A DNA stretch of 48,026 nucleotides, taken from NCBI GenBank assembly GCA_018883985.1, contig JAHLFA010000022.1, forward strand, positions 1 to 48,026, given 5' to 3'. Below, piece by piece: positions 1-48,026 of this stretch. The position numbers were made by a program, and so were the translations under genes. Each line of letters begins with the position of its first letter. The stretch's first letter is position 1. The notes beneath the pieces are model-generated. The model saw only the letters and a list, made by a program, of their open reading frames with translations. It had not been told where the DNA came from and did no database searches. The stretch is from Candidatus Ruminococcus intestinipullorum (GTDB taxonomy: Bacteria > Bacillota > Clostridia > Lachnospirales > Lachnospiraceae).

Positions 1-1205
1 GCATACATTAAATCAATTTCTGTTAATGCAGCCTCTCCTAAAATAACCATCAATTCCTTTGCATCTTTACCTCGTGCATATGCTGCAAATAATTGGTTCA
101 TTGTATTGGAATGATCTGCACGTGTCTTCCCTTCACCAATTCCCTTATCCTTTAGACGTGACAAGGAAGGTAGAACATCAATTGGAGGTGTAACACCTCT
201 GCGATATAAATCACGCCCTAAAATAATTTGTCCCTCTGTAATGTAACCTGTTAAGTCTGGGATTGGATGTGTTTTATCATCTTCTGGCATAGTAAGAATT
301 GGTATCATAGTGATACTTCCTTTCTTACCCTTTTGACGACCTGCTCTTTCATATAATGTTGCCAAATCTGTATACATATATCCTGGATATCCACGGCGGC
401 CTGGTACCTCTTTTCGTGCTGCTGATACTTCACGTAGTGCATCTGCATAGTTTGTAATATCGGTAAGAATAACCAATACATGCATATCCTTTTCAAATGC
501 CAAGTATTCTGCTGCTGTTAAAGCCATACGTGGCGTTGCAATTCTTTCAATTGCTGGGTCATTTGCTAAATTCACAAATAATACTGTTCGGTCAATTGCC
601 CCTGTTTCCTTAAAACTTTCGATAAAGAAGTTTGATTCTTCGAAAGTAATTCCCATTGCTGCAAATACAACAGCAAAGTTTTCTTCTGTACCAAGTACCT
701 TTGCCTGTCTGGCAATTTGTGCTGCTAACTGAGCATGTGGCATACCTGATGCAGAAAAAATTGGCAGCTTTTGCCCACGTACCAACGTATTTAATCCATC
801 AATTGCAGAAACACCTGTTTGAATAAACTCCTCTGGATAAGTTCTTGCTGCTGGGTTCATAGGAAGACCATTAATATCCATACGAGCTTCTGGCAGGATT
901 TGGGGACCATCATCTATTGGACGCCCTAGTCCATCAAATACTCGTCCTAACATGTCTTCAGAAACACCTAATTCCATGCTGCGACCTAGGAAACGAACTT
1001 TACTATTGGATAAGTTGATTCCAGCTGAACTATCAAAAAGCTGTACTAAGGCGTCACTTCCATTAATTTCTAGTACTTTACAACGTCTTACCTCTCCACT
1101 GGCAAGTTCAATTTCGCCTAACTCATCATAGGACACATTTTCAACACCACGAACCAACATCAATGGTCCTGCAACCTCTTGTATTGTTCTATACTCTTTT
1201 GGCAT
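1..1205 (-). CDS. ntpB: V-type ATPase subunit B, 3' end cut by window edge
   Basis: This is the non-catalytic, nucleotide-binding B subunit of the V1 head, which alternates with A in the hexamer. The reading frame is open from an ATG at 1205 to the left edge, giving about 401 residues of a family usually near 460. The N-terminus starts [15 protein letters not shown]. At the P-loop position it reads [13 protein letters not shown] instead of a Walker A motif, which is what separates B from catalytic A. Later it has the conserved [19 protein letters not shown] stretch. The start codon directly abuts the stop of ntpA with no spacer, so translation is probably coupled. Subunit D would be expected next, outside the window. 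Confidence 0.97.
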
Positions 1206-2972
1206 TTAGATGTCCTCCTTTCTGAGTGCCACAGCAAGTTCTTTTTCAAGCTGTGCTGTTACTTTTTCATATTCTGTATCTAAATTTTCTTCTGGTACAT
1301 ATTTGAAACGACCAATCTGCTCTCTTACTGGCATACGAATTAACTCTTCAAGTGAAGCCATTTCAGACAAAGCCTTTACTGATTTTTCGTAATATGCCAT
1401 TACTAAATTCATCATCATATATTGCTTTTTCAGTGAAGTATACGTATCTACTTCATGGAAAGAGTTCTGATGTAAAAAGTCTTCTCTAATGGAGCGTGCT
1501 GCTTCCATTTTCAATCGATCTCCAGCAGATAATGCGTCCATACCTACCATCTTTACGATTTCTTCTAATTCTGCCTCTTCTTGAAGTAATGTCATCATCT
1601 TTTGACGATTTTCCATCCAATCATCTGCAACTTTAGAATTGAACCATTTTTCCATATCATCTAAATATAAAGAATAACTATTCAACCAGTTAATCGCAGG
1701 GAAATGACGCTTATATGCAAGTGCAGAGTCTAATCCCCAGAACACTTTTACAATACGCAATGTAGCCTGAGATACTGGTTCTGAAATATCCCCACCTGGA
1801 GGAGATACTGCTCCAATAACAGACAATGCTCCCTCTCTGCCTTCTTTTCCCAAAGATATTACATGACCTGCTCTTTCATAAAACTGAGCCAGACGACTTC
1901 CCAAATATGCTGGATATCCTTCTTCTCCTGGCATTTCTTCTAAACGTCCAGACATTTCACGAAGTGCTTCTGCCCAACGAGAAGTAGAATCTGCCATCAA
2001 CGCAACAGAATAGCCCATATCACGGAAATATTCAGCAATTGTAATTCCTGTGTAAATAGAAGCTTCTCGTGCTGCTACTGGCATATCAGATGTATTCGCA
2101 ATCAATACTGTTCTTTGCATCAAAGACTGCCCTGTTTTTGGATCTTTCAACTCTGGGAACTCATTTAAAACATCTGTCATCTCATTCCCTCGTTCTCCAC
2201 ATCCAATATAAACTACAATATCTGCCTCTGCCCATTTTGCTAGCTGGTGCTGAATAACAGTTTTTCCACTTCCAAAAGGTCCTGGCACTGCTGCAACTCC
2301 ACCTTTTGCAATTGGAAAGAATGTATCTACTACACGCTGCCCTGTTACTAACGGCATTCTTGGTGGAAGTTTTTTCTTATATGGACGCCCTTTACGAACT
2401 GGCCATTTCTGCATCAAGGTTAATTCCTTGTCCCCTTTTTCTGTTTCAACAATAGCAACAACCTCTTCTACTGTAAATTCTCCAGCTTTGATTTCTTTGA
2501 TTGTTCCTTGAATTCCATATGGAACCATAATTTTTTGCTCTACTATTGGTGTTTCCTGAACAGTTCCAATGACATCTCCAGATTCCACCACATCTCCAAC
2601 CTTTGCAGTTGGAACAAACTGCCATTTTAAATTTCTCTTCAAAGAAGGTACCTCAACCCCTCTTTTTAAGCTGTTGCCTGAAATTTTCATAATATCATCT
2701 AATGGTCTTTGTATCCCATCATAAATGCTACTAATAAGTCCAGGACCCAATTCCACTGACATTGGAACGTCCATAGATTCTACTGGTTCTCCTGGCCCTA
2801 AACCTGAAGTTTCTTCATATACCTGAATAGAAGCTTCATCCCCGTGCATTTCGATAATTTCGCCAATCAATCTCTGATTACTTACACGAACTACGTCAAA
2901 CATATTTGCATCACGCATACCTTCTGCTATTACAAGAGGACCCGCTACTTTTTTTATTACGCCTGTACTCAT
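1206..2972 (-). CDS. ntpA: V-type ATPase catalytic subunit A
   Basis: Catalytic ATP-hydrolysing subunit of the V1 head, 588 residues, normal for the family. Residues 1-70 form the N-terminal barrel. The roughly 90-residue insert typical of V/A-type A subunits, absent from F-type beta, lies near 110-200. The Walker A motif GPFGSGKT is at 231-238, followed by the conserved [20 protein letters not shown] block and [11 protein letters not shown]. The ATG at 2972 has a GGAGG about 13 nt upstream, a rather long spacing, but the N-terminus [14 protein letters not shown] matches the family. It lies 23 nt downstream of subunit F/ntpG and abuts ntpB. Confidence 0.98.
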
Positions 2973-2995
2973 TTTGACGAATCTACCTCCTATTT

Positions 2996-3316
2996 TTATT
3001 TCTGTGAAAACAGAATATCTGAACCTACTGCCTGTTCCACTGTTTTCTTAACACCTTCTACACCCGCTCCAGTATTTCCAAATACACCTGGTATTTGAAT
3101 GATTGCAGGCATAACGTTTTCTTTATAAACTTCTATTTCTTTTTCTAATTCTGATGCCAATGCCTCTGTAATATAAATAATTCCATATTGCTGTGAGGCT
3201 AGCCTATGAAGCTGTTCTTTTCCTTCTTTTGGACTTTTCACAGGACAAATATCAAGACCCAGTGTCGTGAATCCATAAATGCTGTCATAGTCCCCGATTA
3301 CTGCAATCTTATACAT
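2996..3316 (-). CDS. ntpG: V-type ATPase subunit F (NtpG in E. hirae naming)
   Basis: Small central-stalk subunit of V1, 106 residues. The N-terminal [21 protein letters not shown] is the typical Rossmann-like opening of V/A-type F subunits. A PAIIQIPG segment follows near residue 90, and the C-terminus ends in a helix ([10 protein letters not shown]). The ATG at 3316 overlaps the end of ntpC by 8 nt, with AAGGG upstream. Its place between C and A is the order in the Enterococcus hirae ntp operon. In the complex it binds subunit D to form the rotor axle. Confidence 0.94.
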
Positions 3317-4280
3317 ACATATCCCTTATCCTTTCTCGAATCACTTCATCTGGAAAATCATTTTGTTTTCCACTTAAAATAATACGAACTGTCTTAATTT
3401 CATTTTCTCTAGCCAACACATACGCAAACAATGGGCCAACAGAAAATGCATTATATTTTTGTGGTTTTATCGTTTCCATCATTCGATTATCACACCAACG
3501 TTCAAATGCTGATGGTGAATCCTCTAATGCCTGTGCTCCTTTGGCATATTCTGTCCCTAATAAATATTCCTTCACGGCATCCATACCACTTGCAGCTGCT
3601 TTCGCTAGCTGCTCAACATTTACCGTATCGCATTTTGCCATAGCACGTTTCATAAATTCAATACTTTTTCCAGTTTTCTGACAGCGAACTGCTATTTTAA
3701 TATTAGCAATCGCTGTAATGGATTCTGCATAATGCTCAATCATCTCTTCCCCAGAATCCTTACCTGCTTGTAAAATAGCTTCTAACGCTGCCTTATCAAC
3801 AATTACATCACACAACTGTCCATCTCCTGTATGAAGCAAGGTATCGTAAGCCTCTGCTGCTGCCTGTGCCATATGAGATGGCAAGCGTTGAAACTCTTTA
3901 TTTTGTACAATCTGAAGCATTGTGTCACCTGAAATGGAACAGTCATTATAGAACACAGCACGGTTATCAACTCCCGTACAAACTATTTTAATTGCTGCTT
4001 TCAGATTATGAAAAACTTTATTATAAGAGAGGACATCAAATACGGATAAATCAGGAGCCAAATCTGAAACAACCTCCCAAATCTTCTCTTCCTCTCGCTT
4101 TAACATATCTACTGCATCTAAAGTGCCAGTACCATCTCCCCATCCTTTTTCCACTAGAATTTGGACGCACTGACGTTCATTTTTGCATGCCATTAACTGC
4201 TCAATTACACTCTGACTTAATAAAGATACTTCCAATGCCCTTATTCGTGCAACTGCATACGTATATTCTAAATCATGCAA
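3309..4280 (-). CDS. ntpC: V-type ATPase subunit C (d-type), TTG start
   Basis: Rotor subunit that couples the central stalk to the membrane K ring (subunit d in eukaryotes). The family signature YTYAVARIRALE sits at the N-terminus, and the later SAFERWCDNRMMETIK matches the C-terminal domain. The open frame extends upstream to a GTG at 4334, but that segment looks non-coding and contains the ribosome binding site AAGGAGGG. The TTG at 4280, 7 nt after that site, gives MHDLEYTYAVARIRALE, which is how family members begin. The protein is then 323 residues. About 56 nt of non-coding sequence separates it from ntpE. Confidence 0.92.
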   Translation of the reverse strand: MHDLEYTYAVARIRALEVSLLSQSVIEQLMACKNERQCVQILVEKGWGDGTGTLDAVDMLKREEEKIWEVVSDLAPDLSVFDVLSYNKVFHNLKAAIKIVCTGVDNRAVFYNDCSISGDTMLQIVQNKEFQRLPSHMAQAAAEAYDTLLHTGDGQLCDVIVDKAALEAILQAGKDSGEEMIEHYAESITAIANIKIAVRCQKTGKSIEFMKRAMAKCDTVNVEQLAKAAASGMDAVKEYLLGTEYAKGAQALEDSPSAFERWCDNRMMETIKPQKYNAFSVGPLFAYVLARENEIKTVRIILSGKQNDFPDEVIRERIRDMYV

Positions 4281-4336
4281 GACTAAACCCTCCTTCTCGC
4301 TTCCTCTGCTGGAAATCAACAGAAGAATGGCCACAC

Positions 4337-4930
4337 TTATATAAATAGTACTTTATATGCCTGATCAGATAATTCATCTCTCTTCATGTGAAATAATGCC
4401 TTTATTGTACAGTTTTCTTCAATCCCTCCATAAGAAAGAAGACACCCTCCATCAATATCTTTTGTTTCTTTTGATAGAGTGAGCATACCACCCTTTTCCT
4501 GTGCAATTTTTTGAATCGTTTCTTCAAATCCTTGTGGCATTCTTTCCATGTCCCTTGATGAAAAATAAACAACACCGTCTTGAGCAAGTACATATTTCCT
4601 TAAAATATTTTGAATCATTTGAAAATACGTTTCTGTATCGAGATTTTGAACCTGCTCATATGCTTTGTCCAATACGTCTTTGATTACTTCCTGTTTCGCC
4701 TGAAGAATCTCTTGTTTTCTCTGCATTTCACAAGTGGATTCTATTCTCTGCGTATAGTTTTTTGCAGCTTCTTGAGATTGATATACAGCTTCTTCAAACG
4801 CTATCTTTGCTTCATCCGTTGCTTTTTTAATAATCTCTTCTGCTTTTGCTTTAGCATCTGCAATTTGTTTTTGTGCAGAGTCGTTGGCTTCATCCAGAAT
4901 TTGACGTTTCATACTGTCTAATCCACTCAT
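4337..4930 (-). CDS. ntpE: V-type ATPase subunit E (peripheral stalk)
   Basis: Peripheral stalk subunit of 197 residues. The first 100 or so residues are a charged, alanine-rich helix (QKQIADAKAKAEEIIKKA) that would form the right-handed coiled coil with the G-type subunit encoded at 7481-7789. The C-terminal half is the globular domain that contacts the V1 head, containing DGGCLLSYGGIEEN, a recognisable E-subunit segment. The ATG at 4930 has GGAGAG 6 nt upstream. It lies between ntpK and ntpC as in E. hirae. Confidence 0.93.
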   Translation of the reverse strand: MSGLDSMKRQILDEANDSAQKQIADAKAKAEEIIKKATDEAKIAFEEAVYQSQEAAKNYTQRIESTCEMQRKQEILQAKQEVIKDVLDKAYEQVQNLDTETYFQMIQNILRKYVLAQDGVVYFSSRDMERMPQGFEETIQKIAQEKGGMLTLSKETKDIDGGCLLSYGGIEENCTIKALFHMKRDELSDQAYKVLFI

Positions 4931-4952
4931 CCTACGCTCTCCTCTTTGATTT

Positions 4953-7453
<2,501 letters not shown>

Positions 7454-7480
7454 ACTAGACTCCCTCCTTTTTTATTTACT

Positions 7481-7789
7481 TTAGACCAATTGAGAAATAA
7501 CGGCACAAATTGCTTCATCCTGCTTTCTTAAAGCTAGTTCTTTCAAGGCTTGTATTTCCTTTTGCATCATACTTTGTGCATGTTGCTTTGTCAGATAGCC
7601 CTCTTCCTGTGCCTTTTCTCTCTCTTGCCAAGTAAACTCTTTTATTCTTTCATCCTCTTCTTTTAGAATACTCTCAGCTTTTATTTTTGCCTCTTCTAAA
7701 ATCTTACAACATTGTGCCTTTGCTTCTTGCATAATTTCATCAGCTTTCGCCTCTGTTTCTAGTATTTCTTGAATTGTATTTTCCACCAT
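7481..7789 (-). CDS. ntpF: V-type ATPase G/H-like peripheral stalk subunit, first gene of operon
   Basis: A 102-residue, highly charged, alanine- and glutamate-rich protein predicted to be one long helix (KADEIMQEAKAQCCKILEEAKIKAE). It has no membrane segment. Position at the head of the operon, before subunit I, matches ntpF of E. hirae, the partner of subunit E in the peripheral stalk. Sequence conservation is low in this family, so the name rests mainly on size, coiled-coil character and gene order. ATG at 7789, with AAGGGTGG about 10 nt upstream. Confidence 0.82.
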   Translation of the reverse strand: MVENTIQEILETEAKADEIMQEAKAQCCKILEEAKIKAESILKEEDERIKEFTWQEREKAQEEGYLTKQHAQSMMQKEIQALKELALRKQDEAICAVISQLV

Positions 7790-7871
7790 CGACTCTTCAC
7801 CACCCTTCCAGTTACTTATCTATCCCTCTATAAACTGGACAATATTCATTTCATACATATTCACTTTTTAA

Positions 7872-7897
7872 TACAATATATATTGTACAATATTGTA
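7872..7897. promoter_or_regulatory. Two abutting perfect palindromes, candidate operator of V-ATPase operon
   Basis: TACAATATATATTGTA (7872-7887) and TACAATATTGTA (7886-7897) are both perfect palindromes sharing 2 nt, with TACAA/TTGTA half-sites. They lie about 9-34 nt downstream of the predicted transcription start of the V-ATPase operon, a typical position for a repressor site. A hairpin role in the leader RNA is the alternative. The binding protein is unknown. Confidence 0.5.
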
Positions 7898-7912
7898 AAC
7901 AATTTCATTTTC

Positions 7913-7941
7913 ATTATACAATATGGCAATACTCTCTTCAA
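7913..7941 (-). promoter_or_regulatory. Predicted sigma-70 promoter of the V-ATPase operon
   Basis: On the minus strand, TTGAAG (7936-7941) and a perfect TATAAT (7913-7918) are separated by exactly 17 nt. The predicted start is near 7906, giving a leader of about 115 nt before ntpF that contains the palindromes. Confidence 0.6.
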
Positions 7942-8072
7942 AATACAAAATATCAATTCTGTTAAATTCGTATATATTGTATATTTCCCTATTTTCAACA
8001 CAATATATGCTATATTTTCACTGAACATTTTGTCATAATTAATATTAAGTTTTCGTTAAATTTTTGTAAAAA

Positions 8073-8111
8073 AAGAACGAATCTTGTATTTTTTACTTTA
8101 GATTCGTTCTT
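8073..8111 (-). terminator. Rho-independent terminator after trmL
   Basis: An 11-bp perfect stem (AAGAACGAATC at 8073-8083 with its complement at 8101-8111) encloses a 17-nt loop. Read on the minus strand it is followed by a run of T. It lies 66 nt past the trmL stop and would end the PurM-Lrp-aminotransferase-trmL transcript before the V-ATPase promoter. Confidence 0.75.
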
Positions 8112-8176
8112 CTTTCCTCTATTATTTTTGTATAATTTTACTTTCTTTTTTTTAAGTATTCCCTAAAATAAACGAA

Positions 8177-8671
8177 CTATTCCCAATTCATTTCATGCAA
8201 ATGTCCCTCTAAATTTAGATTTGCAAATCCTTGCTGACGTAAAGCCTCGTACAAGACAATTGCAACTGAATTTCCCAAATTTAAAGAACGGATATCGCCT
8301 GCCATAGGAATACGAATACAATCTTCCTTATGTTTCACCAAAATCTCTTCTGGAATTCCTGCACTTTCCTTCCCAAACATAATATAACAATCTTGTTCAT
8401 ATTGAACTTCTGTATAGGCTTTTGGTGCTTTTGTTGTCGCCATATAGATTTTAGCATCAGGATTTTTTTCTAAAAAATCTTCATAATTAATATATGTTCT
8501 CACATCTAAATCAGACCAGTAGTCCATTCCAGCACGCTTGAGTGCTTTTTCATCTAATCGAAAACCGAGGGGTTCAATCAGATGTAATCTTGTATTTGTA
8601 GCAACACAAGTTCTTCCTATATTTCCTGTATTTGCTGGAATTTCTGGCTCATATAATACAATATTTAACAT
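8177..8671 (-). CDS. trmL: tRNA (cytidine(34)-2'-O)-methyltransferase TrmL
   Basis: SPOUT-family enzyme that 2'-O-methylates the wobble nucleotide of tRNA-Leu isoacceptors. The N-terminal MLNIVLYEPEIPANTGNIGR is the family signature. The knot region is present as MFGKESAGIPEEIL and IPMAGDIRSLNLGNSVAIVLYEAL. The frame runs up to a GTG at 8686, but that codon overlaps the ribosome binding site AAGGAG. The ATG at 8671 matches the family start and avoids overlapping the aminotransferase gene. The protein is 164 residues. It is the last gene of the cluster, 4 nt after the aminotransferase stop. Confidence 0.95.
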   Translation of the reverse strand: MLNIVLYEPEIPANTGNIGRTCVATNTRLHLIEPLGFRLDEKALKRAGMDYWSDLDVRTYINYEDFLEKNPDAKIYMATTKAPKAYTEVQYEQDCYIMFGKESAGIPEEILVKHKEDCIRIPMAGDIRSLNLGNSVAIVLYEALRQQGFANLNLEGHLHEMNWE

Positions 8672-8675
8672 GTGC

Positions 8676-9845
8676 TTATTTTTCACTCCTTAATTTTTGG
8701 ATAAAATGCTCCAATCGACCAAGAGCAACTTTTAAATCTTCCAAGGAATATGCATACGAAATACGTAAAAAGCCTTCCCCACATTCTCCAAAAGCTGTTC
8801 CTGGAACAACAGCTACTTTTTCTTCCATTAAGAAACGGGTTGCAAATTCTTCTGATGTCATCCCAAACTCACTGATATTAGGGAATACATAAAAGGCTCC
8901 AAATGGCTCAAAACATTCCAAGCCCATTCTTTTAAATTCACTCATCAAAAATCTTCTGCGTTGATTGTAGGATTTTCGCATTTCTTCTACTTCTTGTTGA
9001 CAATGACGTAATCCCTCCACTGCTGCATACTGGCTATTTGTTGGAGCACACATAATCGCAAATTGATGTAATTTAATCATTTGCTCGATAATAATCTTTG
9101 GCCCACAGCAATACCCCAAACGCCATCCTGTCATTGCAAAGCCTTTAGAAAAACCATTGATTACTATCGTTCTATCTCGCATTTCGGGAAATGAGGCAAT
9201 GGATACATGCTCGCCCTGATAACTTAATTCTGAGTAAATCTCATCTGATAATACATACAAATCATGTTTTTTTACAAACTCTGCAATAGGTTCTAAATCT
9301 TCCTTTGTCATAATAGAACCAGTAGGATTGTTAGGAAATGGCATTACTAATACCTTTGTTTTTGGTGTAATCTTACTTTCCAAATCGGCTACCGTCAGCT
9401 TAAATTCATTTTCGTATTGAAGAGGTACAGAAACGGGTACTCCTCCTGCCATAATAGTACATGGAATATACGACACATAGCTGGGTTGGGGAATTAATAC
9501 CTCATCCCCAGAGTCTAGCATACAACGAAGTCCAACATCAATAGCCTCGCTTCCTCCTACTGTTACCATGGTTTCTTTCGTAGGGTCATAGCTTACATGA
9601 ATTGTTCTCTCTAAGTATTTACAAATTTCTTCTCTTAGCTCTTTTAACCCTGCATTAGATGTATAAAAAGTACGGCCTTTTTCCAGAGCAAAAATTCCCT
9701 CTTCTCGAATTCTCCAAGGAGTATCAAAATCAGGCTCCCCAACTCCTAAAGAAATTGCATCTTTCATTTCATTTACTATATCAAAAAATTTTCGGATGCC
9801 TGATGGTTGTATTTCAGTTATTTTTTTTGATAATGGGTTTCTCAT
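8676..9845 (-). CDS. PLP-dependent class I/II aminotransferase
   Basis: Cytosolic fold-type I aminotransferase of 389 residues, closest in appearance to the aspartate/alanine/aromatic aminotransferase group. Visible motifs include GVGEPDFDTPWRIREE near the start, PFPNNPTG in the middle (cofactor contact), VLSDEIYSELSY with the PLP-ring aspartate, and the Schiff-base lysine in INGFSKGFAMTGWRLGY. Substrate cannot be told from sequence. The ATG overlaps the stop of the Lrp regulator (TAATG), so the two are translationally coupled and the regulator plausibly responds to an amino acid handled by this enzyme. Confidence 0.93.
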   Translation of the reverse strand: MRNPLSKKITEIQPSGIRKFFDIVNEMKDAISLGVGEPDFDTPWRIREEGIFALEKGRTFYTSNAGLKELREEICKYLERTIHVSYDPTKETMVTVGGSEAIDVGLRCMLDSGDEVLIPQPSYVSYIPCTIMAGGVPVSVPLQYENEFKLTVADLESKITPKTKVLVMPFPNNPTGSIMTKEDLEPIAEFVKKHDLYVLSDEIYSELSYQGEHVSIASFPEMRDRTIVINGFSKGFAMTGWRLGYCCGPKIIIEQMIKLHQFAIMCAPTNSQYAAVEGLRHCQQEVEEMRKSYNQRRRFLMSEFKRMGLECFEPFGAFYVFPNISEFGMTSEEFATRFLMEEKVAVVPGTAFGECGEGFLRISYAYSLEDLKVALGRLEHFIQKLRSEK

Positions 9846-10345
9846 TATGGTGTCACCAGCATCCTTTCTGATTCTGCCTTAGAGGAAAGAATCGTTCCAT
9901 GGTCTTTGTATTTCTTTAAGATAAAATGAGTAGCTGTACTAATAACAGAATCTAGTGTTGATAGCTTTTCTGATACAAACTGAGAAACTTCTTTTAATGT
10001 TTTTCCCTCAAGGGAAACCAATAAATCATATCCTCCAGAAATCAAATACACTGCATGTACCTCTGGGTAATTACCGATACGTTCTGCAATTTTATCAAAT
10101 CCTTGGGTTCTCTGTGGTGTCATACGCACCTCAATCAACGCTGTTACAAGCTCAACACCTGCTTTATCCCAATCAATGAGTGTATGATATCCACAAATAA
10201 TTTTTTCCTTTTCCATATCTGCTATCTCATTGGCAATTGTTACTTCATCACTTCCAAGAAGTACTGCAAGTTCACCAAGATCGACCCTGCTATTCTTCTC
10301 TATGTAATGTAATATTTCTTTTCTAATCTCTGTTACCTGACTCAT
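9845..10345 (-). CDS. Lrp/AsnC family transcriptional regulator
   Basis: A 166-residue regulator with an N-terminal winged helix (EILHYIEKNSRVDLGELAVLLG, about residues 9-60) and a C-terminal RAM domain (about 68-145, including HAVYLISGGYDLLVSLEGKT) that binds amino acids and drives oligomerisation. Strong ribosome binding site GGAGGG, 5 nt before ATG 10345. It overlaps the upstream PurM-like gene by 23 nt and the downstream aminotransferase by 3 nt. It may control its own operon; I could not define an operator. Confidence 0.93.
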   Translation of the reverse strand: MSQVTEIRKEILHYIEKNSRVDLGELAVLLGSDEVTIANEIADMEKEKIICGYHTLIDWDKAGVELVTALIEVRMTPQRTQGFDKIAERIGNYPEVHAVYLISGGYDLLVSLEGKTLKEVSQFVSEKLSTLDSVISTATHFILKKYKDHGTILSSKAESERMLVTP

Positions 10346-11360
10346 AATTTCCCTCCTTCATGGATTGCTCTTTTTTTCTTTCCCACCAAATCATCAATTC
10401 ATCTGGCTGTGGTTTATCTAAATAACGTATCTCTTCCCCACTTGTAATTACTTTTGCATTCTCTGCTGTAGTAACACCAATTAAACTCGCCTTTATTCCC
10501 ATCTCATTTAAGATTTGCACTAACTGTGTTCCATTCTCTGTTACCATAAGAACACTTCCTGTGGATGTCATTTGATATGGATTTAAATGATAGTATTCAC
10601 AAACTTCTACTGTTTCTTGACAAATCGTGAGTTTTTGCATATCAATTTTTAGTCCCAACTGGGAAGCTTGTGTAAGTTCCCATAATGCTGCAAACACACC
10701 CCCTGCTCCGATTTGTTGCATTCCTGTTACGTAGGGCTGTGCCATACAAACTGCCTCATGGATAAAAATCTGCTCTTTTAAATTTTTCATTTGTTTTATA
10801 AATGTTGGGATAAATCTATGAGCTAACTCATTTTCTTCCTCGTCTAAAATACGCAGCATTCCTTCTAAACCAATACATCCACAAAGAACTATATCCTGAT
10901 TAGGCTTTATATTTTTACAAGAAATTACTTGTTTTTTTCCAACAGTTCCTATTGCTGACACAGTAACCAGCGATTGACTTACAGCTGGACTTACTTCTGC
11001 TTTTGCACAAGTAATCTCTACATTCATCTTCGCACAGATATCTTCCATTTGACGAACCATTTCTTTTAATCGAGATTCATATGCATGAGATGGCAATATC
11101 ACCTGAATAGAAACACCTATTGCTGATGCCCCTCTTGTTTCTAAGTCCAGCACTGCTTTTAATACAGCATAAACTCCCACGGACTTTGAATTTCCAAAGA
11201 CTGTAGCTGATGTAGTAACTACGTCTTCCTTTGGATTTGTACATAACACGGTACACATTTCCTCTTCAGAAGGAGTCGAGAGAATCTCCTCTCTCTTCGT
11301 ATGCAGTTGTTTTAATACAGACCTTTTTAAAACTGTCTGTGACACATTCCCAACCTTCAT
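10323..11360 (-). CDS. PurM/HypE-like (AIR synthase-related) protein
   Basis: 345 residues with the two-domain PurM/SelD/HypE/ThiL architecture. An N-terminal half contains DVVTTSATVFGNSKSVGVYA and a region of ordered beta strands. A linker QDIVLCGCIGLEGMLRILD resembles the interdomain segment of HypE. The C-terminal half contains GAGGVFAALWEL and NPYQMTSTGSVLMV, the glycine-rich ATP/phosphate segment of the family. It is not a classical purM or hypE: no hydrogenase maturation or purine genes are adjacent. The substrate is unknown. It heads an overlapping operon with an Lrp regulator, an aminotransferase and trmL. Confidence 0.75.
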   Translation of the reverse strand: MKVGNVSQTVLKRSVLKQLHTKREEILSTPSEEEMCTVLCTNPKEDVVTTSATVFGNSKSVGVYAVLKAVLDLETRGASAIGVSIQVILPSHAYESRLKEMVRQMEDICAKMNVEITCAKAEVSPAVSQSLVTVSAIGTVGKKQVISCKNIKPNQDIVLCGCIGLEGMLRILDEEENELAHRFIPTFIKQMKNLKEQIFIHEAVCMAQPYVTGMQQIGAGGVFAALWELTQASQLGLKIDMQKLTICQETVEVCEYYHLNPYQMTSTGSVLMVTENGTQLVQILNEMGIKASLIGVTTAENAKVITSGEEIRYLDKPQPDELMIWWERKKEQSMKEGNYESGNRD

Positions 11361-11401
11361 AATAATTTCCTATTCTTCTTCATTATTCTTAGTTCACATT
11401 A

Positions 11402-11503
11402 CTATCCAAGATAAGGAATAATTGAAGTTGCTACCATCGCAGCAATCACAACCAATATTCCTATAGAAACTACTTTTCTAACCTTTTTATCATAAAAATT
11501 CAT
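11402..11503 (-). CDS. 33-residue single-pass membrane micro-protein
   Basis: A short frame starting MNFYDKKVRKVVSIGILVV and ending in SIIPYLG. It has a charged N-terminus (DKKVRK) followed by one hydrophobic helix of about 20 residues, the layout of a small membrane protein with the N-terminus inside. A clear ribosome binding site (AGAGGTG) lies 8 nt before the ATG. It fills most of the gap between nth and the PurM-like gene, which otherwise shows nothing. Function unknown. Confidence 0.6.
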   Translation of the reverse strand: MNFYDKKVRKVVSIGILVVIAAMVATSIIPYLG

Positions 11504-11544
11504 GAACTACTCACCTCTTTACTATATACCTTGCATATTTTAGG

Positions 11545-12171
11545 TTACATTTTAAACTCTTTGCAATATTTTTGCAAGAAGCATTGTTCACATTTTGGAG
11601 CCCTAGCCGTACAAATAGAACGTCCAAAAGTAATAATTTGAATGTTATATAAAATCCAATGATCCACAGGTAATTCCTTCATTAAATCCTGCTCAATTTT
11701 CTCAGGGTCATCATTTTTTGTAAATCCCAATCTCTTAGAAATTCTCTTTACATGCGTATCCACAACCACACTTGGATCATGATAAATATTTCCACGAATT
11801 ACATTTGCCGTTTTTCTTCCAACACCAGCCAAAGACGTCAAATCCTCGATACTTCGAGGCACTTCTCCTTGAAACTTTAGAAGTAAATCCCTTGTACATG
11901 CAATTATATTCTTCGCTTTGTTATGATAAAACCCCGTTGGTTTAATGTCCTGCTCTAACTCTTTCAAATTGGCAGATGCAAACTTTTCCAATGTGTCATA
12001 TTTTTTAAATAAAGTTTCCGTTACAATATTTACTCTGGCATCCGTACACTGTGCACTTAACATCGTCGCAATCAATAATTGCCATGGAGTTTCGTAATTT
12101 AAGTAACAGACATACTCTCTGCCATACTGCTCATCCAAAATCTCTAAAATTTCCTTTGTTCTCTTCTTCAT
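11545..12171 (-). CDS. nth: Endonuclease III (DNA glycosylase/AP lyase)
   Basis: Base-excision repair enzyme that removes oxidised pyrimidines and cleaves the AP site. The helix-hairpin-helix LTSLAGVGRKTANVI carries the catalytic lysine, and VVDTHVKRIS carries the catalytic aspartate. The C-terminal C-x6-C-x2-C-x5-C pattern (CTARAPKCEQCFLQKYC) is the 4Fe-4S loop. The frame could begin at a TTG at 12186, but that segment contains the ribosome binding site AAAGGAGG. The ATG at 12171 gives MKKRTKEILEIL, 208 residues, normal for the family. Its upstream region is a palindromic repeat (12182-12230). Confidence 0.97.
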   Translation of the reverse strand: MKKRTKEILEILDEQYGREYVCYLNYETPWQLLIATMLSAQCTDARVNIVTETLFKKYDTLEKFASANLKELEQDIKPTGFYHNKAKNIIACTRDLLLKFQGEVPRSIEDLTSLAGVGRKTANVIRGNIYHDPSVVVDTHVKRISKRLGFTKNDDPEKIEQDLMKELPVDHWILYNIQIITFGRSICTARAPKCEQCFLQKYCKEFKM

Positions 12172-12181
12172 ATATCCTCCT

Positions 12182-12230
12182 TTCAATTGGGGACGTAGTA
12201 AAATTCAATTTTACTACGTCCCCAATTGAA
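12182..12230. repeat. Palindromic hairpin element, copy 1
   Basis: Perfect inverted repeat with two 24-bp arms (12182-12205 and 12207-12230) around a single base. The core GGGGACGTAGT is shared with copy 2 at 31861-31910, while the outer arm bases differ but still pair within each copy. The stop codon of the radical SAM gene (TAG at 12214-12216) lies in it. No U-run follows on either strand, so it is not a standard terminator. REP/MITE-like origin is likely. Confidence 0.8.
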
Positions 12231-13929
12231 CATTTTTTACCTCATAAACCTTTGCCTGATTCAACAACACATCTCTATTTCTATAATCAAATAACATAAG
12301 TGTCCCGTCTATTCTTTCTAGATGTGTCATCTTCCGAAGCTGACGTTTATCGTACTGTTCATATCCAACTAAATAACGATGTGTTTCTGCCTCCTCATCA
12401 TAAAATTTTGACGCTTCTTCTTTTGTTATTTGTATTTCTCCAGCAAAATCTGGTCTTTTTTTCACATTTTCTCGTAAATATAAATCGAATATCAACATTT
12501 GACGGTATTTTTCCACATTTTCTTTATCATGCTTGCATATAAAATCAAATAAAATCTCATATCTTTTGATTCTGGAATGATTTAATACATACAGCTGATT
12601 TTCTTCATAGTACTGACTTAATGTTTCGTATAACTTGAATGCATCACCAAAGTATTCTTCTAGTAATGGCAGTGTGTTTACAAACTGTCCACTATTATAA
12701 TACACTTCTACCATTTCTTCTACCCCTTTTAGGCGTATCAGCTCTTCATAAGAAATCCACCTTGTTGATAATACCTCGAATGGGGCTCTATTTTGATATT
12801 GAAGTTCATAATCTTGTGCATGCTCATACATATGGGAACCCTTTAATACTTTTAAAAATCCCAACTGGAGTTGCTCTGGATGTAGGGCATAAACATCACG
12901 AAATGATTTTGCAAAGCTTTCATAATTTTCATATGGCAATCCTGCAATTAAATCCAAATGTTGATGTACATTTTTATTTTTCTGAATAGCTTTTACAACA
13001 CGTCCTACTTCTTTAAAATTCATTGTTCTATGAATTTCGTTTATTGTAATGGGATTTGTGGATTGTATTCCAATCTCTAACTGTATCAATCCTGGACGCA
13101 TAGACTGTATCAAACGTATTTCTTCTTCATTCAACAAATCTGCTGCCACTTCAAAATGAAAATTTGTTTTTCCTATATCATGTTCCTTTAAATAAGACCA
13201 AATCTCCATTGCATGTGTATGATGACAATTAAATGTACGATCAACAAATTTTACTTGTGGAACTTCATGGTCTATAAAGAACTGCAATTCTTTTTTTACC
13301 AATTCCAAATCTCGAAAACGTAAGCACTTATCTATAGATGATAAACAATAACTACACGAAAATGGACATCCCCTGCTTGTTTCATAATAAATAATTCTAT
13401 TGGTAAAATGCTCGATTTCTTCATATACAAATGGAACTTTGCTAAGATCCATTACTGCACGCATTGGATTTTTAACAACTCTTACAGCTTCTCCTTGTTC
13501 GTGGTAGGTAATACCATCTATCATTTCCAAACTCTTTCTATTACCATGAAAATATTCCATTAGCTCTAAAAAAGTTTCTTCACCTTCTCCACACATAATA
13601 CCCTTCACTTGTGGAAACTTATTTAGTGTATTCACTGCATTATAGGAAACTTCTGGCCCTCCCAACCAAATCTGAATCTCAGGTAATATTTTAGGAAGCT
13701 CGTATAGAAGCTGTTCTACATAAGAAATATTCCATAAATAGCATGAAAAGCAGAGAATATCTGGTTTTTTCTTGAAAATATCAGCCAAAATCATATCCAT
13801 TGTCTGATTAATTGTATACTCTGCTATCTCGATTTCTTCTCTATATTTACGGGCATATGCTTTCAAACTATACACTGCTAAATTTGAATGTATATACTTT
13901 GCATTAATTGCTGTTAATAAAACTTTCAT
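12214..13929 (-). CDS. B12-binding domain radical SAM protein (DUF4080 type)
   Basis: 571 residues. The N-terminal domain begins MKVLLTAINAKYIHSNLAVYSL and resembles cobalamin-binding Rossmann domains (DILCFSCYLWN, GGPEVSYNA). The radical SAM motif CPFSCSYC, a CxxxCxxC, follows near residue 190 in YYETSRGCPFSCSYCLSS. The C-terminal part looks like DUF4080. The reaction is unknown; related proteins include methyltransferases. The frame extends to 13968, but the ATG at 13929 has TAGGAGG 5 nt upstream. The last residues (QLGT) and the stop are encoded inside the palindromic element, suggesting the C-terminus was altered when it arrived. Confidence 0.88.
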   Translation of the reverse strand: MKVLLTAINAKYIHSNLAVYSLKAYARKYREEIEIAEYTINQTMDMILADIFKKKPDILCFSCYLWNISYVEQLLYELPKILPEIQIWLGGPEVSYNAVNTLNKFPQVKGIMCGEGEETFLELMEYFHGNRKSLEMIDGITYHEQGEAVRVVKNPMRAVMDLSKVPFVYEEIEHFTNRIIYYETSRGCPFSCSYCLSSIDKCLRFRDLELVKKELQFFIDHEVPQVKFVDRTFNCHHTHAMEIWSYLKEHDIGKTNFHFEVAADLLNEEEIRLIQSMRPGLIQLEIGIQSTNPITINEIHRTMNFKEVGRVVKAIQKNKNVHQHLDLIAGLPYENYESFAKSFRDVYALHPEQLQLGFLKVLKGSHMYEHAQDYELQYQNRAPFEVLSTRWISYEELIRLKGVEEMVEVYYNSGQFVNTLPLLEEYFGDAFKLYETLSQYYEENQLYVLNHSRIKRYEILFDFICKHDKENVEKYRQMLIFDLYLRENVKKRPDFAGEIQITKEEASKFYDEEAETHRYLVGYEQYDKRQLRKMTHLERIDGTLMLFDYRNRDVLLNQAKVYEVKNVQLGT

Positions 13930-13946
13930 AAAACCTCCTATATCCG

Positions 13947-13975
13947 TTGACAATTTCAAAAAAAACATGTAAAAT
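13947..13975 (+). promoter_or_regulatory. Promoter of the SRP RNA gene
   Basis: TTGACA (13947-13952) and TAAAAT (13970-13975) are separated by 17 nt, close to consensus. The predicted start at about 13982 coincides with the 5' end of the SRP RNA. It points away from the radical SAM gene and overlaps that gene's upstream region. Confidence 0.85.
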
Positions 13976-13981
13976 TAAGAC

Positions 13982-14245
13982 TCGTGCAGCCGGGGTGTTA
14001 GCGGTACCTTGTACCTGCAATCCGCTATAGCAGGGGTGATATCATGTTGAGGGTGTAACATTGCAAAGCTGCCCTCGGAAAGTGGCGTTGAGATTTGGGT
14101 CCTACGCGACGGGAATCTGTGAACCGTGTCAGGTCGGGAACGAAGCAGCACTAAGCAGAACCTCTCGGGTGCCGTAGGGGTGCCTGGGTTGAGTTTACTA
14201 CCGAGGTAACGTTTGGGGTGATACATTCGAGGCATGATGCACGTA
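13982..14245 (+). ncRNA. ffs: Signal recognition particle RNA, long Gram-positive type
   Basis: About 264 nt. The 5' Alu-like part (GGGGTGTTAGCGGTACC and CCTGCAATCCGCTATAGCAGG) matches the layout of B. subtilis scRNA. The domain IV hairpin that binds Ffh is present (GTCAGGTCGGGAACGAAGCAGCACTAA region, near 14128-14155). The ends pair (CGTGCA at 13983-13988 with TGCACG at 14238-14243). It is transcribed on the plus strand between the divergent radical SAM gene and the convergent tadA. The RNA directs secretory and membrane proteins to the translocon. Ends are estimated from the pairing and promoter. Confidence 0.95.
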
Positions 14246-14258
14246 AAGGAAAAATAAC

Positions 14259-14310
14259 AAGAGAGAGTGGATTTCGACCTATTCTGTTAGAATCCCATCT
14301 CTCTTTTTTT
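14259..14310 (+). terminator. Terminator of the SRP RNA, overlapping the 3' end of tadA
   Basis: Long imperfect stem (AGAGAGAGTGG... with ...CCCATCTCTCT) followed by seven T on the plus strand. The stop codon and last codons of the convergent tadA gene lie inside it, so one sequence serves both ends. Confidence 0.75.
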
Positions 14311-14770
14311 GTTTCTTCTTTTCCCTAAGTTCTTTAAAGAATTTCTTCATCATCATACTACACTCTTCTTCCAAAATCCCTGTTGTTACGTCAACCTGAT
14401 GATTAAATTCTTTCATGTTCAACAAATTTATAATCGAGCCTGCACAACCAGCTTTTGGATTCATACATCCTACAACAACTCTTGGAATTCTTGCCTGTAC
14501 AATTGCACCTGAACACATTTGACACGGTTCTAGTGTTACATACATTGTGCATTCCTCTAATCTCCAATCTCCAATCTTCCTACTGGCCTTTCGAATTGCT
14601 TGAATCTCCGCATGTGCTAAAGGATTCTTATCTACCGTTCTGCGATTATATCCTCTTCCTATAATCTTCCCCTCATACACAATTACACACCCTATTGGCA
14701 CTTCTTCCAGTAAATATGCTTTTTTTGCCTGTTTGAGAGCCTCTCTCATATATTTTTCATCTTGATTCAT
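14279..14770 (-). CDS. tadA: tRNA-specific adenosine deaminase TadA
   Basis: Deaminates A34 to inosine in tRNA-Arg(ACG). The zinc and catalytic motifs are clear: HAEIQAIRKA (His and catalytic Glu) and TLEPCQMCSGAI (PCxxC). The frame reaches an ATG at 14785, but the ATG at 14770 has GGAG 8 nt upstream and gives MNQDEKYMREALKQAKKAY, which lines up with B. subtilis TadA. The protein is then 163 residues with a lysine-rich tail (REKKKQKKRDG) encoded across the SRP RNA terminator hairpin. Confidence 0.96.
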   Translation of the reverse strand: MNQDEKYMREALKQAKKAYLLEEVPIGCVIVYEGKIIGRGYNRRTVDKNPLAHAEIQAIRKASRKIGDWRLEECTMYVTLEPCQMCSGAIVQARIPRVVVGCMNPKAGCAGSIINLLNMKEFNHQVDVTTGILEEECSMMMKKFFKELREKKKQKKRDGILTE

Positions 14771-14881
14771 CCCAATTAACTCCATTTTTTCTTCTCTTCG
14801 TTCTAATCTAACATAATATAGTTCTTTTTCAAAGCATATTCGAATAAATTAAATTAAAACAGACAAGAATAGAGGTAACCT

Positions 14882-15754
14882 ATGACTTCTGGTATTTATT
14901 ATTTATACGAATATCATACAAACAAAAAAATTAGAAATGTTGGCTTCTTAAAAATTGTACAGCAACAAAGTTCCTATATTTTACAAATATCTGCTCGACA
15001 AATTCCAATTACTCAACAGGAACAAGCCTCCTTATACATTCTCTTATTTGAGAATGAAAAACTTATGAAAAAACCACTGGCATCCATTCCTTGTCAAAAT
15101 CATCTTATCTCTGCGAGGCTTCCACTATCCAATGGGGATCTTCCTGATAACCATCAACTAGATGAAGTGGATGGATTTCTCCTACAACTTCCAGAAGGAC
15201 AGCTATACGTAGCTTCTCTTCCTGAAGTCCCATTTTCTACAGATATTCTATATGAACAAGAAGATCCTAAAGAGGATATTAAGGAACAGCTTCCTGAAGA
15301 AGAAATCTCTAAAGAAGAAATCTCTAAAGACATTCCTGAAATATCTGAGGAAATTATTCACACAGAGGATGAAGAATTGGAAAGTTTTCCACAACAAGAG
15401 GAAGAGTTTTCCACTCCTGAAGTTTCCACCCACGAACTACAAGAAGAGTCCTATCCGAAAGCACGAAAAATAGAGCGTTCTGAAATAACGACCCTTCCAA
15501 AGCATTATTGGTCTTTAGCAAATAACAGCTTCCTAATGCATGGATATCACAACTATCATCATCTCCTCCTAATTGAAGATGATGGGCAGTTTTGGCTAGG
15601 AGTTCCAGGCATATATACAGCTCGTGAAGCACGTGCTGCTGCATTATTTGGATTTCCTCAATTTACGAGAGATTATACCAATTTACTAGACCTTTCAGAA
15701 GAAGAATATGAACCTGATGAAGACTTTGGATACTGGTGCAGATGGCTTAAATAA
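14882..15754 (+). CDS. Conserved protein of unknown function with acidic central region (possibly DUF6128)
   Basis: 290 residues, no signal peptide or membrane helix. Residues 1-118 form a beta-rich N-terminal domain. About 120-195 is a glutamate-rich, low-complexity linker with imperfect repeats (EEEISKEEISKD). The C-terminal domain, about 205-290, holds YHHLLLIEDDGQFWLGVPGIYTAREARAAA, which I associate with a Lachnospiraceae-specific domain (DUF6128), but this is from memory and unverified. The ATG at 14882 follows GAGGT by 5 nt. Its 3' end overlaps the convergent dgt gene by 8 nt. The role is unknown. Confidence 0.75.
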   Translation: MTSGIYYLYEYHTNKKIRNVGFLKIVQQQSSYILQISARQIPITQQEQASLYILLFENEKLMKKPLASIPCQNHLISARLPLSNGDLPDNHQLDEVDGFLLQLPEGQLYVASLPEVPFSTDILYEQEDPKEDIKEQLPEEEISKEEISKDIPEISEEIIHTEDEELESFPQQEEEFSTPEVSTHELQEESYPKARKIERSEITTLPKHYWSLANNSFLMHGYHNYHHLLLIEDDGQFWLGVPGIYTAREARAAALFGFPQFTRDYTNLLDLSEEEYEPDEDFGYWCRWLK

Positions 15755-17153
15755 TTCCATTCATTTCTTGATATAACCGTTTTGCATAACTGTCAGTCAT
15801 TCCACAAATATAATCTGTGACAAGAAGTAGGCGGAGATACAGCTTCTCTGCCTCGCTTTTTCCCTTTGATTGAAGACGATATGCTTTTTTATAGTTATCA
15901 GAAATAATGGATATCATTCGACTTTGCATTGTATCTTGTTCAAACTCTGTATCGTAATACAAGACTGCACTTACCAATCGATCCATAAGGAAATCTATCA
16001 TCACGGACTCTGTGACTTCTCTTCTATAAATATCCTTTGAAGTAAATACACACTGATGTGCAATACTTCCTAAACATGTCATGAATTTCTCACCTACAGT
16101 TTCTGAAAAAATATCCTTTTTAAAAGTTCCGTTCATAATCTCTTGGTAATGTTTTGTAAATCCAGTAGTTGCACAATGAATTAAGTAACTTTGTGCCCAC
16201 ACAATCCAGTTTTTTACTGCGTAAGATTCTAAATTATGTGCCTCTTTTTCAATCCCTCTATTATAAAACATCTCAAGCCTATCCGCTGGAAAAAATTCAT
16301 CCATTAAAGTATTTCTTTGTAAACTTTCTAATTCCTCTTTCAATTTATGATAGGAAATCAATCCTTTTACAAACCCATCTTCGATATCTGCCGTTCTATA
16401 TGCCAAATCATCTGCTGCTTCTAATATAAAAGTAAGAGGATGCCTTTTATTCCCTGTTCCTGTTGCTTTTGATATCTCTTGAAAAATCTCCTCCTCAGCA
16501 AAATAATATCCCATTTTCTTTTCTCTAATATCTCCCGATTGTGGTTGTATTTCTATAGATTTTACAGGATATTTCACAATGGTATTTAATAGAGCGTATG
16601 TAAGATTCATTCCATATTCATCCACAAGATAATGCAATCTGGTTACTAGACGAAGTGCTTGAGCATTTCCCTCAAAATGATAAAAATCCTCTCGCATTTG
16701 CTCGGTCAATAATTCTTCTACCGAATATCCTATAAATTTTAGATAAGGTAAATTTCTACGGAACCAATCCCGAATCGCTTCTTCACCAAAATGGCCAAAT
16801 GGTGGATTTCCTATATCATGAATCAAACCTGCACATTCCAAAATATGGGAAATGTCTTCTTTCATACGAGGTGTAAATCCAAAACCTCCTCCATCTTTCA
16901 AAATATTCTCCCCTATATTCTGCCCTAACGATTTTGCCAAAGAAGATACTTCTAAAGAGTGCGTCAATCTAGTTCGTACAAAATCACTCTGGTCTAATGG
17001 AAAGACTTGTGTCTTATCTTGAAGTCTCCGAAAAGATGCACTACCTATAATACGATGATAATCCTTTTCAAACTCACTACGCAAATCTGTATTTTTCTTG
17101 CTTTTAAAACTGCCACGCATTCTCTGTTTTGATAATAATGTTCCCCACTCCAT
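15747..17153 (-). CDS. dgt: dGTP triphosphohydrolase family HD-domain protein
   Basis: 468 residues. Hydrolyses dNTPs (typically dGTP) to the nucleoside and triphosphate. The HD metal site is complete: TRLTHSLEVSSLA, then ECAGLIHDIGNPPFGHFGEEAIRDW, and AADDLAYRTADIEDG. The N-terminal RSEFEKDYHRIIGSASFRRLQDKTQVFPL is the usual family opening. The start ATG at 17153 has AAGGGG 7 nt upstream. It is convergent with the acidic protein gene and lies 39 nt after the HTH protein gene. Confidence 0.95.
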   Translation of the reverse strand: MEWGTLLSKQRMRGSFKSKKNTDLRSEFEKDYHRIIGSASFRRLQDKTQVFPLDQSDFVRTRLTHSLEVSSLAKSLGQNIGENILKDGGGFGFTPRMKEDISHILECAGLIHDIGNPPFGHFGEEAIRDWFRRNLPYLKFIGYSVEELLTEQMREDFYHFEGNAQALRLVTRLHYLVDEYGMNLTYALLNTIVKYPVKSIEIQPQSGDIREKKMGYYFAEEEIFQEISKATGTGNKRHPLTFILEAADDLAYRTADIEDGFVKGLISYHKLKEELESLQRNTLMDEFFPADRLEMFYNRGIEKEAHNLESYAVKNWIVWAQSYLIHCATTGFTKHYQEIMNGTFKKDIFSETVGEKFMTCLGSIAHQCVFTSKDIYRREVTESVMIDFLMDRLVSAVLYYDTEFEQDTMQSRMISIISDNYKKAYRLQSKGKSEAEKLYLRLLLVTDYICGMTDSYAKRLYQEMNGII

Positions 17154-17192
17154 TGCTTTCCCCTTTTCTTAATTACGACTAATTCGTAATAC

Positions 17193-17687
17193 TCAATCTA
17201 CATACACTGGTGGTAAATAATGCTCTCCCAACATCGCCTTTTTTTGCTCTTGATCTCGAAGAAATGCCCATTCTGTCATATCTACCCAATCGTCAGTTTC
17301 TCTTTGATATACTTGAACATATCCACTTCTAGTTGGATGCATACGAACACTGCTTGACTGGTATGGATTTACTTGCATCTCCTCTAAAGGCAATTCCATT
17401 TGCTGCATATCAGATTCCTGTTCTTTTTTTCTTGCTTCTAACTCTTCTTTCGCTGCTGACTGCCCTTCCACATCCATAATACTTAAATGAAATGGACATT
17501 CTAATATAGATGCAATCATACGCATATCTTGTTCTTGAAAATTATCTCTTCCTAACCTTTGAGTTAGATTTTGTCTAGACATTTTCATTCCTGTTTTCTG
17601 TTCAATCAGCTCTGCAAGTTCTTTAATGGTCATTCCTTTTCTTCCTAAAATAATCTTGACCTGTTCTCCAAATGTAAGCTCTTCCAT
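17193..17687 (-). CDS. Small HTH (Cro/C1-type) domain protein
   Basis: 164 residues from ATG 17687, which has GGAGG 6 nt upstream; the frame to 17708 contains that ribosome binding site, so the shorter start is preferred. Residues 1-65 look like a Cro/C1 helix-turn-helix (FGEQVKIILGRKGMTIKELAELIEQKTG, then SRQNLTQRLGRDNF). The middle is charged and probably disordered. A C-terminal segment (GYVQVYQRETDDWVDMTEWAFL) may be a second small domain. Target unknown. It may be a DNA-binding regulator linked to dgt, 39 nt downstream. Confidence 0.75.
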   Translation of the reverse strand: MEELTFGEQVKIILGRKGMTIKELAELIEQKTGMKMSRQNLTQRLGRDNFQEQDMRMIASILECPFHLSIMDVEGQSAAKEELEARKKEQESDMQQMELPLEEMQVNPYQSSSVRMHPTRSGYVQVYQRETDDWVDMTEWAFLRDQEQKKAMLGEHYLPPVYVD

Positions 17688-17769
17688 TTTATCCTCCTGC
17701 ATTTTCATGGAAATAATTTTATTTCTTCATTTTATCAAATTCCTTTTTACTCGTCAATGTAAAACAAAA

Positions 17770-17808
17770 AAATCCGAAAATCTCTCAACTAAAGAAATTT
17801 TCGGATTT
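17770..17808 (-). terminator. Terminator after the VanY-like gene
   Basis: A 12-bp perfect stem (AAATCCGAAAAT at 17770-17781 and its complement at 17797-17808) with a 15-nt loop, followed on the minus strand by a T-run. It lies 16 nt past the stop of the carboxypeptidase gene and closes the GGDEF-EAL/PPTase/VanY operon. Confidence 0.8.
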
Positions 17809-17823
17809 CTTATAAAATTCAAT

Positions 17824-18609
17824 TTATGCTTGTCCTAAATACTCTTCTAATGTAATACCCTTTTCCATAATTTCCTTGGCAGCTTCCTCACCTACATAAC
17901 GATAATGCCATGGCTCATAAATAATATTTGTAATATCACTTTTATCTTGTGGATATCTCAAGATAAATCCATAATTCTGGCAATTCTCCATAAGCCACTT
18001 TTGCTCTTTCGTTTCAGCTTGTTTCTCGTCCAATTCGCTGTAGTCTGGGGAAACAATATCAAGTGCTAAGCCAGTTGCATGCTCACTAATTCCAGGAACT
18101 GCCACTGATTTTTTCGTTTCATTATATGCATCAATATACCCATATCCTTGGTTTAGCCAGCCCTGCATTGTTTGATTAAATACAGTCTTTTGGTTATCAT
18201 AAGAACGATAGGAAGAAACAATCTGTGGATTTAATCCCGCCTTATTGGCATCTTCTAACATCTTATTCAATGATTCTGCAATTCTAGAATCTACTGCATT
18301 TCCCTTCTCATCAACTGTTGTCAATTCTGGTTGATAATTTGTATCCAGTGGATACGATTCGTTTACCAATACAAGGTTCCAATCTGTAGGAAGTGTCTTT
18401 TCTTTCTGTGACTCCTCCTGAATCTCCTTAATCTGAGCTTCTAACTTTGACTGCTGCTCTTCATACTTAGTCTGCATTTCTTTCATTTCATCATTTTTCT
18501 GATGCATCTTTTGGTTCGCTGCCAGAAACGTAATTAAAATTCCTGCCAATGCCCCCATAATCATACCAACAATTAATATTTTTTTTGCTTTTTTATTTGA
18601 TCTTTTCAT
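17824..18609 (-). CDS. Membrane-anchored D-Ala-D-Ala carboxypeptidase (M15/VanY-like)
   Basis: 261 residues. One N-terminal membrane helix (about 11-31) anchors it, followed by a short coiled coil (about 33-72), so the enzyme domain lies outside the cell. The zinc site of peptidase M15B is visible: SEHATGLALDIV gives His177 and Asp184, and EPWHYRYVG gives Glu232 and His235. It trims peptidoglycan stem peptides; here this more likely serves wall turnover than glycopeptide resistance, as no vanHAX genes are present. Its ATG overlaps the stop of the PPTase gene (ATGA) with no clear ribosome binding site, so translation is probably coupled. Confidence 0.9.
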   Translation of the reverse strand: MKRSNKKAKKILIVGMIMGALAGILITFLAANQKMHQKNDEMKEMQTKYEEQQSKLEAQIKEIQEESQKEKTLPTDWNLVLVNESYPLDTNYQPELTTVDEKGNAVDSRIAESLNKMLEDANKAGLNPQIVSSYRSYDNQKTVFNQTMQGWLNQGYGYIDAYNETKKSVAVPGISEHATGLALDIVSPDYSELDEKQAETKEQKWLMENCQNYGFILRYPQDKSDITNIIYEPWHYRYVGEEAAKEIMEKGITLEEYLGQA

Positions 18610-19238
18610 GGTAATTTAAACTCCATTTGTATTTTTGGTTCTATGGAACTACGATTAGAGCACACAGCAATTCTGTAGGGAATTCCTTGTACAACATATT
18701 CCTGATAATAATAAGATTGTGAAAATTCCTTTGGCTGTCTAATCAATCTAGGTGGATTTCCCAACTGTATTTCAAAAGACGACATATTTAGTGCCATTCC
18801 CTTTCTTGTCGCCTTCATAAAACTTTCTTTCAAAACCCAGTATCTGCAAAAGTATTCTGCCTGCTCTAAGTATGTCTCTCTTTCTAGAATGCTCTCATAC
18901 TCTTGCTTACAAAAATAGCGATTTGCCAAATTCAAATTCGGTTTCTCAATCTTTTGAATATCACATCCCACTTGGGTATGCTGACATCCTGTCATATCCA
19001 CTGCACATATGACATAATCGCCAGAATGGGATAAATTATAAACTGAACATTCGTCTATTTGATAGCACTTCCTAATCTTCTCTAATAAAGCCCAGGCAGC
19101 CACGCTTTGTGCTTTCTTATTCAAGGACTGTAAACAGTTCGCTTTTTCCTGTCGAAAGGCAGGAAGTGTATCATAGACTTCCTGATACTTATTTACATCA
19201 TATAACGGTGTAATATCTGCTAGCCATGTCCGTATCAT
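18606..19238 (-). CDS. Sfp-type 4'-phosphopantetheinyl transferase
   Basis: 210 residues, the pseudo-dimeric Sfp/AcpT length. It transfers phosphopantetheine from CoA to a serine of a carrier protein. Motifs are HSGDYVICAV, VGCDIQKIEKPN (metal-binding Asp) and YFCRYWVLKESFMKATRKGM (the WxxKExxxK core). No NRPS or PKS genes are in this window, so the client could be the fatty-acid carrier protein or a distant cluster. It lies 9 nt after the GGDEF-EAL gene and overlaps the carboxypeptidase gene by 4 nt. Confidence 0.92.
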   Translation of the reverse strand: MIRTWLADITPLYDVNKYQEVYDTLPAFRQEKANCLQSLNKKAQSVAAWALLEKIRKCYQIDECSVYNLSHSGDYVICAVDMTGCQHTQVGCDIQKIEKPNLNLANRYFCKQEYESILERETYLEQAEYFCRYWVLKESFMKATRKGMALNMSSFEIQLGNPPRLIRQPKEFSQSYYYQEYVVQGIPYRIAVCSNRSSIEPKIQMEFKLP

Positions 19239-19247
19239 ATACAGCTT

Positions 19248-20867
19248 CTATCCTTTCAGATAACGCACTTCAAATGTATCAATCGTAATAGGTTTGTTAA
19301 ACAAACTTCCCTGAACATAACTACATCCTAGCTCTTTTAATACATTCAACTGATCCCTTGTTTCTACTCCACTTGCTGATACAGAAATTCCTAACTGATT
19401 ACAAAGGTCAATCACTGCTTTTCCTACAATCTGGCTCCTTCTATTTCCAACTATATTATTTACAATTCCTTTGTCCACTTTTAACCCATCAAATTCCATA
19501 ATAGAAAGAATAGAAATTGTAGATTCTTTTGCACCAAAATGATCCAAAATCACACGAACGTTCGCTTTTCTAATTTTATTACTTGTTTCAGCCAACATCT
19601 CCTGATTCATATCACTGTAAGATTCTGACACTTCTACTTCCAAATATTCACAAGGTACTTGATACTGCTCTATTAATTGCTGCATTTTCTCTGCTGCATC
19701 AATTTGACGAAGTGTTGCCCCTGCAAAATTAACAGCAATTGGAATCATTGGAAGATTTTCTTGCTCCCATTTTCTTAATGTTTTACAAACTTGCTCAAAT
19801 ACATATAAATCTAAATAATGGGACAACTTAGTTTCTTCTAACAGTGTAATATACTTCCCTGGATCCATAATCCCTAAATCTTTGTGATGATAGCGTACAA
19901 CAGCCTCTGCACCTACCACCTCTTCTGTATTCACATCCATCTTTGGAACAAGACATACGATAAAATTGCCCTGTGAAATATCATCCAAAAGATCTTGCTT
20001 GATAATCGGCTCATGATGACCCTTTTTTAGGTTCTTATAGTACTTTTGTTTTTCTTCACGCATCATGTTTTCTGCACGTGCAATCAACTGACTGGCATCA
20101 ATATCAACCTTTTCCCATGCATAACCCATAGTAACTAAACCAAGACTAATATTGTCTAACTTTGTACACGCACTGTTTACCATTTTCATAAACTCTTCAT
20201 AAGACGTGTTCTCCATAATGACTAAATATTCATCACCTGTTAAACGAAAGACCATAGAACTTCGAAAATATTCTTCTAAAACCTCACCAACACGAATGAC
20301 TACTTCATCTCCGTACTCATGACCGAATTCTCTGTTAAAATTCTTTAATCCATTAATATCTGCAGATACTGCACCTAGAGATTTTAATTGTTTACTTCCT
20401 ACATTTGATAAATATTTTACAAAACTATTGCGGTTCAACAACCCTGTTAAATCATCATGATAGCTTAAATATTCTTGTTGCTTTTGCAGCTTCTGTAAAA
20501 TGATAGACTGGGAAATATATGGAATCAATGTCTTCATATACCCAATGTCACATCCACCTCTATGAACACCAACTGCCGCCAAAATAGAGATTACTCCATT
20601 CTCCATAGGATAAAATACACTATAACTATCCTGTGTTGTATCTAAAATCTCCTGACGCAGCCACTTTGGCCATTCTTCACTTTGTAGAAGTTTTATTTTA
20701 TCACGCTGCCATGGGATATTCTCCGCACACCATTCGTAAATTGTCAAAATATCTTCTTCATCTCTTTCAATATAATAAACATATTCTGAATCATAATAAT
20801 TACGAATTGTACTTAAAACATCATTCATAATTTCTATAATTGAACGTTGTTTATAATTATCACTCAT
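19248..20867 (-). CDS. GGDEF-EAL protein with degenerate active sites
   Basis: 539 residues, no membrane helix. Residues 1-125 look like a GAF-type sensory domain. The GGDEF domain (about 130-290) has TGDEY at 210-214 in place of GGDEF and no clear RxxD inhibitory site. The EAL domain (about 298-539) has EAV at 321-323. It keeps Asn380, Glu415, Lys463 and Glu502, but the usual DDFG is DHFG (Asp442, His443), losing the second metal-binding aspartate. It may therefore bind c-di-GMP or GTP as a signal rather than make or degrade it. Start at ATG 20867, with GGGGGAG 7 nt upstream. Confidence 0.88.
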   Translation of the reverse strand: MSDNYKQRSIIEIMNDVLSTIRNYYDSEYVYYIERDEEDILTIYEWCAENIPWQRDKIKLLQSEEWPKWLRQEILDTTQDSYSVFYPMENGVISILAAVGVHRGGCDIGYMKTLIPYISQSIILQKLQKQQEYLSYHDDLTGLLNRNSFVKYLSNVGSKQLKSLGAVSADINGLKNFNREFGHEYGDEVVIRVGEVLEEYFRSSMVFRLTGDEYLVIMENTSYEEFMKMVNSACTKLDNISLGLVTMGYAWEKVDIDASQLIARAENMMREEKQKYYKNLKKGHHEPIIKQDLLDDISQGNFIVCLVPKMDVNTEEVVGAEAVVRYHHKDLGIMDPGKYITLLEETKLSHYLDLYVFEQVCKTLRKWEQENLPMIPIAVNFAGATLRQIDAAEKMQQLIEQYQVPCEYLEVEVSESYSDMNQEMLAETSNKIRKANVRVILDHFGAKESTISILSIMEFDGLKVDKGIVNNIVGNRRSQIVGKAVIDLCNQLGISVSASGVETRDQLNVLKELGCSYVQGSLFNKPITIDTFEVRYLKG

Positions 20868-20975
20868 GGATTCTCTCCCCCAATATAGCTAACTTTTATA
20901 CCTATAAGCAGATATAATTATTTTAGTATAATATCATTTAAATTGCAACAATTCTTTCCCAAGTATACACATAAG

Positions 20976-21020
20976 AAAAGAGGCTTTGAATCCGATTTTA
21001 TCCACGATTCAAAACCTCTC
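20976..21020 (-). terminator. Terminator of the F-type ATPase operon
   Basis: A 14-bp stem with one mismatch (AGAGGCTTTGAATC at 20979-20992 against 21006-21019), followed on the minus strand by TTTTC. It lies 14 nt after the atpC stop. Confidence 0.75.
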
Positions 21021-21033
21021 TCCAATTCAATTA

Positions 21034-21447
21034 CTAATTCCAATTCATTCCCTTTGACACCTTCAAACGATTCATCGCTCGTGCCAAAGAAGCCTGGGAA
21101 TGATAATACTCCTGAATACTTTGCTTTTGTCGAAGCCTTTCTTGTGCTCGCTCCTTTTGTTCCCTCGCATGGCGAATATCTATTTCTTCTGGACGCTCTG
21201 CAGTATCTACCAATAATGTGACACGATTATTCACAATTTCAGCAAACCCTCTTCCAAAAGCAACATCAATCCACTTTCCATCTTCAATTTGCATTCGCCC
21301 ATTGCCTATTAGAATTGCAACAACCATATTTTCATGGTTTGCCATAATTCCTTTTTGTCCATCAGCAGCTGGGATAATTAACTTTTTGCAACGACCTTCG
21401 TAAAACACTCTGTCACTTGCTATAATCTTTAAACCAAATGTATCCAT
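21034..21447 (-). CDS. atpC: F-type ATPase epsilon subunit
   Basis: 137 residues: N-terminal beta sandwich (GLKIIASDRVFYEGRCKKLIIPAADGQKGIMANHENMV region) and C-terminal helical hairpin (AREQKERAQERLRQKQS). It is part of the rotor stalk, and its C-terminal helices can inhibit ATP hydrolysis. ATG 21447, with GAGGG 7 nt upstream. Last gene of the atp operon, 11 nt after atpD. Confidence 0.95.
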   Translation of the reverse strand: MDTFGLKIIASDRVFYEGRCKKLIIPAADGQKGIMANHENMVVAILIGNGRMQIEDGKWIDVAFGRGFAEIVNNRVTLLVDTAERPEEIDIRHAREQKERAQERLRQKQSIQEYYHSQASLARAMNRLKVSKGMNWN

Positions 21448-21458
21448 ACGGCGTCCCT

Positions 21459-23758
<2,300 letters not shown>

Positions 23759-23759
23759 A

Positions 23760-25268
23760 TTAACACCTGCTCTTCTTGAATTCCTTAGCAACTTCTACAA
23801 TTTTCTCTATCATTTCATCCGTAAGAACTTTCTTTTCCTCAATTTCTGCTCCTACCTCTGGATATTCTGAATCAAAATAACGTAAAAGTTCCATCTGAAA
23901 TTGTTTTATTTTCATTTTCTCTATTCCAAGCATTACTTTATGTGTAGCTGCACACAATGTAATTACTTTTTCATGTAAGCTAAGTGGCTGACCCAATGGT
24001 TGTTTCAAAAGTTCCATTAATCCACCGCCATACGCCAACTGTTCTTTTGTCGAATCATCCAAATCAGAGCTAAATTGTGTAAACACTTCCATTTCTCTAT
24101 ATTGTGCCAAATCGATACGAATACTTCCTGAAGCCTTCTTCATAGCTTTTGTTTGTGCTGCACCTCCTACACGGGATACAGACAAACCAACATTGACTGC
24201 TGGTCGCATTCCAGCTGCAAACAAGTCACTTTCCAAGAAAATCTGACCGTCTGTTATAGAGATAACATTTGTAGGAATGTATGCTGAAACATCTCCAGCC
24301 TGCGTTTCAATAATTGGAAGTGCAGTAATAGAACCACCACCCAATTCATCACTTAATCGGCTAGAACGCTCTAAAAGTCTAGAATGCAAGTAAAAGACAT
24401 CTCCTGGATATGCTTCTCGTCCTGGAGAACGACCTAATAATAGTGATAACGCTCTGTAAGCAACTGCATGTTTTGATAAATCATCATATACAATCAATAC
24501 ATCTCTGCCCTGATACATAAAATGCTCTGCCAATGCAGTTCCTGCATAAGGTGCGATATATTGTAATGGAGCACAATCACTTGCTGTGGAAGATACTACA
24601 ATTGTATAGTCCATAGCTCCATTATTCTTCAAAGTGTTCACTACTTTAGCAACTGTAGATGCTTTCTGTCCAATTGCCACATAAACACAAATTACATTTT
24701 TTCCTTTTTGGTTCAAAATTGTATCTAACGCTATGGAAGTCTTCCCTGTTTGACGGTCACCAATGATTAGCTCTCTTTGTCCTCGCCCTATTGGAAACAT
24801 GGAATCAATAGAAAGAATTCCTGTTTCCATTGGAACGCTAACAGATTTTCGTTCAATAATACCAGGAGCTTCCTGCTCAATAGGACGGTAATCTTCTGAT
24901 TCGATTTCACCTTTCCCATCAATTGGTGCTCCCAATGCATCTACGACTCTTCCAATATATTTTTCTCCTACAGGAATTCCTGCTCTCTTTCCTGTACGAG
25001 CTACCTTAGTTCCTTCTTTAATCTCTGTATCTCGTCCAAAAAGAATACATCCAATCTCTTCCTTACGAATATCTTGTACCATTCCTTTTAAACCAGTGTC
25101 AAATGTAAGAATCTCTCCATACATAGCATGATCCAATCCGTAAATTGTAGCTATTCCATCTCCTACTGCAATAACTGTACCCACTTCACGATTTTGGCTA
25201 ATATTATCAAAATTCTCTATTTCTTCTTTTAAAATAGAAATAATTTCATCTGAACTGATTGAACTCAT
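23760..25268 (-). CDS. atpA: F-type ATPase alpha subunit
   Basis: 502 residues from ATG 25268 ([21 protein letters not shown]), behind TTGGAGGTG; the frame to 25328 only overlaps atpH. Non-catalytic nucleotide-binding subunit of F1. Walker A is [13 protein letters not shown], near residue 170. It also carries [23 protein letters not shown], with the conserved VSRVGG segment and the Arg of SVSR that reaches into the catalytic site. Confidence 0.98.
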
Positions 25269-25273
25269 GTTGT

Positions 25274-25807
25274 TCACCTCCAAGTTAATTTTTGTTCTAA
25301 TCTCTTCAAGCGCCCTTTTAAACTCCAATCATATTCATCATCACCAACAGAAAGAATAAATCCACCGATTAAACTATCATCTCTCTTAACTTCAATATGA
25401 ACGTCATTCATATTATATTTTTTACAAAGAAACTTTTTCATGCCATCCAACTGCGTTTCACTTGGAGGTTCAACACAACTTAATTTTGCATTTAAGAATT
25501 TGCGTTGCATATTGCAATAATTCTCATATGCTTCAAAGATTTCAAATATAATATCCATTCTCTGATATTTACAAACTACCTTTAGAAAGTTTTGTGTTTC
25601 TTTTGGAAATACTCTATCAATAATATTTAATTTCTTCTCTCCTGATATGGTGGGATTTTTAAATATAAATTGCAGCTGGGGAACCTTTTTAAATATCTCC
25701 TTTGTTTCCTCTATGCTCTTGAAAGAAATACCAAGATCATACAATACGCAAGCATATCGCTTTGCTGCCAATGAACAGCGTATTTGCTTATCTGTCTGTT
25801 GATTCAT
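25274..25807 (-). CDS. atpH: F-type ATPase delta subunit
   Basis: 177 residues if started at ATG 25807, which has GTAGGTG 6 nt upstream; a GTG at 25816 and ATG at 25813 are possible. Peripheral stalk protein that links subunit b to the top of F1. The N-terminal helical domain ([16 protein letters not shown]) and the C-terminal [20 protein letters not shown] are typical. It overlaps the end of atpF by 20 nt. Confidence 0.93.
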
Positions 25808-26297
25808 GAACATCACCTACTTCTTCCAAAAACTGATCATAGATTTTCTGATTTTCTGTTTCTGCTACCTCTTGCGTTATAATTTTAGTTGCCGCTGCCA
25901 TAGCTAAACCTGCAATCTCTGTTTGAAGTGCGTTCATAGTTTTTTCTCGTTCGATACGCATCTCTATCTTTGCAGCATCAATAATTTCTCCAGCCTTTTG
26001 TCCAGCTTCACTAAGAATACGGTCATATTCTTTTTTCGCATCGTTTCGGGCCTTTTCTACCATTTGCACAGTTTCTTCTCTTGCACCTTTTAGTGCCTCT
26101 TCATACTCTTCTTTCATTTTCATAGCATTTTCCTGTGCAGTTTGGGCATTCTGAAGACCTTCAGCAATCATCTGCTTTCTCTTCTCCATTACTTCTGTAA
26201 CTGGATTAATTAGAAATCGCCTTAATAAAAGAAACAAAATAATCAGGTTGATTATGGTCCAGAGAAAATTTAAGTTAAACTCCAGCACCTCTTCCAC
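25788..26297 (-). CDS. atpF: F-type ATPase b subunit
   Basis: 169 residues: one N-terminal membrane helix (NFLWTIINLIILFLLLRRFL, about 9-28) then a long charged helix, the b-dimer stalk. The start is uncertain. The GTG at 26297 lies only 2 nt after AAGGA, whereas the GTG at 26288 has AAGGTGG at good spacing and would shorten the protein by 3 residues. The gene lies 36 nt after atpE. Confidence 0.94.
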   Translation of the reverse strand: MEEVLEFNLNFLWTIINLIILFLLLRRFLINPVTEVMEKRKQMIAEGLQNAQTAQENAMKMKEEYEEALKGAREETVQMVEKARNDAKKEYDRILSEAGQKAGEIIDAAKIEMRIEREKTMNALQTEIAGLAMAAATKIITQEVAETENQKIYDQFLEEVGDVHESTDR

Positions 26298-26333
26298 CTT
26301 CCTTTCTTCTTATTTTGAGTTTAAATACTTCTA

Positions 26334-27262
<929 letters not shown>

Positions 27263-27295
27263 ATTACTCCCTCCCTCTTGTCAAATTCTTCTAAG

Positions 27296-27324
27296 AGATT
27301 ACTCCTAAAAAATTGGTTTGTCAA
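27296..27324 (-). promoter_or_regulatory. Predicted promoter of the atp operon
   Basis: TTGACA (27319-27324) and TAATCT (27296-27301) on the minus strand are separated by 17 nt. The predicted start near 27289 gives a leader of about 27 nt ending in the ribosome binding site before the ACG codon. This placement independently supports translation beginning near 27262. Confidence 0.65.
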
Positions 27325-27482
27325 CTAATAATGATGTGAATATTTTCCCAAAAAAACATTCATTTTTTATCCATTTTACATCTTTCTTTTTTGCGTTTAT
27401 ACGTTGCAATCTTATTTTTTTATGCATATTTTATGTTGCACGTCATAATTTTATGTATTATTTATGGAAGTTATACTATTTC

Positions 27483-27516
27483 AAAAAATGACCCCTTTTT
27501 AAAAGGCGTCATTTTT
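27483..27516 (-). terminator. Terminator after maf
   Basis: An AAAATGAC...GTCATTTT stem with an inner CCTTTT/AAAAGG pairing and one G-G mismatch, followed by a T-run on the minus strand, 32 nt past the maf stop. It separates maf from the atp operon promoter. The remaining sequence 27325-27482 shows no gene. Confidence 0.7.
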
Positions 27517-27547
27517 AACTTGGATTTAACATTTTCTTTTCAATTTC

Positions 27548-28126
27548 TTAGCATATTTTTGTTTTTAGTATTTGATATAGATGGGAAATAGGTAACCCAA
27601 CTACGTTATAATAGTCCCCTTCTATTTTCTCAATAAAAACTGCAAACTTACCTTGGATTCCATACCCTCCCGCTTTATCGTCACATTCTCCTGTCGCTAT
27701 ATAGTTTTTTATTTCTTCTTCAGACATAGCATGAACATACACCTCTGTTTTCACTACATCATTATGTACATTCACCTGTCCTGATTCATCATAATTCAAA
27801 ACTGCTATTCCTGTATAAACTTGATGTGCTTTCCCTTGAAGACTATGCAGCATCTCAAAAGCATTGGCTCTATCTTTTGGTTTTCCTAAAACCTTACCAT
27901 CCTGTACTACAATCGTATCTGCTCCTATTACAATTGTATTTTTTGCTTCTATTTCAGATGCTACATTCTCTGCCTTTCTCAACGCAAGCTCTGCTGCAAT
28001 ATCCTCTGGCTTCACACTTGTATATTCTTCTGCTTTATGGCTAATAAAGATTTCAAATTCCATCCCCATCTGCTCTAAAAGTTCTTTTCTTCTTGGAGAT
28101 GCTGACCCTAATATTATTTTTTTCAT
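27548..28126 (-). CDS. maf: Maf family nucleoside triphosphate pyrophosphatase
   Basis: 192 residues. Maf proteins hydrolyse non-canonical or modified NTPs (dTTP/UTP/pseudo-UTP type) to monophosphates. The signature GSASPRRKELLEQMG at the N-terminus, TIVIGADTIVVQDGKVLGKP in the middle, and the late GGYGIQGKFAVFIEKIEGDYYNVVGLPI are all present. ATG 28126 with GAAGGA 8 nt upstream. It is divergent from deoB across about 100 nt. Confidence 0.96.
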   Translation of the reverse strand: MKKIILGSASPRRKELLEQMGMEFEIFISHKAEEYTSVKPEDIAAELALRKAENVASEIEAKNTIVIGADTIVVQDGKVLGKPKDRANAFEMLHSLQGKAHQVYTGIAVLNYDESGQVNVHNDVVKTEVYVHAMSEEEIKNYIATGECDDKAGGYGIQGKFAVFIEKIEGDYYNVVGLPISHLYQILKTKIC

Positions 28127-28227
28127 TGATAAATCCTTCTTTCTTTTTAAAAAATGCCATTTGACATTTATTAATTCTTGTTATCAGTGTATTATAAATT
28201 TAGAATAGAAACAAGGAGAAAACTATT

Positions 28228-29412
28228 ATGAAACCATATCGCCGTATCTTTGTAATTGTACTAGACTCTCTTGGTATTGGTGCTATGCCAGATGCCAAGG
28301 ACTATGGGGATGCTAATACAAATACCTTTGCTCATATTTGGAACACACAGCATGGACTTTACATTCCCAATCTTCTTTCCTTAGGACTTGGAAAATTAAC
28401 ACAGATTGAAGAATCACAACATACAAAAGGTTGTTGTTTAAGGCTTTTTGAATCAAGTAATGGAAAAGATACTATGACAGGACACTGGGAAATGATGGGT
28501 ATCTATACACAGACCCCTTTTCAAACATTTACAGAACATGGATTTCCTAAGGACTTAATTAGGGAACTAGAAAAACGCTTTGGCAAAGCAATTATTGGAA
28601 ATAAATCTGCTAGTGGTACTCAAATCCTAGATGAACTTGCTGAAGAAGAAATCTATCACAATAAAGTGATAGTCTATACCTCTGCTGATTCTGTTTTACA
28701 GATTCCTGGAAATGAAGAAACTATGGGCTTAGACACTTTATATCACTATTGTGAAATTGCAAGAGAGCTTACCCTACAAGATAAATGGAAAGTAGGACGT
28801 GTCATTGCTCGTCCCTATACTGGAAAACATAAAGGTGAATTTGTGCGTACTTCCAATCGGAAAGATTATGCATTGAAACCACCCTCTCCCACTGTAATGA
28901 ATTTATTAAAAGACTCTGGATACGATGTAATCGGTATTGGGAAAATTAAAGATATTTTTGCTGGGGAGGGACTTACAGAAGCCTTACATTCTAATAGCAG
29001 TGTACATGGCATGGAACAAACTATTGAACTTACAAATCGAGATTTTCATGGTTTATGCTTTACAAATTTAGTAGATTTTGACGCTTTATGGGGACACAGA
29101 CGAAATCCAGAAGGCTATGGAAAAGAATTAGAAAAATTTGATAAAAATCTTTCTGTCTTTTTAAAGAATTTAAAAGATGAAGATTTACTGCTTATTACTG
29201 CTGACCACGGAAATGACCCTACACATACTGGAACAGATCATACAAGGGAGATGGTTCCTCTCTTAGCATACTCGCCCTCTATGGCCAAACACTCAACCCT
29301 TAATGACCAAAAAAGCTTTGCTGTAATTGGAGCTACGATTGCTCAAAATTTTGGCATAAACATGCCTGATAATTTAATTGGAACATCTATTTTAAACCAA
29401 ATACGTATATAA
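28228..29412 (+). CDS. deoB: Phosphopentomutase
   Basis: 394 residues. Interconverts (deoxy)ribose 1- and 5-phosphate. Alkaline-phosphatase superfamily metal site: [13 protein letters not shown] at the N-terminus, the phosphorylated Thr in [12 protein letters not shown] (near residue 90), and [21 protein letters not shown] at the C-terminus. ATG with AAGGAG upstream. First gene of a salvage cluster: it feeds the product of the downstream nucleoside phosphorylase into the pentose pathway. Confidence 0.97.
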
Positions 29413-29428
29413 TATGGAGGAATTTACT

Positions 29429-30142
29429 ATGAATACTACACCTACGCCACATAACGAAGCCAAGAAAGGAGAAATTGCCAAAACAGTGCTTATGCCTGGG
29501 GATCCTTTGCGTGCGAAATATATTGCAGAAACGTATCTGGAAAATATCAAGTGCGTAAATACTGTTCGTAATATGCTTGCTTTTACAGGATTGTATAAAG
29601 GGAAAGAGATTTCAATTATGGGGGCTGGTATGGGAATGCCTTCTATGGGAATCTATAGTTATGAATTATATCATTTTTATGATGTAGACCAAATTATCCG
29701 TATTGGTTCTGCTGGGGCTTTATCAGACGATGTAAAATTAAATGATATTGTACTTGCTATGGGAGCTAGCACTGATTCCAATTACGCAACACAATATCAG
29801 CTTTCTGGAACATTTACACCTACTGCAAATTATGAACTTCTTCTTCAAGCAGTAAACGTTGCTGCAAAGAAAAATTTGCCAATTCACGTAGGTAACATTT
29901 TATCTTCCGATGTTTTCTATACTCCAGATTCCTCTACAAATGATGCTTGGCGTCGCATGGGGATTCTCGCAGTAGAAATGGAAGCTGCTGCTTTATATAT
30001 GAATGCAGCTTACGCTGGGAAAAAGGCACTTTGTATGCTTACTATTTCAGACCATTTGTATAAGGAAGAATATTTAAGTGCAAAAGAACGACAAGAAGGG
30101 TTTGGAAATATGATAGAACTAGCCTTAGATTCTGTAGTATAG
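29429..30142 (+). CDS. deoD: Purine nucleoside phosphorylase, DeoD type
   Basis: 237 residues, hexameric DeoD family. The start at 29429 has GGAGG 8 nt upstream; an ATG at 29414 overlaps that ribosome binding site. MPGDPLRAKYIAETYL (phosphate loop), MGAGMGMPSMGIYSYELY, and VEMEAAALY (ribose contact) are present, with SDHLY carrying the catalytic Asp. It splits purine (deoxy)nucleosides with phosphate, and lies 16 nt after deoB. Confidence 0.97.
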   Translation: MNTTPTPHNEAKKGEIAKTVLMPGDPLRAKYIAETYLENIKCVNTVRNMLAFTGLYKGKEISIMGAGMGMPSMGIYSYELYHFYDVDQIIRIGSAGALSDDVKLNDIVLAMGASTDSNYATQYQLSGTFTPTANYELLLQAVNVAAKKNLPIHVGNILSSDVFYTPDSSTNDAWRRMGILAVEMEAAALYMNAAYAGKKALCMLTISDHLYKEEYLSAKERQEGFGNMIELALDSVV

Positions 30143-30154
30143 GAGGGGATTTTT

Positions 30155-31078
30155 TTGTTAGATATCATCCAATTGCCTAAAATAGATTTACACTGTCACT
30201 TAGATGGGTCACTTCCTATCACCACGATCGAACAATATACCAGACAAAAGATTGAAAAATCTCAAATTTGTATCACAGATTGTTGCCATTCCCTAACAGA
30301 ATATCTTACAAAATTTGATATTCCAGTGCAGTGTCTTCAAACATATGAACATTTAGAAAATGCGACATATGAATGTATACTAAATATTGCAAAAGAAAAT
30401 ACCACGTACGTTGAGCTTCGATTCGCTCCTATGCTCTCTGTAAATCAAAACCTGACCTGTGACCAAGTATTGGAAAGTGTTCTTTCTGGTGTTTCCAAAG
30501 GAAAAGCGAAAACTGGCATTGACTGTAAAATTATCACATGTGCTATGCGACATTTTCACCTAGATTTAAATATGCAGCTTTTAGATTCAATGGAAAAATA
30601 TTTAAATAAAGGAGTATGTGCACTCGACTTAGCAGGTGATGAATCCCTTTTTCCAAATACACTTTTCCATGAATTATTTGAAGAGGCCAACCATAGAAAT
30701 ATTCCTTTTACCATCCACTCTGGTGAAACAGGGAATGTAGAAAATATAAGAACAGCCGTTGACTATGGTGCAAAAAGAATTGGACATGGACTGGCACTGA
30801 TTCAAGACCCCGATTTAATGCAAGAAGTTGCAAGAAAGAAGATTGGTGTTGAAATGTGTCCAACGAGCAACTTGCAAACTAAAGCCATCGACTCTTTTGA
30901 TAACTATCCTTTGCTAGACTTTTTAGATGCTGGGATTAAAGTTAGTATTAATACAGACAACCGAACTGTAAGCAATACCTCCATGACAAAAGAGCTACAA
31001 TTTATCCAAAATATGTATCATGACGATGCACTAATTTTACAACTGTTAGAGAATGCACACGATACCAAATTTTTATAG
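30155..31078 (+). CDS. add: Adenosine deaminase, TTG start
   Basis: 307 residues from TTG 30155, 7 nt after AGGAGGGG; there is no ATG near the start. Metal and catalytic motifs are in order: DLHCHLDGS (two zinc His), TIHSGETG (His and catalytic Glu), RIGHGLAL (His), and SINTDNR (catalytic Asp). Deaminates adenosine to inosine, which DeoD can then cleave, so deoB-deoD-add forms a purine nucleoside salvage set. The protein is slightly shorter than the common 330 residues. Confidence 0.94.
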   Translation: MLDIIQLPKIDLHCHLDGSLPITTIEQYTRQKIEKSQICITDCCHSLTEYLTKFDIPVQCLQTYEHLENATYECILNIAKENTTYVELRFAPMLSVNQNLTCDQVLESVLSGVSKGKAKTGIDCKIITCAMRHFHLDLNMQLLDSMEKYLNKGVCALDLAGDESLFPNTLFHELFEEANHRNIPFTIHSGETGNVENIRTAVDYGAKRIGHGLALIQDPDLMQEVARKKIGVEMCPTSNLQTKAIDSFDNYPLLDFLDAGIKVSINTDNRTVSNTSMTKELQFIQNMYHDDALILQLLENAHDTKFL

Positions 31079-31095
31079 ATAGAAAGGAATGTTTT

Positions 31096-31878
31096 ATGCT
31101 TCAAATTATCATTTCACCTGCAAAAAAGATGAATATTGTAGATTCTATGGATTTATCCCCTACACCCCCAACCTTTTTGTCACAAACAAAAGAAATACAT
31201 ACACACCTTTTAAATATGACCGAAGAGGAATTAAAAACACTATGGAAATGCAGCGATAAGCTTACCGAACAAAACTACATTCGATTGCATACATACAACC
31301 TAGAACAAAACGTGACCCCTGCATTACTTTCTTATGAAGGAATTCAATACCAAACCATGGCACCACAAGTATTTTCTGAATCCCAGTGGGAATATGTCAA
31401 TACACATTTAAATATCCTTTCTGGATTTTACGGAGTGTTACGTCCCACAGATGGTGTCATCCCATATCGCTTAGAAATGCAGGCGAAATTAAAATTAAAC
31501 ACCACAAAAGACCTCTACGAATATTGGGGAGATACACTGTATAAACAACTGCGACAGAACCTATCCAATAAAAAAGAAATCATCAACCTTGCCTCTGCAG
31601 AATACAGTAAGGCTATCCTCCCTTACCTAGAACCTGACATTTCCTGTATCACATGCGTCTTTGGAGAAATAAATGACCAAAAAGTAAAGGTAAAAGCAAC
31701 ACAAGCTAAAATTGCACGTGGAGAAATGGTCCGCTGGATGGCAGAAAAACAAATAGAAAAAAGCGAAGATGTGAAAAACTTTTGTAGCCTAGATTATGAG
31801 TTTTGTGAAGACCTGTCAAGCGAAAAAGAGTACGTATTTATCAAAAAGGGACATAGTGAATTGAAATCGGGGACGTAG
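31096..31878 (+). CDS. yaaA: Peroxide stress protein YaaA (UPF0246)
   Basis: 260 residues. The family opening LQIIISPAKKM and the central SGFYGVLRPTDGVIPYRLEM are present. YaaA lowers intracellular iron under peroxide stress in E. coli and binds DNA; its activity here is inferred. AGAAAGGAATG precedes the ATG. The last residues (ELKSGT) and the TAG stop at 31876-31878 are encoded by the palindromic element at 31861-31910. Confidence 0.93.
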   Translation: MLQIIISPAKKMNIVDSMDLSPTPPTFLSQTKEIHTHLLNMTEEELKTLWKCSDKLTEQNYIRLHTYNLEQNVTPALLSYEGIQYQTMAPQVFSESQWEYVNTHLNILSGFYGVLRPTDGVIPYRLEMQAKLKLNTTKDLYEYWGDTLYKQLRQNLSNKKEIINLASAEYSKAILPYLEPDISCITCVFGEINDQKVKVKATQAKIARGEMVRWMAEKQIEKSEDVKNFCSLDYEFCEDLSSEKEYVFIKKGHSELKSGT

Positions 31879-31910
31879 TCAAATCAATTTGACTACGTCC
31901 CCGATTTCAA
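31861..31910. repeat. Palindromic hairpin element, copy 2
   Basis: Perfect inverted repeat with 24-bp arms (31861-31884 and 31887-31910) around CA. The core GGGGACGTAGT matches copy 1 at 12182-12230. Read on either strand it encodes Ser-Gly-Thr-stop, and it ends both yaaA (plus) and the MFS gene (minus). No T-run follows on either side. Confidence 0.85.
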
Positions 31911-33041
31911 TAACATCTTCTTATACATCACGAACATCAATATCAATAACGCCAGCAAATACACTGGTAACAATGCAATACTTACATGATTTGCCAAGAC
32001 GCCAAATATAGGCGGCATAATGCAAATACCTATATATGCTGCTGCCATCTGCACTCCTATCATCGCCTGTGACTTATCGCTTCCGAACTGGTAAGGTGTG
32101 GAGTGGATTATGCATGGATATATGGGTGCGCATCCTAAACCTACTAATATCAACCCTATTAATGTAACGATTTCTCCTGCTGGCAATAACATGAATAGAA
32201 CACCTACAAATAGAATTGCCTGCCCTAAATATATCATCTTTGTATCGTTTAATTTTAGTGTCAAAAATCCGCTTAAAAATCTTCCTATTGATATTCCTAT
32301 ATAGAATAGTGCAGCAAAGCTTGCCGCCGTTTCTGCCGATACGCCTTTATAGAATACCAAATAACTGCTTGCCCATAGTCCTGCTGTTTGTTCTATTGCA
32401 CAGTAGCAAAAGAATGTAAGCATGATTTCCTTTGCACCTGGAATTTTTAGAACTTCTTTCAGTATGAGCGATTGACTGTTCTGTTCTTCGGATGTCTTTT
32501 TATCCCATAATGGTAAACTCAAAAGTAAAACAACAGTAAGGACTATTTGTAAAATTCCTATATAACGATATCCGCTACTCCAGTTTCCTCCATTGGTTAA
32601 TGCATATCCCATAATGTATGGACCAACTGAAGCCCCAACTCCCCACATACAATGCAGCCAACTCATATGACGGCTGGCGTAATGAATTGCCACATAGTTA
32701 TTTAATGATGCATCCACACTTCCTGCCCCAAATCCATATGGAATTGACCAAATGCATAAAAGCCAAAAGGAATCACTGAATGAAAATCCAACTAATGCAA
32801 TTGCTGTCATACAAACGCTTAGTGCCGTAACTCTGCCTGTTCCAAAACGCTTTGTCAGCTTATCACTAAATAAGCTAGATACAACAGTTCCAGCAGCAAT
32901 TATTACAAAAATAATCCCTGAATATGATACAGGAACTGAAAATTCCTGATACATAGTCGGCCATGCCGCTCCCAAAAGTGCATCTGGAAGCCCCAAACTG
33001 ATAAATGCTAAATATATAATCGCTAATAATAGATGAAACAT
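31893..33041 (-). CDS. MFS transporter
   Basis: 382 residues, 12 predicted membrane helices. The frame could reach a TTG at 33104, but ATG 33041 has AAGGTGG 9 nt upstream and starts directly in helix 1 (MFHLLLAIIYLAFISLGLPDALLGAAWP). The loop SDKLTKRFGTGRVTALSVCM is the MFS motif A region. Similar clostridial proteins are annotated as sugar or fucose-type permeases, but the substrate is not evident. Its C-terminal KSGT and stop lie in the palindromic element and mirror the yaaA terminus. Confidence 0.88.
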   Translation of the reverse strand: MFHLLLAIIYLAFISLGLPDALLGAAWPTMYQEFSVPVSYSGIIFVIIAAGTVVSSLFSDKLTKRFGTGRVTALSVCMTAIALVGFSFSDSFWLLCIWSIPYGFGAGSVDASLNNYVAIHYASRHMSWLHCMWGVGASVGPYIMGYALTNGGNWSSGYRYIGILQIVLTVVLLLSLPLWDKKTSEEQNSQSLILKEVLKIPGAKEIMLTFFCYCAIEQTAGLWASSYLVFYKGVSAETAASFAALFYIGISIGRFLSGFLTLKLNDTKMIYLGQAILFVGVLFMLLPAGEIVTLIGLILVGLGCAPIYPCIIHSTPYQFGSDKSQAMIGVQMAAAYIGICIMPPIFGVLANHVSIALLPVYLLALLILMFVMYKKMLLKSGT

Positions 33042-33191
33042 CCATCTCCCCCACCTTTCTGTATTTTTCCATTGTATTTTAAAAGCATTCTTTTTTGATG
33101 TCAATATTTTTTCAATATAGAATTTTTGTGGTTTTATGTTGTATTTTCTTTATATAAATGTGGTTTTTTGCTTAATTTTATCAATATTTCA

Positions 33192-33220
33192 TTGCTATTC
33201 TCCTGTGTTTAGAGTATAAT
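33192..33220 (+). promoter_or_regulatory. Predicted promoter of the dehydratase operon
   Basis: TTGCTA (33192-33197), 17 nt, then a perfect TATAAT (33215-33220), 47 nt before the pduC ATG. A small inverted repeat CTATT-GTT-AATAG follows at 33225-33237, and two TGTGGTTTT words lie upstream (near 33128 and 33160). I see no cobalamin riboswitch. Confidence 0.6.
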
Positions 33221-33266
33221 AACTCTATTGTTAATAGTGAATAAGTGTCCGTAAGGGGAATGAAAA

Positions 33267-34931
33267 ATGAAAAGATCAAAACGTATTGAAACACTGGATA
33301 AGCGTCCAGTAAACCTAGACGGCTATATAAACGAATGGCCTGAAATGGGATTTACTGCTATGAGTAGCCCATATGATCCAAAACCTTCTATTAAAGTGGA
33401 GGATGGAAAGATTGTAGAACTTGATGGAAAGCAACGTAAAGATTTTGATTTCATTGATCAATTTATCGCTGACTATGCTATCAATATTGAACAAACCCAG
33501 CATTCTATGTCCATTTCTTCATTGGAAATTGCTAGAATGATTGTCGATATTCATGTTTCTCGACAAGAAATTTTAAAGCTTATAACAGGAATTACACCTG
33601 CCAAAATGACAGAGGTCATGAATCATCTTAATGTTGTAGAACTTATGATGGGTATGCAAAAAATGCGTGCAAGAAAAACACCAGGAAATCAAGCACATAT
33701 TACAAACTTAAAAGATGACCCTGTTCAGATTGCTGCCGATGCTGCTGAAGGAGCCCTTCGTGGATTTGCAGAAGAAGAAACAACTATGGGTGTTGCAAGA
33801 TATGCACCTCTTAGTGCAATTGCCCTATTGATTGGCTCACAAGTAGGTCGACCTGGTGTCCTAACTCAGTGTTCTGCTGAGGAGGCTACTGAGTTGGAAC
33901 TCGGAATCCGTGGACTTACAACCTATGCAGAAACATTATCTGTATATGGTACTGAAAAGGTATTTATTGATGGAGATGATACACCATATTCTAAGGCATT
34001 CCTAAATTCAGCTTATGCCTCACGAGGATTAAAGGTTCGTTTTACTTCTGGTTCTGGTTCAGAGGTTCTTATGGGAAGCAGCGAGAAAAAATCTATGCTA
34101 TACCTAGAGTGTCGTTGCCTCTATGCTACAAAAGGGGCAGGAAGTCAAGGCATTCAAAATGGTTCTGTTAGCTGCATTGGTATTACAGGTTCTGTTCCTT
34201 CTGGTATTAGAGAGGTACTAGCTGAAAATTTAGTGGCAGCTCTACTTGGTTTGGAATGTGCATCATCCAATGACCAAAGTTTCTCTAATTCAGATATGCG
34301 ACGTACTGCACGAACTATGTTACAGTTTCTCCCTGGAACTGATTTTATTTTCTCAGGGTACGCTGCAGAACCAAACTATGACAACATGTTTGCAGGTTCT
34401 AATTTTGATGCAGAGGATTTTGATGATTACAATGTCCTTCAAAGAGATATGCAGGTAGACGGAGGACTACGCCCTGTAACAGAAGAGGAAGTCATTCGAG
34501 TTAGAAACAAAGCTGCCAGAGCCGTTCAGGCAGTTTTTAAACATCTGCATCTATCTCCTGTTTCTGATGAACAGGTCGAAGCAGTTACTTATGCACATGG
34601 AAGTAAAGATACTCCAGATAGAGATGTTACGGCTGATTTGATGGCCGCTGAGGATGTTTTAAAGAGAGGTATCACTGGAATTGATATTGTAAAAGCTCTT
34701 GCCGAAACAGGATTTAAGGATGTAGCCAATAGCGTACTAAATATGCTCAAACAACGTGTTATTGGAGATTATATGCAAACTGCTGCAATACTTGACAAAG
34801 AGTTTCATGTATTATCTGGACTCAACACTGCAAACGATTATATGGGACCTGGAACTGGATACCGTGTAGAGGGTGAACGTTGGGAGGAAATCAAGAAAAT
34901 CCCACATATCATCAATCCACAAGATATATAG
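33267..34931 (+). CDS. pduC: Diol/glycerol dehydratase large subunit
   Basis: 554 residues. B12-dependent radical enzyme converting 1,2-propanediol to propanal or glycerol to 3-hydroxypropanal. All active-site residues known from Klebsiella oxytoca diol dehydratase are conserved at +1: Gln142, His144, Glu171, Glu222, Gln297, Asp336 and Ser363. Conserved blocks include PGNQAHITNLKDDPVQIAAD and FTSGSGSEVLMG. Diol and glycerol preference cannot be told apart here. ATG with AAGGGG 8 nt upstream. First gene of a tight six-gene operon. Confidence 0.97.
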   Translation: MKRSKRIETLDKRPVNLDGYINEWPEMGFTAMSSPYDPKPSIKVEDGKIVELDGKQRKDFDFIDQFIADYAINIEQTQHSMSISSLEIARMIVDIHVSRQEILKLITGITPAKMTEVMNHLNVVELMMGMQKMRARKTPGNQAHITNLKDDPVQIAADAAEGALRGFAEEETTMGVARYAPLSAIALLIGSQVGRPGVLTQCSAEEATELELGIRGLTTYAETLSVYGTEKVFIDGDDTPYSKAFLNSAYASRGLKVRFTSGSGSEVLMGSSEKKSMLYLECRCLYATKGAGSQGIQNGSVSCIGITGSVPSGIREVLAENLVAALLGLECASSNDQSFSNSDMRRTARTMLQFLPGTDFIFSGYAAEPNYDNMFAGSNFDAEDFDDYNVLQRDMQVDGGLRPVTEEEVIRVRNKAARAVQAVFKHLHLSPVSDEQVEAVTYAHGSKDTPDRDVTADLMAAEDVLKRGITGIDIVKALAETGFKDVANSVLNMLKQRVIGDYMQTAAILDKEFHVLSGLNTANDYMGPGTGYRVEGERWEEIKKIPHIINPQDI

Positions 34932-34943
34932 GAGGCACAATTT

Positions 34944-35594
34944 ATGCAGATTAGTGAAGATTTAATCAAACAAATTACAAATGCTGTCCTTCAAGAAATG
35001 GGACAGTCTGCAAATTCCACTTCTTTGGTTGGAAAAGATAGGATTAATCCTAAGAGAACCTCCTATGCAAATTATAAAAAAGCGGCAAAGGGAACTAATC
35101 CAAAAGAAGTTGTAATTGGAGTTGGTGCTGCTTTCCAAAGAGAAATCAAACGAACTATCTGTAATATTCCTTTGGATGAGGTACTAGAGAACCTAAAAGC
35201 TGGAATCGAAGAAGAAGGTATGGTTCCTCGAGTAGTAAAAATTTTAGATACTTCTGATGTATGTTTTATGGCATTAGAAGCAGCAAAACTTTCAGGTTCT
35301 GGAATTGGAATTGGAATCCAATCAAAGGGGACTACTGTCATTCATCAGAAAGACCTATATCCTCTCTCCAATTTAGAATTATTCCCACAAGCCCCTTTAA
35401 TGACATTAGATACCTATCGTAAAATTGGACAAAATGCAGCCAAGTATGTCAAAGGTGAACAAGTCATTCCAATTCCTTGTACAAATGACCCTATGTCCAG
35501 ACCAAAATATCAAGTAAAAGCTGCATTGATGCACATTGCAGAAACAGAACAGCTTGATCCTGAAATTGGAATTATTGAATGGGAGGAAAAATAA
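34944..35594 (+). CDS. pduD: Diol/glycerol dehydratase medium subunit with targeting-like N-terminus
   Basis: 216 residues. The core (EVVIGVGAAFQREI onward, with SGSGIGIGIQSKGTTVIHQKDL and LELFPQAPLMTLDTYRKIG) matches PduD and helps bind adenosylcobalamin. The first 20 residues (MQISEDLIKQITNAVLQEMG) form an amphipathic helix much like the Salmonella PduD N-terminus that directs the enzyme into microcompartments. The linker to the core is short. GGAGG lies 8 nt before the ATG; 12 nt after pduC. Confidence 0.96.
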   Translation: MQISEDLIKQITNAVLQEMGQSANSTSLVGKDRINPKRTSYANYKKAAKGTNPKEVVIGVGAAFQREIKRTICNIPLDEVLENLKAGIEEEGMVPRVVKILDTSDVCFMALEAAKLSGSGIGIGIQSKGTTVIHQKDLYPLSNLELFPQAPLMTLDTYRKIGQNAAKYVKGEQVIPIPCTNDPMSRPKYQVKAALMHIAETEQLDPEIGIIEWEEK

Positions 35595-35987
35595 ATGCAG
35601 TATCCATTAGGTGAACATGAAAAGGAACATATTACATCAAAAACAGGAAAAGCATTAGATGATATCACATTGGATGCAGTCATTACGAATCAAATTGCAC
35701 CTGATGATATCAAAATTTCTAAAGATATGTTACTGGCACAAGGACAAATTGCCAAACAAGCTGGTAATGACCCAATGAAGAAAAACTTTGAACGTGCTGC
35801 TGAGCTGGTGGATGTTCCTGATGAAATTATTTTAAAAATGTATGACAAACTTAGGCCTAATCGCTCTACAAAATTAGAACTGGTGATGATGGCACAAGAA
35901 TTATTAGAGAAATACCATGCAACAAATTGTGCACGCCTTGTAATGGAGGCCGTTGAGATTTACGAGAAAAGAGGGATTCTACTTTGA
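35595..35987 (+). CDS. pduE: Diol/glycerol dehydratase small subunit
   Basis: 130 residues, shorter than microcompartment-associated PduE (about 170) because it lacks the N-terminal targeting extension: the core YPLGEHEKEHITSKTGKALDDITLDAV begins at once. LRPNRSTKLELVMMAQELLEKYHA is the conserved C-terminal segment. The ATG directly follows the pduD stop. Confidence 0.96.
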   Translation: MQYPLGEHEKEHITSKTGKALDDITLDAVITNQIAPDDIKISKDMLLAQGQIAKQAGNDPMKKNFERAAELVDVPDEIILKMYDKLRPNRSTKLELVMMAQELLEKYHATNCARLVMEAVEIYEKRGILL

Positions 35988-37807
35988 CATATATTGCTGG
36001 TGTAGATATTGGAAATTCCACAACTGAAGTTTGTATAGGGGAAGCTACTTTAGATAAGAATATCCATTTTTTAAGCAGTGCCTCCTGTCCTACTACTGGG
36101 ACAAAAGGAACACTTGAAAATACCCATGGAATTCAAACTGCCCTCAAACTTGCTCTGAATAAAATTGGTCTTGATACACAAAGCTTATCTCTCATTCGTT
36201 TGAATGAGGCCGCACCAGTTATTGGTGATACGGCAATGGAAACACTTACAGAAACAATCATTACCGACTCCTCTATGATTGGACATAACCCCTCTACCCC
36301 TGCTGGAGTTGGTCAAGCAACAGGATATATCATTTCTATTGATAATCTTTCCTCCATAGAGAAAGGAAAAGACTATATTGTTTCTGCAAGTAACCTGCAT
36401 TCCTATGATGAAATTGCCCAAAAGATAAATATAGCTTCAAAAGCCTTTCACATTGTAGGTGCAATTCTTCAGGCAGATGAAGCTGTATTAGTAAAAAACC
36501 GACTAGAGCAAGAAATTCCTATCATAGATGAGGTTACTCATATTGAGAAACTGCCTGATGGTGTTTTAGCTGCAATTGAAGTTGCACTGCCTGGTCAATC
36601 CATCCGTATGCTCTCCAATCCATATGGAATTGCAACACTTTTAAAGCTAAGTGCGAAGCAAACACAATCAATTACCCCGATTGCCAAAAGCCTTATTGGA
36701 AAACGAAGTGCTGTTGTTTTAAAAACACCAAGTGGAAATATTAGAGAAAATATGCTTCCTGCAGGTGAAATTTATTTTGAAGCAGAAAATCCATCCTCCA
36801 TCCATCTTGACGAAGGTGCAGAAAAAATCATGGAAGCTGTTGCCAATGCTGGTAAGATACAAGATATTCATGGACAAAAGAATACCAATGTTGGAAATAT
36901 GTTCTCTAGAATCAAACACGGTATGGGAGAGCTTGACGATATCTCAAAAACAGATATTCACATTACCGATATTCTCGCAGTAGATACCATGGCTCCTGTT
37001 CTGATTTCGGGTGCCTTAGCTGGTGAAACATGCTTAGAGAAAGCCATCGGAATTGCCGCAATGGTAAAAACTCAACAACTCCCCATGCAAAAAATAGCAC
37101 AACAATTGCATAGAGAACTTAATGTACCTGTTATTGTCGCTGGTGTAGAAGCTGTTATGGCAAGTTTAGGAGCCATTACTACCCCTGGAACTACTCTTCC
37201 ATTAGCAATTTTGGATATGGGAGGTGGCTCTACTGATGCAGCTGTAATTACAGAAGAAGGTCATGTTACACTTACTCACCAAGCAGGTGCTGGAGAACTT
37301 GTATCTATGCTCATTCAAACAGAGCTAGGTCTTAAAGACCGACATATTGCAGAACAAATTAAAAAATATCCTTTAGCAAAAGTAGAAAGCCTATTCCATA
37401 TGAGAATGGAAAGTGGAGAAATGCACTTTGTAGAAAATTCTATCGACCCTCGTTTTTATGGCAGAGTTATATTAATAACCGAAAATGGATTCATTAGAAT
37501 TGAAGAAGATATTCCTATGGAAAAAATTGTACAAGTTCGCAGAGATGCAAAACAAAAAGTATTTATTACAAATGCTCTGCGTGCTTTAAAGAAAGTTGCA
37601 CCAATGGAAAACTTAAAAAAGATTACCAATGTTGTACTTGTAGGTGGCTCTGCCGAAGATTTTGAGATTCCAGAAATGCTCATGCAAGAACTTGCCCAGT
37701 ATCGTATTGTCTGTGGGCGAGGTAATATTCGTGGTACCCAAGGGCCTAGAAACGCTGTTGCTACTGGATTAGTTCTTTCTTATTTAGGAGGGCAACATGA
37801 TAGTTAA
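35984..37807 (+). CDS. ddrA: Diol dehydratase reactivase large subunit
   Basis: 607 residues. ATP-dependent chaperone-like factor that releases damaged cobalamin from the dehydratase. Actin/Hsp70-type ATPase signatures are GVDIGNSTTEVCIG at the N-terminus and LAILDMGGGSTDAAVI near residue 410. Starts at a TTG (35984) overlapping the pduE stop as TTGA, with GAGGG upstream. Equivalent to PduG. Confidence 0.96.
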   Translation: MTYIAGVDIGNSTTEVCIGEATLDKNIHFLSSASCPTTGTKGTLENTHGIQTALKLALNKIGLDTQSLSLIRLNEAAPVIGDTAMETLTETIITDSSMIGHNPSTPAGVGQATGYIISIDNLSSIEKGKDYIVSASNLHSYDEIAQKINIASKAFHIVGAILQADEAVLVKNRLEQEIPIIDEVTHIEKLPDGVLAAIEVALPGQSIRMLSNPYGIATLLKLSAKQTQSITPIAKSLIGKRSAVVLKTPSGNIRENMLPAGEIYFEAENPSSIHLDEGAEKIMEAVANAGKIQDIHGQKNTNVGNMFSRIKHGMGELDDISKTDIHITDILAVDTMAPVLISGALAGETCLEKAIGIAAMVKTQQLPMQKIAQQLHRELNVPVIVAGVEAVMASLGAITTPGTTLPLAILDMGGGSTDAAVITEEGHVTLTHQAGAGELVSMLIQTELGLKDRHIAEQIKKYPLAKVESLFHMRMESGEMHFVENSIDPRFYGRVILITENGFIRIEEDIPMEKIVQVRRDAKQKVFITNALRALKKVAPMENLKKITNVVLVGGSAEDFEIPEMLMQELAQYRIVCGRGNIRGTQGPRNAVATGLVLSYLGGQHDS

Positions 37808-38138
37808 GAAACCCTCTATATTAATCTATACACAGAAAGCTGCTCCTGAAGTATTAAAGGAAATTTGTGCTGGCATAGAAGAAGAAGGTATTTTTTATGA
37901 AATTCTAGAGCTGCCCGACCAATGCATGGAAAAATTAGCCTATAAAGCCGCACGTGACTCTATGCTTGGCTCTGGAATTGGCATCTTTCAAACAGCTATT
38001 TGTTTAAAAATGATAGGATTAGAAAAAGGCAAAAATATTGAAGCCTACAAAACTCCAAGCAAACAACAAGCTCGTAATTTAGGTTGTAACAGTGCTCGTG
38101 CAGTAAAAAAACAAGCTTTTAAACTAACCAATTTCTAA
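37797..38138 (+). CDS. ddrB: Diol dehydratase reactivase small subunit
   Basis: 113 residues, PduH-like. IEEEGIFYEILELP and GSGIGIFQTAICLK resemble the fold of the dehydratase medium subunit, consistent with its swapping role during reactivation. AGGAGGG precedes the ATG, which overlaps the end of ddrA by 11 nt. Confidence 0.93.
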   Translation: MIVKKPSILIYTQKAAPEVLKEICAGIEEEGIFYEILELPDQCMEKLAYKAARDSMLGSGIGIFQTAICLKMIGLEKGKNIEAYKTPSKQQARNLGCNSARAVKKQAFKLTNF

Positions 38139-38152
38139 AAGGAGGGCAAAAT

Positions 38153-38716
38153 ATGATGAAACTATACACCAAACACGGAGATCGTGGAACTACTTCTCTC
38201 CTAAATGGAATTCGTGTTTCCAAATTTGATGATCGAATTGAATGTATTGGAACAATTGATGAAGCAAATAGTTACATTGGACTAGCAAAAACCCTATCTG
38301 ATTTGAAATTAAAGGAAGAACTTTCACAAATTCAAAAAAACCTTATGGTTATTATGTCTGGAATTGCAGATACAAGAAATCCAGATTATCGTTTTGATTC
38401 TCAATATACAAAAGACCTAGAAAGAGCAATTGATGAGATAGAATCCTCCTTTCCTAGAACAAAGGATTTTGTCCTGTATGGTGGATGCGAGCTTTCTGCT
38501 CGACTCGATGTTGCTCGTTCCATTATTAGACGAGCAGAACGTCGTTTTCATAAGGTAGAACGATATTATGGAGCAGATGCAAACGCTGTGCAATACCTAA
38601 ATCGCTTATCTGATTACTTGTACATTCTTGCTCGCTATGAAGATTTTAAAGCCGAACACAAAAAAGAAACCAAAATACAAGATGCTGTTGTAAAAAATAT
38701 ATTGAATCAACTATAG
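38153..38716 (+). CDS. pduO: PduO-type corrinoid adenosyltransferase
   Basis: 187 residues. Adds the adenosyl group to cob(I)alamin, making the coenzyme used by PduCDE. The ATP-binding N-terminus reads YTKHGDRGTTSLLNGIRVSK, where the usual TKTGD has His in place of Thr. The conserved RAERRFHKVE and NRLSDYLYILAR segments are present near the end. It contains only the PduO N-domain. AGGAGG lies 7 nt before the ATG. Last gene of the operon. Confidence 0.95.
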   Translation: MMKLYTKHGDRGTTSLLNGIRVSKFDDRIECIGTIDEANSYIGLAKTLSDLKLKEELSQIQKNLMVIMSGIADTRNPDYRFDSQYTKDLERAIDEIESSFPRTKDFVLYGGCELSARLDVARSIIRRAERRFHKVERYYGADANAVQYLNRLSDYLYILARYEDFKAEHKKETKIQDAVVKNILNQL

Positions 38717-38914
38717 AAAAAGGGGTTGTCGGCTAATACCGATTTTTAGGACGCAAAAACTCATAAACTGCATTTTTGAAAGTGTACTATTTCTAAGCAG
38801 CCCTTCTTTCTGCAGGCGGTGGAGGAACTGATAGTTCAGTTCCTCCAACACTTCCTCGTCGTCAGGTAAACAACTTTGTATATTCCGTCTGTGTGTCTGC
38901 AATATGATACACAT
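38711..38914 (-). pseudogene. Open frame with helical, charged product; probable mobile-element scar
   Basis: A 67-residue frame that overlaps the end of the toxin gene in another frame and contains a 12-bp hairpin (38820-38847). The middle (EEVLEELNYQFLHRLQKEGLL) looks like a real helical protein segment, while the start inside the toxin gene lacks a clear ribosome binding site. I do not recognise it. It may be the remnant of a gene once encoded upstream, or a chance frame. Confidence 0.25.
38728..38747 (+). terminator. Weak terminator after pduO
   Basis: Short stem GTCGG/CCGAT around CTAATA, followed by five T, 12 nt past the pduO stop. The stem is only 4-5 bp, so termination may be partial. 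Confidence 0.35.
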
Positions 38915-39173
38915 AAACTATTTTTTCTATCAGTCGATAGATAGAAACATACCTTTCCGATATGACCATACGATACCCCTTTCGGTTCAGCCATTTATCA
39001 GGTGTGAGTGAACCAGAATCCGGGTGTAATTCCAAACGTTCAATACTATTTAATATCTGATCGGTTACTTTCATAGCAGATTCCACACCGAATTGAAGTA
39101 AATAAAAGTCCTCAATACTTTTCAAATCTTCCCACGCAGTAGGAAGAATCTCTACTTTATATTGTTTCTGCAC
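38862..39173 (-). CDS. ParE/RelE-family toxin
   Basis: 103 residues. Type II toxin fold: YKVEILPTAWEDLKSIEDFY (two N-terminal helices), then a beta sheet ending GYRMVISERYVSIYRLIEKIVYVYHI. The ParE (gyrase) and RelE (mRNA) branches cannot be separated by eye; the proline-tryptophan pattern and SIEDFY favour ParE. GTG start inside the end of the antitoxin gene, overlapping by 17 nt, so the two are translationally coupled. Confidence 0.88.
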   Translation of the reverse strand: MQKQYKVEILPTAWEDLKSIEDFYLLQFGVESAMKVTDQILNSIERLELHPDSGSLTPDKWLNRKGYRMVISERYVSIYRLIEKIVYVYHIADTQTEYTKLFT

Positions 39174-39423
39174 GTTCTCTCAGTTCCTTTCTTGCTTCGG
39201 AGATACTTCTTGTCTTTTCTCCGTTTAACCGTTCTTCTTCTGCTTGCATGATTTTCGCACGAAGTTCCAATGCCTGTTCCCTTTTCTCAAAGGCATCAAT
39301 ATTCATAAATACTCCGTCACCCTCGCCATTTTTTGTTATATAAATCGGTTCACTTGTTGACCTTGCAAGATTGGAAATAGCAGAATAATCGTTTCGTAAT
39401 GTTGCTGAAGCCTTAATAATCAT
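39157..39423 (-). CDS. Phd/YefM-family antitoxin
   Basis: 88 residues from ATG 39423, which has AGGGTG 6 nt upstream; the longer frame to 39456 starts within the leader. The N-terminal MIIKASATLRNDYSAISNLA and PIYITKNGEGDGVFMNIDAFEKRE form the DNA-binding Phd domain. The C-terminal charged tail (RLNGEKTRSISEARKELRER) would wrap the toxin. Represses its own promoter in this family. Confidence 0.9.
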   Translation of the reverse strand: MIIKASATLRNDYSAISNLARSTSEPIYITKNGEGDGVFMNIDAFEKREQALELRAKIMQAEEERLNGEKTRSISEARKELRERAETI

Positions 39424-39467
39424 TTTCTTCACCCTTTCATGTTGCTTTATTTTCATATCGTTTTATT

Positions 39468-39481
39468 GATATAATTATATC
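39468..39481. promoter_or_regulatory. Palindrome over the -10 region of the toxin-antitoxin operon
   Basis: GATATAATTATATC is a perfect 14-bp palindrome containing TATAAT on the minus strand, about 45 nt before the antitoxin start. It fits an operator for autoregulation by the Phd-type protein. Confidence 0.45.
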
Positions 39482-39567
39482 TTTATTTTTATACAACATC
39501 AATGATTTTATGAAATTCTTTTTGCACTTCTACAAAATCACATTTATTATTAAGTGTGCGAAACTAC

Positions 39568-40890
39568 CTATTTCCCGATAGCCCCTTTTTGTTGATTATA
39601 AACTTCTAAATCCAATTCACCCTCTGTCTTTGCAACTAAAACAGCTGCCGTAGACGCTCCAATTACATTCGTAGATGTTCTCACCATATCTGCAATACTG
39701 GAAATTGGACTCAAAATTACCAAAGCCTCCACAGGCAGTCCAGCAGCTACAAATACAGCTGTTGCCGATATAGTTGCAGCACCTGGTACTCCTACAGTTC
39801 CAACTGCAACTACCAATGTCAGTACAATCAAGAAGATATATTGAGTAGGTGTGTACTTTAATCCTAACATATGAATCGTAAAAATAGCTGTAACAACTGG
39901 CCAAATTCCTGCACATCCTGGCATTCCTAGGTTGGCTCCTAACATAGCTACAAAGGAAGCAATATCTTCATGTACCCCAAGAACATCCTTTAACTGTTTT
40001 CTTGTAACGGGAATTGTTCCAATACTACTTTGAGAAGTAAACGCAACAATCCCTGCTGGAAAAATCCCTCTAAAAAATCGAATTGGATTCAATTTTCCAA
40101 TCAATAACAATAATAGACTTTCCACTCCAAATATCTGAATGATACATAGAATATATACAAGAAGAAGCACACTCAAAAGTGGAAGTAAATTTTGCAAAGA
40201 GCTTTGACTTACTGCCTTTGCGATTAGGGAAAGTACGGCATATGGTGTTAGTTCAATAATAAACTCTACCACATTTCCCATAACAAGATTCGCTCCGTCC
40301 ACGAATTTCTTAAAGCTTCCAATCCCTTTCACTTCACATGCAGACAATTGATTATAAGATATCCCCACAAGAAGAGAAAAAATTACAATTGGAACCACTT
40401 CTCCTTTTGACCAATGCACGATTAAATTCGTTGGAAAAAGACTTGTGATCGTATCTGTAAATGCAGGTACTTCCACTGCTTGATAGTCCGTTGAAAGATC
40501 ATAAACAAAACCATGTCCTATGGGAAAGACAATGGAAAAAATCAGTGCCAAAACACTCGCAATCAATGTATTTAGTAGTAAAAATAAAACAGACTTACCA
40601 CCTATCTTCTTTAAATTGCTAACAGCTCCCATGTTTGTAATACTAGATATAATGCTAAATAATAAGAGTGGCACAACTACTGCTCCTATTAAGTTCGTAT
40701 AAATCGTCCCAAAAATGGAATAATACCCATGAGAATTCTGAAATACAAGTCCTACTATAACACCAAAAACTACCGAAAGAAGTGTCAATACACTAAAATC
40801 TATATGCTTTTTCTTTTTTAACAAATAAATTACACTATAAAAAATAAGCACAAATACAAATGCACCTATCTCTTTTAAATTAAGGCTCAT
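39568..40890 (-). CDS. Dicarboxylate/amino acid:cation symporter (DAACS family)
   Basis: 440 residues with the elevator-type transporter layout. The hairpin and substrate segments are visible: GAVVVPLLLFSIISSI, SQSSIGTIPVTRKQL (serine-rich HP1), and a late GVPGAATISATAVFVAAGLP (HP2). SIADMVRTSTNVIGASTAA is the conserved cation/substrate helix. Could carry glutamate, C4-dicarboxylate or cystine (TcyP-like); the substrate is not decided. Lies alone between the antitoxin and galM. Confidence 0.9.
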   Translation of the reverse strand: MSLNLKEIGAFVFVLIFYSVIYLLKKKKHIDFSVLTLLSVVFGVIVGLVFQNSHGYYSIFGTIYTNLIGAVVVPLLLFSIISSITNMGAVSNLKKIGGKSVLFLLLNTLIASVLALIFSIVFPIGHGFVYDLSTDYQAVEVPAFTDTITSLFPTNLIVHWSKGEVVPIVIFSLLVGISYNQLSACEVKGIGSFKKFVDGANLVMGNVVEFIIELTPYAVLSLIAKAVSQSSLQNLLPLLSVLLLVYILCIIQIFGVESLLLLLIGKLNPIRFFRGIFPAGIVAFTSQSSIGTIPVTRKQLKDVLGVHEDIASFVAMLGANLGMPGCAGIWPVVTAIFTIHMLGLKYTPTQYIFLIVLTLVVAVGTVGVPGAATISATAVFVAAGLPVEALVILSPISSIADMVRTSTNVIGASTAAVLVAKTEGELDLEVYNQQKGAIGK

Positions 40891-41002
40891 TCTCTTGCTC
40901 CTCCATTTTTATTCCTACTAATTCTATATATTTTATATGTTATAAGAAAGCTGCGATGATGTCAATATAGAATTGCAGTATAAAAATGGAATCTGCTTCG
41001 AT

Positions 41003-42052
41003 TTATTCTACTACAAATTGATAAACTGTAGTAGTATCATATTTATCACCTTTTTTCAAAATTGGAGACGGAAACTCTTTTTCATTAATTGCATTTGGAA
41101 AATATTGTGTTTCTAAACAGAATCCAGCATAGTTTTCGTAATACATATCTTCCTTGCCTTTCACATGTTCCAAACCATTTCCTGTATACAACTGTACCCC
41201 TGGCAAATCGGAGTATACTTTCATTGTAATTCCAGATTTTGAACCTTTTGCTTCGGCTACTTTTTGAAGATTACCATCCCATCCATCAATTACAAAGTTA
41301 TGGTCATATCCGTTTACAAAGCGCATTTGCTCATAATCTGACTGTAAATCATGTCCTATTATTCTTCCAGACTTAAAGTCCAATGGTGTCCCCTCCACTG
41401 CCCAAAGTTCGCCTGTAGGAATAGATGCTTTATCCTTAATTGGTGTAAATTTCGATGCTTCTATTTGCAGCCAGTGTTCTTTCACATCACCAAAGTTATG
41501 ACCATCTAAATTAAAATACGTATGATTTGTCATATTTACTACTGTTGTTTGGTCACACTCTCCCTCATAATGAATTTTTAATTCATTTTCCTCTGTTAAG
41601 ATATATGTTACCTTCATCAATAGATTTCCTGGATATCCTTGATCTTGGTCTGGACTTTCTAATGACAATGAAACACTATTTTCTGTCATTCCTGCAAAAT
41701 CCCATACACGAAATGCATAGCTATCTGGTCCACTATGTAAGTTATTCTCTCCTTCATTTTTAGAAAGATAATATGTTTTCCCATCAAGGGTAAATTGTGC
41801 GTTTTCAATACGATTGGCTCCTCGGCCTACCGCAACACCAAAATATACTGGATTATTTTCATATCCTTTCACATCATCATATCCTAATACAACATCTGTA
41901 TATTCCCCAGAAGAATTTTTCACTTTTACTGATACAATAGCTGCTCCTATATTTGCTATTTTTACCTCTGTACCTTTCTGATTTTGCAATGTGTACAAAT
42001 GAATCTCCCTACCATCTTGATTTGTACCAAATATAGTTTCCTTTACACTCAT
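41003..42052 (-). CDS. galM: Aldose 1-epimerase (mutarotase)
   Basis: 349 residues. Interconverts alpha and beta anomers of glucose or galactose. Catalytic His in NMTNHTYFNLDGH, the GRGANRIENAQFTLDG segment, and the general-base Glu region CLETQYFPNAINEKEFPSP are present. AGGAGAGG precedes the ATG. It is the last gene before the two-component pair and could act with the glycosidase further upstream. Confidence 0.95.
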   Translation of the reverse strand: MSVKETIFGTNQDGREIHLYTLQNQKGTEVKIANIGAAIVSVKVKNSSGEYTDVVLGYDDVKGYENNPVYFGVAVGRGANRIENAQFTLDGKTYYLSKNEGENNLHSGPDSYAFRVWDFAGMTENSVSLSLESPDQDQGYPGNLLMKVTYILTEENELKIHYEGECDQTTVVNMTNHTYFNLDGHNFGDVKEHWLQIEASKFTPIKDKASIPTGELWAVEGTPLDFKSGRIIGHDLQSDYEQMRFVNGYDHNFVIDGWDGNLQKVAEAKGSKSGITMKVYSDLPGVQLYTGNGLEHVKGKEDMYYENYAGFCLETQYFPNAINEKEFPSPILKKGDKYDTTTVYQFVVE

Positions 42053-42096
42053 AATGTCCTCTCCTATCTTAATTTTTTTATAAAACCATTATACCC

Positions 42097-43416
42097 CTAA
42101 TCTCTTGGAATAGGAATCAATATTCTCACTTCAAACCAATTTTTTTGTAAGTCTACAGCAACAGAGCCTCCATACTTCTTTGCCGTATTTTGAATACTCT
42201 TCAAGCCATATCCATGAAATTGAATTTCTTTCTTTGTTGTAACTGGAAGCCCATTCTTAAATGCTAACTTCTCTTCACAATAATTTTCTACCCGTATTCT
42301 TAAAAATCTTTTCTGTGTTGCTACTGAAAGATGAATCAATCGTTTCTCTTCTTCCTTTAGTCTTTCAACACTTTCTACAGCATTGTCCAATAGATTGCCA
42401 AACAATGCACTAATATCCATATCCTCCATAAAGGATAGTGCCAATCCATCTGCTACACACGTAAGACTAATATTTTTATTATGACAATACAAGGTCTTGC
42501 TTGTTAATACTGCATCTAGCACCTTATTTCCCGTTTTATTTTGTGCTTCATAAATCTTAATTTCCTTTTCCATTTTATCAAGGTATGCCATTGCCTTGCT
42601 GCCATCTGCTTCTGCCTTTAACAATGCAATCTGATGTTTTAAATCATGATATTTTTGATTTACAATCTCAATACTTTCTTGAGATAACTGATAGTTTTTG
42701 TATTGCATTTGCAAGATATTCTGTAATGTATCAACTTCAAATCTCATTTGAAGTTCACGCATTTGCATATGATATGCGTACAGAACTGCCATCCCACTTA
42801 AATCTACCAATGTTCTAATAATAAACATTTCCGTTGGAAACGTACTGCTAAATGGCCCGCTTTTACTAAGATAACTCATATTACTCACTGCAAATACCGC
42901 AGACACTATAATGATAACCGTAATTAATTCCCTTTTTCCTATATATAGTTCTTGAAAATCCTTTTGCAGCGTCCTTTCTTTAAAGTATAAGAATCCAAAA
43001 ATAATCCCATATACTATAAGCAAAAAACTCCATTCTATGAACTTATTTGTACGAACCTTTAAGTGCCGCACTGCATAATAATACATTTGCCACGCCAATG
43101 ATGCAGCAAACTCTCCACTAATAAATACACGTGCACAATAATACCCAGCTTCTGATAAAGTAAATTCACAACATGTATAAATTGAAATTAACAAAATAAC
43201 AATAACAACAAGCATACAAGGAATAAATAACCATTGCCTCACCCCATCCGTTAGTGTCATAAATATTAATAACACCACCAGACATACTCCTTGTATAAAA
43301 AACTTTTTCTTTTTTTCAAAACGATCTTTGTTCGTACATACTACAATCAACGCAGCAAGCCAGTATGCAATAGAATAATAATACCCTGGGGTATTAATCA
43401 CCTCTAGTATCTTCAT
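42097..43416 (-). CDS. GHKL sensor histidine kinase (AgrC-like)
   Basis: 439 residues. About six membrane helices in the first 215 residues, then a coiled coil (about 220-250). Phospho-acceptor His257 lies in KYHDLKHQ, and the ATPase domain N-box is NLLDNAVESV (341-350) followed by HGYGLKSIQNTAKKYGG. No typical extracellular sensor domain. Such kinases often sense peptides. It overlaps the response regulator gene by 4 nt. Confidence 0.9.
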   Translation of the reverse strand: MKILEVINTPGYYYSIAYWLAALIVVCTNKDRFEKKKKFFIQGVCLVVLLIFMTLTDGVRQWLFIPCMLVVIVILLISIYTCCEFTLSEAGYYCARVFISGEFAASLAWQMYYYAVRHLKVRTNKFIEWSFLLIVYGIIFGFLYFKERTLQKDFQELYIGKRELITVIIIVSAVFAVSNMSYLSKSGPFSSTFPTEMFIIRTLVDLSGMAVLYAYHMQMRELQMRFEVDTLQNILQMQYKNYQLSQESIEIVNQKYHDLKHQIALLKAEADGSKAMAYLDKMEKEIKIYEAQNKTGNKVLDAVLTSKTLYCHNKNISLTCVADGLALSFMEDMDISALFGNLLDNAVESVERLKEEEKRLIHLSVATQKRFLRIRVENYCEEKLAFKNGLPVTTKKEIQFHGYGLKSIQNTAKKYGGSVAVDLQKNWFEVRILIPIPRD

Positions 43417-44123
43417 CTTTGTCCCCCATTCATATAATTATTTAGTGCATCCATAAATGCTTTTTTTCTAGAACGGCTAACTTGTATAATCTCTGAATGA
43501 ACTTGAACATCACTTCCTTGAAACCAATCTACGTATTCTAAATTAATCAAATAGCATCTATGACAACGAAAAAATTGATTTTTATCTAGACTTCCCTCTA
43601 CCTCCTTCATGGAACCATTCATACTATAATTTCCCTTCGTAGTATGATAAATCAACTCATGATTTTGTACCTCTATATAATAAATTGTGGAAACATCTAA
43701 TTTTGCAACTCCATTTCTTCCCCCAATCATAAGGAAATTTGTTTTCTTCTGAGGCAATCTAGATAATGCTCTCTCAATTCTCTGTGTAAAAGCAAAATAA
43801 GATACGGGCTTTAAAACATAGTCCAATGCATCGACCTTATAGCCTTGAATGGCATACTGCGGCATATTTGTTATAAAAATAATAATAACCTCGGTATCTA
43901 ACTCCCTAATCTTCTCAGCTGCTGTCATCCCATCCATGAATCTCATTTCTACATCCATTAAAATAATATCAAATTCACCTTTATATTCCGAAACAATATC
44001 CTCTCCATCTGAAAATACAGTTACCTCTATTTTTTCTGCACGTTCTTTTTCATATTCTTTCAAATAACCCTTTAGTTCTGATACATAATTGGCATCATCT
44101 TCTACCAATGCTATCTGAATCAT
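43413..44123 (-). CDS. LytTR-family response regulator
   Basis: 236 residues. Receiver domain with Asp57 (DIILMDVEM), acidic pair ALVEDD at 5-10, and Lys109 region ALDYVLKPVSY. LytTR DNA-binding domain about 130-230 (FFRCHRCYLINLEYVDWF). GGGAGG lies 7 nt before the ATG. Upstream is a hairpin (44190-44238) and the glycosidase operon. Confidence 0.92.
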   Translation of the reverse strand: MIQIALVEDDANYVSELKGYLKEYEKERAEKIEVTVFSDGEDIVSEYKGEFDIILMDVEMRFMDGMTAAEKIRELDTEVIIIFITNMPQYAIQGYKVDALDYVLKPVSYFAFTQRIERALSRLPQKKTNFLMIGGRNGVAKLDVSTIYYIEVQNHELIYHTTKGNYSMNGSMKEVEGSLDKNQFFRCHRCYLINLEYVDWFQGSDVQVHSEIIQVSRSRKKAFMDALNNYMNGGQR

Positions 44124-44189
44124 CTAATGTCCTCCCTGTCGATTCATCTATTTTAACGTAAAAATTATAACACATTTTATAACGCCAAA

Positions 44190-44238
44190 ATGGAGTTGTG
44201 TATAGAATATCTTAAAACATTCTATACAACAACTCCAT
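44190..44238. repeat. Long hairpin between the glycosidase operon and the response regulator
   Basis: Arms of about 19 bp (ATGGAGTTGTGTATAGAAT and its complement with one bulged base) around a 10-nt loop. A TTTT follows on the minus strand, so it may be a terminator for the glycosidase/4-TM transcript or a regulatory hairpin in the leader of the regulator gene. Confidence 0.55.
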
Positions 44239-44249
44239 ATACTATTTTT

Positions 44250-44684
44250 CTATTTTTCTTTCACGATGCGGAAAAAAGAAGATATAATCGTAAATAAAAC
44301 TCCAAGTAAGCAACATACCATCCCAACAATTGCACTAGATAAATCTGACATCGTCTGTGCATTTCTTTCAAAAGACAATATTGTTGCAATACTGTTTACA
44401 CGCAGACTTACAAAGATTACAAAGCCTACCATTAAAAGGATTCCTGATAAAACTGGAAACGCATCTAACCATATCTTTGTGCTATCTTTTTCGGAACCTA
44501 AAATATAGATTATTTCAAAAATAATACCTACTATAATACACACGACAAGTCCCATATGAACTCCTTGATTAGAAAAATATGCCGTATTACAATTAATAAA
44601 ATATGCTGTAATTCCTACAAGTCCAAATATCACCGCAAGAATAGTTAGATAAAATCCTATGGATTGTTTCTTTATAAAACTCAT
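44250..44684 (-). CDS. Four-helix membrane protein of unknown function
   Basis: 144 residues with four predicted membrane helices (about 10-30, 43-63, 75-95, 115-137) and short loops. No motif I recognise. It follows the GH3 gene by 13 nt, so it is probably co-transcribed and may assist or anchor the glycosidase. AGGGGGAT precedes the start. Confidence 0.75.
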   Translation of the reverse strand: MSFIKKQSIGFYLTILAVIFGLVGITAYFINCNTAYFSNQGVHMGLVVCIIVGIIFEIIYILGSEKDSTKIWLDAFPVLSGILLMVGFVIFVSLRVNSIATILSFERNAQTMSDLSSAIVGMVCCLLGVLFTIISSFFRIVKEK

Positions 44685-44697
44685 ATTCCTATCCCCC

Positions 44698-47600
44698 TTA
44701 ATCCGCTTTACGTTTTTTTAGATCCTTGATATACATCGCAATTGCTGCAAGCATCAATACTCCAAAAGCAACCTGTGTTCCTGTCAATACGTTATCATAC
44801 CAAGTTCTTACATCTTCAATTCTAGAAGTTTCATTGATACCATCCATTGCATTAGAGTTTGCCAATGCATAATTCTGCCATAACATTACATTTTTCAAAT
44901 CTTGCATCATAGATGCATCTTTGCTGACTGCCTCAGTTGTCCAATAATTCCATTTTCCACTAACTGCTTCTATTGTGTTGTCTCCCGTATTACATGTCAT
45001 GGTTACACCAGAATGTACTGCCTCTTTTAATACACTATAATTTGCATCCTGAATGAAATCTTCTGACATCAATCCTAAAAATCCCCATTCTTCACGAAGG
45101 ATTTCTTGTAAAAGCCCATAGTGAGCATTTCCTGCTGTACATCCTACACGGTTAAAAGTCGTCATAACTCCAATAGCACCTGCATCTTCTATACTTGCTT
45201 GTGTACCACGAAGCTCTGTTTCACGTGCTTTTTGTTCTGTCATAAATACTGCAATACCTGAACGATTGATTTCTGTATCATTAAAAGCAAAATGTTTTGG
45301 TGCAATAATACATCCATATTCCTTTCCTGCTGCGATATAAGCAGATGCTTGATATGCAGTCAAAATTGGATCCTCTGAATAATATTCATGGTTTCTTGCA
45401 TTATAAGGTACACGATGCAAGTTTGTTCCAGCTCCCCAGAAAATTGGAAGATTGGACCATAGAGAATAATTTCCAATTACTGAACCATACTCTTCTGCCA
45501 TTTCTTTACTAAATGTCTGTGCAATTACAGTTTCATTGCTCATTGTACCAAATTTATAATTTAAGTTCTTATCACCTGCATCTACTGCACATGGATCTTC
45601 TGAACTTGTATCAGTATTCGCATATTGACCAAGTGTATAGGAATTGATTCCATTTGGTCCATCATTTTGTACTGCCTCTGGAGAGCTAATTGACTCGATT
45701 GGTTTTGTACTTGTACCACCAAATCCTGTACGTATCATTGCCTCTTCCAATGTAATCTGATCAATCAACTGTGTCCATTTTTCATTCGTAATATCAGTCT
45801 CTCCCTTTAAATCAGCTAGTGTAAGTCCATTATCTGCACCAAATATTACAGATTCTGTATCTCCCTGCTCCTTAATTTCTAGCAGGTCATTTTGCATCAC
45901 TTGAATCATTTCTTCCGTTGCAGTCATATCTTTATAAGTTTTTGGCCATGTATTTTTCCAGTCATTTCTAGATAAGTATGTAACAGTTCCTGGCATATAA
46001 TAATTTAAATCTGCATCTTCCAACTGATTTTCCACAGCAGTTCCATTTTCTGTATAAGCAAATGTTGTAGAATCCAATTCTTCTAAATTCCAAACTTTAA
46101 CTAAAGATGCTTTCCCTTCAGATGTCATTCCATCGGCTGTTGTCTTTCCTTGAGCTGTTAGTACATTATTGATAGCATCATGAGAACCATTTCCAATTGT
46201 AAAGTAATAATCTCCTGCATCCAAAATATAATTACCTTTTGTACCTGCTGCATTATCACATGTACTATCCCAACTTGCCATATCTTGTGCGTCTGCTGTT
46301 ATAGTTACTTTTACAGATTCTCCTGGCTCTAAAGATTTCGTTTTCTCATAGTCCAATAGCTGTATTGCGGCCTTCTCCACTTGATTTTCTCTGTCATAAT
46401 CTGTATATGGAAGAGAAACATAAAGCTGTACTACATCTTTTCCCGCTACATCTCCTGTGTTTGTAACTGTTACTTCTGCTGTAACTGTCTTTTCTTCTAA
46501 ATTCACATCTAACTTATCCAATGTCTGAGAGAATGTTGTATAGGAAAGTCCAAATCCAAATGGATAAGAAACTTCTTTTTCATACTCCCACGCACCAGAT
46601 GTACTTCCTACTGAGTCAGAAGCATTTCCCTGTCCCAATACACAATCTGCATATCTTGTCTCGTAATATTTGTAACCTGTATAAATTCCTTCTGCTTCTA
46701 CTAACTCTGAATTAATTGAATAGTCAGAATCTGCATTTGTCCATTCAAAGTTTCCATAATTCTGTGCTGCTGGTGAAATAGAGTTATCCACTGCATATGT
46801 ATCTGCCAAATGACCAGATGGATTTGCCTCTCCACTTAATATATCTGCTACTCCATAGAAACCGTAACCTCCTGGAAGCCCTATCTGCAAAATTGCATCA
46901 ACTCCAGTATTCTTCTTAATCTCATCGATTTCCATTGCACTTGCATTATTTAAGAGTACAATAACCTTTCCATCATTCTTCTCTTTAGCTTCTACTGCTG
47001 CCTGAATAATTGCTCTTTCTGTATCAGAAAGTCCCAATGGATCTTCCTGATTCAAATTTTGTTCTGGGTTCACACCTTCTTTTCCTGGCATATAATTTGC
47101 ATTTTCTCCTGCTGCACGAGCAATTGTTACTACCATAACATTATAATCATTCATACTTTCTTTCCAAGTTGAATCTGCCGCATTTAAAGTTTCTTGTGAT
47201 GGCTCAAGACTTGTAAATGTTCCAGTTGTAGCAGGTGCTGTTGTACGATAGTAAGTTGTAACTCCCCATGGAAGAACAATTTCTGATTTAAACTCTTCTT
47301 TTAATCCCTCATACACAGTCTTCAGAGTTGGATTTATTTCAAATCCTTTAGCATTAAATGCCTGTACCATATCTACCGTATCTGCGTCTGTTCCTATATT
47401 TTCTGACAATGAGCTTCCAAAATCTCCTCCCTGTACTGGATAATAACTGCTAAATCCTAAAAGCGAAATCTTTTTTGTTTCTTCTTCAGAAAGTGGAAGG
47501 ACTCCGTTATTTTTTAGAAGTACACTACCTTCCTCATTCATTCGTTCTCCTAAATCTTCAATTGCATCTAAAAGCTCTGTTGTGTTCCTATAATCAGATT

Positions 47601-47802
47601 TAAAAGTATAATCTTCTGCACTTACATTTTCTGTTACAAATTTTGTACTTTGTGTTCCTAAGAATTTATCAATATCCGTACGGAATTTATCTACAATAGC
47701 TCCTGCAGATATTGATAATGCCAAAAATGATGCTGTTGCTGTTGTCAATCCTCGCCAAACACAACGTTTTGACTTTTTCACTTTTCCTTTGTTCTCCTCC
47801 AT
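44698..47802 (-). CDS. Membrane-anchored GH3 glycosidase with permuted domain order
   Basis: 1034 residues. The GH3 C-terminal-type domain comes first (about 80-425, with EEGSVLLKNNGVLPL and ISLLGFSS), then a fibronectin-like domain (about 435-545), and the TIM-barrel catalytic domain last (about 675-980). The substrate-binding Lys-His is in KHFAFNDTEINRSG (836-837). The nucleophile position reads LMSEDF, placing Asp915 where the usual SDW has Asp. A hydrophobic segment near 19-37 and a C-terminal helix (about 1009-1024) before KDLKKRK suggest tethering at both ends. Substrate unknown. GGAGG precedes ATG 47802. Confidence 0.9.
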   Translation of the reverse strand: MEENKGKVKKSKRCVWRGLTTATASFLALSISAGAIVDKFRTDIDKFLGTQSTKFVTENVSAEDYTFKSDYRNTTELLDAIEDLGERMNEEGSVLLKNNGVLPLSEEETKKISLLGFSSYYPVQGGDFGSSLSENIGTDADTVDMVQAFNAKGFEINPTLKTVYEGLKEEFKSEIVLPWGVTTYYRTTAPATTGTFTSLEPSQETLNAADSTWKESMNDYNVMVVTIARAAGENANYMPGKEGVNPEQNLNQEDPLGLSDTERAIIQAAVEAKEKNDGKVIVLLNNASAMEIDEIKKNTGVDAILQIGLPGGYGFYGVADILSGEANPSGHLADTYAVDNSISPAAQNYGNFEWTNADSDYSINSELVEAEGIYTGYKYYETRYADCVLGQGNASDSVGSTSGAWEYEKEVSYPFGFGLSYTTFSQTLDKLDVNLEEKTVTAEVTVTNTGDVAGKDVVQLYVSLPYTDYDRENQVEKAAIQLLDYEKTKSLEPGESVKVTITADAQDMASWDSTCDNAAGTKGNYILDAGDYYFTIGNGSHDAINNVLTAQGKTTADGMTSEGKASLVKVWNLEELDSTTFAYTENGTAVENQLEDADLNYYMPGTVTYLSRNDWKNTWPKTYKDMTATEEMIQVMQNDLLEIKEQGDTESVIFGADNGLTLADLKGETDITNEKWTQLIDQITLEEAMIRTGFGGTSTKPIESISSPEAVQNDGPNGINSYTLGQYANTDTSSEDPCAVDAGDKNLNYKFGTMSNETVIAQTFSKEMAEEYGSVIGNYSLWSNLPIFWGAGTNLHRVPYNARNHEYYSEDPILTAYQASAYIAAGKEYGCIIAPKHFAFNDTEINRSGIAVFMTEQKARETELRGTQASIEDAGAIGVMTTFNRVGCTAGNAHYGLLQEILREEWGFLGLMSEDFIQDANYSVLKEAVHSGVTMTCNTGDNTIEAVSGKWNYWTTEAVSKDASMMQDLKNVMLWQNYALANSNAMDGINETSRIEDVRTWYDNVLTGTQVAFGVLMLAAIAMYIKDLKKRKAD

Positions 47803-47883
47803 AGTTACCTCCTCATTCGAACTTTGCCATAATATTTATTTATTTTCTTGAAGCTGCCTTGTTATTTTTGCAGCTAGCTTCTA

Positions 47884-48026
47884 CTATTTTTGTATACTTT
47901 TCTGATTTCTCACAGCAATTTCTTCTTGCTCTGCTTTCAAATTATCTTCCACACGGAAAAATACAAATAAAATTACTGCACAAATTACATATGCAATTGT
48001 TTCAAACCAAATATAACTAATAGAAA
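47884..48026 (-). CDS. C-terminus of probable MFS/GPH sugar transporter, cut by window edge
   Basis: An open frame from the right edge to TAG at 47884-47886, 47 codons. It reads as a last membrane helix (WFETIAYVICAVILFVFF) followed by a charged tail (RVEDNLKAEQEEIAVRNQK), the pattern at the end of MFS transporters of the glycoside-cation (GPH) type. It would lie upstream of the glycosidase in the same orientation, fitting a sugar uptake and hydrolysis operon. No more can be said without the rest of the gene. Confidence 0.6.
   Translation of the reverse strand, partial: SISYIWFETIAYVICAVILFVFFRVEDNLKAEQEEIAVRNQKSIQK

Follow-up and report, generated by a model that had tools for sequence, protein, structure and literature searches.

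The window, the whole 48,026-nucleotide stretch of DNA that was analysed, carries on its minus strand an atp operon headed by atpB, the gene for subunit a of F0 (Table 1). Counted from an ACG codon, AtpB comprises 226 residues and belongs to NCBIfam family NF004486 (F0F1 subunit A), scoring 290.5 bits against a cut-off of 272, with its residues 7-226 aligned to profile positions 4-224; it also matches Pfam PF00119 (157.1 bits, cut-off 33.9). Downstream of atpB lie atpE, identified by family search, and then the rest of the atp operon. The other single-copy subunits of the complex have standard start codons in the window's list of open reading frames. Two further minus-strand frames, at 15-2495, are about 29% identical to atpD; they are perhaps V/A-type ATPase subunits, in which case the genome might encode another rotary ATPase close to the F-type operon.

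Table 1. Features at and around the atpB start in the window
Feature	Position	Strand	Evidence
ACG start codon, atpB	27260..27262	-	sequence; homologous codon ACG in 128/205 distinct loci
Shine-Dalgarno (SD) site GAGGGAGGGAG	27267..27277	-	GGAGG core 7 bases before ACG; duplex −12.2 kcal/mol; conservation jump
T at position −1	27263..27263	-	in 113/128 ACG loci; putative pairing with A37 of initiator tRNA
In-frame TGA upstream of start	27281..27283	-	sequence
atpB, F0 subunit a, 226 residues from ACG	26582..27262	-	NF004486, PF00119
First in-frame ATG, in first membrane helix, not start	27152..27154	-	sequence, ORF list
atpE, F0 subunit c, ATG start	26334..26555	-	ORF list, family search
Rest of atp operon, frames F, H, A, G, D, C	21034..26297	-	assigned by eye from gene order and sequence
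maf-like gene upstream, same strand	27548..28126	-	285 bases before ACG
Promoter-like TTGACA-17-TAATCT, weak second hexamer	27296..27324	-	letters; absent from promoter scan list

The atpB frame runs from an in-frame TGA to the stop codon at 26584-26582. The initial annotation had stated that no ATG, GTG or TTG lies between that TGA and the first ATG, and this is correct: none of the 42 intervening codons is one of the three. This ATG is codon 37 of AtpB; because it lies within the first hydrophobic stretch, it is unlikely to be the start. The gene is of the non-standard-start class: its start is not ATG, GTG or TTG, and the frame holds no usable standard start. What precedes the ACG is the SD site GAGGGAGGGAG, followed by TAAT. 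This is the sole ACG in the window with a strong SD (duplex energy of −10 kcal/mol or below), as judged by a scan of the first 60 codons of each open frame with at least 70 codons left; a second in-frame ACG of atpB, eight codons further on (27238), lacks one. Judged by comparison, atpB almost certainly starts at the ACG at 27262. The initial annotation had proposed this codon, directly behind its SD, and the arrangement recurs at the homologous place in relatives. It had also proposed a promoter, TTGACA-17-TAATCT: the letters are present, but TAATCT has only three of the six consensus bases and the promoter scan did not return the pair.

Relatives were sampled in two ways. The first sample, a contig scan that kept the best 80 of 448 relatives and so leans to the window's kin, was joined by a search of 61 genomes near the window's own. 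An ACG behind an SD occupies the homologous place in 109 of 110 loci (window copy and duplicates included), the exception, L076, having ATG; in four loci (L045, L058, L060, and L062) the ACG falls four codons downstream of the register shown. Species with ACG include Ruminococcus torques ATCC 27756, Coprococcus comes, Lacrimispora celerecrescens, Blautia parvula, and Claveliimonas bilis. Since these many assemblies include isolates and two records titled complete genome, no assembly error need be invoked. Record titles point to Lachnospiraceae, and we infer the family name for the remaining genomes searched.

The second sample surveyed the window's family. Among the matches listed, 326 of 397 genomes have a match to subunit a and 71 have none. 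Two kinds of subunit a occur: one at least 44% identical to the window's, the other about 35-40% identical. The survey took matches of at least 44% identity among those listed, leaving out extra fragments from genome G065 and a partial copy from G228; the second kind and the order-level loci (L240-L252 and L254-L258) were fetched and left out of scoring. Some family genomes (G062, G102, G278, and G450, for example) have both kinds, the second about 35% identical.

Each start was called on two criteria, the energy of its SD pairing and its alignment position. Hand calls replaced the scoring script's in eleven loci: ACG in L073, L075, L125, L130, L131, L133, L138, L142, L143, and L181; and ATG in L231. 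Seven of these ten ACG loci have an in-frame ATT directly before the ACG, which may share initiation. In all, the 240 loci have ACG 163 times, ATG 52, TTG 19, GTG five, and ATA once. When loci with the same sequence between 20 bases ahead of the start and 400 bases from it are collapsed into one, 205 remain: 128 ACG, 52 ATG, 19 TTG, five GTG, and one ATA. In the subset less biased toward the window's kin (the fetch at 44% identity or more, in which one locus, L253, does come from a genome near the window's), ACG is found in 54 of 130 loci, or 43 of 119 after removal of duplicates. Because the same SD-spaced site holds ATG, TTG, GTG, or once ATA in other lineages, the site is the start. The single ATA (L160) stands behind AGGAGGTGA, and its nearest ACG row in the tree is L162; it would be a second near-cognate start of atpB within the family.

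Two genomes of the window's own genus depart from this pattern. In G008, the atpB locus (L253) has internal stops with its SD and ACG intact, and atpD also has a TGA; the F-type ATPase there may be decaying. G001, 98% complete, has no atpB match, its ATPase beta-like proteins being 25-30% identical, and apparently is without an F-type ATPase of this kind.

How persistently ACG has been held can be read from an unrooted tree of 204 rows, built from AtpE, AtpF, and AtpB minus its first 16 residues (L253, its frame broken, is counted among the 128 ACG rows and left out of the tree). Scored as ACG against all other codons, the start changes 12 times on this tree; 200 shuffles gave a mean of 61.7 changes and a minimum of 52. 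As the tree is unrooted, these changes do not divide into gains and losses of ACG. The 84-row clade that includes the window has ACG in all 84 rows, with no change at the start. By comparison, the 41 fourfold-degenerate columns of this clade, the start column among them, changed 21.0 times on average (median 22). Five other conserved threonine columns that were printed changed 16-25 times and used all four codons; the start column, with no change, is therefore not an internal threonine. A larger clade of 119 rows has 116 ACG and three ATG, the start having changed three times by parsimony, each time to ATG. These three ATG rows sit inside the ACG clade, so the weak start is not indispensable. 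Taken together, the codon is conserved across relatives (128 of 205 distinct loci; every row of one clade), and we consider it very probable, from these sequence comparisons, that selection has retained the ACG start.

The surroundings of the start are conserved as well. Across the 128 ACG rows, information is at most 0.16 bits from −70 to −32 and 0.12-0.62 bits between −31 and −16, then rises abruptly to 1.66 bits at −15. This jump argues against an upstream start, a leader peptide, or a frameshift. (A leader peptide or fixed gene upstream was considered and rejected: information is at most 0.16 bits from −70 to −32, and the upstream neighbours of atpB vary between loci. A maf gene lies within 3 kb upstream in 16 of 124 ACG loci and in none of 71 canonical-start loci, flank lengths differing.) The ACG rows have strong, properly spaced SD sites, with a median pairing energy of −11.85 kcal/mol. 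ATG starts sampled from one relative (long frames with an SD chosen at −6 or better) average −9.56 kcal/mol, and 12% of the 467 starts sampled there reach −11.8. Position −1 is T in 113 of 128 ACG rows, including 11 of 11 outside the 119-row clade, as against 28 of the 76 rows whose start is ATG, GTG, or TTG. Esposito et al. reportedly found in 2003 that a U at −1, by pairing with A37 of the initiator tRNA, aids weak starts, and the U at −1 of atpB could pair in this way.

Predicted RNA structure between −30 and +30 also differs, with a mean folding energy of −3.9 kcal/mol in the ACG rows (121) versus −7.4 in the others (73). Part of the same difference is seen at atpE (−3.2 versus −5.1 kcal/mol); the atpB-minus-atpE difference between the groups has p = 0.006, kinship ignored. 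A kinship-aware test on five well-supported independent pairs gave no significant result: T at −1 went with ACG by 3.5 to 1.1, and weaker structure went with ACG by 2.4 to 0.1, whereas a stronger SD showed the opposite trend, 0.8 to 2.2. Structural compensation was rejected for the three ATG rows that sit within the clade, being seen in one of them: L135 is clearly more folded, the other two are not. With kinship allowed for, the case for a context that compensates for the weak ACG codon is weak, and such compensation is no more than suggestive.

ACG starts do not seem to be in general use. A scan of 851,707 bases and 820 ORF clusters (the window, L083, and 40 segments of 20 kb each taken from one relative, 29% of its genome) found no second convincing ACG start behind an SD. 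Of eight strong SD-ACG places that precede any good standard start, two belong to atpB (the window and L083). In four more, the codon that follows is itself a standard start, and the last two are a single doubtful place (L316) that lies behind a standard start in frame. General use of ACG was rejected on these grounds for the sample scanned, the six places other than atpB all being beside or behind standard starts. The same scan brought up infC, identified by TIGR00168 and encoding initiation factor 3 (IF3), with an ATT start. Its start is ATT in nine of nine genomes looked at (L302:17376-17879; L334-L341), and therefore near-cognate starts are used in particular genes of these bacteria. The base at −1 is not T in eight of these nine infC loci, unlike ACG atpB.

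Subunit a is present once per complex and subunit c in many copies, and in E. coli an excess of subunit a is harmful. (Among the matches listed, a literature search on this harm or on subunit stoichiometry gave nothing pertinent.) The best explanation, to which we assign a probability of roughly 0.85, is that atpB starts at ACG with the ordinary initiator tRNA, and that selection keeps this weak start. The strong SD seven bases upstream would place the ribosome on the ACG, and the initiator tRNA, anticodon CAU, would recognise it despite a second-base mismatch. A strong SD, a U at −1, and little RNA structure may partly offset the loss, initiation presumably staying weaker than at ATG. Weak initiation on this first gene of the operon would then limit the one-per-complex, potentially harmful subunit a, while the next gene, atpE, encodes the many-copy subunit c. 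A low dose of subunit a, which the initial annotation had also put forward, is plausible and is the purpose we prefer for the ACG, as somewhat more likely than not. However, since other single-copy subunits have standard starts, stoichiometry alone leaves the difference of atpB unexplained.

It is also possible, if less probable, that atpB is under IF3-dependent control like infC and Streptomyces sigR, its synthesis tracking the ratio of IF3 to ribosomes and not merely being low. IF3 disfavours any start but ATG, GTG, and TTG, and represses the GTC start of sigR (PMC5472188, excerpt); the uniform ATT of infC points the same way. A fixed low rate accounts for the sequence equally well. That IF3 regulates the atpB start in a physiologically meaningful way thus stays a tentative proposal, which may overlap with the low-dose reading. 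More speculative is the view that selection in a large group of gut bacteria has kept ACG on this one gene, over many genera, with poor initiation as its very function: the start would be gated by IF3, with the pairing of U at −1 and A37 as part of a site built for a mismatched codon, and synthesis of the proton channel subunit would be strictly coupled to the condition of the translation machinery.

Alternatively, the weak start might be a nearly neutral relic, ACG with a strong SD being good enough and not drifting back. The ATG, TTG, and GTG starts of other lineages fit this, as do the three ATG rows within the ACG clade. Set against it are the unchanged start of the 84 rows, where fourfold sites changed 21 times on average, and a published comparison that describes genome-wide selection towards AUG (PMC5622118, excerpt). 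A tolerated weak start should often revert, and a neutral near-cognate start should have returned to ATG more often than is seen in these sequences. We regard the relic as improbable.

A start elsewhere, either at the codon eight further on or at the ATG at 27154, is very improbable. Many relatives do have ATG at the former codon, and annotation programs that consider the usual starts alone would presumably pick it. However, this codon is ACG in the window and L002, ACA in L050, ATC in L054, CTA in L026, TTA in L075, and ACC in L070; where it is ATG, SD pairing is weak (the best seen being −8.1 kcal/mol, in L138). The ATG at 27154 is inside the first helix, and neither codon explains the strict SD-ACG.

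C-to-U editing of the RNA, turning ACG into AUG, deserves as little weight: we know of no case of start-codon C-to-U editing in bacteria, and the ATA of L160, near an ACG row, is not convertible to AUG by such a change. The precedent is the plant plastid, where ACG-to-AUG editing is well known; plastid ACG-start genes have ACG in their DNA as atpB does, and plastid RNA can be edited to AUG (PMC9845219, excerpt).

A special initiator tRNA with anticodon CGU as the reader of the ACG is scarcely credible. A loop pattern open to both CAT and CGT found a single initiator-type match per genome, CAT followed by A (the loop reads CTCATAA), in five of five genomes, though a tRNA with an unusual stem would escape this pattern, and not all of the genomes are complete (G000, 83.5%). 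ARAGORN, run on 30 tRNA loci of three genomes (part of their tRNAs), returned methionine tRNAs with cat only.

Finally, a single recent T-to-C change, as the initial annotation had supposed, or a base-calling error in this genome is refuted by the ACG of relatives (109 of 110 loci from many assemblies; 128 of the 205 distinct loci; all 84 rows of the clade). The comparison it had suggested, which anticipated ATG in relatives and ACG here, was run: the relatives have ACG too, and the change is old and kept.

Bacterial starts other than ATG, GTG, and TTG have been characterised in few cases (PMC5472188, excerpt). The closest parallel is Streptomyces sigR, which starts at GTC behind an extended SD. 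That start is shared by 32 of 34 species and repressed by IF3; it keeps the protein below its operon partner, and the gene was misannotated (PMC5472188, excerpt). Both sigR and atpB thus have a conserved non-standard start with a strong or extended SD. The sigR case concerns GTC, a sigma factor, and one genus, with IF3 repression shown by experiment, whereas that of atpB concerns ACG, an ATP synthase subunit, and many genera, and comes from sequence. As in atpB, the near-cognate start of infC is common to relatives. Nonetheless, the AUU of infC differs from AUG at the third base and the ACG of atpB at the second; and infC encodes the factor that discriminates against its own start, which atpB does not. 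The usual F0F1 atpB, including that of ATG, TTG, and GTG lineages in the same family, encodes a homologous protein from the same SD-spaced start with a standard codon. Conserved non-standard starts are therefore already known; here the codon is another, the gene is of another kind, and the range of species is wider. Among the matches listed from the open-licence literature, none describes a bacterial atpB with an ACG start, judging by titles and the beginnings of abstracts.

Gene finders that accept just the usual starts would presumably misplace the atpB start in many genomes from common gut bacteria. The presence of ACG, ATG, TTG, GTG, and ATA at one homologous site amounts to a natural experiment on what start codons are for. 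ACG is one transition from ATG, yet it has been held over many genera in a core energy gene; this would show selection for weak initiation.
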